Shown: piece after piece, positions 1 through 64,000 of the stretch | Numbering within the stretch: position 1 is the stretch's first letter | Layout of the letters: the number at the start of each line of letters is the position of its first letter | Assembly (NCBI RefSeq): GCF_002287505.1 | Contig: NZ_CP019688.1 | Coordinates: 1,848,674 to 1,912,673, forward strand | Reading direction: 5' to 3' | Origin: Corynebacterium glaucum | Lineage (GTDB): Bacteria; Actinomycetota; Actinomycetes; Mycobacteriales; Mycobacteriaceae | Length of the DNA stretch: 64,000 nucleotides | The notes under the pieces: model-generated | The model's database searches: none | Told to the model about the DNA's origin: nothing | Seen by the model: the letters and a program-made list of their open reading frames with translations, nothing else | Made by a program: the position numbers and the translations under genes

Positions 1-333
1 CTCAGCGAGCGCATCGCGCGGCGCATTCAGGTTCTCACGGCAGGAGTAGGAGCCATTCGCCTGGCGACGCCACCGCGTGAACCACACCTCACCCGCCTCG
101 TTCGACTCAGGCAGCAGGAGCAAAAGCTTTTCGACGGCCCGTCGAACCCGCTTATCCATCCCCTCAATGATCAAGGTGGTGCGCTCTGTCGCGGGCGCTG
201 CGGTTGCGGGCTGCGCGAGCGCAGACTGTCCGAGCGCGAAGAAGTCGTAGTGTTCCTGCGGCGCGGCTTTGTGCGCGGCCTGGCGTGCGGTTGCAGAGGT
301 GTTTTCGCGTGCGGCAACGAGCGTGGTGGTCAT
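1..333 (-). CDS. Hypothetical protein, C-terminus beyond window edge
   Basis: An open frame runs leftward from an ATG at 333 and is still open at base 1, so only the first 111 residues are visible. The start is preceded at good distance by GGAAGGG. The product begins MTTTLVAARENTS, has an Ala-rich N-terminal 50 residues, then a Leu-rich basic helix and a Trp-containing segment (GEVWFTRWRRQ). No signal peptide or membrane segment is seen. I do not recognise the family. Codon use (G/C third positions) fits a real gene. Confidence 0.6.
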   Translation of the reverse strand, partial: MTTTLVAARENTSATARQAAHKAAPQEHYDFFALGQSALAQPATAAPATERTTLIIEGMDKRVRRAVEKLLLLLPESNEAGEVWFTRWRRQANGSYSCRENLNAPRDALAE

Positions 334-363
334 GGCTGGGGACCCTTCCGTGTTTGTTCGCGG

Positions 364-489
364 TCATTCCGCGTTTTCGGCGGCGCACAGTGCCGGTGGC
401 GAAGCGGTGACTACTTCCACTTCCCCACCGACACAGTGCGAGACGAGAGGTTCGTCTTCCCCAACGGCCTCTAAAGTATCGCTGGACAC
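364..489 (-). CDS. Possible small acidic protein
   Basis: A 41-codon frame from GTG at 489 ends 30 bp before the start of the leftward gene at 333. The product is acidic, rich in Glu and Val, and has two Cys residues. The frame can be extended upstream to about 555. The codons look plausible for this genome, but there is no strong ribosome binding site and no recognised family. It may be a leader peptide, a small protein or chance. Confidence 0.25.
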   Translation of the reverse strand: MSSDTLEAVGEDEPLVSHCVGGEVEVVTASPPALCAAENAE

Positions 490-599
490 CTTCGATCTCT
501 GTTGATCTCTCCGGCATCTCTGGTCGTGGAGCCGATCATGCGTCACACGAGCCACCCCGGCAACCCTAAACCCGAGCTTGATCCCCCTATTCGCTCTAG

Positions 600-616
600 C
601 TAAAGTAGAGCTTTAG
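600..616. promoter_or_regulatory. Perfect inverted repeat, operator-like
   Basis: CTAAAG, 5-bp spacer, CTTTAG. It lies in the 380-bp gap between the divergent genes starting at 333 and 714, about 100 bp before the rightward start, where a regulator could bind. Apart from this and the small frame at 364-489, I see nothing in the gap. Confidence 0.35.
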
Positions 617-713
617 ACATCTTGGTTTTAGAGGGCTGGACCCCGTTAACCGGATGTTTCATTGTTTTCCATTTGAGGTCTCGACCTCCATCCCGAAATG
701 AGGATCACTCCCC

Positions 714-1601
714 ATGTCCAGCGTTTACCAAGGCCCCGGCCAAAACTCCCAGTTTCCTCAGGGTCCGAACTATCCAGTTGATCCGATGGCTGCAGGACCC
801 GCTCCCGCCCCCGTCGCGAAAGAGAAGAACACCATCGGCCTCGTAGCACTAGTTTGTGCGGTCATCGGGTTCATTTTCGCCTGCGTCCCCGGAGCGCTGA
901 TCATCGGGTGGATCCTGCTTCCGATTGCATTCATCCTTTCCCTCGTTGGGCTCTTCGCGCGCGGCAAGAAGAAAGGCATGGCTCTCGCAGCACTGATCCT
1001 TTCGATCGTAGGCACCCTGGTTGGATTCATTGTGTTCTTCACCGTTATCGGTAACGCGGTCGACGAGTCGTTCAACGCCGAGCCGACTATCGCACCCGCT
1101 GACCCGGCAAACCAACTCTCAGATCAACCCGCTTCGGACGCAGACAAGAACAACGATGCAGCTGGCGGCGCTGGCGATTCTCGCGAGAACCCACTTCCAC
1201 TCGGTACTGCAATTTCGGGCAGCGACTGGACCGCAACCGTTAACAGTGTCGACCTCGATGCCACCGAAGCCGTTATAGCAGCGAACCCGTTCAACGATGC
1301 GCCTGGCGAGGGTCAGAAGTACATTTTGGCGGACGTGACGTTGACTTACACGGGCGATGACCCGCAGGGCTCTACCCCCTGGGCTTCGATCGACTACGTC
1401 ACTATCGACGGCACGACAATCAGCAGCACCGACAACATTGCGGTCGCTCCGAATCAGTTAGACACGCTCACCACCCTCTACGGTGGCGGCAGCGTGAGTG
1501 GCAACATCCCGCTTCTGGTGCCGGCTGATACTGCAGACCAGGGTGTACTGGCTGTCGAGCCAGACATGTTCACGAAGAAGAAGTTCGTCGCTGTTAAGTA
1601 G
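714..1601 (+). CDS. Membrane-anchored protein, DUF4190-like N-terminus with extracytoplasmic domain
   Basis: The 295-residue protein starts with a Pro/Gln-rich cytoplasmic tail of about 35 residues. Hydrophobic segments follow at about 40-85 and 90-115, separated by the basic loop ARGKKKG, which is the DUF4190-type pattern. An acidic, disordered Asp/Ala linker (about 120-155) leads to a C-terminal domain of about 140 residues resembling the DUF4352-type beta-sandwich of Gram-positive lipoproteins. The function is unknown; a surface sensor or binding protein is plausible. It is monocistronic and followed by a clear terminator. Confidence 0.75.
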   Translation: MSSVYQGPGQNSQFPQGPNYPVDPMAAGPAPAPVAKEKNTIGLVALVCAVIGFIFACVPGALIIGWILLPIAFILSLVGLFARGKKKGMALAALILSIVGTLVGFIVFFTVIGNAVDESFNAEPTIAPADPANQLSDQPASDADKNNDAAGGAGDSRENPLPLGTAISGSDWTATVNSVDLDATEAVIAANPFNDAPGEGQKYILADVTLTYTGDDPQGSTPWASIDYVTIDGTTISSTDNIAVAPNQLDTLTTLYGGGSVSGNIPLLVPADTADQGVLAVEPDMFTKKKFVAVK

Positions 1602-1617
1602 CACAACCTCGAATTTG

Positions 1618-1650
1618 GCCTGCGGTACTTACCCGCAGGCTTTTTCTCTT
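1618..1650 (+). terminator. Rho-independent terminator
   Basis: GCCTGCGG and CCCGCAGGC form a GC-rich stem followed by a T-rich run (TTTTTCTCTTTCT), just after the stop codon at 1601. Confidence 0.85.
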
Positions 1651-1689
1651 TCTGCTCACGTATGGGTCACCGGATAACCATTGACTGAT

Positions 1690-1820
1690 TCGGCTTTGTA
1701 GAGGGGTCGGCACATTGCCCGATTTCGACCTGGGGTTTTGCAGCTCGATTTACGGACTCTTCTACAACGGTTGTAGACGGGTCGGTGCATAACCAGGCAA
1801 CCTTGCAGTCCGAGGTTTGG
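1690..1820. repeat. Imperfect direct repeats around a palindrome
   Basis: Between the terminator and the convergent gene ending at 1878 are two related segments starting near 1697 (TTGTAGAGGGGTCGGCACAT) and 1771 (TTGTAGACGGGTCGGTGCAT). The second overlaps an 8+1+8 bp inverted repeat (TCTACAAC G GTTGTAGA, 1761-1777). No reading frame is supported. It could be the remnant of a small mobile element. Confidence 0.4.
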
Positions 1821-1877
1821 GCGAGGTGCCGCTAAATTTGGGCGGACTGTTACTGGGGAGGCTCGCGAAGCTGTGAG

Positions 1878-2795
1878 CTAGAGCAGGCGAACGGCGACTA
1901 CGCCCGCGAAGATGAGCACGAGGCCGAGTAAACGCGCTCCGTCGATACGCGTCTTCGTGGCACCGAACGCGCCGACGGACTCCATCAGCTGGCCACCCGC
2001 AATGTTGCCGGCGTTGAACGCGATCACCGTGGTAGCGGTACCGAGGATCGGAGCCAGCGTCGCGCCGGCGATCACAAACATCGCGCCGACGAAGCCGCCG
2101 AGCCACATCCACCAGGGTCCCGCAGTGGGTTGCGTGACAAGCTGCCGCGGGCTCGACACCAACACCGTAATTAAAAGCAGCACCGCGCCGACGGCAAGGT
2201 TGATCTCGGACGCGTGCAACGACGAGCCTGCGATCGTCCCCATGTACCCGTTCACCGCGGTCTGCATCGCGGAACCCATGCCAACCCCAACGCCAATCAA
2301 GCGGTAGAGCCACACCTCTGGCCCAGACACCGGCGACGACGTCATCGCAGGCGAACGACCGACGCGCATCACCAGAGCGATGCCGATCAAAACCACCGCT
2401 GCACCGCACAGACGCAGCAAACTCACGTCGACCTGCTTCGCGCGGAAGAGACCGAACTGGTCGATGGCCAGGCCCATCACCACCTGCCCCAGAATCGGCA
2501 GGACAACGGTCTGCACCGGACCGAGCTTGGGAAACAGCAGGATGTTGCCAATCACAAAAGCCACACCGAACAGACCACCGAGCCAACCCCACCACGGCGG
2601 TGAGTCACTGAACTGTGGAAGCGGGTTGCCTTGCAAAACCAGCGTCGCCAAGCAAGCGATCGTCAGCGCGATAGAAAAAGAGATCAGCGCAGAAACGATC
2701 GGGCGGTTGCCAACCGACAGGCGCAGGCGCGCGTTGGCTGCGGTCTGCACGGGCACAATCGCGCCGACGAACACCGCAATGGGCAGGTAAAGCAT
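1878..2795 (-). CDS. YdcZ/DUF606-type membrane transporter
   Basis: 305 residues with about ten hydrophobic segments arranged as two similar halves (each opening with a motif like FVGAIVPVQTAANARL or VGVGMGSAMQTAVNGYMG), the architecture of the DUF606 branch of the DMT superfamily. It is probably an inner-membrane transporter of a small solute; the substrate cannot be inferred. It starts 9 bp after the upstream TRIC-like gene stops, so both are likely on one mRNA. Confidence 0.8.
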   Translation of the reverse strand: MLYLPIAVFVGAIVPVQTAANARLRLSVGNRPIVSALISFSIALTIACLATLVLQGNPLPQFSDSPPWWGWLGGLFGVAFVIGNILLFPKLGPVQTVVLPILGQVVMGLAIDQFGLFRAKQVDVSLLRLCGAAVVLIGIALVMRVGRSPAMTSSPVSGPEVWLYRLIGVGVGMGSAMQTAVNGYMGTIAGSSLHASEINLAVGAVLLLITVLVSSPRQLVTQPTAGPWWMWLGGFVGAMFVIAGATLAPILGTATTVIAFNAGNIAGGQLMESVGAFGATKTRIDGARLLGLVLIFAGVVAVRLL

Positions 2796-2804
2796 GGTCT
2801 TAAC

Positions 2805-3620
2805 TTACGCCTTCGCCTCGGTGCGCTCTTTCACCTCATTGCGCAACAACACACGCAGCGCCGCAACAAGCTGTGCATCAGAGGCAGCGTCAAGCGCCGC
2901 GACCACCTCGCCGGCGGCCTCTTCCGCCCCGTCGAAATCACTCTCCAACCCGAGGGCGTCGGCAAGCTTCTCTTCCAGCGGGCGCTCGGTACGCTTCGCA
3001 TCCAACGCGGTGATGTAGCGCCCGCCGAAGTTCAGCGCCACAGCCAAGATCGGCGCGATCACCGCCGCCACCAGCATGCCGCCGTAGAGCATGCCGAAGT
3101 GGTTGAACACCAGCATCACCACGCTGGCCGCGATCGCGGGTAGGACGTACATCTTCTGCTCCGTGAACAGCGACGGAATCCGCCGCAGCACCACGTCACG
3201 CACCAGCGTGCCGCCAATCGCGGTGATAATCGCCAGGATCACGCACGGCACCCAGTTCAGCCCGTTAGCCAGCGCTTTCAGGGTTCCGCCGACGGCCCAC
3301 ACCCCGATCGTGGTCAAGTCGGCATAGAACCTAAACGTCTCCCACGCCTTGCCTCTGAGGTCCACAAGATACGCGAACAACGCTCCCGCGGTGGCGGTGA
3401 TGATGTAGCCGGGGTGGGTAAGTGCGGCGGCCGGGCCGTCGTTAAGTACTGCGTCCCTGATCAGCCCTCCTGAAAGGGAAGAGATCAGGGCGACGAACGC
3501 GAACCCGATGATGTCAAAGTTCATCCGCTTGGCAATCGTGCCGCCGATGGTGGCCGCGAGCCCCACGCCGGTGTATTCCAGCACGAAGAACAATGTCTGC
3601 ACGTTTTCGGACAATTCCAT
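2805..3620 (-). CDS. TRIC-type channel (UPF0126/YadS family)
   Basis: 271 residues with about seven hydrophobic segments and two copies of the family's glycine-rich signature (SSLSGGLIRDAVL near 49-61 and TAIGGTLVRDVVL near 136-148). Known members are trimeric cation channels related to the eukaryotic TRIC proteins. The last 60 residues form an acidic, Ala/Glu-rich cytoplasmic tail longer than the core family needs. The gene lies 22 bp downstream of the serine hydrolase gene and 9 bp upstream of the YdcZ-type gene, suggesting an operon. Confidence 0.85.
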   Translation of the reverse strand: MELSENVQTLFFVLEYTGVGLAATIGGTIAKRMNFDIIGFAFVALISSLSGGLIRDAVLNDGPAAALTHPGYIITATAGALFAYLVDLRGKAWETFRFYADLTTIGVWAVGGTLKALANGLNWVPCVILAIITAIGGTLVRDVVLRRIPSLFTEQKMYVLPAIAASVVMLVFNHFGMLYGGMLVAAVIAPILAVALNFGGRYITALDAKRTERPLEEKLADALGLESDFDGAEEAAGEVVAALDAASDAQLVAALRVLLRNEVKERTEAKA

Positions 3621-3642
3621 TGCCCGGATGCTAGTCGCGCAG

Positions 3643-4449
3643 CTAGCGCAACGCCTCCCAGATCGCCGTGTTCGTTTCCTGCCACAGCGGCTTCGCCCAG
3701 TCGCCGAACTCGCGGTCCGTCAGCGCCACCATCGCCTGCCCATCAGCCACCCACAGGTACGTGCCCGCCATGCCGAAGTGGCCGCAGGTCTCCGGCGGCA
3801 TCCCGTCGCCGGTCCAGTGCGGCGATTTCTCGCCCTTCAGCTCAAAGCCCAGGCCCCAGGGACACGGTTTTTGCATCCCGTAACCAGGCACAACGCCGCG
3901 CAGGTCGCCGAACTGGTTCGTCCGCGCCTCGCGCACGGTCTGCGCACTCAGCAGGGTCGGTTCCAGCACCTCTTGCGCAAAGCGGAGCAAATCACTTAAC
4001 GACGCCTCCGTCCCATGCCCAGCACTTCCCACCAGCCGAGTCGAATCCATTTGCAAGGGGGCGAAGACCCCCTCTGCCAGGTAGTCCGGGAAGGCGATGC
4101 CGGTGGTCTCCTCGACAAACTCGGCGAGGATCTCGTAACCGGCGGAGGAGTAGATGCGCCGCTCCCCCACCGGCTTTTGGGGTTCGCGCGAGTCAAAGCC
4201 GACGCCCGAGGCGTGCGCCAGGAGGTGGCGAACGGTGGCTCCTTCGGGGGCGTTGGACGGGGCGTCGTCAAGCTCAAAAGCTCCCTCCTCGACGGCCATG
4301 AGCACACCGTATGCCGAGAGAAGCTTGGTCACACTCGCCAGCTCGAAGACACGGTCCGGGTCGCCGAAAGTCGCTTCATGCTTGCCGACGAGTCCCGCCG
4401 CCACGTTGTCGACCGGCCATTTTGCAAGGTGCTGTTCGAGGATCTCCAC
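3643..4449 (-). CDS. Serine hydrolase, beta-lactamase/penicillin-binding class C fold
   Basis: 268 residues from a GTG start. The SxxK nucleophile motif is SVTK at 39-42, the Tyr motif is Y-S-S at 100-102 (YSSAGYEILAEF), and a HFGMAGTYLWV segment near 225 stands where the third motif is expected. There is no signal peptide, so the protein appears cytoplasmic, as in many actinobacterial esterase/beta-lactamase-like proteins. It is shorter than classical class C enzymes. The substrate is unknown. It lies in the leftward gene run 4730-1878. Confidence 0.8.
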   Translation of the reverse strand: MEILEQHLAKWPVDNVAAGLVGKHEATFGDPDRVFELASVTKLLSAYGVLMAVEEGAFELDDAPSNAPEGATVRHLLAHASGVGFDSREPQKPVGERRIYSSAGYEILAEFVEETTGIAFPDYLAEGVFAPLQMDSTRLVGSAGHGTEASLSDLLRFAQEVLEPTLLSAQTVREARTNQFGDLRGVVPGYGMQKPCPWGLGFELKGEKSPHWTGDGMPPETCGHFGMAGTYLWVADGQAMVALTDREFGDWAKPLWQETNTAIWEALR

Positions 4450-4496
4450 GCGCCCGATCCTAGCTATCGCGTCGTTGGCTCATCGACCTAGTTGAC

Positions 4497-4730
4497 TTAG
4501 ATATCCGGCGTGCCAGGCGTGTCAGGCGCGCCGGGAGCATCGCGACGCAGCCGCTGCCAGCGCCGCGTGAGCCACCACGTCAGCAGCACGAGCACGCCCG
4601 CGAACAGCCCCGGCCAGATCGCAGGCTCGGGGCTGAACAGGTTCAGCACCGCCTGGATCACGGCGAGGAACGCGAAGAACCCGAGAAAACCGATGCAGGC
4701 CTGGTAGGTGAGGTCGGTGCGCTGGTTCAC
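4497..4730 (-). CDS. Small two-helix membrane protein
   Basis: 77 residues from GTG, with two hydrophobic segments (about 11-32 and 38-55), an Arg-rich stretch (LTRRWQRLRRDA) and a Pro/Gly/Thr tail. It is the first gene of the leftward group, 47 bp before the serine hydrolase. No family is recognised. Confidence 0.6.
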   Translation of the reverse strand: MNQRTDLTYQACIGFLGFFAFLAVIQAVLNLFSPEPAIWPGLFAGVLVLLTWWLTRRWQRLRRDAPGAPDTPGTPDI

Positions 4731-4766
4731 GCTGGCAGTCTAACCCGTGCTCGGCCACGGCGATCA

Positions 4767-4801
4767 CGCACTACGCACTGCGCACTGCGCACCGCGCACT
4801 G
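4767..4801. repeat. Heptanucleotide tandem repeat
   Basis: Five head-to-tail units of CGCACTG (two units differ by one base), between the divergent starts at 4730 and 4826. The array lies where the promoter of the rightward peptidase gene should be, so a change in unit number would alter promoter spacing. Confidence 0.8.
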
Positions 4802-4825
4802 GCGCAACAACACCCGCCTGTAACA

Positions 4826-6004
4826 ATGGGGCCCATGACCATCCCAGAATCCCTCGCCAAAGACCAACTCGACCAAATCCTTAAGGATGCGATGGAACTG
4901 GTGGAGCGTGAGTCGCCGTCGACAAGCAAGGCCCACCTCGATGAGACCCTCGACGGACTGCTGGCGCTGACCCGCGAGCGACTCGGCGAACCGGACCACT
5001 TCGAGCGACTTCCGCACGAGGACAAGGGCGATACCGCGGTGCTGACGTACAACGGCACGCAGGACGCGAACGTGCTGCTCGTGGGGCATTACGACACGGT
5101 GTGGCCGGTGGGCACGATGGCCGAGTGGAACCCGCCGGCCGTCGACGCTAGCGAGGACCAGCGCGAGCGCCTCTCCGGCCCCGGCCTCTACGACATGAAG
5201 ATCGGGCTCGCGCAGACGATCTGGGCACTCAAGCTGCTCAACGACTCCGACACGCCGCGCCCGACCGTGACCGTGATCTTCAACGGTGACGAGGAAATCG
5301 GCTCCCCGACCTCTTCCCCAACCATTCGCGCACACGCGCGCGAGGCCACCGCCGCATTCGTCATGGAGGCGCCCGCGGCCGGCGGCAAGGTGAAGGTGGG
5401 CCGCAAGGGCATCGGCAACATTCAAGTCACGGCGACGGGCATCGAAGCGCACGCGGGCCTCGAACCGGAAAAGGGCGCGAGCGCGATCACCGGGCTCATG
5501 GAATGGTGCCTCGAGGCGGTCAAACTCGCCGACCCGGACGCCGGCCGCACCATCAACGTCGGACTGATCGAGGGCGGCACCAGCGCAAACGTCACCGCCG
5601 GTCGCGCCACAGCCACCCTCGACATCAGACACTGGGACAAGGAAGAGCCTTCGCTTATCGACGCCTCGTTAGACCGCATTTCCATCTCCGACGAACGCGT
5701 TTCCATCGCGGTGGATCGCGACTGGGGTCGCCCGCCGATGCCGACTACCAAGGGCATTAAGCGCCTCTTCGCGCTGCTGAAGGCCGAGGCGGAGGCGATG
5801 GGCCGCGAGTTAGATAGCGCGAAGGTGGGCGGCGGCTCAGACGCGAACTTCATCGCGGACGAAGGCACGCCGGTGATCTGCGGGATGGGCGCGGACGGCG
5901 GCGGGGCGCACGCCCGCCACGAGTTCATCTACCCCGATTCGGTGCCGTTCTTCACCACCCTGCTGGCCAACGGTATCGCCGCCGTCGGCCGGGAGTGGAG
6001 CTAG
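4826..6004 (+). CDS. M20 family zinc peptidase (carboxypeptidase G2-like)
   Basis: 392 residues from ATG 4826; an in-frame ATG at 4835 is an alternative, and neither has a Shine-Dalgarno sequence. Metal-binding motifs are intact and in order: VGHYDTVWPVG, SGPGLYDMKIG, FNGDEEIGSP (catalytic Glu pair), a dimerisation domain with the conserved GIEAHAG, then GGGSDANF and ARHEF near the C-terminus. The family hydrolyses C-terminal amino acids, often Glu, from peptides or folate-like compounds. There is no signal peptide. Its stop interlocks with the stop of the convergent secreted-protein gene (CTAG, 6001-6004). Confidence 0.88.
   Translation: MGPMTIPESLAKDQLDQILKDAMELVERESPSTSKAHLDETLDGLLALTRERLGEPDHFERLPHEDKGDTAVLTYNGTQDANVLLVGHYDTVWPVGTMAEWNPPAVDASEDQRERLSGPGLYDMKIGLAQTIWALKLLNDSDTPRPTVTVIFNGDEEIGSPTSSPTIRAHAREATAAFVMEAPAAGGKVKVGRKGIGNIQVTATGIEAHAGLEPEKGASAITGLMEWCLEAVKLADPDAGRTINVGLIEGGTSANVTAGRATATLDIRHWDKEEPSLIDASLDRISISDERVSIAVDRDWGRPPMPTTKGIKRLFALLKAEAEAMGRELDSAKVGGGSDANFIADEGTPVICGMGADGGGAHARHEFIYPDSVPFFTTLLANGIAAVGREWS
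5653..5662 (-). repeat. Dispersed motif core GTCGATAAGC, copy 1
   Basis: Inside the M20 peptidase gene (sense strand reads SLIDAS). Flanks match the consensus on both sides (GAGGC before, GA after, reading the minus strand). Confidence 0.8.
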
Positions 6005-6327
6005 CGGCCGATCTCAGCCAGCGTGCAAATGTAGGCGTTTTGGCGGAACGCTTCTGGTGCTCCGAGATCGTTGAGCTTGTAGCCGTTGAAGCAGCCGAAA
6101 CGCTGGTTGCCGCGGGTGGTGTAGCCGTCATAGTTGAGGATTTCCCAGCGCCCGTTGCGGAAGATGAAGTCCACGGTTTCGCTCGTCCCGAGTGCGACAG
6201 CGGCATCGGCTGCAGCGGAGGAGCCCTCGGCCGCGGTGGCGGTTGGAAGGTGTGCACCGGATGGTGAGATAACGGAGGCGATGGTCAAGGCGGCAGCCGC
6301 AGTCACGGCGAGCAGTGGCTTTTTCAT
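6001..6327 (-). CDS. Small secreted protein, paralogue of the next gene's C-terminus
   Basis: 108 residues from ATG 6327; an upstream in-frame TTG at 6336 is less likely. It has a signal peptide (MKKPLLAVTAAAALTIASV, cleavage after about residue 30). The mature part ends in a module of about 55 residues (FRNGRWEILNYDG ... CFNGYKLNDLGAPEAF ... C) that aligns with the C-terminus of the protein at 6391-7149 and keeps two Cys residues, probably a disulfide. The function is unknown; the type appears restricted to corynebacteria. Confidence 0.75.
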   Translation of the reverse strand: MKKPLLAVTAAAALTIASVISPSGAHLPTATAAEGSSAAADAAVALGTSETVDFIFRNGRWEILNYDGYTTRGNQRFGCFNGYKLNDLGAPEAFRQNAYICTLAEIGR

Positions 6328-6390
6328 AGACAGCAACTAGTTCGATCCCACGCTCTCTGCACCGAGTGTTACGTTTCCGTTATTGGAGTT

Positions 6391-7149
6391 TTAAGGTGAG
6401 GCGATCTCTTCAGGTGTGCAGTGCAAAAGTTGCCGCGTGAACTCCTCCGGTCCGCCCATCTCGCTGATCCGGTACCCGTTGTAACAGGGGTACCCAGATG
6501 GCTGGCTGAAGCCATCGGGCGAGATGGCGTGCCACTGTCCGTTTTGCCAGTTAAAGTGCGCCACCCAATCGGTGCCGTTGGCGCCTGCGGTGGCGAAAAG
6601 GCCATCGCAATAACTAACCGTTGTGCCCAGCGGCGCGGGCCAGCCATCGACCACAGCGTCGAACTCCGCCGAATCGCATGACCCTTGGTTCGGTGTAACC
6701 CCAGGTACGCCCATGTCATAGCCTGCTTGGGCGATTGCATCCGGCAGAGTGACTAGGCCGTTGGTTACAGCGAGGTACGCGCCTCCGCCAATAACACCCA
6801 GGAGCGCCAAGACCACCGTCACGCCAGTGAGGGTATCGTCCGATTCCTCCGACCCTTCAAGTTCCGCGCTGCTGGGCTCAGCGCTGCCGACCTCGGAGCT
6901 GCCAGGCTCATCACCATCGATTTCAGCGCTGCCGACCTCGGAGCTGCCAGGCTCAGCGCCGCCGAAATTGGGCGAGAGTGGCTCCACACCATCAGCAATA
7001 GCGCTGCCACCGGCACTCGGGCTGTAGTCCTCAGCTACAGAGACCAGGTCAGCGATTTCGTCGTTAGTAGCGGCGTGAGCTACCAACGTCGAAGCGGAAA
7101 GCGCCGCCGCGGTAGCCACAGCGAGAATCGGCTTGTTCATGGATTTCAC
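6391..7149 (-). CDS. Secreted protein with Ser/Glu-rich repeat and C-terminal Cys-pair module
   Basis: The start is GTG 7149, because AAGGAGCGG lies 8 bp upstream; the product begins MKSMNKPILAVATAAAL, a signal peptide ending near VAHA. An acidic repeat region (PGSSEVGSAE units) encoded by a 45-bp-period DNA repeat follows, then a hydrophobic segment (TLTGVTVVLALLGVIGGGAYLAV) that may anchor the protein. The C-terminal domain has four Cys residues and ends in the module shared with the neighbour (QNGQWHAISPDG ... CYNGYRISEMGGPEEF ... C). The function is not recognised. Confidence 0.75.
   Translation of the reverse strand: MKSMNKPILAVATAAALSASTLVAHAATNDEIADLVSVAEDYSPSAGGSAIADGVEPLSPNFGGAEPGSSEVGSAEIDGDEPGSSEVGSAEPSSAELEGSEESDDTLTGVTVVLALLGVIGGGAYLAVTNGLVTLPDAIAQAGYDMGVPGVTPNQGSCDSAEFDAVVDGWPAPLGTTVSYCDGLFATAGANGTDWVAHFNWQNGQWHAISPDGFSQPSGYPCYNGYRISEMGGPEEFTRQLLHCTPEEIASP
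6881..6955. repeat. 45-bp-period coding repeat
   Basis: A 30-bp segment occurs identically at 6881-6910 and 6926-6955, 45 bp (15 codons) apart, with a degenerate third copy before it. It encodes the PGSSEVGSAE units of the secreted protein, so unit number may vary between strains. Confidence 0.85.
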
Positions 7150-7294
7150 AATAACCGCTCCTTGCGGAAATGTACATCCAATTTGAAGCCTTTTAACAGG
7201 GGCGCGGGAAAACACTGCGACCGCATGCGAAAGAACGGTCGATGTTTTGTAAGGTGCCTACCGTGCAGTGCCCCGTAACGGAAAGTGTGCCCCG

Positions 7295-8962
7295 ATGACC
7301 GGTTCAACCAAAGTCACCGCCGACGACGCCCAGAACGGCAACGGCAAGAAACGCGACGATAAGAAGCAGAAGAACGAAGGCACCCAAAGCGGTGTGCTCG
7401 GCTGGATCGAAAAGGTCGGCAACAAGCTGCCCGAGCCGTTCTGGCTCTTCGTCATTCTTGGCATCATCACCGTCGCCTCCTCCTGGATTGGCAACCGCAT
7501 CGGTATGCAGGCGACCAACCCAGGCAATGGAGAGACCGTCCAGGTCGAGAACCTTCTCACCGGCGAGTACATCTCCAAAATGGTCACCGATGCGGTGCAA
7601 AACTTCATCGCGTTCCCTCCGCTCGGCGTGATCCTCACCGTGATGCTGGGCGTGGCCGTCGCGGAGCACTCCGGCCTGCTCTCGGCGATGATCCGCGCGA
7701 TGGTGGCCAAGGTCAGCCCGCGGATGCTCACCTTCATGGTGGCGCTGGCAGGTGTGACCGGCTCCATCGCTTCCGACGCGATCTTCGTCATCATCGTCCC
7801 GCTCGGTGCGATGGCCTTCCACGCCGTGGGCCGCTCGCCCCTGGTGGGCACGATGGTCGGTTTCGCCGCGGCCGCCGGTGGCTTCAACGCCTCGCTGATC
7901 CTGAATATCACCGACCTGCTGCTCGCCGGCATCTCCACCACCGGCGCGAACATCATCGACCCCAACTACGAGGTCTCCCCGCTGGCGAACATCTTCTTCG
8001 TCATCCCCTCCGCCATCGTCTTGGCAATCCTGATCACGGTGCTCACAGAGCTGTTCACAGAGAAGCGCATGGAGCACATGCACGAGGACGAGGACATCGT
8101 CGACGAAGAACTTGACCTGGACAAGGCAGGTGAAGACAGCGACGAAGACAACGACAAAGCAGACAACGACAGCACCTCCGACCAAGACCTCACCCTCACC
8201 GACATCGAGTCGAAGGGTCTGAAGTGGTCCGGCATCGCGCTGCTGGCATTCTTCGTGGCTTACTTCGCACTGCTTTTCATCCCGGGTTCGCCGTTCGCGC
8301 GCCCAGAAGAAGGCTTCATGGAGTCGCCGCTCATCCGCTCCATCGCGGTGCCCATCGCGCTGATGTTCTTCGTTGTCGGCATCGTCTACGGCTTGGTCAC
8401 CAAGTCCATCACCGGCTGGAGCGACGTCCCCGAGTTCATGACCAAGGGCATTACCACCCTGGTGCCAATCCTGGTGCTCTTCTTCGCTGTGGCGCAGTTC
8501 CTCGCCTGGTTCCAGTGGTCCAACCTGGGCAGCTGGACCGCCATCAAGGGCGCGGAGCTGCTGCAGCGCTGGGACCTGCCCACCGTGGTCCTTTTCTTCG
8601 GCTTCGTCATCATGGTCGCGTTCGTGAACCTGTTCATTACATCCGGCTCCGCACAATGGGCGCTGATGGCCCCGATTCTGGTGCCGATGATGATGCTCGT
8701 CGGCGTCTCCCCCGAGGTCTCCCAGATGCTCTTCCGCATCGGCGACTCTGCCTCCTCCATCATCACCCCGATGTCGCCGTACTTCGCACTCACGCTCACG
8801 TTCATGCAGAAGTACTACAAGAAGGCCGGTGTGGGCACGCTCATCTCCATGGCGCTGCCCTACTTCTTCACCATCCTCATCGGCTGGTTCGCCTTCTTCC
8901 TCATCTGGTACTACCTGGGCATTCCACTCGGCCCGGGCGCCCCAATGACCTATGAGGTCTAA
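7295..8962 (+). CDS. AbgT family transporter
   Basis: I chose ATG 7295 because GGAAAG lies at good spacing; a GTG at 7268 is also in frame. The 555-residue protein has a charged 40-residue N-terminal tail and about a dozen membrane segments. Family hallmarks include the VTGSIASDAIFVIIVPLGAMAF and SGSAQWALMAPILVPMM regions. AbgT proteins import p-aminobenzoyl-glutamate or export sulfonamides. The oddity is a highly acidic cytoplasmic loop at about 263-302 (many Asp/Glu). No catabolic abgA/B partner is adjacent, although an M20 peptidase lies 1.3 kb upstream. Its stop interlocks with the convergent CPBP gene. Confidence 0.88.
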   Translation: MTGSTKVTADDAQNGNGKKRDDKKQKNEGTQSGVLGWIEKVGNKLPEPFWLFVILGIITVASSWIGNRIGMQATNPGNGETVQVENLLTGEYISKMVTDAVQNFIAFPPLGVILTVMLGVAVAEHSGLLSAMIRAMVAKVSPRMLTFMVALAGVTGSIASDAIFVIIVPLGAMAFHAVGRSPLVGTMVGFAAAAGGFNASLILNITDLLLAGISTTGANIIDPNYEVSPLANIFFVIPSAIVLAILITVLTELFTEKRMEHMHEDEDIVDEELDLDKAGEDSDEDNDKADNDSTSDQDLTLTDIESKGLKWSGIALLAFFVAYFALLFIPGSPFARPEEGFMESPLIRSIAVPIALMFFVVGIVYGLVTKSITGWSDVPEFMTKGITTLVPILVLFFAVAQFLAWFQWSNLGSWTAIKGAELLQRWDLPTVVLFFGFVIMVAFVNLFITSGSAQWALMAPILVPMMMLVGVSPEVSQMLFRIGDSASSIITPMSPYFALTLTFMQKYYKKAGVGTLISMALPYFFTILIGWFAFFLIWYYLGIPLGPGAPMTYEV

Positions 8963-9741
8963 GCAGGAGCTTTTGCTTGACGACGGCTACGCCGGTACCA
9001 CAGCAACGCCGCCCCAAACAGCACCTGCGCTAACCCGAGAACTACCCACGTCAGGCTGTTCAGCTCCAGCGGGTAGATCAGACTCAGCACGGCGAGCATC
9101 AGGTGCATGCCGCCGTGCGAGCCCGCCGCCCACCAGAAGCTGCCGAAGGTGTAGACCAGCGCAGCGCCGAGAATGGACATGCCGAGCGGCACGGTGAGGT
9201 ACAGGATGTGGTCGAGCGCGCTGGTCTGCCCGCCGGACGACATCAGGTGCGGAAGCGTGAACGCCACGGTCGTCCACGCAATCGTGAGGGCTTCGCGGTG
9301 GCGGGTGACGTCGAAAAGCCATCCGCGAAAAATGAGCTCCTCCGGGATGCCTTGGAGCAAATAGGACCGGACGAGGATCCAAACGACCACTGCTGCCAGC
9401 GGCACGCCCTCTGCGTCCTCGATTGCCGGCCCGCGGCCTTGGACCGCAGCCAGAATCACCCAGCCCACCACCATCGGCACCGCGACAATCAGGGTGCCGC
9501 CGACCAGTCCACGTGCTCCGGACCAGTCGATGCGTGAACGCTCGACCCACCGCACCCAAGCGGTGACAAACGCGACGATGACGGCGGGAGTAAGACACCA
9601 CAGTGCAGCCTCAACCAGCGGCGAGTCGCCAGCAAGTTGATGGAGCGGCACACGGATCTTGTTCGCGACATCAAGCAGCGCGATGGCGACGACGGCGCGC
9701 AGAGCAAGTCCCCACGCATTGACAGGAATTCTCGGTTTCAT
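8959..9741 (-). CDS. CPBP family intramembrane glutamic protease
   Basis: 260 residues with about seven membrane segments. Family motifs are EELIFRGWLFDVTRHR (EExxxR) and a later FTLPHLMS (FxxxH), the catalytic Glu pair and His of CAAX/ABI-type proteases. The substrate is unknown. It is divergent from the histidine kinase gene, with a perfect inverted repeat between them, so the two-component system may control it. Confidence 0.85.
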   Translation of the reverse strand: MKPRIPVNAWGLALRAVVAIALLDVANKIRVPLHQLAGDSPLVEAALWCLTPAVIVAFVTAWVRWVERSRIDWSGARGLVGGTLIVAVPMVVGWVILAAVQGRGPAIEDAEGVPLAAVVVWILVRSYLLQGIPEELIFRGWLFDVTRHREALTIAWTTVAFTLPHLMSSGGQTSALDHILYLTVPLGMSILGAALVYTFGSFWWAAGSHGGMHLMLAVLSLIYPLELNSLTWVVLGLAQVLFGAALLWYRRSRRQAKAPA

Positions 9742-9786
9742 AGCTGTTCAACCTAAGTTGCGGTTGGAGCGGCGGGAAGTGGATGC

Positions 9787-9806
9787 GGTCACGAGAATTA
9801 GTGACC
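9787..9806. promoter_or_regulatory. Inverted repeat in CPBP/two-component divergent region
   Basis: GGTCAC, 8-bp spacer, GTGACC. It lies between the divergent starts at 9741 and 9841 and is a candidate binding site for the NarL-type response regulator encoded next door. Confidence 0.4.
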
Positions 9807-9840
9807 AGAGTCATGGGTCGTGCCAGGTAGCTTTGACTCC

Positions 9841-10914
9841 ATGAACGCCCCGTCTCGCAGCCACCTCTACTTGCTGGACAGCATTCTGATCTTGGTCGTA
9901 CTGCTCTATCTCAACTACGGCCCAACCGCGCTCGCTGCTGGTCGGACCATCCTCGCGGTCGCCGCGTGCACCGCCCTTTCCTGGATGATGTGGCGCCGGA
10001 CGGAGCACTCCTTGGCTGCCCTCGCATTCGCATGCTCTGCGTTCGCCCTGTTCCAGACCGCGAACAACCTGATCAGCGCGATTGTGCTGTGGTGCGCCAT
10101 CGTGGCGCTGCGATTGAGCACGGGAACCTGGGCTGCCTACTGCTACGCCGGGCTCATCGCCGCAGCCAACTTCACCGCGCAGGTAGCCCTACACCAGGTG
10201 CCTGTGCGAATCATCGCCGAAACCGTGACAGCCGCGGTGGTCGGCGTTGTGGGAATCAACCTTGCAAACACCATCGTCCGCCAGCGCGGGTACGAGCAGG
10301 AGTTGCAGGAGATGGCCTTCGTGCGCGAGCGGCAGCGCATCGCCGCCTCGCTTCACGACGGCCTGGGCCACCGCCTCACCACCATCGGCATGAGCCTCGA
10401 CTACGCGCAACGAGTGCGCGACCCAGACAAAGCGCGCGCGGAGATCGCTCGCGCCCGCGCCGATGTCTCTGCAGCGCTGGATGAGATGCGCGCAACCGTG
10501 CGCGCAATGAAACCCACGTTCACACCGGACGAGGGCATCGAAGCGTCACTTGCGCAACTCGCGGAGTCGTTCGCCACGACGTCGCTAGACGTGCGCTTTA
10601 CCCGAGGCCAGCCTGCGAAGTTCACGAACGAAGAAAGTCTGCTCCTGCTGCACTTTGTGCAGGAATCGCTGACGAACGTGCTCCGGCACGCGAACGCGTC
10701 ACGGGTGGACATTCACCTCGATGCCCGCACGCTTTCCGTCGCGGACAATGGGACGGGCAATACGGCACCGGAGTCTTACGGGATTTCGTCGTTACGCGAG
10801 CGCACCCAAGCCCTCGGCGGAACCGTTGCCACCGACGCTCACGGCGGCATCGACGGCGGGTTCCGGATTGCATTGCACCTGAAGGAGAAACGATGGCCAC
10901 CACTGCCCTTCTGA
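9841..10914 (+). CDS. Sensor histidine kinase, HisKA_3 type
   Basis: 357 residues from ATG 9841 (an upstream in-frame GTG at 9820 is less likely). About five N-terminal membrane helices replace an extracellular sensor domain, so it probably senses a membrane signal. A coiled linker leads to the phospho-acceptor motif RIAASLHDGLGHRL (His172), then the ATP-binding N-box ESLTNVLRHANAS and G-box VADNGTG. It is the partner of the regulator whose gene overlaps it by 22 bp. Confidence 0.9.
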   Translation: MNAPSRSHLYLLDSILILVVLLYLNYGPTALAAGRTILAVAACTALSWMMWRRTEHSLAALAFACSAFALFQTANNLISAIVLWCAIVALRLSTGTWAAYCYAGLIAAANFTAQVALHQVPVRIIAETVTAAVVGVVGINLANTIVRQRGYEQELQEMAFVRERQRIAASLHDGLGHRLTTIGMSLDYAQRVRDPDKARAEIARARADVSAALDEMRATVRAMKPTFTPDEGIEASLAQLAESFATTSLDVRFTRGQPAKFTNEESLLLLHFVQESLTNVLRHANASRVDIHLDARTLSVADNGTGNTAPESYGISSLRERTQALGGTVATDAHGGIDGGFRIALHLKEKRWPPLPF

Positions 10915-11495
10915 TCGACGACCACGACATGCTGCTTCGCGGGTTGAGCCTGATTCTGGAAACCAGCGACGACGTCGAAGTCGCCGCGACCTCCACCGAC
11001 GGTTCCAAAGCCCTACAGCTGGCGCTCGAGTTCAACGTTGATGTCGTCGTCACCGATGCTGCAATGCCCGGCACTGACGGCCTGGCAGTGGTGCAAGCTT
11101 GCAGCCCGCACGTACCCGTGCTGGTGCTCACGACCTTTGACGACGCCGCGCTAGTGAAACAGCTTCTCGACGCCGGCGCCTCCGGCTACGTCCTCAAAGA
11201 CGTCTCCCCGGAAGAGTTGATCCGCGCAATCACCGCTGTGGCCCAAGGCGGCATGATCCTCGATCCCCGCATCGCCCGGCACGCCGTGGAGAACCCTCAG
11301 CTGGCTATCCTCACCCCCACCGAGCGCAAGGTCGCGGAATCGGTTGCCCGCGGCCTGAACAATCAAGAGATTGCGGAGACCCTTTTCCTCGCCGAGGGCA
11401 CGGTCAAGAACCACGTCTCTGCACTCCTGCGCAAATTCGACGCGCGGGACCGGACGGTTCTGGCACTCCGTTTAGCCAAGGCGCTCGGCCTCTGA
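10893..11495 (+). CDS. NarL/FixJ-type response regulator
   Basis: 200 residues. The receiver domain has the acidic pair at 9-10, phospho-acceptor Asp55 (VVTDAAMPG), Thr80 and Lys102 (YVLKD). The C-terminal LuxR-type helix-turn-helix spans about 138-195 (LTPTERKVAESVARGLNNQE and EGTVKNHVSALLRKF). An AAGGAG sequence inside the kinase gene precedes the ATG, so translation is coupled. Targets may include the divergent CPBP protease gene. Confidence 0.92.
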   Translation: MATTALLIDDHDMLLRGLSLILETSDDVEVAATSTDGSKALQLALEFNVDVVVTDAAMPGTDGLAVVQACSPHVPVLVLTTFDDAALVKQLLDAGASGYVLKDVSPEELIRAITAVAQGGMILDPRIARHAVENPQLAILTPTERKVAESVARGLNNQEIAETLFLAEGTVKNHVSALLRKFDARDRTVLALRLAKALGL

Positions 11496-11519
11496 GCACT
11501 GCGCTTCCCATCCAACTCG

Positions 11520-12368
11520 CTACATCATCTGATTCGCGCAGGTTTGGGTCCAGCCCGAGGTGCCGTCGGTAAAGAAGGTCGTCCCGGTCTCGTGCAGGCC
11601 CGGTTCGCCGCAGTACGAAATCGTCTTGTTCATCACGGTCGGCTGCGCAATCCCGGGCGCCTCGGTATATCCGATGACTGGATCCGCCTCAGGCTGGGCC
11701 GGCCTCGGTGCCGGGGCCGGTGCTGGCAGCGTATTCTGCTCCGGCACGGGTGCGGCGTCCGGTGCCGGTGTCATCGTCTCGGGCGTCGTTGCTTCTGCTT
11801 TCCCTTCGCCAACGGCGTTGAGGTCAAACCGTGAATGCGCAATGCCTAGCACTTCGCTATTCTCCGGCACCCAGAATGCACCGTAGATCCGCACTTTCTC
11901 ATCGGTACGAGCGTGGGTGTTCCACACCTCGTAGTTCTGTGGTGGCAGACAGGTTGCCACGGTGTCGACGGTGTTCTTGAAATTGTCTGCGTCCCACGTC
12001 TCCGGGATGTCCAGCAATACGCCGATTTCGTTGCCCGTGGCGTCATCGATTTTGGCGGTCGCGCTGAAGACGCCACGAACCTGCAGAAGCTTCATTCCCG
12101 CCATCTCGTCGGAGTCCAAAAGATCCTGGCATTCGCCGCCGAAGGTGATGTCCTCGATCTCGAACTCGCCATCGCACCCTTCGTACCTACAGGCGACTTC
12201 GATGGTGTCCCCGACCTTTGCAAAATCCGATTCAGGAGACGCTGAAGAAGACGTCTCCTGCGGCTCGTCGGTGATCGACGTGATCTCCGAGGCGACTTCG
12301 TCGGTCTGCGCGCACCCGTTGAGAGCGAGTACACCAACAGCAACAATCGCAGCAACAGAGCGTTTCAT
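11520..12368 (-). CDS. Secreted lipoprotein, unknown function
   Basis: 282 residues from ATG 12368, preceded by AGGAAGG. The signal peptide ends in the lipobox LNGC (MKRSVAAIVAVGVLALNGC), followed by a Ser/Thr/Glu-rich spacer. The mature domain has several Cys residues (ACRYEGCDGEF, GECQDLLD, ATCLPP), a Pro/Ala-rich linker near 200-235, and a C-terminal piece with two more Cys (YCGEPGLHETG ... TCANQMM). The family is not recognised. It converges on the two-component genes. Confidence 0.7.
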   Translation of the reverse strand: MKRSVAAIVAVGVLALNGCAQTDEVASEITSITDEPQETSSSASPESDFAKVGDTIEVACRYEGCDGEFEIEDITFGGECQDLLDSDEMAGMKLLQVRGVFSATAKIDDATGNEIGVLLDIPETWDADNFKNTVDTVATCLPPQNYEVWNTHARTDEKVRIYGAFWVPENSEVLGIAHSRFDLNAVGEGKAEATTPETMTPAPDAAPVPEQNTLPAPAPAPRPAQPEADPVIGYTEAPGIAQPTVMNKTISYCGEPGLHETGTTFFTDGTSGWTQTCANQMM

Positions 12369-12405
12369 CGGTAACAACCTTCCTAGATTTGGATGTAGTT
12401 ACCTT

Positions 12406-12666
12406 TTAAAGTACCTCCGCGCTGAGCGACTCACCCCCGTCGTACCCCTCGTGCCTAATCACAATCAGAACGATCTCAACGACCACCCACGCCAGCACGA
12501 ACAACCCGATCCACGGCACCCCAGCAACGGCCAGGAGCGTGAACACCAGTTGCAAACCTCCGTAGTCCCAATTCCCCAGGTAGAAGTTGTGCGCCCCGAG
12601 CATGCCGAGCAGCACCGCAAGCGGCAGTGCAACCCAACGTGATCTCATGCGCTCAACCCTAGCCAC
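12406..12666 (-). CDS. TM2-domain membrane protein
   Basis: 86 residues from GTG 12666 (ATG 12648 is an alternative). Two membrane helices flank the TM2 signature LLGMLGAHNFYLGNWDYGGL; the second helix is followed by a short charged tail. TM2 proteins are common in actinobacteria and their role is unknown. Confidence 0.75.
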   Translation of the reverse strand: MARVERMRSRWVALPLAVLLGMLGAHNFYLGNWDYGGLQLVFTLLAVAGVPWIGLFVLAWVVVEIVLIVIRHEGYDGGESLSAEVL

Positions 12667-12682
12667 CCATCAACCCATCACA

Positions 12683-12979
12683 TCACCACAGGCTGCGGCC
12701 GAACGGAGTGTCCCCCGCCGCCGGGAAGAGCGCCAATCCCCACACCCCCACCGCAACAGCCACCGCTACGAGCACCCACCACCACGCTCCATTGGGTCGC
12801 GCAAACCAGCGGTCCGCCACCAGCCACACCAACCCAGGCACCAGCAAGGCCACCCCGACAAACGCCAAAGATCGCCAGTCCTCCGCCCGCGGCGCGGTAA
12901 GCAGCAACACAATTCCAAACGCCACAGCCGCGCCCGCCACCGAGTACGGGCGCGATCCGCGCGCCAGAAAGAACCTCAT
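12683..12979 (-). CDS. Small membrane protein with three hydrophobic segments
   Basis: 98 residues from ATG, with hydrophobic segments at about 13-30, 36-55 and 65-85. The short intervening loops include ADRWFARPNGAWWW. It is probably cotranscribed with the TM2 gene 17 bp downstream. No family is recognised. Confidence 0.55.
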   Translation of the reverse strand: MRFFLARGSRPYSVAGAAVAFGIVLLLTAPRAEDWRSLAFVGVALLVPGLVWLVADRWFARPNGAWWWVLVAVAVAVGVWGLALFPAAGDTPFGRSLW

Positions 12980-13083
12980 GGCTTCAGCGTAACACCGCTC
13001 GAAAACCCGGTTTGCCTGCCGATTTTGGATTCCGCACCCCAGGCATTACTCTTACTAACCGTTGCAAATACAGCAGCACATAT

Positions 13084-13156
13084 TCCTCCATAGCTCAGTT
13101 GGCAGAGCATTCGACTGTTAATCGAAGGGTCACTGGTTCGAGCCCAGTTGGAGGAG
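13084..13156 (+). tRNA. tRNA-Asn (anticodon GTT)
   Basis: 73 bases forming a full cloverleaf: acceptor TCCTCCA/TGGAGGA with G discriminator, D arm TAGCTCAGTTGGCAGAGCA, anticodon loop CTGTTAA, T arm with GGTTCGAGCCC. CCA is not encoded. A partial copy of its 3' end lies 578 bp downstream. Confidence 0.97.
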
Positions 13157-13157
13157 C

Positions 13158-13712
13158 CGGAAGATAAGCCTCGATCAACTTGCAGGTGCAGGTTGGCCGA
13201 GGCTTATGCGTTTTTGCTTACCCGGGTATGGTTCAAAAAGTCTCTACCGCTGCCCATCGGCCGCACTCCATGCACGCCGAGCGCCAATCGAACGCTACGC
13301 CGGCAGACAACGGTAGCCAGTCACAATGAAACCCCTCGACCCGAGTTGTGGGCCAAGGGGTATTCGCGGTGGGCATTACACCAAGCGCAGCTCGAGTGCT
13401 TTATACAGACACTGCGAAGTATCGGGAGTGGGTGTGCTTGAGGCTTTCTTCGCTTGGGCTGGAGACGGCAACGATTTCCCGATCCGGATCGGAATTCTGC
13501 CTATCCAGACGCCTACGCTCGCGGGTTGCCTCAACTAACGAGGGAAACTCCTGGCAGCTCACAGCGCCGCTGCGTCTGCTGTAAACGATGAGGAACGCTG
13601 GCATCATTCACCATCTCCTTCACTCATCATTCGTGCTCGTGGTTCGACCAAACGGTTCTCCGGCTGCGAAAGTATGCCATAAATTTCAGCCGATATCTGG
13701 TGCTCCCGCCCG
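13158..13712. other. Gene-free segment between two copies of the tRNA-Asn 3' end
   Basis: After the tRNA terminator, this 0.5-kb stretch has only short overlapping frames on both strands, with no start signals, no recognised domain and no integrase-like sequence. With the tRNA 3' ends at both borders, it could be the scar of an integrated element that has lost its genes. Confidence 0.4.
13164..13215 (+). terminator. Terminator downstream of tRNA-Asn
   Basis: Ten-base-pair perfect stem ATAAGCCTCG/CGAGGCTTAT with a 24-base loop, followed by GCGTTTTT. Confidence 0.7.
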
Positions 13713-13735
13713 GTTCGAGCCCAATTGGAGGAGCT
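13713..13735 (+). repeat. Displaced copy of tRNA-Asn 3' end (att-like)
   Basis: 23 bases matching tRNA positions 13135-13157 at 22 of 23 sites, covering the T arm and the 3' acceptor strand. No 5' half of a tRNA precedes it. This is the pattern left when an integrative element uses a tRNA 3' end as its attachment site. Confidence 0.7.
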
Positions 13736-13793
13736 GAGAGTTAATCGACAGCTCGTTGAAACCCATCGCTAACGCGGACATTTTCGTTGTTAT

Positions 13794-13829
13794 CCCCGTT
13801 GGACCTCATCCCCAACGCGGGCGTTTTTC
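13794..13829 (+). terminator. Terminator-like hairpin, left copy
   Basis: CCCGTTGG pairs with CCAACGCGGG (one bulge), followed by CGTTTTTC. It overlaps the end of the leftward TetR gene. The sequence closely resembles the hairpin at 15482-15520, so the two form direct repeats around the TetR/membrane-protein pair. Confidence 0.6.
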
Positions 13830-14421
13830 ATTTCGCCTGTGCACGCAGCTCTAATCCATCCAGTGCGATGTCGATGAGGCTCGCCGCCAGCTGGTCCACA
13901 TCTACCGGCACTGGGACTCCCGCAGGCAGCGGTCGTGTGATCACGCCAAGCCCCATGTGAAACTCCAGCGGGTCGAGGTCAGCAGGACACAGCCGCGCAT
14001 TCTTCGCGGGCACAAGGAGGCGGTCGTAAACGTCCCGGATTTCCGCCATTCGGCTTTCAACCAATTGCCCCCGGCGCGAAAGTGTCTCGGGGTTCTGCAT
14101 CGTGTCGGTGATAATCGCCTGCGCAACTACCGCGAGCTGCAGGTTGCCAATCTCATGGACTGCGCCGCGCCAGGCCGACCTGGCATCGCTGCCAAACTCC
14201 CCCAGGTGCCTCTCGACGATCTCGTTAATGTCGGCCGCAGCCTGCGCACCGATGGCGTCAAGAAGCTCAATGCGTTCGGGGAAATGACGCGAGGCCGTAG
14301 CAACCCCCACCGAGGCGGCTTTGGCGATGGAGCGCAGCGAGACGCCGGGGCCTTCGTCGATAAGCAATTGGCGAGCTGCGGCCACGATGGCCTCGCGATT
14401 GTCGGCTGCATCTTGTCTCAT
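13828..14421 (-). CDS. TetR/AcrR family repressor
   Basis: 197 residues from ATG 14421; GTG 14430 is also in frame. The N-terminal helix-turn-helix is typical (REAIVAAARQLL ... VSLRSIAKAASVGVATASRH). The C-terminal ligand domain is unassigned. It is divergent from the membrane-protein gene at 14498, and the gap contains a 50-bp dyad beginning 16 bp before its start, so it very probably represses itself and that gene. The dispersed GTCGATAAGC motif lies inside this coding sequence at 14356-14365. Confidence 0.9.
   Translation of the reverse strand: MRQDAADNREAIVAAARQLLIDEGPGVSLRSIAKAASVGVATASRHFPERIELLDAIGAQAAADINEIVERHLGEFGSDARSAWRGAVHEIGNLQLAVVAQAIITDTMQNPETLSRRGQLVESRMAEIRDVYDRLLVPAKNARLCPADLDPLEFHMGLGVITRPLPAGVPVPVDVDQLAASLIDIALDGLELRAQAK
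14356..14365 (+). repeat. Dispersed motif core GTCGATAAGC, copy 2
   Basis: Inside the TetR gene (sense LLIDEG). The flanks match weakly (CCTTC before). Confidence 0.75.
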
Positions 14422-14436
14422 GCTTGACACTCTACC

Positions 14437-14486
14437 AAGTGGAACACTATGTTCTACTTACGTAAGTAAAACATACCGTTCCACTT
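14437..14486. promoter_or_regulatory. 50-bp dyad, probable TetR operator
   Basis: Two 25-bp half-sites (left begins AAGTGGAAC, right ends GTTCCACTT) match with three mismatches around a centre at TTACGTAA. The dyad fills the space between the divergent starts at 14421 and 14498 and must overlap both promoters. Confidence 0.85.
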
Positions 14487-14497
14487 AGGAGCTCGTC

Positions 14498-15469
14498 ATG
14501 AGTACCGCCACCACCCGTAAACAACCCCCAGCCATAACAAAGGCCATCGGCGCAATCGTCGGAATCCCCATCGCAATCGGCCTGATGCTGTTCGCCTTCC
14601 TGGCACCGAACTTCGCTTCCGGGCCGGAAGGCGTACCCATCGCTATTGCCGCACCCGAACCAATGGTCACGCAGCTCACCCAAAACCTCGGCGAGGACGG
14701 CCCCGACATCACCGTCTACGACTCAGATGCTGACGTCGTCTCTGCGGTCGAACACCGCGAAGCCGTCGGCGGCATGGTCATCACCCCGGCCGGCGCAACG
14801 GTGTACACCGCCTCCGGCAACGGCGCGCCGTACACCCAGATGATGGAAGGCATGGCCGCACGGCTAGAGGCCCAGGGCATGGAAGTCGCCCGGGAAGACT
14901 TGGCACCTACCTCAAGCGAGGACCCGCAGGCCTCCGGACTCGCAGTGCTCGGCCTGCCGCTGGCGTTCGGCGGCATCATTTCCGCAGCTGTCGCCACCTT
15001 CGCGTTCCGCGGCAATAAATGGGCCAAGCTGGGAGTGCTTGTCGGCATCGCCGCACTCGGCTCCCTCGTGGCAACGTGGATGCTGCATTCCGTCTACGGC
15101 ACTCTCACCGGTAGCTTCGGGATGGAGTGGCTCGCAGTCTCGCTGGGCATTCTCGCTACCTCACTGCTGACCACGGGTCTCGCGGCCATCATCGGCACTG
15201 CAGGTGTGGCGATCGGTGCGATCCTGACCATCTTCGTCGCCAACCCTCTCTCCGGCTTAGCTACCGGCCCATGGCTCTTGCCGGCCGGCTGGTCGACGCT
15301 GGGCCAATGGATGCCCATCGGCGCGACCGGACACCTCGTACGCTCCCTCTCCTTCTTCGACGGCCTCGGCGCCCAGCAAGCTTGGTGGGTGCTCGCCATC
15401 TGGATCGTGGCAGGCTTCGCGCTACTCCTGCTGGATCGCTCCAAGCGCGCAGCTCAAGTCGAGGGCTAA
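14498..15469 (+). CDS. ABC-2-permease/YhgE-like membrane protein under TetR control
   Basis: 323 residues with an AGGAG site 7 bp before ATG. One N-terminal membrane helix (about 17-40) is followed by an extracytoplasmic domain of about 120 residues and about six C-terminal helices (about 150-315). This is the layout of small YhgE/Pip or ABC-2-type permease proteins. No ATPase gene is adjacent. With the divergent TetR it resembles inducible drug or lipid efflux cassettes, but the substrate is unknown. Confidence 0.75.
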   Translation: MSTATTRKQPPAITKAIGAIVGIPIAIGLMLFAFLAPNFASGPEGVPIAIAAPEPMVTQLTQNLGEDGPDITVYDSDADVVSAVEHREAVGGMVITPAGATVYTASGNGAPYTQMMEGMAARLEAQGMEVAREDLAPTSSEDPQASGLAVLGLPLAFGGIISAAVATFAFRGNKWAKLGVLVGIAALGSLVATWMLHSVYGTLTGSFGMEWLAVSLGILATSLLTTGLAAIIGTAGVAIGAILTIFVANPLSGLATGPWLLPAGWSTLGQWMPIGATGHLVRSLSFFDGLGAQQAWWVLAIWIVAGFALLLLDRSKRAAQVEG

Positions 15470-15472
15470 AAA

Positions 15473-15482
15473 GCTTATCGAC
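15473..15482 (-). repeat. Dispersed motif core GTCGATAAGC, copy 3
   Basis: Intergenic, 3 bp after the stop of the TetR-linked membrane gene and joined to its terminator. Reads GGGGC before the core on the minus strand. Confidence 0.8.
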
Positions 15483-15520
15483 GCCCCGTTGGACCCACAT
15501 TCCAACGCGGGCGTCTTTCA
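15482..15520 (+). terminator. Terminator after the TetR-linked membrane protein
   Basis: CGCCCCGTTGGA/TCCAACGCGGGCG stem with a 7-base loop, followed by TCTTTCA. It is preceded directly by a copy of the dispersed motif (15473-15482). Confidence 0.85.
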
Positions 15521-15606
15521 CTATTGGCGCTAGCTGAAACGCTCCCCTCACATCGTGCGATACCCTGACTGAGAGCCTCATCACATCGCACTCTAAGGAG
15601 CTACCA

Positions 15607-16056
15607 ATGAACACCATCAAGCGCACCGCATTCACCGCCGCCGCCGCTGCTGCCCTCACCGCCACTTCCTTCAGCGCCCTGCCCGCCAACGCGCAGCCCA
15701 TGGATGCCAAACTCTTCACCAACTCCGCGAACACCGTGCGCTGCGAGATCATCACCAACGACGGCAAGACCTTCACCCTCTGCACCAGCGACATCGGACG
15801 CGAGAAACAGCCGGAGTGCAACCCGCCAAACGAGCTCGTCCCGTCCGTGTACATCTACCCGAACGCGATCGACGTTGCGTGCTGGAACCAAGGCTTCGGT
15901 GGTGAACCCGTTGCTCTCAAGCCCTTCCAGATCCAGCGCCACGGTAGCGCCACGGTAATCCCGAGCCCCACTGGCGACCTCTACGTCTTCGACTCCTCCA
16001 AGTTCACCCTCATTCGCGCAGGCAAGGCCAACAGCGTCATCTTCAGCCTCCGGTAG
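15607..16056 (+). CDS. Small secreted protein
   Basis: 149 residues with AAGGAG 7 bp before ATG. The signal peptide (MNTIKRTAFTAAAAAALTA) is cleaved near ANAQ. The mature protein of about 119 residues has four Cys (VRCEI, TLCTS, PECNPP, VACWN), consistent with two disulfides. The conserved-looking segment WNQGFGGEPVALKPFQI is repeated in the decayed copy downstream. The function is unknown; proteins of this kind are common in corynebacteria. Confidence 0.8.
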   Translation: MNTIKRTAFTAAAAAALTATSFSALPANAQPMDAKLFTNSANTVRCEIITNDGKTFTLCTSDIGREKQPECNPPNELVPSVYIYPNAIDVACWNQGFGGEPVALKPFQIQRHGSATVIPSPTGDLYVFDSSKFTLIRAGKANSVIFSLR

Positions 16057-16073
16057 ATACGCAGAGCACAAAT

Positions 16074-16508
16074 CGCCGATGAGCCCGCGAGGAACATCTT
16101 CAGCCGAACCTCTGCAGCGGTTGCCGCCATCACCGTGACGCCCGTCGCGTTTGCTACTGCACCTGCGGCGGCGCAACAGCTGAGCAACGCCAGGTTCTAC
16201 TCCAGCGCCGCTAACATTGTGCGCTGGCGCATCGCCACCGAGGGCGGCAAGACCTACACCATGTGAATGTACCCCACCACATGAACTCATCCCGCGCGTT
16301 GGAATCGAACCGAACTGGGTAGGTGCCGCCTGCAGGAACCAGGGCTTCGGCATGGAGCCAATCCCACTCAAGCCGCTCCAGATTCGTCGCCACGGTAGCG
16401 CCACTGTCATCCCCGGCCTTCAGCGGCGATCTTTACGCCTTTGACATCACCAAGCTCGCCATCATCCGCGCAGGCAAAGCCACCAGCGTGATCTTCAGCT
16501 TCGGGTAG
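16074..16508 (+). pseudogene. Decayed tandem copy of the secreted-protein gene
   Basis: Conceptual translation in shifting frames matches the neighbour along its length: signal-peptide remnant, ANIVRWRIATEGGKTYTM then a stop, then CTPPHELIPRVGIEPNWVGA, RNQGFGMEPIPLKPLQIRRH and a final frame ending AGKATSVIFSFG. The start codon is out of frame, there is at least one stop and two frameshifts, and the first Cys is replaced by Trp. It arose by tandem duplication followed by decay. Confidence 0.85.
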
Positions 16509-16606
16509 TTCCTCCAGAACCGTCGGCTTCAATGGGCAGGTGCCATTCAGAGAGACCGGTGATTTACTGTAGGTAGTAACCGAAAGTCAGTACAACCAGA
16601 GGAGCG

Positions 16607-17737
16607 ATGTTGACTAAACGAATAGTAGGTGTCTACGGAAACAAACCTAGCTTGCCTTACAGCTTTCCTCTGGCGTTTCCAGAGAATGCAGGAAACATGA
16701 TCCACGCCCGAGCACCGTTGCAAATGCTCCCGGACAACGCGGTCGAATTCTTCACCGGAGACTGGCGACTGTTAGCCGACGGATCATTCGCGGAGTTTGT
16801 GAATAAACGATGCGACGGATTGATCGTGACGATGGCTAACACCATCAGAACCAATGACGAAGACGGATCCCTCTACTCTCGATTCCAGAGGATGCTCGAG
16901 CAGTACACGGTACCCCTTACTGTGTTTGGCCTGGGTTCGCGCTCCGCAACCGAAGATCTCGACCAAATCTCTCTCACTCCGGAAGCTGTCGAACTTCTGC
17001 AGTATCTGGAAGACCGAGCTGCCCCCATTGGAGTAAGAGGTGAGTTTACAGCCAAACTATTACGGCTTAAGGCCGGAGTAGAAGACGTCGTGATCACCGG
17101 CTGCCCGTCGTTCTACTCGGAACCAGACGCGTTTCAGCGGCTACAAAGGCAATTACGCAATCCCGAACCCGGAGTTACGACCTTCTCAGGCACCCAATTT
17201 AAACGGCATGAGGAACTGACGTGGTTAGTGAACATTGCGAAAAGTGACGGTTACCTCATTGAACCCGTATCGAGATTCCATCACCGGGCCCACCTCACCG
17301 CAATAAAAGGAAAGCCCTTTGCGGTCCCTCCGCATCTGAGAAAGGTGCCAGCTTCCGAAGTCTCCTCGGCCCAACTAGTTGATCTTTTCAAGAATCGTTA
17401 TCGCCTTTTCCACAACCCCGACGATTGGATTGATTTCAACAAAAAAGTTGTAGCCTTCGGGTTTGGAACAAGGTTCCATGTAAACATGGCAACCTTGCTA
17501 GCCGGGAAGCCTGCACTCTGGGTTACGCACGACAGCAGAACCAGGGAACTAGTCGATTTCCTTAACCTACCCAGCGTTAGCCTGGCCGAACTCGAAGGCC
17601 AGACGCTCAAGGACCTTCCCAACTTGGCTGCATACGACTCAATGTTCGAGCGTCTTGAAGACCGATTTGATAACTGGGCGAACTACATGGAGGCACATGA
17701 CCTCCCTTATCGTCGCCCGGATCTAAAGCTCTCGTAA
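16607..17737 (+). CDS. Polysaccharide pyruvyl transferase family protein
   Basis: 376 residues; GAGGAG lies just before ATG. Family features are GVRGEFTAKLL (about 141-151), VVITGCPSFY (about 161-170) and the C-terminal GFGTRFHVNMATLLAGKPALWVTHDSRT region, the nucleotide-binding signature of CsaB/WcaK-type enzymes. These add ketal-linked pyruvate from PEP to sugars such as ManNAc, or act as sialyltransferase-like enzymes. It opens the polysaccharide locus, so modification of the exported glycan is the likely role. Confidence 0.75.
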   Translation: MLTKRIVGVYGNKPSLPYSFPLAFPENAGNMIHARAPLQMLPDNAVEFFTGDWRLLADGSFAEFVNKRCDGLIVTMANTIRTNDEDGSLYSRFQRMLEQYTVPLTVFGLGSRSATEDLDQISLTPEAVELLQYLEDRAAPIGVRGEFTAKLLRLKAGVEDVVITGCPSFYSEPDAFQRLQRQLRNPEPGVTTFSGTQFKRHEELTWLVNIAKSDGYLIEPVSRFHHRAHLTAIKGKPFAVPPHLRKVPASEVSSAQLVDLFKNRYRLFHNPDDWIDFNKKVVAFGFGTRFHVNMATLLAGKPALWVTHDSRTRELVDFLNLPSVSLAELEGQTLKDLPNLAAYDSMFERLEDRFDNWANYMEAHDLPYRRPDLKLS

Positions 17738-17956
17738 ATCCAAGAAGCTTAATGCGTTGTGTTACCTCCAGCCCAAGGTACCCAGATGGTGCATCACAGC
17801 TCTTAGAACCGATTTGCATTGACCCAGTCCCATAAGTCTGTCGGGTTTCAATGTATCCGAGGTGCGACGCGATCAGGGCCGTCTAGGCTGACCTCCGCGA
17901 CCCCACAATGGACATGCGCCGGGAGATGGCACCTTTGACCCAATCGAATCGCTGGA

Positions 17957-18556
17957 TCATGAAACGGATCCTCCTTCTAGGGAGAGACCCGCTGCGCTGC
18001 TCAACATTTGGAATGGTTCAAGCTGGGCTTCGAATGCAGGCAGGATCTTAAGAGTTCTCGCGTCCAACTCTCCAGCTAGAAGAATTGCGGCCGCGATCAA
18101 CGGCCTCACATCGCGCTCGCTCGTTCTAAAGAATCCGGTATTGGACGCGACTACAAGGGAAGATGTGGATCTCAGACTCCCGTTCCACTCAGAAGAATCG
18201 AGGCAGACAAGCGAGTTGGGACCGATGTCCCTGATTGAATCGGAAACATGAGTCAGGCCAGTACCCAACGGTAAAGCTTTCGGATAAAACTCGATCGGCC
18301 CAGGAAACATTGCGATTCCTGAGTGCTGGGCTATGAGACTCGCAGTATTGGGGCCGAATTTCTGGGGGACGGTGAACTCTCCGCCACACCAGGGACCAAA
18401 GATCATGTAGAGGGCAAGCGCTTCGAGTTCGGGGTTGACCCTCCAAGGCAAATCATCGAATACCCAACTCTTAGACGGCGGCTCGGCATCATACTCAGAG
18501 AGTTCGACGCTGTACGCCACCTGGCGCAACTTGGTCTTGTGCTTAGTTATCTTCAA
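17957..18556 (-). CDS. Hypothetical protein of the polysaccharide locus
   Basis: 199 residues, overlapping the upstream glycosyltransferase gene by 14 bp and so translationally coupled. No signal peptide or membrane helix. It contains Trp-rich (SKSWVFDDLPWRVNPELEAL) and Gly/Pro-rich (IFGPWCGGEFTVPQKFGP) segments. I do not recognise it; the position suggests a partner of the glycosyltransferase. Confidence 0.6.
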   Translation of the reverse strand: MKITKHKTKLRQVAYSVELSEYDAEPPSKSWVFDDLPWRVNPELEALALYMIFGPWCGGEFTVPQKFGPNTASLIAQHSGIAMFPGPIEFYPKALPLGTGLTHVSDSIRDIGPNSLVCLDSSEWNGSLRSTSSLVVASNTGFFRTSERDVRPLIAAAILLAGELDARTLKILPAFEAQLEPFQMLSSAAGLSLEGGSVS

Positions 18557-20600
18557 CGTTCTCTTCCCAAAACTCGTTGCCGAAGATCAACCACTCTCGA
18601 TCTTCCGCAAGCAGACTGCCAACTTGATCTCCCTGGCAAATTCTCACTTCCCATGGAAGCGATTCAAGGGAGGAGCTTTCCTTTCGACGCATGAGGACAA
18701 AATGGTTGTCTAGTCCGTGCGACTTCATGACGGAATCAGCACAATCCAGAATCACCCGAATTTGCGCCGCGATTTCGTTCGGCGCTGCCGCCGTCGCTTC
18801 ATCCCCAATAACGGTGTAATTCAGCCCATGCTTGCGGGCCCTGACCATGTCGTCAAAGCTCGCGCGCTTGAGGATCTGTACAGGGACATCCGGGGCCTCG
18901 TCGAGGCCAGTGGAGATTGTGGCGACAACCAAATCGCCCTCCCAACCTGATCGGGGTAAGTCCAGATCGTGGCCGGACGAGAGAAGAAGATTGCGTTGGG
19001 CTAGGTGATCGGGGAGAAACAGTCGCGCTTCCTCCAGCATTGCTTCGCGGGATGGAGTTTGTGGATATTCTCCTGTGTCTTTAGCAGATTTAGTGATCTC
19101 CTCTATCGCATTGGGGTCCAGACGCCATTGGATAAACCTCAGGGCAGAGTTGGCGTTAGATAGCTGACGATCCAAATCCAGAACTGTCACTTGTCGACTG
19201 TGCATGCGCCTAAGGGTTACGACCTCACCAATGTGGCTCAGTTTCGCCCCCGATCTGAGGAGGCGGAGCATGAAGTTATTGTCCACCCCGCTGGTTAAAG
19301 TCTCGTCGTACTTCAGTCGCCGAACAACATCCGTTCGGATGAGCCAGGTGCTATGCCCCGGAGCTGATCCCCTTTCCATCGCAGTTTCGATAGATGGAAC
19401 CTTGGAGACGATCAGTGCAAGCTCGCCGGTTTGGTCGTCGAAATTTACAAAGGACCCAACGTTTCCAACGAAGCCTGGCTGGATGCCTGCAACCTGCCGC
19501 TCGAGACGCCGCGGGGGCATGAGATCATCATCATCGAGCACGGCCGTGTATAGACCTCTACTCAATTCCGCAGCTCGATTTCGAGCTGCAGAAATCCCCG
19601 CTTTCTCTTGCCAGTGGTACTTGATCCTCGGGTCAGCGAAAGACTCCAGCACTTCTCTGGTATTGTCATCGCCCCCGTCGTCGACTACGACGATTTCGAA
19701 ATCCTGCATCGTCTGGGCCAGCACCGATTTGATCGAATCACCTATCAAGGTGGCGCGGTTATGGGTGCAGATCGCCACGGTTACTAGCGGAGGCGCATCC
19801 GCAGGACGGTGAGTCCAGTCGAGATAGTTTCTTACGAACGATCGATCGTTGTACACGATTTCCCGATTCCTTTGAACTACCTCACGGCTTTCTTCATCTT
19901 GATCAACCGCTGCGCGGGTTGAAGGATGCCACATGTGGTACATGCGTACTTTAGGGTCATTCACCCACACAGTTGGGTATCCAGCTCGACGAGCTCGTTG
20001 AGCAAAGTCCAAGTCCTCACCCCCGTAGGTGTGGAAGCGCTCGTCGAAGCCCCGGATTTCAAAGAACCCCCTCCGCGAAATGGCCATCATGCCGCCCATA
20101 CCCCAACGCGGGCGCAGCCTAGCTACTTGCTCTAGCTCGTCCCACGAACCGGGATTCGCTTCGACCCATTCGTCGTCGAATCCTCTCGGAAGATCGCGGC
20201 ATTGCAGAAAGTATGCGGCACCCTTGTCAACTTTTGAAATCTCAACAATCTTTTCGAATGAGCCCGGCGAGAACAACATATCTGCATCAGTGGAGACCAA
20301 AAGCTCACCTTGGCTGATCTCAAATCCCGCGTTCAACGCCCTCGATCTAGACCACACCGCCGAACCGTGTGTGTAAACGTATTGACACCCAAGGTCGTCG
20401 GCAAGGTTCTTATTTTGCTCAGGATCGATTGAACCGTAATCGGAGATTATGACCTCCCCCGTGCAATTCCCGAGCGCCTCTTGAATCGACGTAACAGCCA
20501 ACCGGATACGCCGCAGACCCCAATCGCGGAAACCGATTACTACAGAAACGTCTGGCCTAAGCGAAAGACTCTCTACCCCCGAGCTGGTGCCAAGCGCCAT
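18543..20600 (-). CDS. Bifunctional family 2 glycosyltransferase, two GT-A domains
   Basis: 685 residues. Domain 1 (about 15-235) has SVVIGFRDWG, the metal-binding DADMLF motif and the acceptor motif GGEDLDFAQRARRAGY. Domain 2 (about 270-480) has VTVAICTHNRATLIGDSI, VVVDDGG and AVLDDDDLMPP. About 200 further residues have no assigned fold. Two active sites in one chain are typical of polymerases that alternate two sugars (chondroitin-synthase style), so this is a candidate polymerase of the ManNAc/ManNAcA glycan. The cytoplasmic substrate would be nucleotide sugars. It overlaps the upstream gene by one base (TAATG). Confidence 0.82.
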   Translation of the reverse strand: MALGTSSGVESLSLRPDVSVVIGFRDWGLRRIRLAVTSIQEALGNCTGEVIISDYGSIDPEQNKNLADDLGCQYVYTHGSAVWSRSRALNAGFEISQGELLVSTDADMLFSPGSFEKIVEISKVDKGAAYFLQCRDLPRGFDDEWVEANPGSWDELEQVARLRPRWGMGGMMAISRRGFFEIRGFDERFHTYGGEDLDFAQRARRAGYPTVWVNDPKVRMYHMWHPSTRAAVDQDEESREVVQRNREIVYNDRSFVRNYLDWTHRPADAPPLVTVAICTHNRATLIGDSIKSVLAQTMQDFEIVVVDDGGDDNTREVLESFADPRIKYHWQEKAGISAARNRAAELSRGLYTAVLDDDDLMPPRRLERQVAGIQPGFVGNVGSFVNFDDQTGELALIVSKVPSIETAMERGSAPGHSTWLIRTDVVRRLKYDETLTSGVDNNFMLRLLRSGAKLSHIGEVVTLRRMHSRQVTVLDLDRQLSNANSALRFIQWRLDPNAIEEITKSAKDTGEYPQTPSREAMLEEARLFLPDHLAQRNLLLSSGHDLDLPRSGWEGDLVVATISTGLDEAPDVPVQILKRASFDDMVRARKHGLNYTVIGDEATAAAPNEIAAQIRVILDCADSVMKSHGLDNHFVLMRRKESSSLESLPWEVRICQGDQVGSLLAEDREWLIFGNEFWEENVEDN

Positions 20601-20977
20601 TATTGTGCCACCCCTTCAAGAGCCAGTTTTCCAAAGTGCTTCCAAGGAGCGTCGATCTGAAGACCCAAGGATTCGAGTTGCGCTCCGTCACTTTCGACAT
20701 GCCACGGAACAGCGTGAACTGTTAGGGATCCCTCGCTTACCGGAAGTCGGAAAAACGAAGTGCGAGCTACTGCACCTTGTTGTTGAGGGCTATAGAGGAA
20801 GAGTGAATCCAAATTTTTCGAATACGAGACTCTAAGCAAATCAGCGGTCTCGGGAGTTGCTTCCACCCCTGCGAACTGGAATTTGAGCACGTAATCCCTG
20901 AAATTCAACGGACCCCGGGACCGGACAATGAGTCTCGCAGGGACATCTGAAACGGGCAGGTTGAATCGCCAAATCAC
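20600..20977 (-). CDS. Hypothetical protein, first gene of a three-gene operon
   Basis: 125 residues, start ATG, stop overlapping the next start (TAATG). It is rich in beta-strand-like alternation (FNLPVSDVPARLIVRSRG ... VLKFQFAGVEA), resembling a small beta-sandwich. Unrecognised. It may be an accessory or carbohydrate-binding module for the coupled glycosyltransferase. Confidence 0.6.
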   Translation of the reverse strand: MIWRFNLPVSDVPARLIVRSRGPLNFRDYVLKFQFAGVEATPETADLLRVSYSKNLDSLFLYSPQQQGAVARTSFFRLPVSEGSLTVHAVPWHVESDGAQLESLGLQIDAPWKHFGKLALEGVAQ

Positions 20978-21151
20978 AGATCAGAATCTACCAATTCGCA
21001 GGACGTTTGTAGAGATCTCTCATGGCGTTTCATTCTCGTTAATCAACGCAATATGCGCACCAGGACTCTATGACGTGCCGCAGGGTTGATTGTTCAGGCA
21101 GTGGCGTTAGAATTTACCGCATCCATTCAATCGTTCTGAAAGACCATATTT

Positions 21152-22405
21152 ATGAGTGCACACGTCGCGTTTATAGGCCTCGGCTACATCGGTTTACCCA
21201 CGGCAGTAGTAATGGCCAATAGTGGTCTCGAAGTGACAGGTGTGGATGTCGATCCCACCAAGGTCGATTCGATTAACCGCGGTGAAGTCACCATCGTCGA
21301 ACCCGGTTTGGAAGAGGAGCTCAAGTCCGCCCTCGACAGTGGCCGGTTCCGAGCCTCCATCGACATGCCTAAGGCGGACGCCTACATCATCGCCGTACCT
21401 ACCCCGTTCACCGAGGTTTACGACGTTGACATGCGCTTCATCTACTCGGCAGCGGAGGCTATCGCACCCCAGCTCGAAGGCGATGAATTGATCATCCTCG
21501 AGTCCACCTCTCCTCCACGCACGACAGAACGCATGGTGCAGCGAATCCTGGAACTCCGTCCGGAGTTCCACGCCGACGGTTCCGAGGGCACCGGGCCTAC
21601 GCTCTATTTCGCACACTGCCCCGAGCGCATCTTGCCAGGAAAAGCGATGGAAGAGCTGCGTACCAACGACCGCATCATCGGCGGCATGTCGCCTGAGGCC
21701 ACCCGCCGCGCTGCCGCCATCTACGCCAGCTTCTGCCGCGGAGAACTCTTGGCGACGAACGATCGCACCGCCGAGATGGCGAAGCTCACTGAGAACTCTT
21801 TCCGCGATGTCAACATCGCCTTCGCCAACGAGCTGTCCCTCATTTGCGATGACCTCGACATCAGCGTCTGGGAACTCATCGAGCTGGCGAATCACCACCC
21901 CCGCGTGAACATTCTCCAGCCAGGCCCAGGCGTCGGTGGCCACTGCATCGCAGTCGACCCCTGGTTCATCGTTTCGACCGCACCTGAAACTGCGCGCCTC
22001 ATCCGCACAGCCCGTGAGGTTAATGATTCGAAACCGGAATGGGTGCTGGACAAGATCGACCAAGCGATGAGCGAGCACGGCGACGAAGCCACCATCGCGC
22101 TCCTCGGTCTTGCCTTCAAGCCGAACATCGACGACCTGCGCGAGTCACCGGCATTGGAGATCGCCGAGCGAGTGGCCCAGAGCTACCCCTCCGCCCAAAT
22201 CCTCGCCATTGAACCCAACATCACCGAACTTCCGGCCAATCTCACCAGCTACCCAAACGTAAGGCTTGGCGTCTATCCTGATTCCCTCGAAGCGTCGAAC
22301 CTCATTGTGCTGCTAGTCGATCACGATGAGTTTCAAAGCTACGATCCCGCGTTGGCCGCGAACACCGTGGTCATCGATACTAAAGGCCAATGGCTCAATA
22401 TCTAG
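21152..22405 (+). CDS. wecC: UDP-N-acetyl-D-mannosamine dehydrogenase
   Basis: 417 residues. The N-terminal NAD-binding signature is FIGLGYIGLPTAVVMA (about 7-22). The catalytic Cys265 lies in GPGVGGHCIAVDPWF, and the C-terminal UDP-binding domain has LGLAFKPNIDDLRESPALEI. It oxidises UDP-ManNAc to UDP-ManNAcA with two NAD+. The matching 2-epimerase is at 42760-43938, 20 kb away at the other end of the locus. Within the UDP-glucose/GDP-mannose dehydrogenase superfamily the GHCIAVDPWF form points to the ManNAc branch. Confidence 0.9.
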   Translation: MSAHVAFIGLGYIGLPTAVVMANSGLEVTGVDVDPTKVDSINRGEVTIVEPGLEEELKSALDSGRFRASIDMPKADAYIIAVPTPFTEVYDVDMRFIYSAAEAIAPQLEGDELIILESTSPPRTTERMVQRILELRPEFHADGSEGTGPTLYFAHCPERILPGKAMEELRTNDRIIGGMSPEATRRAAAIYASFCRGELLATNDRTAEMAKLTENSFRDVNIAFANELSLICDDLDISVWELIELANHHPRVNILQPGPGVGGHCIAVDPWFIVSTAPETARLIRTAREVNDSKPEWVLDKIDQAMSEHGDEATIALLGLAFKPNIDDLRESPALEIAERVAQSYPSAQILAIEPNITELPANLTSYPNVRLGVYPDSLEASNLIVLLVDHDEFQSYDPALAANTVVIDTKGQWLNI

Positions 22406-22476
22406 AGGGTTAAGCTGAGCTTAATGGCCTCGATGATTCGCAGTAGGCAGCACATCAAGGTTCGGCGATCCACCAA

Positions 22477-22892
22477 CTAGCCACGGGTAAGCGCACTCAG
22501 CCTTTCGCCCTGATACGTATTGAAGTCCTCACCGTAGTGAAATGGGCTTTGTCCCCATTTGTGATGCTTCGCCGCAACGAGCTGAGTCGGATACTCGATG
22601 AAAATCGGCTTCCGGTCGTATCGCGAGATAATGTCATACAGTCTCGAGAGCTTGTTGTTCTGTCTCGAGATTAACTCCTGGTTGGGGAGCGGTTCCCCGC
22701 CCTCCGCCTCAGTAGCCCAGAAAACCTTGTTCAGAATCACCGACTTATGCCTCATAGCTGTCATGAAGTAGCGCCAACCATCCTCGAACAAGTCGAAGTA
22801 AGCGGAAGAAAACACGTCCAGCGACTCGCCTGTAATTGCAAGATCCGTTGCACGAAACTCAGGGCTACAGGTGAAACGCTTCTGCCCTGTCA
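22477..22892 (-). pseudogene. DUF6270-type protein, 3' part, cut by IS insertion
   Basis: This is the C-terminal piece of a gene whose N-terminal piece is at 25020-25644. It reads TGQKRFTCSPEFRATDLA ... SSAYFDLFEDGW ... RKPIFIEYPTQL ... SPFHYGEDFN and ends at a TAG at 22477. Joining the two halves through one TCA copy gives an uninterrupted frame. Codon use matches the flanking locus. Confidence 0.85.
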
Positions 22893-22957
22893 GCGCTCTT
22901 TGAAAAGTAGCCCAAAACGCTCCTCGAAAAGTAGCCCATCCGAAAAAGATTGGATGG

Positions 22958-24168
22958 GTGATTTCATTGGATCAATGGGCTCAGATCCGGTTTCTGCGTG
23001 GGCAGGGACTGTCGATTAGGAAGATCGCTGCCGAGGTCGGCTGCGCGAAAAGGACTGTTGAACGGGCGCTGGCGTCTGATTGCCCACCTGAGTACTCGCG
23101 GCGGCCAGCGAAACCGACCACCTTCGATCCTTATGAGCCGGCAGTGCGCGCCCTACTGGCCGAGTCGCCCCGGTTGAATGCGAAGGTCATCGCCCAGCGG
23201 GTCGGGTGGGAAGGATCAGAATCGTGGCCAGAATCCGCCCGGAGTACCTGCCACCAGACCCGGTTGACACCCTGGACCACCTGCCGGGACATGAGATCCA
23301 GTGCGACTTGACGTTTGCCCCGGGCGGGCTGCCCGATGACACCGGGCTATTTCGAACGCTGCCGGTGTTGGTGATGGTTGCTTCCCATTCCCGCTTCGCC
23401 GGGGCGCGGATCTTGCCGTCGCGCACCACCGACGACCTGCTGGCCGGGATGTGGGACCTGCTCGAACACACATTCTCAGCAGTTCCCACCAGGCTGGTGT
23501 GGGACCGCGAACCCGGCATCGGCAAAGCCAGACTGCGCGACCCAGTCACCGCGTTCGCCGGTGCATTGGGATGCAAGATCGTACAAACCCCGCCCAGGGA
23601 CCCGGAGTCGAAAGGCATCGTGGAACGCACCAACGGGTACCTGAAAACCTCATTCTTCCCGGCACGGCGCTTCACTAGCCCGAAGGATGTGCAAACCCAG
23701 CTCGATGACTGGTTTACCACCGTGGCCAACGTGAGAACACACGCAGTGCTGAAAACCTCACCAGCTGAAGCATTCACCACAGATCGGGCCGGGATGCGGC
23801 CGCTGCCGCCGTTCACGCCCACATTCGGCACCCGCCCCGCAGTGCGGCTGCCACGCAACTACTACATCACCGTGGATACGAACCATTACAGCGTCGACCC
23901 TGCTTACGTCGACCGGCTCGTCACGGTGCACACCACCTTGCACCAGGTCATCGTGAACGGCCCGGGCGGGGAAGCGATCGCCACCCACCAAAGAATCTGG
24001 GCGAAAGGCCGCACAATCACCGATCCTGCCCACCAGGCCGCAGCCAAGGCGATGCGACAGCAACGCGTAACCACCCCTGCGCCCCGAACCAGCTTCGACA
24101 TCGACATCGCCGATTTAAACGTCTACGACCGCCTCACCTCAACACCGACGACAAGGACCACCGCATGA
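22958..24168 (+). pseudogene. istA: IS21-type transposase istA, frameshifted
   Basis: The first frame (GTG 22958 to about 23215) gives the helix-turn-helix (SIRKIAAEVGCAKRTVERAL) and ends at the GWEGS motif. The second frame (from about 23210) gives the DDE catalytic core (GHEIQCDLTFAP, LVWDREPGIG, PPRDPESKGIVERTNGYLKT). The junction lacks about five residues usually found between W and R here. The break lies at a CGTGG, so deletion between short repeats is likely. As read, the full transposase cannot be made without a frameshift. Confidence 0.85.
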
Positions 24169-24959
24169 CCCGCGCCACAGCACAAGACACCACCGCAACA
24201 ATCCACCGCTACGCCAAACAGCTCAAAGCGCCGCGCATCGCAACCATCCACGCCACCATCGCCGAACAAGCCCGTACCGAATCCTGGACACACGAGGAAT
24301 ACCTCGCAGCGGTGCTGTCTGTGGAAGCCACCGCCAGAGCAGAATCCGGTGCCGCCCAGCGCGTCAAACGTGCCGGCTTCCCCTCAGTGAAAACCATTAC
24401 CGACTTCGACTTCACCGCCCAACCCGGCATCGACCGCGCAGACATCGCCCGTCTTGAAACCGGTGCCTGGGTCGCCACCGCTGAAAACGTTGTCCTGCTC
24501 GGCCCGCCCGGCACAGGCAAAACACACCTCGCCACAGCACTCGGCATCACAGCAGCCCAGCAAGGCTACAGGGTCTTGTTCGACACCGCCGCCGGGTGGA
24601 TCAACACGCTGACCGAAGCACACGCCATAGGCAAACTAGAACCAACCCTGAAACGCTTAAGCGGCTACCACCTACTCATCATCGACGAACTCGGATACAT
24701 CCCGGTGGAAGCAGACGCCGCGAACCTTTTCTTCCAACTCGTGTCCCGCCGCTACGAGCACGGCTCGATCATCGTCACGTCCAACCTGGCATTTTCCCAA
24801 TGGGCACAATGCTTCGGCGATGTCACAGTCGCCACCGCCATGGTTGATCGCATCGTCCACCACGCCAAAATCTTCCAACACCGCGGCACCAGCCACCGCA
24901 TCAAAGGCAGGGAAATCCCCGCAACAACCCCCACGCCGCAATCACATCAGGCACAATAA
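24165..24959 (+). CDS. istB: IstB-type ATPase of IS21 copy 1
   Basis: 264 residues. AAA+ fold with Walker A GPPGTGKTH (about 112-120), Walker B HLLIIDELGYIP and sensor IIVTSNLAF. The start overlaps the istA stop (ATGA), as is usual in IS21. IstB is the transposition helper that selects the target with IstA. It appears intact although its istA is broken. Confidence 0.92.
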   Translation: MTRATAQDTTATIHRYAKQLKAPRIATIHATIAEQARTESWTHEEYLAAVLSVEATARAESGAAQRVKRAGFPSVKTITDFDFTAQPGIDRADIARLETGAWVATAENVVLLGPPGTGKTHLATALGITAAQQGYRVLFDTAAGWINTLTEAHAIGKLEPTLKRLSGYHLLIIDELGYIPVEADAANLFFQLVSRRYEHGSIIVTSNLAFSQWAQCFGDVTVATAMVDRIVHHAKIFQHRGTSHRIKGREIPATTPTPQSHQAQ

Positions 24960-25019
24960 CCAACGACCACACTGGGCTACTTTTCAAAGAGCACCAGTGG
25001 GCTACATTTCGAAGAGCAC

Positions 25020-25644
25020 TCACATGCCCATCTATTTGCAGAGGCAGTCTCTCATCAATGAGATCGACGAGAACATAATTGCCTGGTGCCTTCGAAGCCA
25101 ACTCAACATTGGTTTTAGCGAGATCACCTTCGACCATCCGCCTCTGAAACTCGCTTGGGTTCTTCTCCAGTGCACGTCGATCAAACTGCACCGGCGACGA
25201 GTGCAAACTGGAGAAACTGAATCGAGCACGGTAGCCAGCGAGTGGGCGACCAGAAAACTCGAAGCTGTCCCTAGAGACACAGCTACCCATTACGAAGATG
25301 AAGTTATCCCACTTGATGGAGTCGACATTGAAGAACATGACTGAATCCGAATACCATCTGCGCAAGAACATTCGAATATGTCTTGCGTTGCTGGCGCGGA
25401 ACGTTTTCTCGAATCTACGAACCTCGCCCGCACCTACCAGATAGATGAAAAAGAACCCCGCCGATGATTCAATGAAACCTTCGGGCGGATCCTGCAATTG
25501 ATCTTTTCCGATCCCAAGAACAATTTTCTCCCCCGGGGCGGCCATATACGATCCTGAGATAGAGAACGTCCCCTGCTCATCCGGGGTAACCACAAAGTTG
25601 ACAGCCGAATCGAGTGCGTAGAGACCTGGTGGATTTAGTGTCAC
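25020..25644 (-). pseudogene. DUF6270-type protein, 5' part, cut by IS insertion
   Basis: The frame begins at about 25644 and runs to the IS border. About 115 residues of beta-rich sequence (SISGSYMAAPGEKIVLGIG) precede the DUF6270 signature VMGSCVSRDSFEF...YRARFSFSSL, then ELASKAPGNYVLVDLIDERL and DGHV at the junction. DUF6270 proteins are SGNH-hydrolase-like and occur in glycan loci; acyl or acetyl modification is a guess. The last residue before the element joins in frame to the piece ending at 22477. Confidence 0.85.
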
Positions 25645-25868
25645 GTGTCCATCGCTTCCTGGTAGTGAAATGATGCCGGAGGGCTACTCCGCCTAGTGGC
25701 CACGCCTTCCAAGCACGAAGTTTCCAGCCCAAGTGTTGCGCGGTCGTGTCTAGTAACACCGTGGTGAGTATTGAGTAACGCATTGGTGAGCATCCAGTAA
25801 CGGTCCGGGGGAGGATTCTGGTGACCGCGTGACTTCAGGGCACGCGGCGTTACCAGAGGAGTCTGATT

Positions 25869-27508
25869 GTGACTGACTACCGGGCGGTAATGGATCAAGT
25901 GCTGAAAGGCTGGTCTGTCCGCCAAATCTGTTCGAGTTTGCGGTGCTCGCACACCACTGTGCAAAAAGCCCGCGGTGCGCTGGTGGAACACAACATCACA
26001 ACGCGTGAGCAACTTCGTGGGGTTGCTGATCATGAGCTGGCGGACTGGTTCGTCGACGGGCGCAGCCATGCTCAGGGGGATTTCGTCCCGATCGATTTCG
26101 ACGCTGTCGCCAAGGCGCGCACCGGGCGCAACAAGGTGACCTTGCAGGTGCTGTGGGGCCGCTACACCGCACAGTCTGCGGGCACAGGCCAGCGGTATTA
26201 CAGCTACGAGCGGTTTCGCCAGCTTGTGGCTCAACACGTTGATGCAGCCGGGCTGACCGCCAGGATCACCCATGCCCCAGGCCATACGATGCAGGTGGAC
26301 TGGGCAGGCACGAAGATGCCGCTGTTTGACCCCACCGGCGGGCAAGGCTTGCAGGTCAGCATCTTTGTCGCCTCGCTGCCGTATTCGGGCATGGTATTCG
26401 CCTGCGCGTGCGCGGATGAGCGCCAGGACGCGTGGCTTGCAGCCCATATCCGCGCGTTCGAGTACTTCGGCGGGGTCGCCGAGGTCATCGTGCCAGATAA
26501 CGCCTCGACAGCCTCGAACGCGATCAGTGCCGCGATAAAAATCGCCGGGTCAACTCCACCTACGAGGAGTTTTTGGAGCACTACAACACCGCCGCGTTGC
26601 CGGCCCGCGCGAAACGACCCAAAGACAAGGCCAGCGTCGAAGCCGCAGTCAAGATCGTCACCCAGAACGTCATCCACGCACTCGATGGCCACCAGTGCGT
26701 CGGGATAGACGAGCTCAACGCAAAAATCACCGCCCTGGTCGATGGGATCAACGCTGCCGAACCGTTTCGCGGCAATGCGACGAGCAGGCGCGCATTGTTC
26801 GATCAGTTCGAACGCGACGTGCTCACCGCGCTGCCTACAACACCGTGGCAGCGCACCGAATGGAAACGCGCCAAAGTCGCGCCCAATTTCCACATCAGAG
26901 TGCACAACGTGCATTACTCGGTACCGCACCAACTGGTGGGCCGCACCGTGGACGTGCGTATCACCGGTGACAGCCTCGCCGTCTTCGACGCCGGGCAGCG
27001 TGTGGCCACCCACCAACTCGCACGTGTCCGCGGGGTGTACGTCACCGACACCGACCACATCCCGGCGAACATGGGTGACACCCGGGGGTTGTGGACAAGC
27101 GAGTACTTCCTGCGCGAAGCCGCCAAAATCGGGCCGGCCACCCGCCAGGTGATCTTTGAGCTCATCGAAACCAAAGCGATCCCTGCCCAGGCGTACCAAG
27201 CGTGCCGCAACGTGCTCAACATGGGCAAACACGCCAACAAGCCAATCCTCGAGGAGGCCTGCCGGCGTTTGGTGTCCACCGACGGCGCCAGGCGTGCTGT
27301 GTCGTATACCGCGGTGAAAAACATGATGGCCGCCGTGCGCAAAGACACCTCCACACGACCCACAGGCACTGACCTTTCAACCGATCTGCCAACAAGCAGA
27401 CCCACCCGTGACGTGCCTACCCCGACAGCGCGTGACACGCGCGGCGCCTACCTCGGTGGTGCCGCCCAGTTCAGCCTCGAAAACCTCACCAAGAAGGGAT
27501 CTGCATAA
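25869..27508 (+). pseudogene. istA: IS21-type transposase istA, frameshifted by one base
   Basis: The first frame runs from GTG 25869 to about 26540 (HTH WSVRQICSSLRCSHTTVQKA; catalytic HTMQVDWAGTKMPL; VIVPDNAS). The true continuation is in another frame from about 26537 (RDKNRRVNSTYEEFLEHYN ... PKDKASVEAAV). Loss of one base near 26535 explains the shift. The C-terminal part is complete to 27508 and has the usual beta-barrel. Confidence 0.88.
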
Positions 27509-27511
27509 CCC

Positions 27512-28279
27512 ATGCCCCGCCCACAACCAGCATCAGCATCCGCCCGCTTCCTCGACGAATCAGTCCTGCCGATCTTTACAGATCTGCGGATGACCGCCTT
27601 CGGACAAAGTGTTATCGACATCGCCGCCGATCCCGCATTCGACGATTGGAGCTTCTCCGACAAAGTGCTCTACGCACTCGATAAAGAGGTAGCGGCCAAG
27701 CGTGAGAGGCGAGTCAACAAACTGCTCAAAGCATCCCGATCGCCAAATCCCGATGCTTGTATCGAAGACGTCACCTACACGCCCGACCGCACCATCAACA
27801 AAGAGCAAATCACCCGACTCGCTCACTGTCAATGGTGCCAAAGCGCACAAAACATTGTCATCCTGGGCAAATCCTCCGTCGGCAAAACCTACCTCGCCCA
27901 AGCACTGCTCACCGCAGCGTGCCGAAACGACTACTCCGCACGCTTCTTCCGCACCGACACACTCGCCAACCACCTCGCCGTGCTCAAACACGACGACCCA
28001 GCCCGCATCACTTTCCTCGAAGACCTCCACCACACAGACGTGTTAGTCCTCGACGACTTCCTCACCACCCCAATCGATGCCGCCACCGCACACCAGCTGC
28101 TCAACATCCTCGCAGAGCGCGAACCCCGCGGATCCACCATCGTGACATCCCAGTTCACACCCGACGAATGGTACAAATCCATCCCCGACGCCGTCATCGC
28201 CGAATCCATCCTCAACCGACTCGTCGCCGGCGCCGAAATCATCACACTCGAAGGCACCAACATGCGACTGACCCCATAA
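27512..28279 (+). CDS. istB: IstB-type ATPase of IS21 copy 2
   Basis: 255 residues with Walker A LGKSSVGKTYLA (about 113-124), Walker B DVLVLDDFLTTP and sensor STIVTSQF. It starts 3 bp after the istA frame ends. Intact. Helper ATPase for transposition. Confidence 0.9.
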   Translation: MPRPQPASASARFLDESVLPIFTDLRMTAFGQSVIDIAADPAFDDWSFSDKVLYALDKEVAAKRERRVNKLLKASRSPNPDACIEDVTYTPDRTINKEQITRLAHCQWCQSAQNIVILGKSSVGKTYLAQALLTAACRNDYSARFFRTDTLANHLAVLKHDDPARITFLEDLHHTDVLVLDDFLTTPIDAATAHQLLNILAEREPRGSTIVTSQFTPDEWYKSIPDAVIAESILNRLVAGAEIITLEGTNMRLTP

Positions 28280-28500
28280 CCCCCGCCACCAACCCAAACG
28301 CCCGGGCGTTACTCGATACTCACCCGGGCGTTACCGGAAACCCACCACGCCGTTACTAAAAACGTGGTCTAAACACCCAAGAGCGGATAAAACACCCAGC
28401 TCCAGCTCGAGGCGCCAGATGTATGAAGGTGCGGGCCTCTCGTAGAACTTGCAGAATCGATTGTCTTAAAGATTGATCCTCTTGAGATAGTATTCCATTT

Positions 28501-28821
28501 ATGGATATCGCCCTGCGAATTGACTCGATGGGCGCGACGAGAGGAGGCGCAGGCACTGGTCGGACCTATATTTCAGAGACGATCGATCTAATCCGAGAAT
28601 GGCCCCTTCCTTTCGCCGTTGCGCCAGCAGGAGAGCACGATATCTCCGTTTCGCTTTCCCACCCTTTCGATCTTGATCCGGCCCCACTGACGAAGCTTAA
28701 AGGGCTGCAAAACTTTTACCGGAAGCCGCCGAATCGGTTCACGAGAGGGCGTTGGCAACCGTCACCGAGAGGGAAATCAGGTCACTCTAACCAGGGAAGT
28801 AGTGTTGAAGTAGTTAACTAA
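28501..28821 (+). CDS. Doubtful short frame between IS copy 2 and the next gene
   Basis: 106 codons from ATG 28501. The first 45 residues (MDIALRIDSMGATRGGAG) look like the start of a nucleotide-sugar-binding protein, but the rest is low in structure and ends in Arg/Ser-rich sequence. No ribosome binding site; a TAGTAT box 15 bp before ATG could support a leaderless start. It may be a gene truncated by past rearrangement. Nothing else is seen between 28361 and 28881. Confidence 0.3.
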   Translation: MDIALRIDSMGATRGGAGTGRTYISETIDLIREWPLPFAVAPAGEHDISVSLSHPFDLDPAPLTKLKGLQNFYRKPPNRFTRGRWQPSPRGKSGHSNQGSSVEVVN

Positions 28822-28881
28822 CTGTATGACTAACGGCTCCACGGAATGGGGCCAACGAAACCTATCGATTTAGAGGAAAAA

Positions 28882-30075
28882 ATGGTTTTCATTGGGACCA
28901 CAAGGTTCAGTCTTTTCAAGCCGGACTCTGGGGCGTGGCGGTCGTCCGCAAACGGCGCATTCTCTAGTCCAGAGCAGTATAAAGAGTATTTGTTCTCGCC
29001 TCGGAGGATCGAACCGAGAATGAAGATTTTACGTGAGGTCAGTCTTCCAAACCTCGCTGTTGCGGCTGAATCCCACACTATTCGCCACATCATCCACTAT
29101 TCGCCGGAGCTCCCATCTCAATATTTGCGACAGCTGGAAGCATTGCAACGCGATTTTCCTTTCGTTGTACTTTCCGACGCCAGCGATTCAACTGGGGCGA
29201 GACACCCTTACACCATTGCGAACGAACTAAATCCTCACCAGAAGCCGTATGTAATTTACCGATTGGACGACGACGACTTTCTGTCAACGAGCTACTTTGA
29301 TCAACTTGCCCCGCTTGTGAGCGAGGCCAACCTTGGTTTTCGGGTCTCATTGGCGGCGGGGTTAACCGGCATTTTCGATGGCGAGCGATTCTCAACCATC
29401 CGATACTCGTACAAGCCATACATCGCGATCGGCCTAGCTGGCATATACGGACGGAATTCCCAAGGGCAATTCGTAGCGCCTGCTGAGACAGCACACAACC
29501 TTTCGGACCGCGTCGGCACTGTGATGGTGGATGCAACCGAGTGCTCATACTTCTGGACCCGTCACGCGGGGCAAGACACCGATTTCGGCAAGAATGAGGG
29601 CTTTGACGTAACGAGGAAAGAGGTGGCATCGCTCCCTCCAATTCCAACGAATTGGAACCTATTCGAAAGTTTTCCGAGCCTAAGAGACCATACAGATAGC
29701 TTAAGCCGATCTGAGGTAATCAGCGATACCGACGTTTCGGAAGACGGGAAACCGCTCAGAATTAATGCGACTGGACGATTCTCACTCTTGTTGGATGCCA
29801 CCTTCCCCGATGGAATGCAGGCCAACGCTGGCCTAATCAGTTTCCAGATTGAACGTGACGGGGTCCCGACAGACGACATTGAAGTCCAGGGCATGACTCG
29901 ATCCCCGAACCCAACTATCGGGCAGTACCGCTACATCACGACGTACGCGGGGCGCAGATCAAACCAATTTGACTTTGAGCTTCCTCCCGGCTGTGAAGTG
30001 ATTGGTGCCAGGATTACTCCATTTGGCGCATTAGGCAAGCCATTCCACATAAATAGTCTTTACATACTCCAGTGA
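28882..30075 (+). CDS. Putative glycosyltransferase, rhamnosyltransferase-like (PF11316 type)
   Basis: 397 residues from ATG 28882, chosen because AGAGGAAAAA precedes it; a frame-compatible upstream ATG at 28846 lacks a site. Begins FIGTTRFSLFKPDSGAW; the GT-A metal motif is YRLDDDDFLS, with later conserved TRHAGQDTDFG. The C-terminal 130 residues are a beta-rich domain. It is paralogous to the protein at 40378-41799, which shares RFIGQTRYSLF, YSPERLD, RYRLDDDDVLSKHYF and INHTGQDN. Sugar specificity is unknown. Confidence 0.75.
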   Translation: MVFIGTTRFSLFKPDSGAWRSSANGAFSSPEQYKEYLFSPRRIEPRMKILREVSLPNLAVAAESHTIRHIIHYSPELPSQYLRQLEALQRDFPFVVLSDASDSTGARHPYTIANELNPHQKPYVIYRLDDDDFLSTSYFDQLAPLVSEANLGFRVSLAAGLTGIFDGERFSTIRYSYKPYIAIGLAGIYGRNSQGQFVAPAETAHNLSDRVGTVMVDATECSYFWTRHAGQDTDFGKNEGFDVTRKEVASLPPIPTNWNLFESFPSLRDHTDSLSRSEVISDTDVSEDGKPLRINATGRFSLLLDATFPDGMQANAGLISFQIERDGVPTDDIEVQGMTRSPNPTIGQYRYITTYAGRRSNQFDFELPPGCEVIGARITPFGALGKPFHINSLYILQ

Positions 30076-30117
30076 TCGCTCTTCGCAAGCGCGGCCACGT
30101 TTGGCCGGTGGCAACGA

Positions 30118-32067
30118 TTACGGGACGTTGTAGGGAACGGGAACTGTGGCAACATAGAGCTGCTTAAATCGTTCCATCGAGTAGCGGGTCTGAACGTATT
30201 CATCGCCTACCCGACGGCGGCTCTCATAAGTGCCGAAGTCTTGGCACTCAAGGACGTAGTCACGCATCTCGATGAGGCTATCGAAGATGTACTCATTTGG
30301 GTACATGTATTCGGCACCTGCCCAAGGACGCAGCAAGGTAATGTTTCCCGACGCAAAGCCTTCAGCTGCAGCTACGTGTGACCCCTCTGCATCGCTAAGT
30401 GAGAGGATAAATCCCTTGTCTGCAAGTGCTTCGGTGGTGTCCACCCACCCTTCAAACTTCACGGCCGACTCGAGGCCATTCACGCGAACGAACCTCTCGC
30501 ATTCCGCAAAGTATGCCCGCTCGGCGGGGTCGTTGAAGACCCAGCTCAGTTCATCCGGTCGGCGGCCGAAAACAGTGAGGGTGTAGCGGTCATCCACTTC
30601 TCTCAACGACTTCAGCAACTCGAGTGCCCGACGGTACCCCTTCCGGATTGGGATACTCCCGACCATCACCAGATTGAAAACCTTGTCTGGGTCGTTCGAC
30701 CTCTGGTACTTCTCGACCTCGATGTAGTTCGGAACGTAAACCACTTTTTCCCTATCGAAATCGAATACCCGTTGAGTCTCCTCAAACATTCCAGGAGCAA
30801 TGGTGATGACCCGATCAAGCGCGTCCCGCTTGATCTGGTTCCCGTAGTCTTTACCGGTCTCAAAACGATGCAGGCGCACAGTGAGCGATTGGCGAGGATT
30901 CTTATTCTCCGAGTACCACACCGCATTGCCGAGCATCCATTCGCAGTGGATAGCGTCAGCCCAGTCTCGAAGGCGCTTGCTTTGCTCCAGATCGTGAGTC
31001 TCGTGCCCCGTCCACTCGTCCACCTGGACCTGGTAAAACGACTCGAGTTCTGGGACTGCCGGCAAAATGAAGCGAAGATCGTACCCCGCGATTAGAAGCC
31101 GAATCTTGATCTTTTCAAGGAAAGCGTCGTAGTCCTTGTTCAAGAGTAAGTTACAGATTTCCGCAAACCGCGGCCCATACGTGAAGGTGCGTACGGCTAT
31201 CTCGTGCTCTCGGAGGAAATCGGCTAAAAGATTGAACGAGCTGCGCTTGAACCCGCCTTTGTTGAACCGGATCATGTTCTGGATCGCTGCCGAAAGTGCC
31301 ATTTGGCCACGTAGTGCGAAGTAGTCGATGCCTATCCGGCCGAGGATTTCAGTCGACTGGCGCCAAGCCGATACGTGGTTAAGCAGTTCACGGTCCTGAT
31401 ATTGCTGGGTGCTCGACGCTGCACTGGAGTCGAGCTGAACGTTATAAACGAAGTCCGGCTCATCCGAGTATTCGATCTTCCCAAGTTCAAGCGCGCGGTA
31501 GAGATAAATCGCGTCTTCTGCGAGACGGAGATCTTCTGGCCACCTCAATTTATTGGCTTCGAGGAACTCCCGGCGGTAAAGGCTGCATACCGTCGTGCTG
31601 TGTTCACGGACCACCCGTGCCACGCGTTCAGCCTGAGTAGAAGTTTGATCCCAACCGTCAATGCGATTCATGACGACCCGCTCGCGGCCGTTGTCGCGAA
31701 TTAGAGGCGCACGCACCAAGTCTGCGTTGGTTCGCTGAGCCAAGCCCAATTCGGCCGCCACGCCAGCCGGAAGGATTTCATCATCTGGATCGAGATGGAA
31801 AATATACTCACCGGTCGCCATTGTGAGCGCAGTGTTCCTCGGCACCGATGGTGTACCGCTGTTCTTGGCTAGTCGCGCCGCTTTCACCCAAGGTCGGGTC
31901 GCTTGGAAGTTCTCAATTTTGACGTAGGTGTCATCGGTTGAAGCATCGTCGACAAACACAACCTCTGTGCCCGGGATGGTGTTCTTGAGCGCATCGAGGG
32001 AGTCGAAACAGCTCGAGATCTTCGAGGAAACGTTGTAGCTGGGGATGAGAACTGAAAGAGTCGTCAT
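30118..32067 (-). CDS. Glycosyltransferase with GT2 and GT4-like domains
   Basis: 649 residues; AGAGGAAACACA precedes ATG. The N-terminal GT-A domain (about 1-230) has SVLIPSYNVSSKISSCFDSL, VVFVDDASTDDT and the metal motif HLDPDDEILP. After a helical middle, the C-terminal part (about 430-630) is GT-B-like (NLVMVGSIPIRKGYRRALEL, VKFEGWVDTTEALA, SLSDAEGSHVAAAEGFASG). Two sugar-transfer sites are therefore likely. It is the last gene of the long leftward operon, 10 bp after the preceding gene. Confidence 0.82.
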   Translation of the reverse strand: MTTLSVLIPSYNVSSKISSCFDSLDALKNTIPGTEVVFVDDASTDDTYVKIENFQATRPWVKAARLAKNSGTPSVPRNTALTMATGEYIFHLDPDDEILPAGVAAELGLAQRTNADLVRAPLIRDNGRERVVMNRIDGWDQTSTQAERVARVVREHSTTVCSLYRREFLEANKLRWPEDLRLAEDAIYLYRALELGKIEYSDEPDFVYNVQLDSSAASSTQQYQDRELLNHVSAWRQSTEILGRIGIDYFALRGQMALSAAIQNMIRFNKGGFKRSSFNLLADFLREHEIAVRTFTYGPRFAEICNLLLNKDYDAFLEKIKIRLLIAGYDLRFILPAVPELESFYQVQVDEWTGHETHDLEQSKRLRDWADAIHCEWMLGNAVWYSENKNPRQSLTVRLHRFETGKDYGNQIKRDALDRVITIAPGMFEETQRVFDFDREKVVYVPNYIEVEKYQRSNDPDKVFNLVMVGSIPIRKGYRRALELLKSLREVDDRYTLTVFGRRPDELSWVFNDPAERAYFAECERFVRVNGLESAVKFEGWVDTTEALADKGFILSLSDAEGSHVAAAEGFASGNITLLRPWAGAEYMYPNEYIFDSLIEMRDYVLECQDFGTYESRRRVGDEYVQTRYSMERFKQLYVATVPVPYNVP

Positions 32068-32077
32068 TGTGTTTCCT

Positions 32078-34450
32078 CTAAATCACGTAGTACAGGGACG
32101 GTTGACCGCTTTGCAGGTCTTGGATAAGGCCCTTGAAGTGAGTGTCCTTAACCAGCGTTGGTGCTGATTCAGCCAACCTAACCTGCGAGAACCTTGATTG
32201 GGCGGTGTCACTCACCAGATCCGTTGCCGCAACCACAGGGATATCGGTGTACTGCGCGTGCATGGCGTGATCCGCAAACGTTTCTGGCCGGATGTTGCCC
32301 TTGCTTAGCCGCTCTAACGGAATCAGCACGATGAGTTCATTGCCAGAGTAGAGCTGGTTCATCGGTGTTTCCCCTGACTGCAGCATCGGTTCCCACACCA
32401 CCGCAACCCCGCCTCGGTTGAATTCGGTGAGAGCATCCGCGTAAGCGAGATTGTCCACCGCGCTGCTCAAAAGGATAGTTCTGGGAGCACCCCATTGCCC
32501 GACACGCTTGAGCGCTGCGAACGCGTCGCTTGCTTCTTCAAAACTGTTCACACGGACCACGAGTGGCGGGACGGAAACCGACCGATCATTTGGCACCTGA
32601 GCTACAGCCAATATGTCAGCGAAGCGCTCACGGTACGTATGCGACGAGAGCACCTTACGGAGGTTCACCTCTCGAGCCCGATTCATTTCTTCGTCGCTGA
32701 GCCGCTTTAAGCCGGATGGGTTCTTGTCCAGATAGAGCACATCGTCACCGAAGAGTTCATAGACCCCATTGGAGTAGTTGGAGACGACGTAGGTATTGCA
32801 AGCCATGAGTTCAAAGATTCGGCGCGCAAACATGGTTCGGCTCACCGTCTCTGTGTTCACGGTCATGCCGATCTCGGATTCTTTGTACACATGGGCCATG
32901 TCCTCTCCGGAAACGGGAGGATTAAGTGCGTACTGGAACCGGCGCGGGAAGATCTTCGTCGGGTCATCCGATCCGTAGAACCGGTCGTAGATCTTCAGCT
33001 CTCGATCCGAAGCTTCAACCGCGTCGAACATCGTCTCCATGTCGAGGCTGCGTTGCTCGTGATTGGAGTACCATCCGCCGGCGAACACCACGTCGCGGGA
33101 ACGATGCGCCCCGTTCGTCGGGTTGAAAAGGCGAGGCTGGACAGCAAATTGCATGACGTGCACGCTCTGGTGGCCGTACTCACTGCGGTAACGGGCCGCA
33201 GACTTGTCGTCGGTGGTGAAAATGTGGTCGAAGCGAAGCGCCGTGTCTACGAAGTTGTGCTTCTTGTCCTCGTAGTGAGAGGGGTCTTCCTTGTTCCAGA
33301 AGACAGTGGGAATGCCGCGAGCTCTGCAGTACTCGAGGATCTTCAGCAGTTCGGTGCGGTTCTCGTAATTGAAGTTCTCAGACGCGTACACGCGTCCCTT
33401 CCAAGGACGAGCCTTGGAGTCATGACCGCTCCACGCCGACTCGCAGAAGAAGAGATCCGGTTGGTGCGCTTCGATTTGCTCTCTCCACGTGGAGTAGTCA
33501 AGTGAGACAAGGTCGCATTCATATCGAAACGAGTTGTAAGAAAACTCGTCGAGAATCGCGGCAACCTTGATGTCTGCGGGCTTTCGACTCGCGTACCACT
33601 CAGGATTCTTGCCCGAGAAAGTTACTCGAACCCTGTTCTGCAGATTGGTCGAATCTCCCCACTGATAAAAGGACAGAGCCAGTTTCTTCGCTCGGCGCGG
33701 TAGACGAACCGCTACGCGGTTTTCGCTCACCGAGCCGGTGACACCGAGGTATGAGAAGTAACCGTACTTGTCACTACGAGAGGGCAGAACCGGGAAATCC
33801 ATCTCACTGCCCGCTTCACCGAGCACCTTCACCGCCACGAGAGCAGCCTTCGCATTAGCTTTCCCGTCGCGAGTCAGCAGCGTGAGATCGATGTTCGCTT
33901 CCGTTGCTCCTTCAACATCCACTGTGATCTCGAGAGGCGACGCTGTGAGGTGCACCGGCTCGTAAGGAGCAAGAAACTTATCGACGTCTACATCCAACGT
34001 GGTGGTAAATTCGCCAGCCCGGGTTTGCTTGGTTTCAGCGTTAGCGACACCGAACTCTCTAGCTCGCTTCTTACCGTTGGGAGACGGAAATGTAATTGTT
34101 GGCTGTGTCTCCAGTCGCTCGGCGAGCACCGTGTCGATCCAACTGGGGAGCCGATCAATCCTCGACGATAGTTCGTTGAGTAGCGCGGATGTCCCGAACT
34201 CCGGATCCTGCAGTTGTTGCGTTTCTGAGATAAGGCGATCCAGGCGAGCGTTGAGACGCTGGTTCTGACGCTCCTGACGAGCCGATCGAACGATCAAGCC
34301 CGCCCCCAGTGCTGCGGTCGCAGTCGAAGTGAGAATCGATGCAGTCCGCGCGTTCTTCGCACCCGTAGCAGCTGCAGAAGCCACCGCTCCAGTTAAAGCT
34401 GCCCCACCTAAAGTAGCGATTTCGGCGATGAAAGCTTTTGGCTTCCGCAT
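32078..34450 (-). CDS. CgeB-family glycosyltransferase with N-terminal membrane region
   Basis: 790 residues from ATG 34450, which has AAGAAGGAT upstream; an earlier ATG at 34489 has none. A hydrophobic Ala/Gly-rich N-terminus (about 5-55) is followed by a helical stretch and a beta-rich domain (about 130-290). The GT-B domain of the CgeB/YkvP type comes next (IPTVFWNKEDPSHYED, FTTDDKSAARYRSEYG, VVFAGGWYSNHEQRS, RIFELMACNTYVVSNYSNG). The last 150 residues resemble a second Rossmann-like unit. A membrane-tethered enzyme adding sugar units before export is likely. Confidence 0.78.
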   Translation of the reverse strand: MRKPKAFIAEIATLGGAALTGAVASAAATGAKNARTASILTSTATAALGAGLIVRSARQERQNQRLNARLDRLISETQQLQDPEFGTSALLNELSSRIDRLPSWIDTVLAERLETQPTITFPSPNGKKRAREFGVANAETKQTRAGEFTTTLDVDVDKFLAPYEPVHLTASPLEITVDVEGATEANIDLTLLTRDGKANAKAALVAVKVLGEAGSEMDFPVLPSRSDKYGYFSYLGVTGSVSENRVAVRLPRRAKKLALSFYQWGDSTNLQNRVRVTFSGKNPEWYASRKPADIKVAAILDEFSYNSFRYECDLVSLDYSTWREQIEAHQPDLFFCESAWSGHDSKARPWKGRVYASENFNYENRTELLKILEYCRARGIPTVFWNKEDPSHYEDKKHNFVDTALRFDHIFTTDDKSAARYRSEYGHQSVHVMQFAVQPRLFNPTNGAHRSRDVVFAGGWYSNHEQRSLDMETMFDAVEASDRELKIYDRFYGSDDPTKIFPRRFQYALNPPVSGEDMAHVYKESEIGMTVNTETVSRTMFARRIFELMACNTYVVSNYSNGVYELFGDDVLYLDKNPSGLKRLSDEEMNRAREVNLRKVLSSHTYRERFADILAVAQVPNDRSVSVPPLVVRVNSFEEASDAFAALKRVGQWGAPRTILLSSAVDNLAYADALTEFNRGGVAVVWEPMLQSGETPMNQLYSGNELIVLIPLERLSKGNIRPETFADHAMHAQYTDIPVVAATDLVSDTAQSRFSQVRLAESAPTLVKDTHFKGLIQDLQSGQPSLYYVI

Positions 34451-34545
34451 GTCAGCGATCCTTCTTCTCGTAGCAAGCGATTCCGGCATATCGTAGCAAG
34501 CATTGCGCTTGCGCTCTCCGCTGAAAAAGACGGAGATTTTTAGAC

Positions 34546-35415
34546 CTAGCCACCACCGGAGTTCGTGAAGAAGATCGCCGGCCGACTGTAGTTGAGTTTC
34601 ACACCTTCGAGAAAGTCGTAAGCCGGGGCTTTATCTTCCTTGCCTAGGAGCCGAGCCCACTCGTGGTACAGCGGCGAAATCTCTTCCATGGGGCCGTCTT
34701 CGATGACCTCACCTTTGTGGATCCACACTGCTCGATCACAAAGCTTCTCGATGGTGCGGATGTCGTGCGAAACAAGCAAAAGGTTGCCCGCCTTGTCGAT
34801 GACCTCGCCGATCCTCTGTTCAGCTTTGGCTCCGAAGGCTGCGTCGCCGGTCGACAACGCTTCGTCGACAAGCAAGATCTCCGGATTGACTGAGGTGGAG
34901 ATGGCGAAGTTGAGGCGAGCCCCCATGCCTGAGGAGTACGTGCCCATCGGGCGGTGAATTGCTTCGCCGAGTTCTGTCCATTCCGCGATGATCCCGATCT
35001 GCTCGCGCGCCTCCGCGGGGGACATGCCGAGTGCTAAGCACCCGAGGTAGATGTTCTGCTCGCCGGTGAGATCGCGCTGCAGCGCGGGTGCGACTCCCAT
35101 GAGCGTTGGGCGGGATTTCACCAAGATGCGCCCCGTTGTCGGCTCCTCGCCACCCGAGATGAGGCGCAGCAACGTTGATTTGCCCGAGCCATTCAGGCCC
35201 ATGATGCCGACGCTCTCCCCTGGCGAGACCACCATGGACACACCTTTCAGGGCTTCTACTCTCTGGCGGCCTCTGAGCATCCGCGAATTTTTCAAATCCT
35301 CCGAACCGCCGCGGCCAATCGCGTAGGTCTTGACCACGTTATCTACGACTATCGTGGGGTCCAGGTTGCGCGATACGCGGTCAGATTCGGTCAGGTTGCT
35401 AGCTAAGTCGGACAT
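34546..35415 (-). CDS. Polysaccharide ABC exporter, ATPase subunit (Wzt/TagH type)
   Basis: 289 residues. Walker A GLNGSGKST (73-81), signature YSSGMGARL and Walker B ILLVDEALSTGD, the last typical of the polysaccharide/teichoic acid exporter branch. It lacks the C-terminal glycan-binding domain found in some Wzt proteins; only about 45 residues follow the ATPase core. It overlaps the permease gene by 17 bp. It powers export of the lipid-linked glycan across the membrane. Confidence 0.92.
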   Translation of the reverse strand: MSDLASNLTESDRVSRNLDPTIVVDNVVKTYAIGRGGSEDLKNSRMLRGRQRVEALKGVSMVVSPGESVGIMGLNGSGKSTLLRLISGGEEPTTGRILVKSRPTLMGVAPALQRDLTGEQNIYLGCLALGMSPAEAREQIGIIAEWTELGEAIHRPMGTYSSGMGARLNFAISTSVNPEILLVDEALSTGDAAFGAKAEQRIGEVIDKAGNLLLVSHDIRTIEKLCDRAVWIHKGEVIEDGPMEEISPLYHEWARLLGKEDKAPAYDFLEGVKLNYSRPAIFFTNSGGG

Positions 35416-36328
35416 ACTTCGCCTCCGCTAACCAGAAGTAGAACAACCCGACGACAAACGTCCCGAACGTCCACAGGGCCAGGATTCCCCACGTCGCCAG
35501 ATCTGGCGGACTGCTGTAGATCACGCTGCCTCGCAGGGCCTGCAGGAAGAGGTACGCCGGGTTCGCCGTCATCAATGAATGCAGCATCGGGTGGTCCACA
35601 AAACGGTCGATCGAGAACATGACCCCGGAGAGGAAGAACCACGCCTGGCTGGCGAACGTGATCAACGCGCGGGTATCCGGTATCTCCGCGGTGAGCCTGG
35701 CTGCTATCAGCATGAGGCCGCATCCGAAGATGTGCATCATCAGAAACAGTGGCACGGCCAGAATGATGGACCAGTTCAAGCCCTCAAACTTTTGGTACCC
35801 AATTGCCATGATGACGGCGATGAGAGCCGGGAGGATGTTGTCCAACAGATTCCGCAGCGTCTGCGAAATCGCCAAGGCCGCCCGCGGAAATTGGAAAGTC
35901 TGGATGAATCCCCGTGAGTTCCGGATCAGCATTGAGCCCTGATTGAGCAGCGCCACCATCATTCGCATGAAGATCACGCCGATGACAAGGAACCCGAGGA
36001 AGTTCTCCACGCCCTTCGAGGTTTTCAGAACAAGGCCGAATAGGAACGCGTAGAACAACACGTCCAGCAGCGGTTGGAGCACAAGCCAGAGGCGCCACAG
36101 GCGGTAGTCCTTCGTGGTCCGCAAGGCTTTCAATCGCGCATCCGCCCAAATGAAAGACCGGTAGTCCCACAGCTGCTTGCAGTAGGCGAAAAAGCCCGGG
36201 CGGCTCTGAAGCGATTTCAGCCCACCTGAATCTACGAAGTGGACTGGCTGACCCGCGCTGAGCACGCCTTCCAAACGCTCGAGCGAGGCATCAGCCTCTG
36301 ATTCGCGTTTAGCTCTTGTCATCCCCAC
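35399..36328 (-). CDS. Polysaccharide ABC exporter, permease subunit (Wzm/TagG type)
   Basis: 309 residues from GTG 36328 (ATG 36322 is an alternative). A charged N-terminus of about 90 residues contains an amphipathic helix before the first membrane segment, then six membrane helices of the ABC2 family (VLQPLLDVLFYAFLFGLVL ... ANPAYLFLQALRGSV). It pairs with the overlapping ATPase gene. The N-terminal extension is longer than in classical Wzm. Confidence 0.9.
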   Translation of the reverse strand: MGMTRAKRESEADASLERLEGVLSAGQPVHFVDSGGLKSLQSRPGFFAYCKQLWDYRSFIWADARLKALRTTKDYRLWRLWLVLQPLLDVLFYAFLFGLVLKTSKGVENFLGFLVIGVIFMRMMVALLNQGSMLIRNSRGFIQTFQFPRAALAISQTLRNLLDNILPALIAVIMAIGYQKFEGLNWSIILAVPLFLMMHIFGCGLMLIAARLTAEIPDTRALITFASQAWFFLSGVMFSIDRFVDHPMLHSLMTANPAYLFLQALRGSVIYSSPPDLATWGILALWTFGTFVVGLFYFWLAEAKYVRLS

Positions 36329-36372
36329 GGTCCCATTCTTATTTGAAATAGATATCCTTCAGGTTAGGCAGT

Positions 36373-38400
36373 TTACCGCTGAAGGCCAAGCAGCCGCTTC
36401 AGAACCGACTGCGCCTGCTCCGCTGACCCGAGTGCGGAGGCGAACTCAAGCCCTTCCCTATCCAGCGGCGATCCAGCCTCCACCATGGCCCAAATCGGCA
36501 CACCCGAGCCTTTGTAGTCCGAGTACTTCGACGGCAAGAAGGGGTTCTTTGCGTAGCTCGTTCCACTGGTATCCGTGTCCACCACTAGCAACGCGTCGAA
36601 CTGCGTCAGCGCGTTCAGAAACTCGAGGTAACTCAAGGCCGGGTGCAGGTGCACGCCGGGTACATCCGCCCCCGTCGATGCATCTGCGTTCGAGAACACG
36701 TGCAGCGTGGGTCGCTCCGCCTCCGGAATCGCCTCTAGTGCATGGACATAATCACCCAGCCCACGGTTCGTGTAGAAGTTGCCGAAGTACCCGATGTTGA
36801 AGCGGTTCGGATCAAGCTCGAGCTCCACAGGCCGGGCAGAGTACGCCGCAGCCGGTGGTGCAGGCTGTGCGCTCACTTGAACTTTTCGCTTAACGACGTC
36901 TTGGAACCGCGGTTCATAAAAGCCGAGCACCTCATCAACCTGGTTCTGATTACTGAATGTCAGCGTGTCGGCGAGAATCAGCGTCGCAATTTCCGTGAGG
37001 GCGAAGTGGTTCGGGGTGAGAAGGTGACCCCAGCCGGCCTCTTCTACGGCGCGCTTGAGTTTTGTGGTGACTCTCCCCTTTGTCAGCGGTCCCTGGCGCT
37101 GCGCACCAGTTGCATCGCGTCGGAGCGGGTCGGAGAACTCCGCTTCCCACGAAATGGCAGGATGCTTGAGCTTGTACAAGCATCCCGCCACATGCGAGCC
37201 TGACCACAAAGCTCGGGAATACACCTTGGTGTACTTACCTCTTGCCGAGCGCGCTGCACGCTGGCCGAAGCGAGCAATCTGGTCCCACGAGGAAAAGGAC
37301 GGGTACTCGTCGATCACCGTGTGCTTGCGCACCCATGGGTCGACGAGCACCGCGCTGGAATCGTCGACCTTGCGCACCGGCGTCATATCGGCGCTCACCA
37401 CGTCAACCACTTCCTGGCGAGCAGCGAGTCGCTTAGCGACAACATTCGCGGCCGGGTCTGCAAAGGGAGGGAAGCAGAACGAGAACACCAGCGTCTCGTA
37501 TGCTGTGCGTTCCTTGTGCGGCCAGGGCAGCCCAGTCAGACCCCGTTCGATGGCGAGATCGACCGCCCGGGTCGAGTCCTCCGGGTGCGCGGCAAGATAC
37601 TCTGCGGCGAAATTGAATTGCGCCCGCTCCAGTGATTCTCGCGCCCGCTTATTTTCGTCTGGCACGTCGATTGCTTGTAGTGCCCTAATGACGTCAAGAC
37701 GCTCTCCGACAGTAAAGGCGAAGCTCTCGGCTTTTCGGGACACTGAATCGGCGCGTACTTGCCTGATGTACGCAGCGTTAGCCGTGTCCTTCGGAACGAC
37801 GAGCTTGAGCTGCGGGTGGTGCAGCAAGTTCGCGAAGAACGCTACGTCTTCACCCGACTGAAGCGCGGCGTCGTAGCGGTAGTTCCGAATTACCGACGCG
37901 GGTAAGAACTTGCACGCGTTGAAACCGAGTACCCAGGGGCTGGTGGAAAGTGGCGAGGCGCGTCCCGCAATCATTGCGCGGCGCGTGTTGATTGAGTTCG
38001 CTTCGGTGACACCGCTGTCGGTTGCATCCTTTATCGGTAGGAACACCACCGCATCTTCTGCCGAGGCATCGAGGCCGACCTCGAGATAGCGCGGTTCAAT
38101 CCAGTCGTCGTCGTCGATGAAGGTGATCACGTCGCACCGCGCGTTGGAAAGCCCCGCGTTCCGCGCGCGCCCTGCGCCGGCTTCGGGTACGCGCAGTATG
38201 CGGGTCTGGATATCCGAGGCGTTGGCCCAGTCGTCGAGAAGCGAAAGCGATCCATCGTCGGGACCGTTCTGGATGAAGATGACCTCGAACCGGCTTCGCA
38301 CCAGCGTCTGTGCCTCGAGCGAGCGTAGGAGGTGAGGAAGCCGCTCGACGCCGCCATGGGTTGGGATGATGACTGTGGCCTTGGGCTGAGCTGGGCTCAT
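36373..38400 (-). CDS. Large glycosyltransferase, GT2 plus C-terminal GT-B-like domain
   Basis: 675 residues. The N-terminal GT2 domain has TVIIPTHGGVERLPHLLRSL, the metal motif FIDDDDWIEPRYLE and a GRARNAGLSNARCDV loop. The C-terminal part (about 400-675) has FNIGYFGNFYTNRGLGDYV and SKYSDYKGSGVPIWAMVEAG, a GT-B nucleotide-binding pattern. The start overlaps the upstream stop (ATGA). Like two others in this operon it probably transfers two residues. Confidence 0.82.
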   Translation of the reverse strand: MSPAQPKATVIIPTHGGVERLPHLLRSLEAQTLVRSRFEVIFIQNGPDDGSLSLLDDWANASDIQTRILRVPEAGAGRARNAGLSNARCDVITFIDDDDWIEPRYLEVGLDASAEDAVVFLPIKDATDSGVTEANSINTRRAMIAGRASPLSTSPWVLGFNACKFLPASVIRNYRYDAALQSGEDVAFFANLLHHPQLKLVVPKDTANAAYIRQVRADSVSRKAESFAFTVGERLDVIRALQAIDVPDENKRARESLERAQFNFAAEYLAAHPEDSTRAVDLAIERGLTGLPWPHKERTAYETLVFSFCFPPFADPAANVVAKRLAARQEVVDVVSADMTPVRKVDDSSAVLVDPWVRKHTVIDEYPSFSSWDQIARFGQRAARSARGKYTKVYSRALWSGSHVAGCLYKLKHPAISWEAEFSDPLRRDATGAQRQGPLTKGRVTTKLKRAVEEAGWGHLLTPNHFALTEIATLILADTLTFSNQNQVDEVLGFYEPRFQDVVKRKVQVSAQPAPPAAAYSARPVELELDPNRFNIGYFGNFYTNRGLGDYVHALEAIPEAERPTLHVFSNADASTGADVPGVHLHPALSYLEFLNALTQFDALLVVDTDTSGTSYAKNPFLPSKYSDYKGSGVPIWAMVEAGSPLDREGLEFASALGSAEQAQSVLKRLLGLQR

Positions 38401-38981
38401 TTCAACGCCCCCAAAAGCTTGTAACCAGCGTGGATTATAGACGGCGGCAAGTACGGTTTGAGCGGCTTCGCTAAGTGAACGACTTTGGTTAGAAGAACCG
38501 CCCGTCGGCTGGGCTGGGTTTCTGCGCGAGGCTCTTCAGACACTAATTTGGTGTCGGGTCGCTTCAGCCGCTGGCCGATAAGAAAGCCGCTAATTAATTC
38601 TGCTGACGACCCGTCCGTGCGGGTCGCCCCGGTGAGGTCGAAGGCTATCCACTCCCCCACGGGTGTCACGCCGTCGATTGCAACCATGTCGAGTGACTGA
38701 AACACCATTTCCAAGTGTTGAGCACCGGCGGCGTTTGCCCAGTAGCTCAGACGGTCGCAGCCGGCTTCCGTGGCTACTTGCCAGAACTCGCCGAGTGACC
38801 GCGCATCGAGGTTGATTCCCACGAGCCAATCATCCGGAGCGATCTCGAGGCTCGGAGGGTGTTCGGTGAAAACGGACCCGCTGTCGAAGTGAGAAAGCTC
38901 GTACGGCGCGCCCAGGTCGTCGACGAAAACGATTGCTGGGCCGCTGCGCAGCTCCCGCGTTTCTACTGAGCGTAATTTCAT
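38397..38981 (-). CDS. Hypothetical protein of the polysaccharide operon
   Basis: 194 residues, linked by 4-bp overlaps to the genes on both sides. No signal peptide. The middle contains VGINLDARSLGEFWQVATEA and CDRLSYWANAAGAQHLEMVF; the C-terminus is basic and amphipathic (VVHLAKPLKPYLPPSIIHAG) and may touch the membrane. The family is not recognised. Tight coupling suggests a partner of the glycosyltransferases. Confidence 0.6.
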   Translation of the reverse strand: MKLRSVETRELRSGPAIVFVDDLGAPYELSHFDSGSVFTEHPPSLEIAPDDWLVGINLDARSLGEFWQVATEAGCDRLSYWANAAGAQHLEMVFQSLDMVAIDGVTPVGEWIAFDLTGATRTDGSSAELISGFLIGQRLKRPDTKLVSEEPRAETQPSRRAVLLTKVVHLAKPLKPYLPPSIIHAGYKLLGALK

Positions 38982-40258
38982 TGTCGGTCCCCTACTTGCT
39001 CTACGAGGTTCAAAAACGCTGCGGGTGCGACCTCCTCGCGCTGATACTCAACCCAAGTTTTGCCTTGATCGCTTATGTCCAACCGCTTCGGTTCACGGGC
39101 AAGCGCTACCCACAAATCAGCAAGGGCGCGTGGGTCCTCCGGCGGCACAACGTCGCCGGCGTGAAGCGTCTCAATGAGGCGCGCAGTCTCCCCCGCAACC
39201 ACGCCGCTGATGTGGATCTGATTCGCCATCAGCTCGTAGGTCTTAGACGGCACGGCGACCTCAAGCGAGTCCCAGTTGGTGAGGTGCACGAGTGCCGTGT
39301 CCGCCCAGCGGTAGCTCTCCTGCAATTCGTCCGGCGCTTGCTGATGTTGCAAGTCAAGATCGACTGCGAGCTCGTCGGCTGTTCGCCGAAGCGGCCCCCA
39401 CGTCGCACCCTCGCCGACGAACCGGAGGCTGACCTGCACGCCTTCATCCTGCGCAAGCTTGGCAGCGACGAGCGCGTTCTCCAACTTCTGCGCTCGACCC
39501 AATGTCCCTGCGTAAAGCACGTGCAAATGGTGCCCACGATCGCGTTCTCTGGTTCGGTCCCGACTTGTGGACACGCTGGGGAAAACGTTGCGCACCGTCG
39601 CAGTCGGTTTGCTGAGCTCCGCCTTGAGTTGGCGCTCGAGCGAGCTCGAGGTGGTTGAGATGCCGGAGCAGCGTGACATCACGAAATTAAGTGACCATTC
39701 GGTCAACGAGATAAGAACCTGGAACGGCGCCCGCAGGAGGATCGTCTCACGCGGCGAGCGCCGACCCGTACCCGCGTTCCACTGTTTGCTCTCTCGGAAC
39801 AGTGCGGGCCATGCGTCGCGTAAGTCGAGGATGTACGGCACGTTGAGTTTGCGGGCCGCGACGAAAGTCACCACGGACGTGGGAAGCGCCGGCACTGTCC
39901 CAATCACTAGGTCGGGCTCGAACTCTTTGATCTGACGGTTGCGGAGCAACCCGAACATCATTGCGGCTGCAGTCCACCCCTGGTTCAGTATCCGACGACC
40001 GAGCGAAGTGCCGGAAGGAAAGTACCCAGAGCGGTAAACGATTTCCCCGTTAGGTCCTGATTCCTCTCGGAAAGCCGTAGAGAACCCCCGATGCGCAAAC
40101 CAGGTTTTGAACGTCACCGTCCGTTTGTAATGCGGCGGCGGTGCTACGACGCGCACCTCGTGGCCTGCTCGTTGAAGAATCTCCGTTAACCAAGCCCAGC
40201 GCCGCTGCGGCACCCCGTTCTCTGGGTGCCAGTATTGAGATAGGACGAGGATTCTCAC
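38978..40258 (-). CDS. Family 4 glycosyltransferase (WbuB-like)
   Basis: 426 residues from GTG 40258. GT-B fold: N-terminal donor/acceptor domain (ILVLSQYWHPENGVPQRRWA; ILDLRDAWP), C-terminal domain (HLHVLYAGTLGRAQKLENAL; SLEVAVPSKTYELMANQ, the EX7E-like region). WbuB-type enzymes add N-acetylated amino sugars to lipid-linked acceptors. It is the first gene of the leftward operon that runs to 30118, and starts 47 bp after the tRNA gene. Confidence 0.88.
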   Translation of the reverse strand: MRILVLSQYWHPENGVPQRRWAWLTEILQRAGHEVRVVAPPPHYKRTVTFKTWFAHRGFSTAFREESGPNGEIVYRSGYFPSGTSLGRRILNQGWTAAAMMFGLLRNRQIKEFEPDLVIGTVPALPTSVVTFVAARKLNVPYILDLRDAWPALFRESKQWNAGTGRRSPRETILLRAPFQVLISLTEWSLNFVMSRCSGISTTSSSLERQLKAELSKPTATVRNVFPSVSTSRDRTRERDRGHHLHVLYAGTLGRAQKLENALVAAKLAQDEGVQVSLRFVGEGATWGPLRRTADELAVDLDLQHQQAPDELQESYRWADTALVHLTNWDSLEVAVPSKTYELMANQIHISGVVAGETARLIETLHAGDVVPPEDPRALADLWVALAREPKRLDISDQGKTWVEYQREEVAPAAFLNLVEQVGDRQ

Positions 40259-40304
40259 GCGTCGACGTACCTCAATTCGCTACGGCAAGGACACAACTTG
40301 TACG

Positions 40305-40378
40305 TGGGGCCAGCGGGGCTCGAACCCGCGACCAGCGGATTATGAGTCCGCGGCTCTAACCGACTGAGCTATAGCCCC
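40305..40378 (-). tRNA. tRNA with anticodon CAT (elongator Met or Ile2)
   Basis: 74 bases forming a full cloverleaf: acceptor GGGGCTA/TGGCCCC, D arm TAGCTCAGTCGGTTAGAGC, anticodon loop CTCATAA, T arm GGTTCGAGCCC, discriminator A. CCA is not encoded. A CAT anticodon is shared by elongator Met and the lysidine-modified Ile2; the sequence alone does not let me decide. Its first base is the last base of the stop codon of the gene upstream. Confidence 0.93.
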
Positions 40379-41799
40379 TAGCGTCGTTTCAGCTTAGCAG
40401 CTACTGAATTGACTACTGAATTAGTGCGTTCAGGTCCCAGCGCGCGTGTCATCCACGGCATGAGTGCGGGTTTCACACGTGCCGCAACCCGACCCGCAGT
40501 GTCTCGGATTCGGTGGCCTCCGGAGACCAGCTGCCGAGCAACTTGATCCAACGCATCCACGGCCACTCCCGCCCCTTGGTGATCAATAGCGATCGAGTCG
40601 ATCCGAATATCCCGCGCACCGCGGACAAGTGGAATGATTCGTGCGAGGCGGATCCTCGTCTCTCCCGGAACGAACACGCTGACCGTCGCGACGAAGTCCC
40701 CTTCCGAGACATCGAAGTACGCAAACTGGCCGATTGCGCCGTCGAGAGAAGTAGCTATTCCGGCGAGCTGCTTTCGCGGGCCAAGGTCACGCCCGGATGC
40801 AGACTCGAGAGAGAGGGACAAGGCCAGAGGATGTTTCCTCAACCCTGCAGGTGCAGCCCCCTTGATCGTCACCGTGATTCCGCTCGTATCGCCGTCGATA
40901 AGGAGCTTGACCCCGTCGTCGACCGGGGCTGACCAGATCGTTTCGAAAGAGTCTTGAGTGTGCAGAACTTTGTCTGCGACAGCTGGGAAGCTGTCAGATA
41001 TCGCGCTGAGGTTGTTCACCGCGGGGTACTTGCCCATGTTGGTCAGCAGCTGATCTTGCACCCGTTCGCTCTGATGGCGAAGCAGGTTGTCTTGCCCGGT
41101 GTGATTGATGCGAAGGTAGCCGAGTTTGCTCGCGTCCATGATGACCGGAGCGAGGCGGTCAGTTTTGTCGTGGGCGCCGGCCCTTGGCCCGTGAATTGCG
41201 CCGTCGTTCTCTAGCTTCGAGACGTAGAGCAGTCCCATCGAGTTCATGGGGACGTGAACTTCCCGGAAGTTGTAGAAGTGGTCCTGGTGGTAGATCGCCT
41301 CGATACCAAGCGGCAAGCTCACCGCCATGCCAGTGAACTCATTCTTCACGTAGTTCGCCATGAGCTCGAAGTAGTGTTTGGAAAGCACATCGTCATCATC
41401 CAAGCGGTACCGTCCGAAGACGCCGGGTTCGATGAGTTGCGAGATGAGTCGTTCCGACGGACCCCAGTCTCCGGTGCCGTCGGCAAGCTCTTGGAGAACT
41501 AAGAATGGGTACTTGGCCGCGGTTTCCCGCAGCGAGTCTTTGTATTTGTCAGGCAGCGACTCTGAGTACGACACGACGTGGTGGACATCGAAGTGCTCGG
41601 CTGCGTCCGCGATCGCTGGCACCGTCAACGTTGTGAAGCTGCGCTCCCGGAAATCCAGTCGCTCAGGCGAGTATAGGTAGTTGCGGTACTCCGCTTCATC
41701 CTTCTCGTCTGACTCCATGCTTGCTCTCCACGCGGCGGAGTTTGGGATGAACAAGCTGTAGCGCGTTTGCCCAATGAATCTCGGCTCCACTTTTTGCAC
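40378..41799 (-). CDS. Putative glycosyltransferase, rhamnosyltransferase-like, paralogue of 28882-30075
   Basis: About 473 residues if it starts at GTG 41799; the frame stays open to 42027, but that part overlaps the divergent gene and has no homologous counterpart in the paralogue. It begins with RFIGQTRYSLFIPNSAAWR, then YSPERLDFRERSF, the metal motif RYRLDDDDVLSKHYF and INHTGQDNLL. The C-terminal 200 residues form a beta-rich region and a basic tail. The start is uncertain (GTG 41790 is also possible). Confidence 0.7.
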   Translation of the reverse strand: MQKVEPRFIGQTRYSLFIPNSAAWRASMESDEKDEAEYRNYLYSPERLDFRERSFTTLTVPAIADAAEHFDVHHVVSYSESLPDKYKDSLRETAAKYPFLVLQELADGTGDWGPSERLISQLIEPGVFGRYRLDDDDVLSKHYFELMANYVKNEFTGMAVSLPLGIEAIYHQDHFYNFREVHVPMNSMGLLYVSKLENDGAIHGPRAGAHDKTDRLAPVIMDASKLGYLRINHTGQDNLLRHQSERVQDQLLTNMGKYPAVNNLSAISDSFPAVADKVLHTQDSFETIWSAPVDDGVKLLIDGDTSGITVTIKGAAPAGLRKHPLALSLSLESASGRDLGPRKQLAGIATSLDGAIGQFAYFDVSEGDFVATVSVFVPGETRIRLARIIPLVRGARDIRIDSIAIDHQGAGVAVDALDQVARQLVSGGHRIRDTAGRVAARVKPALMPWMTRALGPERTNSVVNSVAAKLKRR

Positions 41800-41950
41800 A
41801 CTCCCATCCCACGACAGTTGCTGCCCTGCAGAAACACGCACGGCGCTTAGGTCATGGTAGCGAACGATTCCGTTACCATTGACGCACCAAACGCACGAAA
41901 GGCTGGCATTGCCTCTAAAACGAAATTTCGCACGGTACGCGTCTGCCACC

Positions 41951-42763
41951 ATGGACGGAAGCGTGTACCTCTTCAGATCGATTGCCGAATTCGAAGCGGC
42001 CGAGGTTCCCGCAGGTATTTCTTCCATCGCCTATGGCGCAGGCACGCTCGACCTTCTTCTCGTGCACCGGCCGTCGCAGAATCTCGTCGTGATTTTTCAC
42101 GCCGCGGCCGATCCCGCAACTGTCTCGCTGCCGATCTTCGTGGGCCAAGGAATCACGCAAAACCTGGACGCGTCGGTGCTATTCGTCTCCGATCCGGCGC
42201 TTGACTTCCGCATCCCTATCGGCTGGTACACGGGCGATGAGAAGCGCCACCTCCAAGCTGATCTTGCAAGGGTGATTCGTCACGTCGCTTCAACGGTCGG
42301 TGCGGAAAACATCATCTTTGAAGGGTCCTCCGCTGGCGGCTTCGCGGCCCTTGTCTATTCGCATGCCTTTCCGGGCTCGCTCGCGATGGCAGTCAACCCG
42401 CAGACGGACATTTACCGCTACCACCAAGGCAAAGTGGATGAGTACCTCACTGCTTGCTGGGGTGGAGGGAAACCGCCCGCGAAAGAAACGGTCACCAGTG
42501 CGATCGAACTTTACCGCGAGTCATTTCCCAACTACGTGCTCTACCTGCAGAATCAGCGAGACGAGTTCCATGTGATGAACCACTACGAACCGTGGGCACA
42601 GCGCTTCGGCGAGTTATCCGGAACGCGTTGGACGACGATCGAAGGAGACTGGGGCGACGGTCATGCGCCCCCGCCGCCCTTCCTGCAGGAAGCGATACTG
42701 CAGTACGCCCTATCGTTTGAGGGGCACTGGGATCGACTCATCCGAGAGGGCGACTTCGATTAA
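41951..42763 (+). CDS. Alpha/beta-hydrolase-like protein of the polysaccharide locus
   Basis: 270 residues from ATG 41951; the frame is open upstream to TTG 41879. A nucleophile elbow is visible (IIFEGSSAGGFAALVYSHAF), with a likely acid/His region near the C-terminus (GDWGDGHAPPPP). The fold resembles accessory secretion Asp2-type or acyl-transferring hydrolases of glycan loci. A role in acetylating or trimming the glycan is inference. Its stop interlocks with the convergent wecB stop (TTAA). Confidence 0.65.
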   Translation: MDGSVYLFRSIAEFEAAEVPAGISSIAYGAGTLDLLLVHRPSQNLVVIFHAAADPATVSLPIFVGQGITQNLDASVLFVSDPALDFRIPIGWYTGDEKRHLQADLARVIRHVASTVGAENIIFEGSSAGGFAALVYSHAFPGSLAMAVNPQTDIYRYHQGKVDEYLTACWGGGKPPAKETVTSAIELYRESFPNYVLYLQNQRDEFHVMNHYEPWAQRFGELSGTRWTTIEGDWGDGHAPPPPFLQEAILQYALSFEGHWDRLIREGDFD

Positions 42764-43938
42764 CCCACCGAGGTAGGTTCCAGAAGCTGCGGTTCAAACT
42801 CCTCGATTCGTTCCCCGACTCCGGTGAGTTGGGCTATCGCTGCAACCGCTCGATCAGCGGCCTGGCCGTCGCCGTAGGGGTTCACGGCGTTTGCCATCGC
42901 CTTGTACGCAGCCTCGTGGCTCAGGAGGTTTTTCGCCTCAGCCACGATCCGTTCGCGATCTGTTCCTACAAGCTTCACGGTGCCTGCGACGACAGCTTCC
43001 GGACGCTCAGTGTTCTCGCGCATCACCAGCACCGGCTTACCCAACGACGGCGCCTCTTCCTGCACTCCACCCGAGTCGGTGAGGACGAGGTAAGAGCGGT
43101 TCATCAGCGCAGTGAATTGGTCGTACGGCAGCGGGTCGGTGATGATCACGTTGGGTAGCACCTCGACCTGCGGCATCACTGCGTTTCGAACCCGAGGATT
43201 GAGATGCAGCGGGAGAGCAAAAACATGCTGCGGGTAGGACATAGCGAGGTCCTGCACTGCGCCGCCGATCTCCGCCATGGCTTCGAGATTCTCGCGTCGG
43301 TGGGTGGTCACCAATACAACTTTCTCGTCAGTTTCCGTCAGGGCTGCAAGGCGGGGATCGTCGAAGTGTACCTGCCACTTCGATGCCGCGAGGAGTGCGT
43401 CGATGACCGTGTTACCGGTGACCACGATGTCGCGCGAGCGGATGTTTTCGCGACGCAGATTCTCGCGCGACTCCTGGGTAGGCGCGAGGTGGAGGCTGGT
43501 GACCTGGCCGATGATCTTGCGGTTCGCTTCCTCGGGAAACGGCGAGTGAATGTCGCCGGTGCGAAGGCCTGCCTCCAGGTGGACTACTCGGGCACCGCAG
43601 TGAAAGCCTGCGAGCGCGGCCGTCATGGCGGTGGACGTGTCACCCTGGGAGATCACGACGTCTGGCTGTTCCTCCATGATGATCGGATGCAGGCCGCTTA
43701 GCGCGCGGGAGACAATTTCATTGAGGGACTGGCCGGGCTTCATCAGCGCCATGTCGTAATCCGGCACGATGCCGAAACGCTGATTGACCTGTTCTAACAT
43801 TTCGCGGTGCTGGCCAGTGGAGACGACCACGGAATCGAATCGGTCATCTGCTTGCAGCGCGGTGACGACGGGGGCGACCTTGATGGCCTCTGGGCGGGTG
43901 CCATAGACGGTCATGATTTTTGGCTTGGTAAGTGGCAC
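42760..43938 (-). CDS. wecB: UDP-N-acetylglucosamine 2-epimerase (non-hydrolysing)
   Basis: 392 residues from GTG 43938, with GAGG 5 bp upstream. The family sequence is clear throughout: VYGTRPEAIKVAPVV, STGQHREMLEQV, VSQGDTSTAMTAALAGF, VHLEAGLRTGDIHSPFPEEANR, VTTHRRENLE and LTDSGGVQEEAPSLGKPVLV. It makes UDP-ManNAc, the substrate of the WecC-type dehydrogenase at 21152. It forms the right edge of the polysaccharide locus. Confidence 0.94.
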   Translation of the reverse strand: MPLTKPKIMTVYGTRPEAIKVAPVVTALQADDRFDSVVVSTGQHREMLEQVNQRFGIVPDYDMALMKPGQSLNEIVSRALSGLHPIIMEEQPDVVISQGDTSTAMTAALAGFHCGARVVHLEAGLRTGDIHSPFPEEANRKIIGQVTSLHLAPTQESRENLRRENIRSRDIVVTGNTVIDALLAASKWQVHFDDPRLAALTETDEKVVLVTTHRRENLEAMAEIGGAVQDLAMSYPQHVFALPLHLNPRVRNAVMPQVEVLPNVIITDPLPYDQFTALMNRSYLVLTDSGGVQEEAPSLGKPVLVMRENTERPEAVVAGTVKLVGTDRERIVAEAKNLLSHEAAYKAMANAVNPYGDGQAADRAVAAIAQLTGVGERIEEFEPQLLEPTSVG

Positions 43939-44081
43939 GCGATCCTCATTAAGCGTTGAAATCTCTGGGCGTTTCCGACAAACTTAATACATCTTTGCTT
44001 GGGGTTCCCTTTTACATGCAGAAAAGTTCATGCTTCGCCAGATGAAAGGGGCTGTGGCTGCGCATCTGTAGGGTGGGGTGC

Positions 44082-44357
44082 ATGATTCAATTCGTTGTCG
44101 GTGCCGCCGCTGGGTACGTCTTTGGCACAAAGGCCGGCCGCAAGCGCTACCACCAGATTGTTAACGCCACGCAGGCTGTTGCGAACTCCCCCGTAACAAA
44201 GCAGGTGACCAACTCGGCGCGCAAGGCGATTGCCAACAAGATTGATCCGGAACCGCGGATGCGCGAGGTGAAGGACACCCGCAAGGGTCGGAAGCTGCGC
44301 GGTAAGAAGCGCAACGCGGAGATTGAGAACCAGATCCTCGAACCGGATCAGGATTAA
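44082..44357 (+). CDS. Small YtxH-like protein
   Basis: 91 residues from ATG 44082. An N-terminal hydrophobic segment MIQFVVGAAAGYVFGTKAGRKRYHQI matches the actinobacterial YtxH-like pattern (helix with Gly-x-Lys-Ala-Gly-Arg). A very basic middle (RKGRKLRGKKR) and acidic tail follow. Probably membrane-associated with a cytoplasmic tail; function unknown. No Shine-Dalgarno sequence. Confidence 0.7.
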   Translation: MIQFVVGAAAGYVFGTKAGRKRYHQIVNATQAVANSPVTKQVTNSARKAIANKIDPEPRMREVKDTRKGRKLRGKKRNAEIENQILEPDQD

Positions 44358-44360
44358 TCG

Positions 44361-45341
44361 CTAGTTTGGGGTCTGGTTCGGGGCGTCGTCGATGAGGGTG
44401 GCGACGATGCCGTCGAGAATGTCTTTCTCGCTGATGATGAAGCTTTGAGTGCCCGCGAGGCGTTTGAAAGCATCCATGAGTTCCTCGACCACTGTTGAAC
44501 CAGCACCGATGACGTCTGCGCGGCCGGGGTGCATGACGGGGTTTTCGAGGCGCTGCTTCGCGGTTTTCGCTCGAAGGTCAGCGGTGACCTCGCGCATGCG
44601 GTCGAAGGGGATCTCGGACATGTGAATCGACTGCGGGTCGTAAGTCGGCAGATTCTGTGCCAGCGCAGAGAGCGTTGTGAAGGTGCCCGCGCAGCCGACG
44701 ACGGTGCGAGCTTGGCCGAGGGGAACGACGTTCTCGGCCTCGGCGATGCGCTCACGAATGTATGTGCGGGCCTCGTTGGTTTCTTCGGCGGTGGCAGGAT
44801 CGGTGTGCATGAAGCGCTCGGTGACCCGGACGCAGCCCATGCGGGTGGAGCAAGCGTGGAGGCCATCGGCGGTTTCCATCACGAACTCGGTGGACCCGCC
44901 GCCGAGGTCGATCACGCAGAACGGCTCGCGGCCGGTGCCCGCGAGATCAATGGTGGCGCCGCGGAAGGACAACGCAGCTTCTTCCTCACCGGAGATGACC
45001 TCGGCGACTGCGCCGGACTGGATCCGGCCGAGGAGTTCGCGGGTCATGGCGAAGAAGCCCTCACGGTTTGAGGCATCCCGGGTCGCAGAGGTAGCGACCA
45101 TTCGCACGCGGGTCACCCCGGCGCGCTCCATCTCATCGACGTAGTTAGCGAGCGCTTCGCGGGTGCGCTCGATGGCCTCGGGCTGGAACATGCCGGTTTC
45201 GTCCACACCCTGACCAAGGCGCACGATGGTGTTCTGCCGGGTGACTTCGGTGCCGGTCGCGGCGTCGTGAATGAGCAGGCGGATGGAGTTAGTGCCGCAG
45301 TCGATGGCGGCGACGGCGCTGGTGGCGTTGGTGTCAGCCAT
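44361..45341 (-). CDS. ppx: Exopolyphosphatase/guanosine pentaphosphate phosphatase family
   Basis: 326 residues from ATG 45341, where the start overlaps the upstream stop (TGATG). ASKHA fold: AAIDCGTNSIRLLI (P1), CVIDLGGGSTEFVM (P2) and TVVGCAGTFTTLSALA. Members of this short actinobacterial type hydrolyse polyphosphate or pppGpp. The order divIC - DUF501 - ppx is conserved in actinobacteria; here an EcsC gene and a toxin/antitoxin pair separate divIC from DUF501. Confidence 0.92.
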   Translation of the reverse strand: MADTNATSAVAAIDCGTNSIRLLIHDAATGTEVTRQNTIVRLGQGVDETGMFQPEAIERTREALANYVDEMERAGVTRVRMVATSATRDASNREGFFAMTRELLGRIQSGAVAEVISGEEEAALSFRGATIDLAGTGREPFCVIDLGGGSTEFVMETADGLHACSTRMGCVRVTERFMHTDPATAEETNEARTYIRERIAEAENVVPLGQARTVVGCAGTFTTLSALAQNLPTYDPQSIHMSEIPFDRMREVTADLRAKTAKQRLENPVMHPGRADVIGAGSTVVEELMDAFKRLAGTQSFIISEKDILDGIVATLIDDAPNQTPN

Positions 45342-45901
45342 CAGACCAGGTCCTCCCCTGCCTCGGCGAGGGTGATGTCTAGGTCCTCGAGCGTCGGCCA
45401 ATCCTGCGGGATGGCGGTACCACGCAGGTTGCCGTGCTCGGCGGCGAGTGCGACGGCTTCGTCGCCGAAGCGGACGTGGCCGGAACCTTCGGCAAGCGCG
45501 TATGCGATAAGCACGTGCAGGCACTTCACGCGGTCCGGCATGCCGCCGCCCGAGAAGTCGGTGCCAAGGTCCTCGAGTGCGTTGCGCTCGGCAAGGTAGT
45601 GCTGGTGCGCGTTGAGGTAGTCGGCGCGCATTGCTTCGCCCTCGTCCGTCTCAGCGTGCAGGCGGGCTTCCATCCATTTCATCACCTGGGCCACCTCGAG
45701 CCGCGACGCTTCGGCGGTAAGCCGCGGGTCGGTGAGGTAATAGAGGGTGGGGAACGGCGTGCCGTCGTCAAGCTTTGGTGCGGTTTTGACTACCGCTGGC
45801 TGGCCGTCGGGCGTGCGGTAGGCTACGGCCAGTACGCCGCGCGGCTGCCGGCCCAGCTGGGTGGCCATGATGTCGATGTCTGCTTGGGACACTTGATTCA
45901 C
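45341..45901 (-). CDS. DUF501 protein
   Basis: 186 residues from GTG 45901, preceded by GGAGCAAAA. Contains the DUF501 core: QLGRQPRGVLAVAYR, FPTLYYLTDPRL and GGGMPDRVKCLHVLIAYAL. The role is unknown. It shares a 1-bp stop/start overlap with ppx and a 4-bp GTGA overlap with the EcsC gene upstream. Confidence 0.92.
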   Translation of the reverse strand: MNQVSQADIDIMATQLGRQPRGVLAVAYRTPDGQPAVVKTAPKLDDGTPFPTLYYLTDPRLTAEASRLEVAQVMKWMEARLHAETDEGEAMRADYLNAHQHYLAERNALEDLGTDFSGGGMPDRVKCLHVLIAYALAEGSGHVRFGDEAVALAAEHGNLRGTAIPQDWPTLEDLDITLAEAGEDLV

Positions 45902-46812
45902 TTTTGCTCCTCTGTTCCAGGCGCCGGGATTTCGCGCAGAGTCTTCTGTAGTCGGTTGGATTGCTGCTTCAGCGATGCGTAAGTCATCCCGCTGGTGATC
46001 ACGCCACCAACCACCGGAACAGCGCGAGTCACCGCCTTACCGGCAGTGTCTTTGGTGATCTTGATTCCGACCTGCTGAAGCACCTTCTTCGTGAACGGGT
46101 ACCAAACGGTTTTCATGAGCGCCTTATTTGCCACACTCTTTCCAATTTGGGGAGCTGCGGTTTGAGCAATGAATGAACGCAAAGCATTGGAGGCGCCTCC
46201 TACTCCGAGCATGACTCCACGGAACACCGCGAACTGACCCAGCAACTCATCAGTGACCTCGTCAACGTCATCAACCAGAGAACGCCAGCCGTTTAAGTAG
46301 GCGAGCTTCTGCATGATTCGAAACGCGTGCCCGTAGTACTGAGCGAGATCGCCGGGAATCGCGAGTGCCATTGTGGCCGCTCCGCCGACTCCGGAAACGA
46401 AGGAGATTGCGGAAGACCTATTCACTTCGAAGTTAATGCTGGAACGGGCGATCGCCTCCAGAATCTCTTTGTCAATGCCGGCGGTGATCACATCAGTGGC
46501 AATCGCTCGGTCGATCAGTTCTGCACCGACCCCTCGTTCTTTGAGCTGAGAGCGGAGAAATTGCTCCCTATCAACGGCTGCAGCGCGGAGACGCAATAGT
46601 TGTTTGAGAAAGGCGACGGCGATCTCCTCTGAGTTCCCGTTCTGCTCGCTGACTGTCGTTGCGAATTCCGTCTTGTCGTGAGCGTTCGCCAAGATTTCGT
46701 TTTCTGCGCGCGACCGCTTGAACGGCAACCGGAGTTTCTTTTCGCTATTCCCGTCGTCCGAGATCGAATCCCGGTGGTCTCCTGCGGTGCTTTCGTCGTT
46801 CGAGGCGCTCAT
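45898..46812 (-). CDS. EcsC-family protein
   Basis: 304 residues from ATG 46812; GTG 46830 is also in frame. A charged N-terminus of about 40 residues precedes a helical core (RSSAISFVSGVGGAATMALAIPGDLAQYYGHAFRIMQ) typical of EcsC, with a hydrophobic helix and a C-terminal VVGGVITSGMTYASLK segment. The biochemical role is unknown. Insertion between DUF501 and divIC suggests it joined the conserved cluster later. Confidence 0.8.
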   Translation of the reverse strand: MSASNDESTAGDHRDSISDDGNSEKKLRLPFKRSRAENEILANAHDKTEFATTVSEQNGNSEEIAVAFLKQLLRLRAAAVDREQFLRSQLKERGVGAELIDRAIATDVITAGIDKEILEAIARSSINFEVNRSSAISFVSGVGGAATMALAIPGDLAQYYGHAFRIMQKLAYLNGWRSLVDDVDEVTDELLGQFAVFRGVMLGVGGASNALRSFIAQTAAPQIGKSVANKALMKTVWYPFTKKVLQQVGIKITKDTAGKAVTRAVPVVGGVITSGMTYASLKQQSNRLQKTLREIPAPGTEEQK

Positions 46813-46915
46813 GAAAACCCATTGTCCCACAGCTCTAGCAGCTCATTGGTAGACGGATGTCGATCGATGGTCGGCTGACGAGCTGACTCGGATGCGTTCC
46901 CACCACGGACATCCA

Positions 46916-47290
46916 TTACGCAAGGTGCTGCCTAAGCCACAGTAAGGCTTCGTGTTCTGTCAAGTCATGAGTGGCCAACGCCGCTACAAAGTCAGCGACC
47001 TCGGTTGCGGGAATTGGACCCAGGGGCTTCCCCTCTAGATCCAAATAACTGGCAAAACAAACCCACGCTGTTCGCTTATTTCCATCGAAAAAGGCATGTG
47101 CTTGCAACACGCCGAAGAGGAGATTCACCGCGCGTTCCTCAGGCGTCGGATACAGCGTCTGGCCGCCGAAAGTGAGAAGCGGCGCAGCGAGGGCAGCTTC
47201 AAGCTTGCCCCGATCTAAAACGTTAAAGTTCTTGCCAATCAACCGGCGATTCAGTCTGACCACTTCATCGGGGTCAAGACAGAACCTCAT
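46916..47290 (-). CDS. doc: Doc-type toxin (Fic fold)
   Basis: 124 residues. The full catalytic motif HAFFDGNKRTAW is present at 65-76. Doc enzymes phosphorylate elongation factor EF-Tu and stop translation. The upstream small gene overlaps by one base (TAATG) and is the probable antitoxin. All key residues are present, so the toxin should be active if freed. Confidence 0.92.
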   Translation of the reverse strand: MRFCLDPDEVVRLNRRLIGKNFNVLDRGKLEAALAAPLLTFGGQTLYPTPEERAVNLLFGVLQAHAFFDGNKRTAWVCFASYLDLEGKPLGPIPATEVADFVAALATHDLTEHEALLWLRQHLA

Positions 47291-47478
47291 TAGCGTTCGG
47301 CCAGCAGGTCTAGGGCATCGGACCAGCGGTTGACATTCCTATCGAAAGTGGATCGAAGCTCCTCGCCGTGATGTTCTGGCGTTTCGCCTTGGGTAACCAC
47401 ACGCTTTGCAAACACTCGTCGCCTTTTATCGTTCCCAGCATGAGTGACTGAGGCGCGCTTTTCCACTCCATAGGTCAT
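47290..47478 (-). CDS. Probable antitoxin of the Doc toxin
   Basis: 62 residues, basic in the N-terminal half and acidic at the C-terminus (DALDLLAER), which is where Phd-like antitoxins bind the toxin. No clear ribbon-helix-helix or Phd motif is recognised, so the identification rests on the overlap with doc. No strong ribosome binding site. Confidence 0.65.
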   Translation of the reverse strand: MTYGVEKRASVTHAGNDKRRRVFAKRVVTQGETPEHHGEELRSTFDRNVNRWSDALDLLAER

Positions 47479-47607
47479 CTATTGAGCACCTCCTCCGAGC
47501 TTGAGAATCGCGGCTTTCCTGCTTTTGCGCAAGTCTACCGCGCTATAAGCGCAGGTTCACAAGCTGCCGTTGCTCACGCGGCGACACGAAGGATGCGTGA
47601 CAGAGGT

Positions 47608-48210
47608 TTACTCGCTAGAAGAGTCGGAAGCATCCACCGGGGCGCCGGCGGGAGCCTCAGCTGGCTCGGGGGCTTCAACCGGTGCGCCCGCCGGAGCGTC
47701 GGCGGGAGCTTCGCTCGGCGCTGGTGCGGCGGGCTCCTCCGCGTCTTCGTCCTCGGGGAGCTCGCGCAGGGAGTCCCAGAGGAAGTGCTGCCAGTCGCGG
47801 GTGTCCGGGATCTCGTCGGTGGTGATGGTGGGGTTCTGAGTCATGCGGGGATCGATGATGCGCCAAGCGGTCTCACCCTCTGCCAGCACGCCGAGGCGAC
47901 GGCGCGCCTCCTGCTCGATGTAGGCGGGGTCTTCGTAGCGCGCGATGTCTGATTCGAGTTGCTTCTTGCGCGCCTCAAGCGCCTCAATGGAGGCCTGGGC
48001 GCGGGCGATCTCTCCGCGACCTTCGTAGTAATTGCGCAGCGGCACCGCGATAGCAACAAGCACAACCAGCACCGCGGCGATGAGCAAGCCGGTAGAAGCA
48101 ATGTCCTGCTGGAACAACGCCGGCTTAGTCTTATGCCTGGATTTGGCTTCCCGCTCTTCGCGCTCAGCCTTGTCGCGCGAGGCGACGGGCACGGTGTGCT
48201 TGCGATACAT
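47608..48210 (-). CDS. divIC: Septum formation initiator, DivIC/FtsB family
   Basis: 200 residues from ATG 48210. A charged N-terminus (about 1-38), one membrane helix (GLLIAAVLVVLVAIAVPLRN, about 40-60), a coiled coil (ARAQASIEALEARKKQLESD) and the conserved YIEQEARRRLGVLAEGETAW. The tail from about 145 is very Ala/Pro/Glu-rich and unusually long. Part of the FtsB/FtsL/FtsQ-like divisome complex. It lies 125 bp downstream of the eno terminator. Confidence 0.88.
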   Translation of the reverse strand: MYRKHTVPVASRDKAEREEREAKSRHKTKPALFQQDIASTGLLIAAVLVVLVAIAVPLRNYYEGRGEIARAQASIEALEARKKQLESDIARYEDPAYIEQEARRRLGVLAEGETAWRIIDPRMTQNPTITTDEIPDTRDWQHFLWDSLRELPEDEDAEEPAAPAPSEAPADAPAGAPVEAPEPAEAPAGAPVDASDSSSE

Positions 48211-48260
48211 AGTGCCCAAGATTGTAGGTCGCGCCGCTGGCGATCCCTGCCGGGACATGC

Positions 48261-48304
48261 AAACGCCCCCACATCAACCGCGGGAGACGGGAGGTGTGGA
48301 GGCG
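48261..48304 (-). terminator. Hairpin downstream of eno
   Basis: Arms CGCCCCCACA and TGTGGAGGCG (one mismatch) with a 21-base loop and, on the minus strand, a short T run. The T run is weak, so termination may be partial. Confidence 0.5.
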
Positions 48305-48316
48305 CTAGAAAGGGCC

Positions 48317-48326
48317 GTCGATAAGC
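48317..48326 (+). repeat. Dispersed motif core GTCGATAAGC, copy 4
   Basis: Intergenic, just after the eno stop. Full consensus GGGCCGTCGATAAGCGA at 48312-48328. Confidence 0.9.
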
Positions 48327-48335
48327 GAATTGCCC

Positions 48336-49610
<1,275 letters not shown>

Positions 49611-49674
49611 CTAAAGGTCATCTCCTTGGGTGGGTGTATGGCATGTACGCCCCCAATTGTTGCAGAATTTGCCG

Positions 49675-50481
49675 CTACCGGTGGGCCGGCTGATTCAGCG
49701 CATAGTTCGCGGCCGCGTCGCGCACCTTCTTGAGGTAATCCTCCGACTGGTTGTAGGAGAAAATCGCGCTGCGCCAGCCCTCTTCGGTGGCCAGGTCACG
49801 GTCGTGCGCGCACAGGTAGTTCGCGGCAGTCAGCGCAGCGTCATCGATCTGTTGCGGGTTGGGCACACCGTCACCGTCCGCGTCGCGGCCGTAGCGCACC
49901 CAGGTCTCCGGAATAAATTGCAAGGGCCCCAGCGCACGGTCGAACTCGGTGTCACCATCCAGCCGGCCCCCATCAGTATCAGGGATGTGCGCAAAGCTTC
50001 CGGTTCCATCCAAAGCTGGGCCGATTATCGACGGCTCGGGGTAACCGCCTTCATTCAACCTCGCACTGTCAAAACTGCGGCCAGTATACGTGCCGTGACG
50101 GGTTTCCACCCAGCCGATACCCGCAATCGTGTTCCACGACAAATGGCAGTTCGGCCACGCCTCCTGGGCGATGAGCTGGGCGTTGCCGTACGCGCGCACC
50201 GCCTGCGGGCTGATTCGGGTGGCGTCTGCGATCGGTGCCGCCCACTCGGCGAGGTTATCGGCAGTGCGTCCTGGCGCGTGGACGTCGATAAGCGGAGGCG
50301 CTTCCGCTGCTTCCGGCGGCATAGTGGTGGGCACCGGCTCGCGCTGCGGGCCCGGCGCGGGGATGTCGGTGAACGAGGCGAGCCAGGCAACCAGTGCAGC
50401 GACGAGCACGATTGCGAGGGTGACGGCCAAGAGCCCGGCGCAGCCGCAGCCCCTGGCTGCACGCATGCCCCGGGTCGTCAT
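49675..50481 (-). CDS. Lytic transglycosylase-like protein, membrane-anchored
   Basis: 268 residues. An N-terminal membrane anchor (about 10-35, preceded by RGCGC) and a Pro/Glu-rich linker lead to a lysozyme-like domain (about 85-265). The catalytic Glu lies in GIGWVETRHGTY. Conserved FDRALGPLQFIPETWVRYGRDADGDG and LCAHDRDL follow. It cleaves peptidoglycan glycan strands with anhydro-product formation; here on the outer face of the membrane. One copy of the dispersed motif lies in the linker at 50284-50293. Confidence 0.88.
   Translation of the reverse strand: MTTRGMRAARGCGCAGLLAVTLAIVLVAALVAWLASFTDIPAPGPQREPVPTTMPPEAAEAPPLIDVHAPGRTADNLAEWAAPIADATRISPQAVRAYGNAQLIAQEAWPNCHLSWNTIAGIGWVETRHGTYTGRSFDSARLNEGGYPEPSIIGPALDGTGSFAHIPDTDGGRLDGDTEFDRALGPLQFIPETWVRYGRDADGDGVPNPQQIDDAALTAANYLCAHDRDLATEEGWRSAIFSYNQSEDYLKKVRDAAANYALNQPAHR
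50284..50293 (+). repeat. Dispersed motif core GTCGATAAGC, copy 5
   Basis: In the linker of the lytic transglycosylase gene (sense PPLIDV). Confidence 0.75.
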
Positions 50482-50531
50482 GCGGGCTGATCCTACCCGG
50501 CGCGATTGCGGTCAAGGAAATACACAGCTCG

Positions 50532-50547
50532 TGTGAAACTTTTCACT
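50532..50547. promoter_or_regulatory. CRP/GlxR-like site
   Basis: TGTGAAACTTTTCACT matches the GlxR consensus TGTGA-N6-TCACA except at the last base. It lies about 40 bp upstream of a TATACT box (50577-50582), suitable for activation or repression of the gene starting at 50624. Confidence 0.45.
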
Positions 50548-50576
50548 TTTATCACACTAGCAACATCTGTAACATG

Positions 50577-50582
50577 TATACT
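50577..50582 (+). promoter_or_regulatory. Minus-10 box TATACT
   Basis: A near-consensus extended -10 (TGTATACT), giving an mRNA leader of about 35 bases with AAGGAA before the ATG at 50624. Confidence 0.6.
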
Positions 50583-50623
50583 TTTGCATCGTCCCTTCCC
50601 CATAACCTCAAAGGAACTGTTCA

Positions 50624-51091
50624 ATGCGTCGTTTTTCCACAACTCTCGCCGCTGCCGCCCTGGCCGCTACCGCAACCCTGTCCCCGATCGCCGCTCAGGC
50701 TCAGGACGCTCAGCCTGCGCAGACCACTCAGACCACTCAGACCAAAACCGACCTTGGCACCTACGTCGAACTGACCAAGGTGCTCAACGGTGAGATCAAG
50801 ACCGCTAACTGCGACACCTTGTCCACCACCCTGAAGCTGACCAAGATGGTTGACGGCGAGACCACCCGCTCCACCCTGGTCCAAAACCTGAACAAGGTTG
50901 TCGGCGAGAACTCTGTGCTGCGCCTGGCCACCGCGCCGACCGTCAATGCGCTTGGCGACCGCGCTCTCGAGTGCGGCATCGTCAAGGCCGACCCAGTCAC
51001 CCCGTTGGACCAGGCAGTGAAGCTGAGCTCCCAGCTTTCCTCCGAGAACAACCTGCCGGAGCCGCGCAACCTGATGGCGCTGGCGAAGTAA
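50624..51091 (+). CDS. Small secreted protein, unknown function
   Basis: 155 residues with AAGGAA upstream. The signal peptide (MRRFSTTLAAAALAATATL, cleavage after AQA) is followed by a Gln/Thr repeat (QTTQTTQTK). The mature part has two Cys (TANCDTL, LECGIV), consistent with one disulfide, and is mainly helical. The family is not recognised. Expression is probably strong given the good promoter and terminator. Confidence 0.75.
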   Translation: MRRFSTTLAAAALAATATLSPIAAQAQDAQPAQTTQTTQTKTDLGTYVELTKVLNGEIKTANCDTLSTTLKLTKMVDGETTRSTLVQNLNKVVGENSVLRLATAPTVNALGDRALECGIVKADPVTPLDQAVKLSSQLSSENNLPEPRNLMALAK

Positions 51092-51132
51092 AACCGCTCG
51101 GGCGACTACACGCCCAAGCAACTCACCACTGC

Positions 51133-51163
51133 AAAGGGCCGGGGTACACTCCCCCGGCCCTTT
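51133..51163. terminator. Bidirectional terminator
   Basis: Twelve-base-pair perfect stem AAAGGGCCGGGG/CCCCGGCCCTTT with a 7-base loop, between the convergent genes ending at 51091 and 51165. The A and T tails make it usable from both sides. Confidence 0.85.
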
Positions 51164-51164
51164 A

Positions 51165-51752
51165 GTGTTTCTCGCGGGCTTTGCCTTCTGCCCAGAGCCG
51201 GTCCTGGGTTTCGATGTCGACGGGCCCGGTCGAGCCGTCGAAGATATACGGCGCGCGCGAACGCATCTTGGCCACAAATGCACCGGCGACATCCGGGAAG
51301 CTGAAAGCGCCGCGCTCCGAGGCGATTTCGGAGTGGAAAAGCACTTGCAACAAGACGTCGGAAAGCTCTGTTAAAAGCTCCTCTTCGCTGGCCTCCTGCT
51401 CGATGGCTTCGGCGAGTTCTGCCGCTTCCTCGCGGAGGTACGGCAGGAGTGAGGTGTGGGTCATGGCCTGCTCCCACTCGCCGCGGGTGCGGGCGGCGTG
51501 CATGACGCGGACGGCTTGGTAGACGGGGTCGTCGAGCGAGGGGACGCGGATGATTTCGGCGTCGGCGGGGGCGACGGATTCGTCGGTGGTGACAAGCCAG
51601 GGCTCGGCGGTGGTGTCGGTGGTGTCGGTGCGTGGCAGGGAGCGGGCGTGGGCGGGGACGTCCCCGGTGTAGGTGACCGGGCCGCGGATCTGGTTGAGGA
51701 CTTCAACTGGGATCATGTCTGGCCAACGGGGGTCGAGCACGAGGACAACCAT
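51165..51752 (-). CDS. mazG: MazG-type nucleoside triphosphate pyrophosphohydrolase
   Basis: 195 residues from ATG 51752, chosen because the corynebacterial start MVVLVLDPRWPDMIPVEVL is visible; the frame is open further upstream. The catalytic MazG motifs are intact: LREEAAELAEAIE (ExxE) and LLTELSDVLLQVLFHSEIA (ExxD). It hydrolyses non-canonical NTPs. The Asp-rich middle (about 30-75) is a variable linker. It is one domain, not the tandem form of E. coli. Confidence 0.88.
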
Positions 51753-51770
51753 GCATGACACAATAACCGC

Positions 51771-52418
51771 ATGACGAACCAACTTGCTGAAGCCCTGAAG
51801 TCCGTGAACCCGACGCGCGGCGACGTGATGGAGCACTCCGTGACCTTCTCCCCGATTCGTTGGAAGACGGGCTGGCCGCACCACCTGCGCCGCGTGCCGC
51901 CGTTCCGTGACGACGCCCGCGCATCGATCACCCGGGCCGAGGTCTTCGACTTCGCGGCTGATGTGCGCGATTCGGGTTGGGCTCGCGAGCAGATCATCGA
52001 TTTCTTGGGCGCGGTGTTTGCGTACCGTGCGGGCCAGACGAACCAGGTGATGGACCTGCAGCAGTTCCTGCGCAATAAGAACAACGCGTCGCAGCTGCTC
52101 GGCGCGATTCGCCAGTTGGAGGGCAAGGACGCGGTTGAGGCATATTCGTCGCTGACTGCGACGGGGCTAGCGCCGAAGTTCGCGTCTGCCGTGGCCTACT
52201 TCCTGGCCGGCGAGCAGGAAGACGGAGAGGGCAGCAAGCCGGCGATCATCTGCAACAAGCGCGCCGAGGTGGCCGGCCTTGAGCCGTCTGGCGAGTGGAC
52301 CGCGGAGGAGTATGGCGAGTACCTCGCGGCGCTGCGCGAGGCGCGCGACGCGTTCGATTCGTCGCTGCCACTGGATGCGGTCGAGTACGCGGCTCGGGAG
52401 TTCGCCGGGTCTGCCTAG
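51771..52418 (+). CDS. Hypothetical protein, possibly Ogg/HhH glycosylase-like
   Basis: 215 residues from ATG 51771, with no Shine-Dalgarno sequence and an AATAA box 10 bp upstream, so possibly leaderless. Helical throughout. The region SLTATGLAPKFASAVAYFLAGEQ followed by PAIICNKRAEVAGL is reminiscent of the helix-hairpin-helix and Lys/Asp region of small Ogg-like 8-oxoguanine glycosylases. No iron-sulfur cluster. Sequence similarity by eye is weak; the assignment is tentative. Confidence 0.6.
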   Translation: MTNQLAEALKSVNPTRGDVMEHSVTFSPIRWKTGWPHHLRRVPPFRDDARASITRAEVFDFAADVRDSGWAREQIIDFLGAVFAYRAGQTNQVMDLQQFLRNKNNASQLLGAIRQLEGKDAVEAYSSLTATGLAPKFASAVAYFLAGEQEDGEGSKPAIICNKRAEVAGLEPSGEWTAEEYGEYLAALREARDAFDSSLPLDAVEYAAREFAGSA

Positions 52419-52435
52419 ACAGTTTTCTTTTTCGC

Positions 52436-52981
52436 CTAGCGGTCGGAATGCTTCCCACGAGCTTCTCCTACGCGACGCTGGCTCCAACCGACGTGCGATG
52501 GATTAAACCGAGAGTTGCTCACGGTTATGTGCTTAACCTTCATTGGAGCACATTTCCGATCTAGATTGTCCTTGATGCCAGCCAGGGCAAGCGGAAGCAT
52601 CCTGTTGTCGCCCCGCATCTCTATGGCGAGGGCTACCCGAATCTCTTCAGCGCTGACCGCGCGCCTGCAAAAATCTTTCTTCGGGTGATTCCCGAAATGA
52701 GCGACGAGCATAAGTCTCGCCATTGTGTGGAAGACTTTTAGCGCAAAGATGGTTGCTAGGTTTGGATCCGGGCGCTTGCCTGGGTAGGTATAGTCCTTCA
52801 CCTCGATTAGCCAAAGACGGTTTCCCTCGAAGGCAATAAGGTCGCAGTCTTTCGCGTTGAATGGGTCGTTCGTCAAGGGTTTAGCGGAGCGCCCAGAACT
52901 GTACCAAGTGTCGAAATCTTCTACTTCCCAGTCATCCGGAAATTCAAAAACGACATCCTCTACCACTATCGACCTACTCAT
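52436..52981 (-). CDS. PD-(D/E)XK-type nuclease-like protein
   Basis: 181 residues from ATG 52981 (ATG 52990 is an alternative). The nuclease signature is visible: Asp47 (KDCDLIAF) and Glu60-Val-Lys62 (RLWLIEVKDY), D-x12-E-x-K. The rest is mixed alpha/beta with a basic C-terminus. It overlaps the AAA ATPase gene by 8 bp, so the products probably act together. The target could be DNA, phage or self. The motif is convincing but short. Confidence 0.65.
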   Translation of the reverse strand: MSRSIVVEDVVFEFPDDWEVEDFDTWYSSGRSAKPLTNDPFNAKDCDLIAFEGNRLWLIEVKDYTYPGKRPDPNLATIFALKVFHTMARLMLVAHFGNHPKKDFCRRAVSAEEIRVALAIEMRGDNRMLPLALAGIKDNLDRKCAPMKVKHITVSNSRFNPSHVGWSQRRVGEARGKHSDR

Positions 52982-54056
52982 CGAATTCATGCTCCAGGTA
53001 CCTACTGGCTTGAGCAGCCTCTTCCTCTAGGGCGGTCAGAGTCGGCAAATCTGCTTGGGTTGGCCCCACAGTTCCAGACACACCGGTGAGCACGGATCCG
53101 TTATCACTGGGCTCATGTCGCTCCAAACCGATGTAGGCGGTTACGACCGGGTCCTCATCACTCAGGAGGCGTAATTCACGCAGTATGAAGACACTATGCG
53201 TTGCAATGAAGACTTGCGTGCCATGTTTGGCTAGAAGGTGAATTGTCTTAGCAACAGCTCGCTGCGTTCGTGGGTTCAAATTCGCTTCCGGCTCATCCCA
53301 GAACAAGTAACCCTTTTCGAGAAGAACACCCGACTGGACGAGTCGCAGCACCATTGCGAGCTTTCGATAGCCTTCCGAAACCAGGTGGGCCTCAATCTTG
53401 CCCGTTCCTCCAGTTGCTGTCTTGAGCTTGACGTAGAATCGCCCATTTTCCTCGACTACGCTGCCTTCTAGAATCTCGAGAATGGGTTCCAGAAGCTGGT
53501 TCGCTCGGTCTCCTCGGGGCCCAAGCAAAGGTGTCATGCCCAGTAGCACCGCGGTGTCCCGCCAAGTTTCGTCAAAAGAGACTTCGCGAGATTCGTAGAG
53601 GGAGATTAGGCCGGGATATATTGAGAGCAGCTCACGAGACGGTAGGAATACCGCAGTGTCTTCTAGCCTTCGATTGGGCACGCTCTCGACCTTCACCCTG
53701 TTGTCAGCTGACGAGGCAAAGTTGAATGCCAACTCAGATCCAACGCCTTTGAATTTGACCGACACGTCTGCCTTGCTACGGCCCCTAACACGGCTAGCAA
53801 GACGCCCCAGAGAGTCAGGTTTGAAAACGCCGATCAGCTTGGTTGCGACAGAAGTCGCTAGGTGAGTTTTGCTGGGCTCCTCCAAATTTCCGTGGTCTAC
53901 GGATTTTGTGGAGGCATACAACAGTTTCAATAGCTGAGTCTTACCGGTGCCGTTATCGCCGACTACGACGTTCAGCTGTGGGCTGAACTGGATATTCAAC
54001 TCACCAAAAGGACCAAACTGCTTGACCCGTAAAGTGTCGATGGGATACTCAGACAT
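52974..54056 (-). CDS. AAA/SMC-like ATPase, partner of the nuclease
   Basis: 360 residues. An N-terminal Walker A (VVGDNGTGKTQLLKLLY, 33-40) follows RVKQFGPFGELNIQF, as in AAA_15/21 and RecF-like ATPases. The ABC signature-like LVSEGYRKLAMVLRL, Walker B YLFWDEPEANLNPRT and H-loop VFIATHSVFIL are near the C-terminus. No coiled coil arm or TOPRIM domain is present, so this is not a classic OLD nuclease. ATPases of this type pair with nucleases in several anti-phage systems. Confidence 0.85.
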   Translation of the reverse strand: MSEYPIDTLRVKQFGPFGELNIQFSPQLNVVVGDNGTGKTQLLKLLYASTKSVDHGNLEEPSKTHLATSVATKLIGVFKPDSLGRLASRVRGRSKADVSVKFKGVGSELAFNFASSADNRVKVESVPNRRLEDTAVFLPSRELLSIYPGLISLYESREVSFDETWRDTAVLLGMTPLLGPRGDRANQLLEPILEILEGSVVEENGRFYVKLKTATGGTGKIEAHLVSEGYRKLAMVLRLVQSGVLLEKGYLFWDEPEANLNPRTQRAVAKTIHLLAKHGTQVFIATHSVFILRELRLLSDEDPVVTAYIGLERHEPSDNGSVLTGVSGTVGPTQADLPTLTALEEEAAQASRYLEHEFDE

Positions 54057-54099
54057 AGCAGAAGCTTAAGTGAACACGAGCTTCTTGTCCGCAAAAGTG

Positions 54100-56031
54100 C
54101 TAACGCACGTCGGGCGGTGTAGAACGCAGCGCGCGCTGGTTCAGTTCGCGGCGGGCTTGTTCCAACGCGAGCAGATCGGAGAAGAGCGCGTTGTACGCCT
54201 GCTCGTCGTCGGACGGGCGCATGCGCTGCAGCCGCGCCTTCAGCTGGGCGATCTGGTCACCCACGCGGGTCTCCTGCAGCCGAGACAGCACAGAGTCCAC
54301 GTAGATCTCGATGTTGTCCGCGTGGATCGGCTCGACGGCGAGCTCGGAGACGAATTTGCGCCCAGCCAGGTCACGCATTTCACCGGCCACCCGGGCGGTG
54401 TAGTTCGGGCTCACCCCACCGTCGGCGCCAACGCCCTGCTGCGCCCCGCCCGCATCAGCCATCGCCTGGCGCACCTGCCGGTAGGCGTCGTTCGTGAACG
54501 CGTCTGGGTTGATTCCGTCGAAGTAGGTCCCAGCAATTCCCGGGTACTGCAGTGCAACCTTCAGCGCTTCGCGTTGCGGCCACAGAACGGGATCGCGCGG
54601 GTTCGGAGCCGCCAGGGCGGGGGCAGCGGAAGATGCAGCGGTTGGGGTTGGGCTGGGCGTTTGACGGGGCGTCGATAAGCGAGGGCCCTTCTTTGGCTTC
54701 TTCGATTCCTCCCTGACCTGCTGAACCACCTCATCCGGGTTGGGCCAACCCACCCAACCCGCGAGCCGGCGCGCGTACTCGGTGCGCAGGACCGGATCGT
54801 TGATCTCAGCGACAATCGGCACAGTGCGGCGCAGCGCCTGCAGCCGACCCTCGGCAGAATCAAGGGAGAAGTTGGTCAAGGTCGACTCGAGCACAAACTC
54901 GACCATGGGGATTCGCTTTGCGACGAGCTCTCGAACCGCAGAATCTCCCTTGGCCAGGCGCAGATCGCAGGGGTCCATCCCCTCGGGCGCGATCGCCACA
55001 AAGCTCTGACCAGTGAATTCCTGATCACCTTCGAACGCGCGCATCGCAGCCTTCTGGCCGGCCTCGTCGCCGTCGAAGGTGTAGATGAGCTCGCCGCGGA
55101 AGTAGTTGTCATCCAACATGAGGCGGCGGATGGTTTGCAGGTGGTCGTTGCCAAAGGCGGTGCCACATGAGGCGACCGCGGTTTTCACGCCGGCGGCGTG
55201 CATGGCCATGACGTCGGTGTAGCCCTCGACGATGACGGCCTGGTGGCCCTCAGCGATGTGCTTCTTCGCGAGATCGAGTCCGAAGAGCACCTTGGACTTG
55301 TGATATAGCAGCGTGTCCTGGGTGTTCATGTATTTGCCCATTGGGTCATCGTCGAAGAGCTTGCGGGCGCCGAAGCCGATGACGTTGCCGGCCGCGTCCT
55401 TGATGGGCCAGATGAGGCGGCGACGGAACTTGTCGATCGGCCCGCGCTTGCCCATGCTGCTTAAGCCTGCTTGCTGGAGTTCCTCGGCCTGGAACCCCTT
55501 GCGCAGGAGGTGCTTGGTCAGGGTGTCCCAGCCGTCCGGGGCGTAGCCGCACTCGAAGTGGTAGATGTGGTCGCGGCTGAATCCCCGGTCCAGGAGGAAC
55601 TGGCGCGCGGTCTGGGCTTCCTTGGTTTCCAGCTGCTCGCGGTAGAACGCGTGCGCGGCCTGGTTCGCGGCAAGCAGGCGCTGGCGGGTGCCCGGTTTGA
55701 CGTCGCGCGCGCCCGTGGTACCACCCTGGTAGTTGATGCGGTAGCCGATGTGGTCCGCCACCGCCTCCACTGCCTCCGGGAAGGTCAGCTGCTCCATCTC
55801 CATGAGGAAGGTGAAGACGTCGCCGCCCTTGCCGGTGGAGAAACAGTGGAAGTAGCCGCGTGCGGGGCGCACGTGGAATGACGGGGTCTTTTCGTCCTTG
55901 AACGGGGACAGACCCTTCATAGAATCGTGGCCTGCGGGTTTGAGCTGCACGTACTCGCCGACGATCTCCTCGATCGGCGCGCGCTCGCGGATAGCTTCGA
56001 TATCACTATCCGGTATTCTCCCCTTGGCCAT
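54100..56031 (-). CDS. dnaG: DNA primase
   Basis: 643 residues from ATG 56031 (MSRM start at 56040 possible; no Shine-Dalgarno sequence). N-terminal zinc-finger region, TOPRIM catalytic domain (AVIVEGYTDVMAMHAAG, YTFDGDEAGQKAAMRAF), then a Pro/Ala linker near 455-485 that carries one copy of the dispersed motif, and a helicase-binding C-terminus. The zinc ligands are mostly replaced: Ser42, Lys45, Cys63, Thr66 stand where Cys, His, Cys, Cys are normal. It makes RNA primers for replication. Confidence 0.95.
   Translation of the reverse strand: MAKGRIPDSDIEAIRERAPIEEIVGEYVQLKPAGHDSMKGLSPFKDEKTPSFHVRPARGYFHCFSTGKGGDVFTFLMEMEQLTFPEAVEAVADHIGYRINYQGGTTGARDVKPGTRQRLLAANQAAHAFYREQLETKEAQTARQFLLDRGFSRDHIYHFECGYAPDGWDTLTKHLLRKGFQAEELQQAGLSSMGKRGPIDKFRRRLIWPIKDAAGNVIGFGARKLFDDDPMGKYMNTQDTLLYHKSKVLFGLDLAKKHIAEGHQAVIVEGYTDVMAMHAAGVKTAVASCGTAFGNDHLQTIRRLMLDDNYFRGELIYTFDGDEAGQKAAMRAFEGDQEFTGQSFVAIAPEGMDPCDLRLAKGDSAVRELVAKRIPMVEFVLESTLTNFSLDSAEGRLQALRRTVPIVAEINDPVLRTEYARRLAGWVGWPNPDEVVQQVREESKKPKKGPRLSTPRQTPSPTPTAASSAAPALAAPNPRDPVLWPQREALKVALQYPGIAGTYFDGINPDAFTNDAYRQVRQAMADAGGAQQGVGADGGVSPNYTARVAGEMRDLAGRKFVSELAVEPIHADNIEIYVDSVLSRLQETRVGDQIAQLKARLQRMRPSDDEQAYNALFSDLLALEQARRELNQRALRSTPPDVR
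54671..54680 (+). repeat. Dispersed motif core GTCGATAAGC, copy 6
   Basis: In the dnaG linker; here the sense frame reads RLSTPR, a different frame from the other coding copies. GGGGC before, GA after. Confidence 0.85.
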
Positions 56032-56059
56032 GCGTGACATCGTACAAGTGTGTGGAACA

Positions 56060-56614
56060 ATGCTCGATGTGAAGTTGCGCCTTAGAGGGTTCGCCCTGTG
56101 CCTGCCCATCGGCGGGCTCGTCTGCGGACTGCTCAGTGGGTGCGCTGCGGCGCCGGAGGCTGGGCCGGGGCCCAAGTCGGAACCGGAGACGACTTCAGTT
56201 ACGTCGGTATCGTCTGAGACTTCAGCTTCGACAGCGAAGGCTCCTGCGACGCAAGCGTCGGGGACTGGGCCTTCGGGACTCGAATTGTGCGAGGAGCTCC
56301 CCGACGAGGTGTGGGACACCGTTGCTCTTGTCGACCAAGGCGGACCATTCCCCTACCCGGACAACGATGATTCGCGCTTCGGCAACTACGAGCGAGTGCT
56401 GCCCGATGAGAAGCTGGGCTACTACCGCGAGTACACGGTGGAAACTCCGGGCGTGCGCCACCGCGGCGCGCGGCGAGTCGTCACCGGCGGCGGTGCGGAC
56501 GGAGATGTGGACTCGTGGTTCTACACCGCAGATCATTACGACTCGTTCTGCGAGATCAGCGAATCGCAGTTAGATGAGAAGCTCGATGAGGCGAAGGAGG
56601 CGGCAGGTGTATAG
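56060..56614 (+). CDS. Surface-anchored guanyl-specific ribonuclease, RNase Sa family
   Basis: 184 residues from ATG 56060. Signal peptide with lipobox LLSGC (Cys28), then a Ser/Thr/Glu-rich spacer (about 29-72) and a microbial-RNase domain (about 73-165). All key residues align with RNase Sa: Glu111 (E41), catalytic Glu124 (E54), Arg135 (R65), Arg139 (R69), His159 (H85), and the disulfide Cys77-Cys164 (C7-C96). GGPFPY and TPG..RRGARR-type segments are conserved. It cleaves RNA after guanine. It is divergent from dnaG and overlaps the barstar gene by 8 bp. Confidence 0.9.
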   Translation: MLDVKLRLRGFALCLPIGGLVCGLLSGCAAAPEAGPGPKSEPETTSVTSVSSETSASTAKAPATQASGTGPSGLELCEELPDEVWDTVALVDQGGPFPYPDNDDSRFGNYERVLPDEKLGYYREYTVETPGVRHRGARRVVTGGGADGDVDSWFYTADHYDSFCEISESQLDEKLDEAKEAAGV

Positions 56615-56870
56615 GACATCGCATGGACGCGGACGCAACCCGGTCTTGCTCACCGCCCCCGTAGAGAGCGTGGCCGACCTCGCGACGGGCATCTCGTACG
56701 CGGTGTTCGGCCCCGAGCGTCCTGCCCCACACAACTTGGACGGTCTCGCTGACCTGCTCCGCGAGGCAAGGGTGACTCGAGTCATCGCCTCCGACTGGCA
56801 GCTGCCCGCCGCCGACACTATGCGGGTACTCCAGGTCTTCAGCGACAACGACGTCGCACTTGTGCGCTAG
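56607..56870 (+). CDS. Barstar-family ribonuclease inhibitor
   Basis: 87 residues from GTG 56607, with AAGGAGG 7 bp upstream inside the RNase gene. Core features FGPERPAPHNLDGLADLLRE and ASDWQLPAADTMRVLQVF match the barstar fold (inhibitory helix with NLDGLxD). No signal peptide, so it acts in the cytoplasm, protecting against any RNase that fails to leave the cell. The coupled order RNase then inhibitor fits an immunity gene. Confidence 0.82.
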   Translation: MYRTSHGRGRNPVLLTAPVESVADLATGISYAVFGPERPAPHNLDGLADLLREARVTRVIASDWQLPAADTMRVLQVFSDNDVALVR

Positions 56871-56945
56871 CGCTTCCCAAAACCCGTCAGTCCGCGCGGC
56901 GGACAACCGTGAATCGGTGGTTAAGGCCGAGGCGTTGGGCGGGCC

Positions 56946-56955
56946 GTCGATAAGC
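56946..56955 (+). repeat. Dispersed motif core GTCGATAAGC, copy 7
   Basis: Intergenic, upstream of the cstA promoter. Full consensus GGGCCGTCGATAAGCGA at 56941-56957. Confidence 0.9.
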
Positions 56956-56982
56956 GAGAGTGCCCCCGAGCTGGCACCTTGA

Positions 56983-56998
56983 TGTGAGTTCTGTCATA
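56983..56998. promoter_or_regulatory. CRP/GlxR-like site upstream of cstA
   Basis: TGTGAGTTCTGTCATA matches TGTGA-N6-TCACA at TGTGA and TCA. It overlaps a CATAAT box (56995-57000) 40 bp before the cstA start, consistent with carbon-status control. Confidence 0.35.
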
Positions 56999-57039
56999 AT
57001 CTCCTGCGATGTGAACTGGCCCACCGTAAGGAGCGAACC

Positions 57040-58827
57040 GTGAACTCCGTGATCCTTGTTTTGATTGGCCTAGCGATGATGGCGCTGGGCTTTCTTCTGT
57101 ACTCCAAGTTCCTGGGGTCGAAGGTGTACCAACTGTCGGAGTCGTACAAGACGCCGGCGCACACCATGGAAGACGGTGTGGACTTCGTTCCCACGAACAA
57201 GTACGTGCTGTGGGGCCACCACTTCACCTCTGTGGCGGGCGCGGCGCCGATCGTCGGCCCGGCGGTGGCTGTGATCTGGGGCTGGTTCCCGGCGTTTTTG
57301 TGGGTGACCCTGGGCACGGTGTTCTTCGCGGGTATGCATGACTTGGGTGCCCTGTGGGCCTCGCAGCGCCACAAGGGGCAGTCGATTGGCACCCTGTCCG
57401 GCCGCTACATCGGCGCGCGCGGGCGCAACCTGTTCCTGGTGGTCATCTTCCTGCTGCTGCTGATGGTCAACGCGGCGTTCGCGGTCGTGATTTCCAACCT
57501 GCTCATTTCCACCCCGACCTCGGTAATCCCGACCTGGGGCGCGATCCTTGTGGCCATCCTGGTGGGCCAGGCAATCTACCGCCTGAACTGGAACTTGCCG
57601 CTGGTGTCGATCGTGGGTGTGGTGGCACTGTACAGCCTCATCGTGCTAGGCGACCAGTACCCGATCGCGCTGCCCGAAGAGATGTTGGGCATCCCGGCGC
57701 GCGGCTGGTGGATCATCATCCTGTTCGCTTACGCTTTCGTGGCGTCGCTGCTGCCGGTGTGGGTCCTGCTGCAGCCGCGCGACTACATTAACGGCCTGCA
57801 GCTGTTCATCGGTCTTGCGCTGCTCTACGGCTCTTTCTTCATCGTCCACCCGGACGTCGTTGCACCGGCGATGCGCGACAACGTGCCAGACGGCACCCCG
57901 GGTATCTTCCCCCTGCTGTTCGTGACAATCGCGTGTGGCGCAGTCTCCGGTTTCCACGGCATCGTGGCTTCCGGCACCTCTTCGAAGCAGCTGGATAAGG
58001 AAACCGACGCACGCTTCGTGGGTTACTTCGGTGCTGTCGGCGAGGGCCTGCTTGCGCTGGGCACGATCGTGGCCACCACCGCGGGCTTCAAGACGGTCGC
58101 GGACTGGGAAGAGGTCTACAAGGAGTGGAACGCCGGCGGCGTCGGCGCATTCGTGCAGGGCGGCGGCAACTTGATGAACGAGGGCTTGGGCTTGCCGACG
58201 TCCCTTTCGGCCACCGTCCTGGCCACCATGGCCGTGCTATTCGCGGCGACGACCATGGACTCCGGTGTGCGCCTGCAGCGCCTGGTGGTCGGTGAGGTCG
58301 CTGAGCTCATGGGCGTGAAGCTCTCCGCGCTCGCGACCACCACAATCGCGGTTGCCTTCGGCCTTGGCCTGACGTTCTCCACCGGCGTCGACGGCTCCGG
58401 CGGCATGCTGATCTGGCCGCTGTTCGGCACCACTAACCAGCTCATGGCGGGTCTGACAATGGCGATCCTGGTAGTCATTCTGACCCAGCTGCGCCGCCCG
58501 ACTTGGCCGGTGCTCCTCCCGCTGCTGTTTGTCACCGTGATGGCGATGTGGGCAGCGCTGATTCAGCTGGGCACGCTGTGGTCGAGCAAGAACTGGCTGC
58601 TGCTGGTCATCGACATCGCCATCATCATCTGCGCAATCTGGGTCATCGTTGAGGCGATCACCGCCATCCAGCGCGCCCGCCAGGCGCCGCAGGTGGTGTG
58701 GTCCGACAACGAGACGTGGCCGGGCGAGCACGAGGCTGAGCTGGCTGGTGCGGGCGCTGCGGGCCCCGGGGCTGGCACTGCTGGTGGCACCGGCACCGGG
58801 TCGACCCGCGTGGACCCGGGCGCGTAA
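57040..58827 (+). CDS. cstA: CstA-type carbon starvation / pyruvate transporter
   Basis: 595 residues from GTG 57040, preceded by AAGGAGCG. About sixteen membrane helices; family landmarks NKYVLWGHHFTSVAGAAPIVGPA, LLFVTIACGAVSGFHGIVASGT and LPLFGTTNQLMAGLTM-type segment. CstA/BtsT proteins import pyruvate or peptides during carbon limitation. The final 30 residues are Gly/Ala/Thr-rich and disordered. The next gene starts 3 bp after its stop. Confidence 0.93.
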   Translation: MNSVILVLIGLAMMALGFLLYSKFLGSKVYQLSESYKTPAHTMEDGVDFVPTNKYVLWGHHFTSVAGAAPIVGPAVAVIWGWFPAFLWVTLGTVFFAGMHDLGALWASQRHKGQSIGTLSGRYIGARGRNLFLVVIFLLLLMVNAAFAVVISNLLISTPTSVIPTWGAILVAILVGQAIYRLNWNLPLVSIVGVVALYSLIVLGDQYPIALPEEMLGIPARGWWIIILFAYAFVASLLPVWVLLQPRDYINGLQLFIGLALLYGSFFIVHPDVVAPAMRDNVPDGTPGIFPLLFVTIACGAVSGFHGIVASGTSSKQLDKETDARFVGYFGAVGEGLLALGTIVATTAGFKTVADWEEVYKEWNAGGVGAFVQGGGNLMNEGLGLPTSLSATVLATMAVLFAATTMDSGVRLQRLVVGEVAELMGVKLSALATTTIAVAFGLGLTFSTGVDGSGGMLIWPLFGTTNQLMAGLTMAILVVILTQLRRPTWPVLLPLLFVTVMAMWAALIQLGTLWSSKNWLLLVIDIAIIICAIWVIVEAITAIQRARQAPQVVWSDNETWPGEHEAELAGAGAAGPGAGTAGGTGTGSTRVDPGA

Positions 58828-58829
58828 CC

Positions 58830-59087
58830 GTGCGCGACTTCCTCAAGTCCTTCCGCGCGGGGCTCAACGAGTACTACCAAGCCCCATACCGCGCGGCGTT
58901 CAAGCGGGCATCGCGCGAGGAAGACGACTTATTCCACCTGCTCGTCGCTTCAGAGATGCTGGGCATCCCGAACCCGGTGAGCTTCTACACGCTTGAGCTC
59001 ATGCCGCTGCTTTACGAGGATTTCCACGCCTGGCACACCCGCATGGGCTTGGAGCGCTCACCGTTGGACGGGATCTCATGCTGCTAG
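58830..59087 (+). CDS. cory-CC-star type protein
   Basis: 85 residues from GTG 58830, ending in SCC at the C-terminus, the hallmark of this family. Mostly helical (LKSFRAGLNEYYQAPYRAAF). Position between cstA and the ArsA-like gene, with a 10-bp overlap with the latter, and the terminal Cys pair suggest a metal- or metalloid-binding partner of the ATPase. This is inference. Confidence 0.8.
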   Translation: MRDFLKSFRAGLNEYYQAPYRAAFKRASREEDDLFHLLVASEMLGIPNPVSFYTLELMPLLYEDFHAWHTRMGLERSPLDGISCC

Positions 59088-60067
59088 CCATCGCACCCGT
59101 GATGTTCTTCGGCGGCAAAGGCGGAGTGGGCAAAACCACGGTGTCCGCGGCCACCGCAGTGCGGCTGACTCACGACGGCGCGCGCGTCCTGCTTGTCTCC
59201 ACAGACCCCGCACACAACCTGGGCCACATTTGGTCGGCAAAGCTGTCGGACACACCCACCCAGCTCGAGCCTGGCCTCGATGTCATGGAGCTCGACCCGG
59301 CGGCGACCACGGACCGTCACCTGCGCCAAGTCGGCCAGACCATGCGCGCGATGATGCCGGAGCGGATGCACCGCGAGGTGGACAAGCACCTCGAGCTGTC
59401 CCGCAACTCTCCCGGCATGCACGAGGCGGCCATGCTCGAGCGCATCGCAGAGGTCGTCGACGCCGGCGTCGGCGCAGAGTCGAGCGCCACCTACGACCAC
59501 ATCATCTTCGACACCGCCCCCTCCGGCCACACTTCCCGCCTGCTCGCGATGCCCGAACTCATGTCCGCCTACACCGACGGGCTGCTCGAGCGCCGCGCCG
59601 CCTCCGACAAGTTCTCCCGCGCCGCGCGCGGCCTGGGCGGTGGTAGCAGGGGCGGAGGCGCCAACATCGTCGACGGCCGCGAAGACCCCGTTGAGCGCCG
59701 CAACCAGCAGATCCGCTCGGTCCTCTACAAGCGCCGCCGCAAGTTCGAAGTGCTCCGCAGCGTGCTCACCGACCCCGCCGCCTGCGCGTTCCACATCGTG
59801 CTCACCGCCGAGCGCCTGCCAGTCATGGAATCCGCGGAACTCTACCGCGACATCACCGGCAGCGGCATCCGCGTCGGCAGCCTCGTGATCAACCGCCGCA
59901 GCCCCGACGACGGCGGCGAGTTCACCGCCGCGCGCCGCAAGGTCGAGCAAGAAGCACTGTCGCTTCTCGACGCCCTGCTACCCGCAGTCCCCACCCGCGA
60001 ACTGCCGTGGCTCCCGGGCGAGATCGGCACGCGCGCAGCCCTCGGCGAGATCGCAGCCCTGCTCTAG
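59078..60067 (+). CDS. ArsA/Get3-family ATPase
   Basis: 329 residues. Deviant Walker A GGKGGVGKT (12-20), switch I STDPAHNLG, switch II IIFDTAPSGHTSRLLAMPEL. Length and a single ATPase domain fit Get3/ArsA monomers. No metalloid-binding Cys triad is evident in this protein, but the coupled small protein ends in Cys-Cys. It may handle membrane protein insertion, metal ions, or oxyanion transport. Its partner is the preceding gene. Confidence 0.88.
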   Translation: MLLAIAPVMFFGGKGGVGKTTVSAATAVRLTHDGARVLLVSTDPAHNLGHIWSAKLSDTPTQLEPGLDVMELDPAATTDRHLRQVGQTMRAMMPERMHREVDKHLELSRNSPGMHEAAMLERIAEVVDAGVGAESSATYDHIIFDTAPSGHTSRLLAMPELMSAYTDGLLERRAASDKFSRAARGLGGGSRGGGANIVDGREDPVERRNQQIRSVLYKRRRKFEVLRSVLTDPAACAFHIVLTAERLPVMESAELYRDITGSGIRVGSLVINRRSPDDGGEFTAARRKVEQEALSLLDALLPAVPTRELPWLPGEIGTRAALGEIAALL

Positions 60068-60080
60068 CCGCCGGCTGCCG

Positions 60081-61343
60081 CTACCCCATGAAGCTCGTCA
60101 GCGCCGCGGCCTTCTTCGCCTGGCGCTCAAGCCGCGACTCAGTCATCGACGCAATCTGGTCCACAATCACGCGCTCGCGTTCGCGCGACGTGTTCGCGGT
60201 CAGCCACCACTGCTGATAAATCGTGTCCAGCGATCCGGGCGCACCGGCGGACAGGTAGTCGTACACGCGAAAAATCCGCTCGCGCTGGCGGTCCTGCCGC
60301 GCCGTGTGCGCCGGCAAATCCATGACATACAGCACAGCGATCGTCTTCAGCAGCCGTACCTCGGCCTCAATGTCCGCAGGAATCACCAGATCGCCGTGCA
60401 TCCGCCCAAGCCGCTGCCCCGCATGCGCACGCAGCGTCGCGCCGGTCACGGCACCGATATATCGCCCCACCAGCTCGGAAGTCAGGGCCTTCAGCTCGAC
60501 CCAGCCATTCAGGGAGTAGTTAAAGTCGGCAGCTTTGCTTATCGACGGCAACGTTTGCAGCCGATACGACGCATCGATGAGCGCCTCCGGCGTGCCTCCA
60601 AAAGCGGCGGCCCCCTTTTCCGCCAGTGCCGCAAGCTCAACGAAATCCCACAGCACACGCAGTGTGATGCGCCCGGAAATAATGCCGTCCTCAACATCGT
60701 GCACGGAGTAGGCGATGTCGTCGGCGAAGTCCATCACCTGCGCCTCGATCGGCGGACGGGCGTCGGTGTGGCCTTCGCGGATCCAGGCGAGCAGCTCCGC
60801 ATCCTCGTCGTAGGCCGAGTACTTCTTGTTGCTGGTGCCGTCCGCGTTGGTGTGGGTGCGCGGGTATTTGCAGGCAGCGTCGAGTGCGGCGCGGGTGAGG
60901 TTGAGGCCGTAGGAGGTGTCGTCGTCAAGCACTTTTGGCTCGAGACGAGTAAGGATGCGCAAGGTTTGCGCATTGCCTTCGAACCCACAATCCGCGACTT
61001 GGTCGAGGGCGCGCTCGCCGTTGTGGCCGTACGGCGGGTGGCCGATGTCGTGGGAGAGGCCGGCGAGCTCGCAGAGGTCCGCGTCAAGGCCAAGTCCCTC
61101 GCCGATGCTGCGCGAGATCTGCGCGACCTCGAGCGAGTGGGTGAGACGGGTGCGCGGGGTGTCGCCGTCGTGGGGGCCGACGACCTGGGTTTTGTCCGCG
61201 AGACGACGGAGCGCGGCGGAGTGCAGTACGCGGGCGCGATCGCGGCTGAACGCGCCGCGGGTGTCCGACTCGGGCGCGATCTGGGATTGCTTTGGGCCCT
61301 CGGCGATGCGGCGCTCGATGTCGGCGGCGGAATAGCTGTACAC
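60081..61343 (-). CDS. dgt: dGTP triphosphohydrolase
   Basis: 420 residues from GTG 61343. HD-domain metal site: His69 (RLTHSLEVAQ), His98-Asp99 (LSHDIGHPPYGHNGE) and a later Asp in VMDFADDIAYSVHDVEDG. Hydrolyses dGTP to deoxyguanosine and triphosphate. Close to dnaG, as in many actinobacteria, but here with four accessory genes between. Confidence 0.95.
   Translation of the reverse strand: MYSYSAADIERRIAEGPKQSQIAPESDTRGAFSRDRARVLHSAALRRLADKTQVVGPHDGDTPRTRLTHSLEVAQISRSIGEGLGLDADLCELAGLSHDIGHPPYGHNGERALDQVADCGFEGNAQTLRILTRLEPKVLDDDTSYGLNLTRAALDAACKYPRTHTNADGTSNKKYSAYDEDAELLAWIREGHTDARPPIEAQVMDFADDIAYSVHDVEDGIISGRITLRVLWDFVELAALAEKGAAAFGGTPEALIDASYRLQTLPSISKAADFNYSLNGWVELKALTSELVGRYIGAVTGATLRAHAGQRLGRMHGDLVIPADIEAEVRLLKTIAVLYVMDLPAHTARQDRQRERIFRVYDYLSAGAPGSLDTIYQQWWLTANTSRERERVIVDQIASMTESRLERQAKKAAALTSFMG
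60537..60546 (-). repeat. Dispersed motif core GTCGATAAGC, copy 8
   Basis: Inside the dgt gene (sense LPSISK), a third reading frame. Confidence 0.8.
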
Positions 61344-61401
61344 AATCTTCCAGGGTAAAGGGTGGCGCAGTTGTGGCGCGGATACGACTACCCTATCGGG
61401 T

Positions 61402-63504
61402 ATGAATCATCGTTACCTCCGCCTCCTTGTGGCCGCGCCCATGCTTACCGGTGCCGCCGCGCTGACCGCAGCCCCCGTGGCCATGGCGATTGCCCCCGCG
61501 ACTGTGCAGGACGCCGTGCAGCAAAGCGCGCAAGAAGACGTGCAAATTGTGGCCCAGGTTGGCACCGCTTCGGGTCCTCGGCTGCTTACCCAGCCGGTGA
61601 CCGACGAAGCAGGGGTGCTCTCCGATGGTGACATCTCCAAGATTGAAAATGCGATCCAGGAGCTCAGCGCTGAGAAGAAGAAGTCGCTGCGCGTGATTTA
61701 CTTGGACAGCTTCGGCGGCATGAAGCCATCGGACTGGGTGGGCAAGGCTGTCGAGGCCAATGGCACAAACACGGCGGTGTTGGCGATCTCGCCTAACGAG
61801 CGCGCGTTTGCGGTCTCCGGCGACAGCACTGAGTGGACCACCGCGGAGATTGACGCGATGGAGGACGCCGCGTACGCGCGCCTGACTGAGCAGGACTGGG
61901 CCGGTGCGGCGATAGACGCGGCGGAAGCTGCGGTGACTGCAGGCAAGGGTTCAGGTTCTGGTGGTGGTGCTGGCGCTGGTAGCGGTTCCGGCGGATCCGG
62001 TTCGGGCGACGGCGGCAGCGGTACCGGCTGGGTCGCCGGCGGCCTCGGCGTGGCGGCGCTGGCTGGCGGCGGTCTCTACGCGGCATCGCGACGCAACGAC
62101 ACGAAGACCCGCTCCAAGCAGCTCGAATCCGCTCGTGCGCTCGACCCGTCGGACACCGATTCGCTGGGCCGCCTGCCGACGCCGACGCTCGAGGAGCGCG
62201 CCCGCGAGGCGCTCGTCTCCGCCGACGAGTCCGTCAACCAGGGCCGCGAGGAACTGCGCCTGGCTACCGCCGAGTTCGGCGCGGACCGCGTCCGCCCGTT
62301 CACCTCCGCAATGAACTCTGCGACGACGACGCTGCAGCGCGCGTTCTCCACGCACCAGAAGCTTTACGACGCGATCCCCGAGACCGAGCCGGAGAAGCGC
62401 GCGATGCTTGTGGACATCATCTCCTCCGCCGGCCAGGCCGAGCAGTCCCTGCGCGACAAGACGCAGGAGTTCAACGAGATGCGCGGCGTGCTCATGCGCG
62501 CGCCGGAAGAGGTGGACAAGGTTCGCGCCCGCACCATCGACATCCGTGCGCGCCTCGAACCTGCGCAGCGCACGCTCGATGAGCTGAAGCAGCGTCACCC
62601 GCAGGAGATGATCCAGAGCATCACCGAAAACGTCGACATCGCCACCGAGTCGCTCGAGGAGGCAGAAAAACACCTCAACGAAGCCAGCAAGCTTGCCGAC
62701 GCCGGGGCCGGCCGCCAAGGCGCCCTCATCGACATCCTGGCCAACGCGGAACGCGCCGTGGACATCGCCGACAAGAACCTCGCCGGCATCGAGCACGCCG
62801 AAGACAACATCCGCACCGCGCAGAACAACCTGCCGGCACTGCGCCGCGAGATCGAGGACGAGCTCCGCGAGATCGAGCAGATCAAGGGCGCAACCCAGCA
62901 GGGCGCGCGTATCGACGTCCGCGCCCTCGACGAGGTGGCCGCCGCTGCCCGCGAGGTGCTGGCGACCGCGGATTCGCGCGTGGACTCCGAGCCGCTTGCG
63001 CTTTACACCGAGCTCGCCGACGTGGATGCGCGCGTGGATCAAGAGCTCGAGCGCGCCCGCGGCGCGGCCGGTGACCAGAATCGTCTGCTCCAACTCTTCG
63101 ACCAGCAGATGCAGGTGGCCACCGCGCAGATCCAGGGCGCAGAGGACCTCATCCGCTCCCGCGGCCGCATCATCGGCTCCCACGCGCGCACCCTGCTCGC
63201 GGAGGCGAAGAAGCAGCACGCGCAGGCGCACCAGCTGCGCACCCGCGATACCCGCAACGCCATCGAGTGGGCGCGCGCCGCAACCGACACCGCACGCCGC
63301 GCCGCGAAGGCCGCGAACGACGACATCGACCGCTACCGCGCAGCCCAGAACCGCCAGACCGCGAACAGCATGGCGCAGGCTGTGCTGTGGGGTGCGATCC
63401 TCGGCGGCGGTGGCGGCGGAGGCTACCGCGGCGGCTCCATGGGCGGCGGCGGATTCTCCGGCGGCGGCGGTGGCGGGCCGATCTCTCGCGGCGGCACCTT
63501 CTAA
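61402..63504 (+). CDS. TPM-domain membrane protein with long coiled coil
   Basis: 700 residues from ATG 61402, with no Shine-Dalgarno sequence. Signal peptide (LLVAAPMLTGAAALTAAPVAMA), TPM (DUF477) domain at about 65-175 (VTDEAGVLSDGDISKIENAI), Gly/Ser linker, one membrane helix (about 210-230), a long helical coiled-coil region (about 240-640) and a Gly-rich C-terminus (GGGFSGGGGGGPISRGGTF). TPM proteins act in membrane-protein quality control or photosystem repair elsewhere; the corynebacterial role is unknown. Confidence 0.88.
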   Translation: MNHRYLRLLVAAPMLTGAAALTAAPVAMAIAPATVQDAVQQSAQEDVQIVAQVGTASGPRLLTQPVTDEAGVLSDGDISKIENAIQELSAEKKKSLRVIYLDSFGGMKPSDWVGKAVEANGTNTAVLAISPNERAFAVSGDSTEWTTAEIDAMEDAAYARLTEQDWAGAAIDAAEAAVTAGKGSGSGGGAGAGSGSGGSGSGDGGSGTGWVAGGLGVAALAGGGLYAASRRNDTKTRSKQLESARALDPSDTDSLGRLPTPTLEERAREALVSADESVNQGREELRLATAEFGADRVRPFTSAMNSATTTLQRAFSTHQKLYDAIPETEPEKRAMLVDIISSAGQAEQSLRDKTQEFNEMRGVLMRAPEEVDKVRARTIDIRARLEPAQRTLDELKQRHPQEMIQSITENVDIATESLEEAEKHLNEASKLADAGAGRQGALIDILANAERAVDIADKNLAGIEHAEDNIRTAQNNLPALRREIEDELREIEQIKGATQQGARIDVRALDEVAAAAREVLATADSRVDSEPLALYTELADVDARVDQELERARGAAGDQNRLLQLFDQQMQVATAQIQGAEDLIRSRGRIIGSHARTLLAEAKKQHAQAHQLRTRDTRNAIEWARAATDTARRAAKAANDDIDRYRAAQNRQTANSMAQAVLWGAILGGGGGGGYRGGSMGGGGFSGGGGGGPISRGGTF

Positions 63505-63515
63505 TTAGCTTTGGG

Positions 63516-64000
63516 TTAGTAGAGCGTGCGTCGCGTGGGCGCATCCACATACGTCAGCGCCCACGAGATGAACGCCAGGTCCAGAAACGGCACCTGGGCA
63601 CCACCAGTCGGCCGCAGCTCAAGATCGCCATTTAGCTTGCCGACGGCCACCGCAACCGGCTCGCCAGCCTCATTGGCAATCTCGCGACGCCGCTCGATGA
63701 CGCCGCCCGCGCGTCGCGCGGTGTAGCGGCGGCCCCTCTCCCCCGTTGCACCTTCAGCGCTGCAGATGGCCTCGTAGCGCGCGACGGTGATGCTGCGCTT
63801 GACCAGGCGGTAGGTGTGGCCCTCCGCGTCGACGGCACGTAGGTCAGTCGGGTCGGTGGAGGTGAACCGAAGCGTCTCTGACCCCGCGACCAAGGTGTTC
63901 GACGTTGCGTCGAAATGGGCGTTGACCGGGCCGTCGATAAGCGAAGTGCTCTGCCAGATCACATCAGGAACCAAACTGCGAGCGCGACTGCGGACATGAG
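63516..64000 (-). CDS. Hypothetical protein, 5' end uncertain or beyond window
   Basis: The frame is open from 64000 to its stop at 63516, at least 160 residues. A start at TTG 63974 or GTG 63962 is possible, but it may begin outside the window. Mixed alpha/beta, with AICSAEGATGERGRRYTARR, a C-terminal FLDLAFISWALTYVDAP hydrophobic stretch and no recognised domain. One copy of the dispersed motif lies inside (63928-63944). Confidence 0.6.
   Translation of the reverse strand, partial: HVRSRARSLVPDVIWQSTSLIDGPVNAHFDATSNTLVAGSETLRFTSTDPTDLRAVDAEGHTYRLVKRSITVARYEAICSAEGATGERGRRYTARRAGGVIERRREIANEAGEPVAVAVGKLNGDLELRPTGGAQVPFLDLAFISWALTYVDAPTRRTLY
63933..63942 (+). repeat. Dispersed motif core GTCGATAAGC, copy 9
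   Basis: Inside the leftward gene at the right edge (sense SLIDGP). Full consensus at 63928-63944. Confidence 0.9.

Follow-up and report, generated by a model that had tools for sequence, protein, structure and literature searches.

A ribonuclease gene whose product is predicted to be anchored at the cell surface, with a barstar-like gene that starts inside it, raises the question of what such a pair does for a corynebacterium: is it a contact-dependent weapon with its immunity protein, or does the enzyme serve the surface of the cell that makes it? The locus lies in the window, by which we mean the whole stretch of 64,000 nucleotides of Corynebacterium glaucum DNA that was analysed; the genome is 2.52 Mb in size and consists of a single contig.

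The putatively anchored RNase and its locus

The features of the locus, in window coordinates, are:

54100-56031, minus strand: dnaG, the divergent neighbour, outside the RNase/barstar system
56060-56614, plus strand: RNase gene, an open reading frame of 184 aa
56060-56140, plus strand: putative lipoprotein signal peptide of the RNase, residues 1-27, with a basic n-region (KLRLR), a hydrophobic stretch and the lipobox, read from the translation
56132-56143, plus strand: lipobox LSGC (L25-S26-G27-C28), read from the sequence, with lipidation predicted at Cys28
56144-56278, plus strand: Ser/Thr/Ala/Pro-rich linker, residues 29-73 (45 residues), read from the sequence
56279-56614, plus strand: RNase Sa-type catalytic domain including the stop codon, from PF00545, RNase Sa in the PDB, the AF2 model, Foldseek and alignments
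56595-56600, plus strand: putative ribosome-binding site AGGAGG of the barstar-like gene, 6 nt before its GTG, from the sequence and a survey of starts
56607-56870, plus strand: barstar-like gene, an open reading frame of 87 aa with a GTG start

The two overlapping reading frames of the original prediction are both present; the GTG at 56607 lies inside the RNase gene, giving an overlap of 8 nt at the RNase stop. Alignments indicate that the RNase has a C-terminal extension of about 13 residues compared with most relatives (56573-56614), which contains the ribosome-binding site of the second gene. The start of dnaG at 56031 is separated from the RNase start by 28 nt, and downstream of the pair follow genes for CstA, an ArsA-type ATPase, an HD-domain protein, which we take to be dgt (our own naming), and a TPM protein. 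Just downstream of dnaG, in a lower-GC stretch (52436-54056, minus strand), an AAA ATPase gene matches the HEC-02B model (E 8.5e-107) and a small gene overlapping it matches HEC-02A (E 3.9e-14); these two are a candidate anti-phage defence pair. An anti-phage function was also considered for the RNase and barstar themselves and set aside, as neither has a PADLOC match.

The window RNase matches PF00545 with an E-value of 1e-21 (77.7 bits, cut-off 24) and RNase Sa in the PDB with a phmmer E-value of 1.8e-20. Its AF2 model (pLDDT 93.2) retrieves RNase Sa, Sa2 and Sa3 in Foldseek, with RNase Sa as the best match (E 3.1e-9), so that family, structure database and fold searches agree on an RNase Sa homologue. 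All catalytic residues are present in the alignments, namely E124, R135, R139 and H159, which we take to correspond to E54, R65, R69 and H85 of RNase Sa. Judging from this active site, the enzyme would cut RNA after guanine. The prediction of the single disulfide of RNase Sa holds only approximately: a conserved cysteine pair, C77/C164, is there, but C164 aligns with S90 of RNase Sa in the phmmer alignment and not with the second cysteine of that enzyme, presumably the C-terminal Cys96. The window RNase shares with the Streptomyces enzymes RNase Sa, Sa2 and Sa3 (PF00545) the fold, the catalytic Glu/Arg/Arg/His and the guanine-contact Glu, and it differs from RNase Sa in a second cysteine six positions earlier and a longer C-terminus. 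A further difference from all three is the tether, a lipobox or transmembrane segment plus linker.

In the window protein, both the lipobox, preceded by a basic n-region and a hydrophobic stretch (KLRLR...LLSGC), and the spacer can be read from the translation as predicted. A lipid anchor is, however, not the general form. We classed the anchors of 195 Corynebacterium RNase loci by script from their N-termini, with two corrections by hand (L169 to transmembrane, L173 to lipobox), and found 173 with a transmembrane segment, 19 with a lipobox and three that could not be judged (L217, L284 and L289). Of the 19 lipobox loci, among which the window's species was entered twice (L001 and L205), 18 have a barstar. 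According to the positive-inside rule, basic residues ahead of a hydrophobic stretch place what follows outside the cell, so the RNase would face outwards. Ser, Ala, Gly, Thr and Pro are abundant in the linkers of the first 149 genus loci. Trees of the RNase, built on 108 columns and poorly resolved, place the lipobox forms together in the window's clade, where they are intermixed with transmembrane forms. The tree on 149 rows, in which L173 was mislabelled as transmembrane and L217 counted as such, gave 5 lipobox and 8 barstar changes, and the weakly resolved tree on 193 rows gave 3 and 10, respectively. Outside the genus, lipobox RNases were recognised by eye in Mycolicibacterium wolinskyi, Mycobacterium aurum and Arsenicicoccus.

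It is conceivable that the enzyme is in practice secreted, the anchor being cleaved or shed so that the RNase acts in the medium, as RNase Sa, binase and barnase do. The proteobacterial relatives, whose N-termini we judged by eye, mostly carry ordinary signal peptides and resemble secreted forms with the same gene order, and by our reading some of the transmembrane segments contain a possible signal-peptidase site, so that some of these anchors may be cleaved. Against this stands the presence of a hydrophobic anchor or lipobox in 192 of the 195 loci, with about three changes between the two types on the weakly resolved tree, and we consider it unlikely that release is the rule.

A diverged barstar-like partner

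The product of the second gene has no match to PF01337, and neither Pfam nor NCBIfam names it. That a barstar gene follows the RNase, as originally proposed, is nevertheless borne out by profile comparison, on which we base a relation to barstars without claiming membership of PF01337. A profile of 99 Corynebacterium sequences matched one of 52 RNase-adjoining barstars of other bacteria, picked by pattern, with an hhalign E-value of 2.7e-6; an NLD-type motif was among the criteria by which the sequences had been picked, which favours such a match. The Corynebacterium-only profile also matched three mycobacterial barstars (E 1.4e-10). When a profile of 17 rows, A2, composed of 14 Corynebacterium and these three mycobacterial sequences, was compared with the PDB, the top 14 rows were all barstars (best E 9.5e-5), and with the 50-row, Corynebacterium-only profile A4, which lacks the mycobacterial bridge, barstars still ranked first, but only at an E-value of 0.12. 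Ten of the 17 A2 members match PF01337 at E ≤1, hence at least seven of the 14 Corynebacterium members. The AF2 model of the window protein (pLDDT 88.9) gave no Foldseek match at E ≤0.001 when searched alone. In VIA-align, rows 1-4 were barstars with Z-scores of 7.3 to 6.5, the best spanning 76 residues, and rows 6-8 were also barstars, down to a Z-score of 5.4; an unrelated TnsC scored 6.3, and values below 8 may mean no more than a common arrangement, so that the structural alignment agrees with a barstar fold, but not decisively. The hhalign, PDB profile, PF01337 and VIA-align comparisons are not independent of each other.

Within the motif NLDGLAD, the window protein carries D45 and D49, which we take to be the equivalents of barstar D35 and D39. 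This DxxxD pair is invariant in all 17 rows of A2 and at least 90% conserved over the 50 rows of A4. Zhang et al. (2012, PMC3482391) give DxxxD as the motif of Imm-Barstar. The corynebacterial protein resembles the barstars of B. amyloliquefaciens and enterobacteria (PF01337) in its profile relation, its model fold, the DxxxD pair and the position of its gene directly behind the RNase. It differs from classical barstars with the motif NLDALWD in that the YYGE before the motif and the W inside it are replaced in the alignment, and the window protein has become too diverged for Pfam to recognise. M. wolinskyi (L052) and M. aurum (L063) likewise have an RNase with a lipobox, as judged by eye, and a barstar, of which the matched part starts 23 nt past the RNase stop, but their barstars retain the classical motif YFGxNLDALADCL, unlike the corynebacterial ones. 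The existence of this diverged branch shows that Pfam undercounts barstars in Corynebacterium.

Distribution, pairing and a clade with an altered active site

A search of related Corynebacterium genomes for the pair found PF00545 in 194 of 201 genomes, as a single match in 191 of the 194, and the barstar in 104 of the 201; in the sample of the order, 45 of 120 other genomes have a PF00545 match. C. glutamicum, used as a control, has a PF00545 gene as well. Given its near-universal presence in the genus, the RNase looks like a housekeeping enzyme of the surface rather than a specialised weapon. The 195 loci that we read, from 194 genomes, comprise the 149 best-scoring matches and 46 others. The RNase gene is divergent to dnaG at 144 of them (117/149 and 27/46), and 124 have dgt in convergent orientation behind the RNase in the flanking sequence retrieved. 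The barstar-like gene lies directly behind the RNase at 104 loci (100/149 and 4/46), leaving 91 without an adjoining barstar; among the first 149 loci, the RNase stop and dgt are a median of 276 nt apart where the barstar is present and 22 nt where it is absent. At 52 of 98 loci with script-assigned starts, again among the first 149, the barstar start overlaps the RNase stop. One RNase, L265, is split over two frames with an open barstar behind it; its genome (G078) is only 77% complete, so the frame break may be a sequencing error.

All 104 genomes with a barstar also have the RNase. Conversely, none of the seven genomes without RNase (G002, G031, G058, G110, G131, G162 and G171, of which G131 is only 82% and G058 91% complete) holds a barstar, either by our models or by PF01337, in a search in which up to 28 first-look candidates per genome were scored; the hypergeometric probability is about 0.005 by our own arithmetic, which ignores relatedness. 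The A2 profile missed two of ten positive controls (G124 and G189), both of which A4 found. Relocation of the barstar was considered for genomes in which it is missing behind the RNase, but in the genomes of 49 barstar-less loci searched with two barstar models none was found elsewhere, with two exceptions. G059 has two RNase loci 29 kb apart (L171 and L182), one without and one with a barstar, and G023 has a classical PF01337 barstar distant from its barstar-less RNase (L242). Weak matches with E-values of 0.005-0.08 in G040, G121, G116, G050 and G166 were left uncounted.

Selection on both genes is purifying: for 25 independent pairs of close relatives, taken from the first 99 barstars, dN/dS had a median of 0.135 for the barstar (23 usable pairs) and 0.089 for the RNase; values for deep pairs were saturated and left unused. 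Purifying selection and presence at 104 of 195 loci argue that the barstar is not a chance reading frame. It changes faster than its partner: over 4851 pairs, its median pairwise identity is 36%, compared with 65% in the RNase domain.

Residues of the full RNase domain were counted over 193 loci, excluding L265 with its broken frame and L289 at a contig end. Invariant in all 193, in RNase Sa numbering, are both cysteines, R65, R69, H85 and N39. The guanine-contact Glu is present in 187, with Gln in five and Ala in one, and the catalytic Glu54 position is occupied by Glu in 181 loci and by Ser in the other 12. Active-site residues thus vary little, but an invariant active site, which held for the first 149 loci, had to be given up for the genus, as the 12 Ser loci are among the other 46 genomes; the first lot was misleading because it consisted of the best-scoring matches. 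The Ser loci belong to 12 species (L247, L249, L254, L259, L264, L269, L270, L280, L281, L285, L286 and L288), which form one side of a single branch with a support of 92, and the enzyme is therefore not intact throughout the genus. All 12 have a transmembrane anchor and none has a barstar, and they retain the remaining active-site residues and both cysteines. Judging from work on RNase Sa, loss of the general base would be expected to cripple catalysis. The RNase of this clade is thus probably impaired, yet it has been retained, and the protein may have taken on an altered role there, possibly that of an RNA-binding pseudo-RNase on the surface. A plain scavenging role would leave its retention unexplained. 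As a general reason for a missing barstar, a dead RNase fails, since the Glu is retained at the remaining 79 loci without a barstar; in many species the enzyme is probably harmless inside the cell because it is exported before it folds or because it depends on the disulfide.

These data also bear on whether the barstar-like protein inhibits the paired RNase at all, or has another task and owes its position to an ancestral pairing. Its strong divergence, the lack of a Pfam match in the window and the 91 loci at which the RNase stands alone could be taken in this sense. The nearly invariant DxxxD pair, the restriction of the barstar to genomes that have the RNase and the frequent overlap of the two genes speak for an inhibitor, as does its absence from each of the 12 species with Ser in place of the catalytic Glu, although these form one clade and so count as one event. 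We regard a separate task as quite unlikely.

A probable envelope RNase rather than a contact-dependent toxin

The two-gene arrangement as such is ordinary. Among the best 80 of 584 relatives of the window RNase, 64 loci are from outside Corynebacterium, and 55 of these have a barstar-patterned reading frame at or just after the RNase; the closest named relatives within the same 80 are from C. stercoris, Corynebacterium sp. Marseille-P4321 and C. haemomassiliense. At four actinobacterial loci (L047, L057, L059 and L089), weak matches to the corynebacterial barstar profile (E 0.001-0.008) lie on the same strand, some 740-900 nt ahead of the end of the RNase, hinting at an inhibitor that precedes the RNase in some Actinobacteria. 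According to Zhang et al. (2012, PMC3482391), simple barnase-barstar pairs in the order toxin then immunity are widely distributed, possibly "without notable polymorphism". The corynebacterial pair resembles these in comprising two genes for an exported RNase and an inhibitor, and differs in that the RNase is near-core in the genus, mostly adjoins dnaG and is tethered, and that the inhibitor is missing at about half of the loci. Our search of the openly accessible literature found no account of this pair in corynebacteria, nor of a microbial RNase that is tethered. Simple RNase/barstar pairs are thus already known; what is new is the consistent tethering and a branch of barstars invisible to Pfam.

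A contact-dependent role, one of the two originally suggested, would have the tethered RNase delivered into neighbouring cells, or act as a short-range antibacterial toxin, with the barstar shielding siblings. RNase/barstar pairs do serve as toxin and immunity modules in polymorphic toxins, as PMC3482391 describes, and the gene order and the anchored, exposed RNase would suit such a system. Its protein architecture and distribution do not: the 184-aa RNase has only PF00545 above the Pfam cut-off, with DUF3558 far below it and no delivery or repeat domain, and a near-core gene (194/201 genomes), mostly beside dnaG (144/195 loci) and little varied in its active site, with no barstar in the seven RNase-less genomes and none at 91 of 195 loci, argues against a contact-dependent toxin/immunity system and for an envelope RNase. 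We therefore judge the toxin to be very unlikely and do not uphold this part of the original prediction.

Instead, we favour, with reasonable confidence, an envelope RNase that is conserved in the genus and coupled to an inhibitor acting as a safeguard in the cytosol; the computed basis of this reading is the RNase identity, the relation of the partner to barstars, the anchors, the conservation, the gene overlap and the co-occurrence, from which we infer activity, lipidation, disulfide formation, RNase-barstar binding and role. In such a model, the RNase would be exported by the Sec pathway, as its N-terminus suggests, and held on a flexible linker at the outer face of the plasma membrane, by a lipid anchor in C. 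glaucum and by a transmembrane segment in most of the genus. Outside the cell, the putative disulfide would lock the enzyme, and the exposed domain would then cut RNA after guanine. The barstar-like protein, made from the overlapping start, would bind whatever RNase has folded ahead of its export, thereby protecting cytosolic RNA, a function to which the pairing, the overlap and the relation to barstars all point. Inhibition would not be obligatory, given the 91 loci without a barstar.

The everyday role of the enzyme is most likely to break down RNA within the cell wall, as scavenging or clearance, rather than contact-dependent killing, since a conserved, non-polymorphic enzyme fits the former better; a surface-nutritional role, the other original suggestion, is possible. 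More tentatively, one might speculate that the genus keeps an immobilised RNase at its outer face in which the type of anchor is swapped but the tethering is kept, as a fixed barrier that destroys RNA before entry, or in the Ser clade only binds it, and that the barstar, optional and fast-evolving, is a safeguard of the cytosol required only where the enzyme has its full activity.

Although RNase/barstar pairs are textbook material, why bacteria keep the secreted ones has been little tested. With natural variants that possess the inhibitor, lack it or carry an altered active site, the need for the barstar and the purpose of an extracytoplasmic RNase become directly testable in a laboratory strain of C. 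glutamicum.
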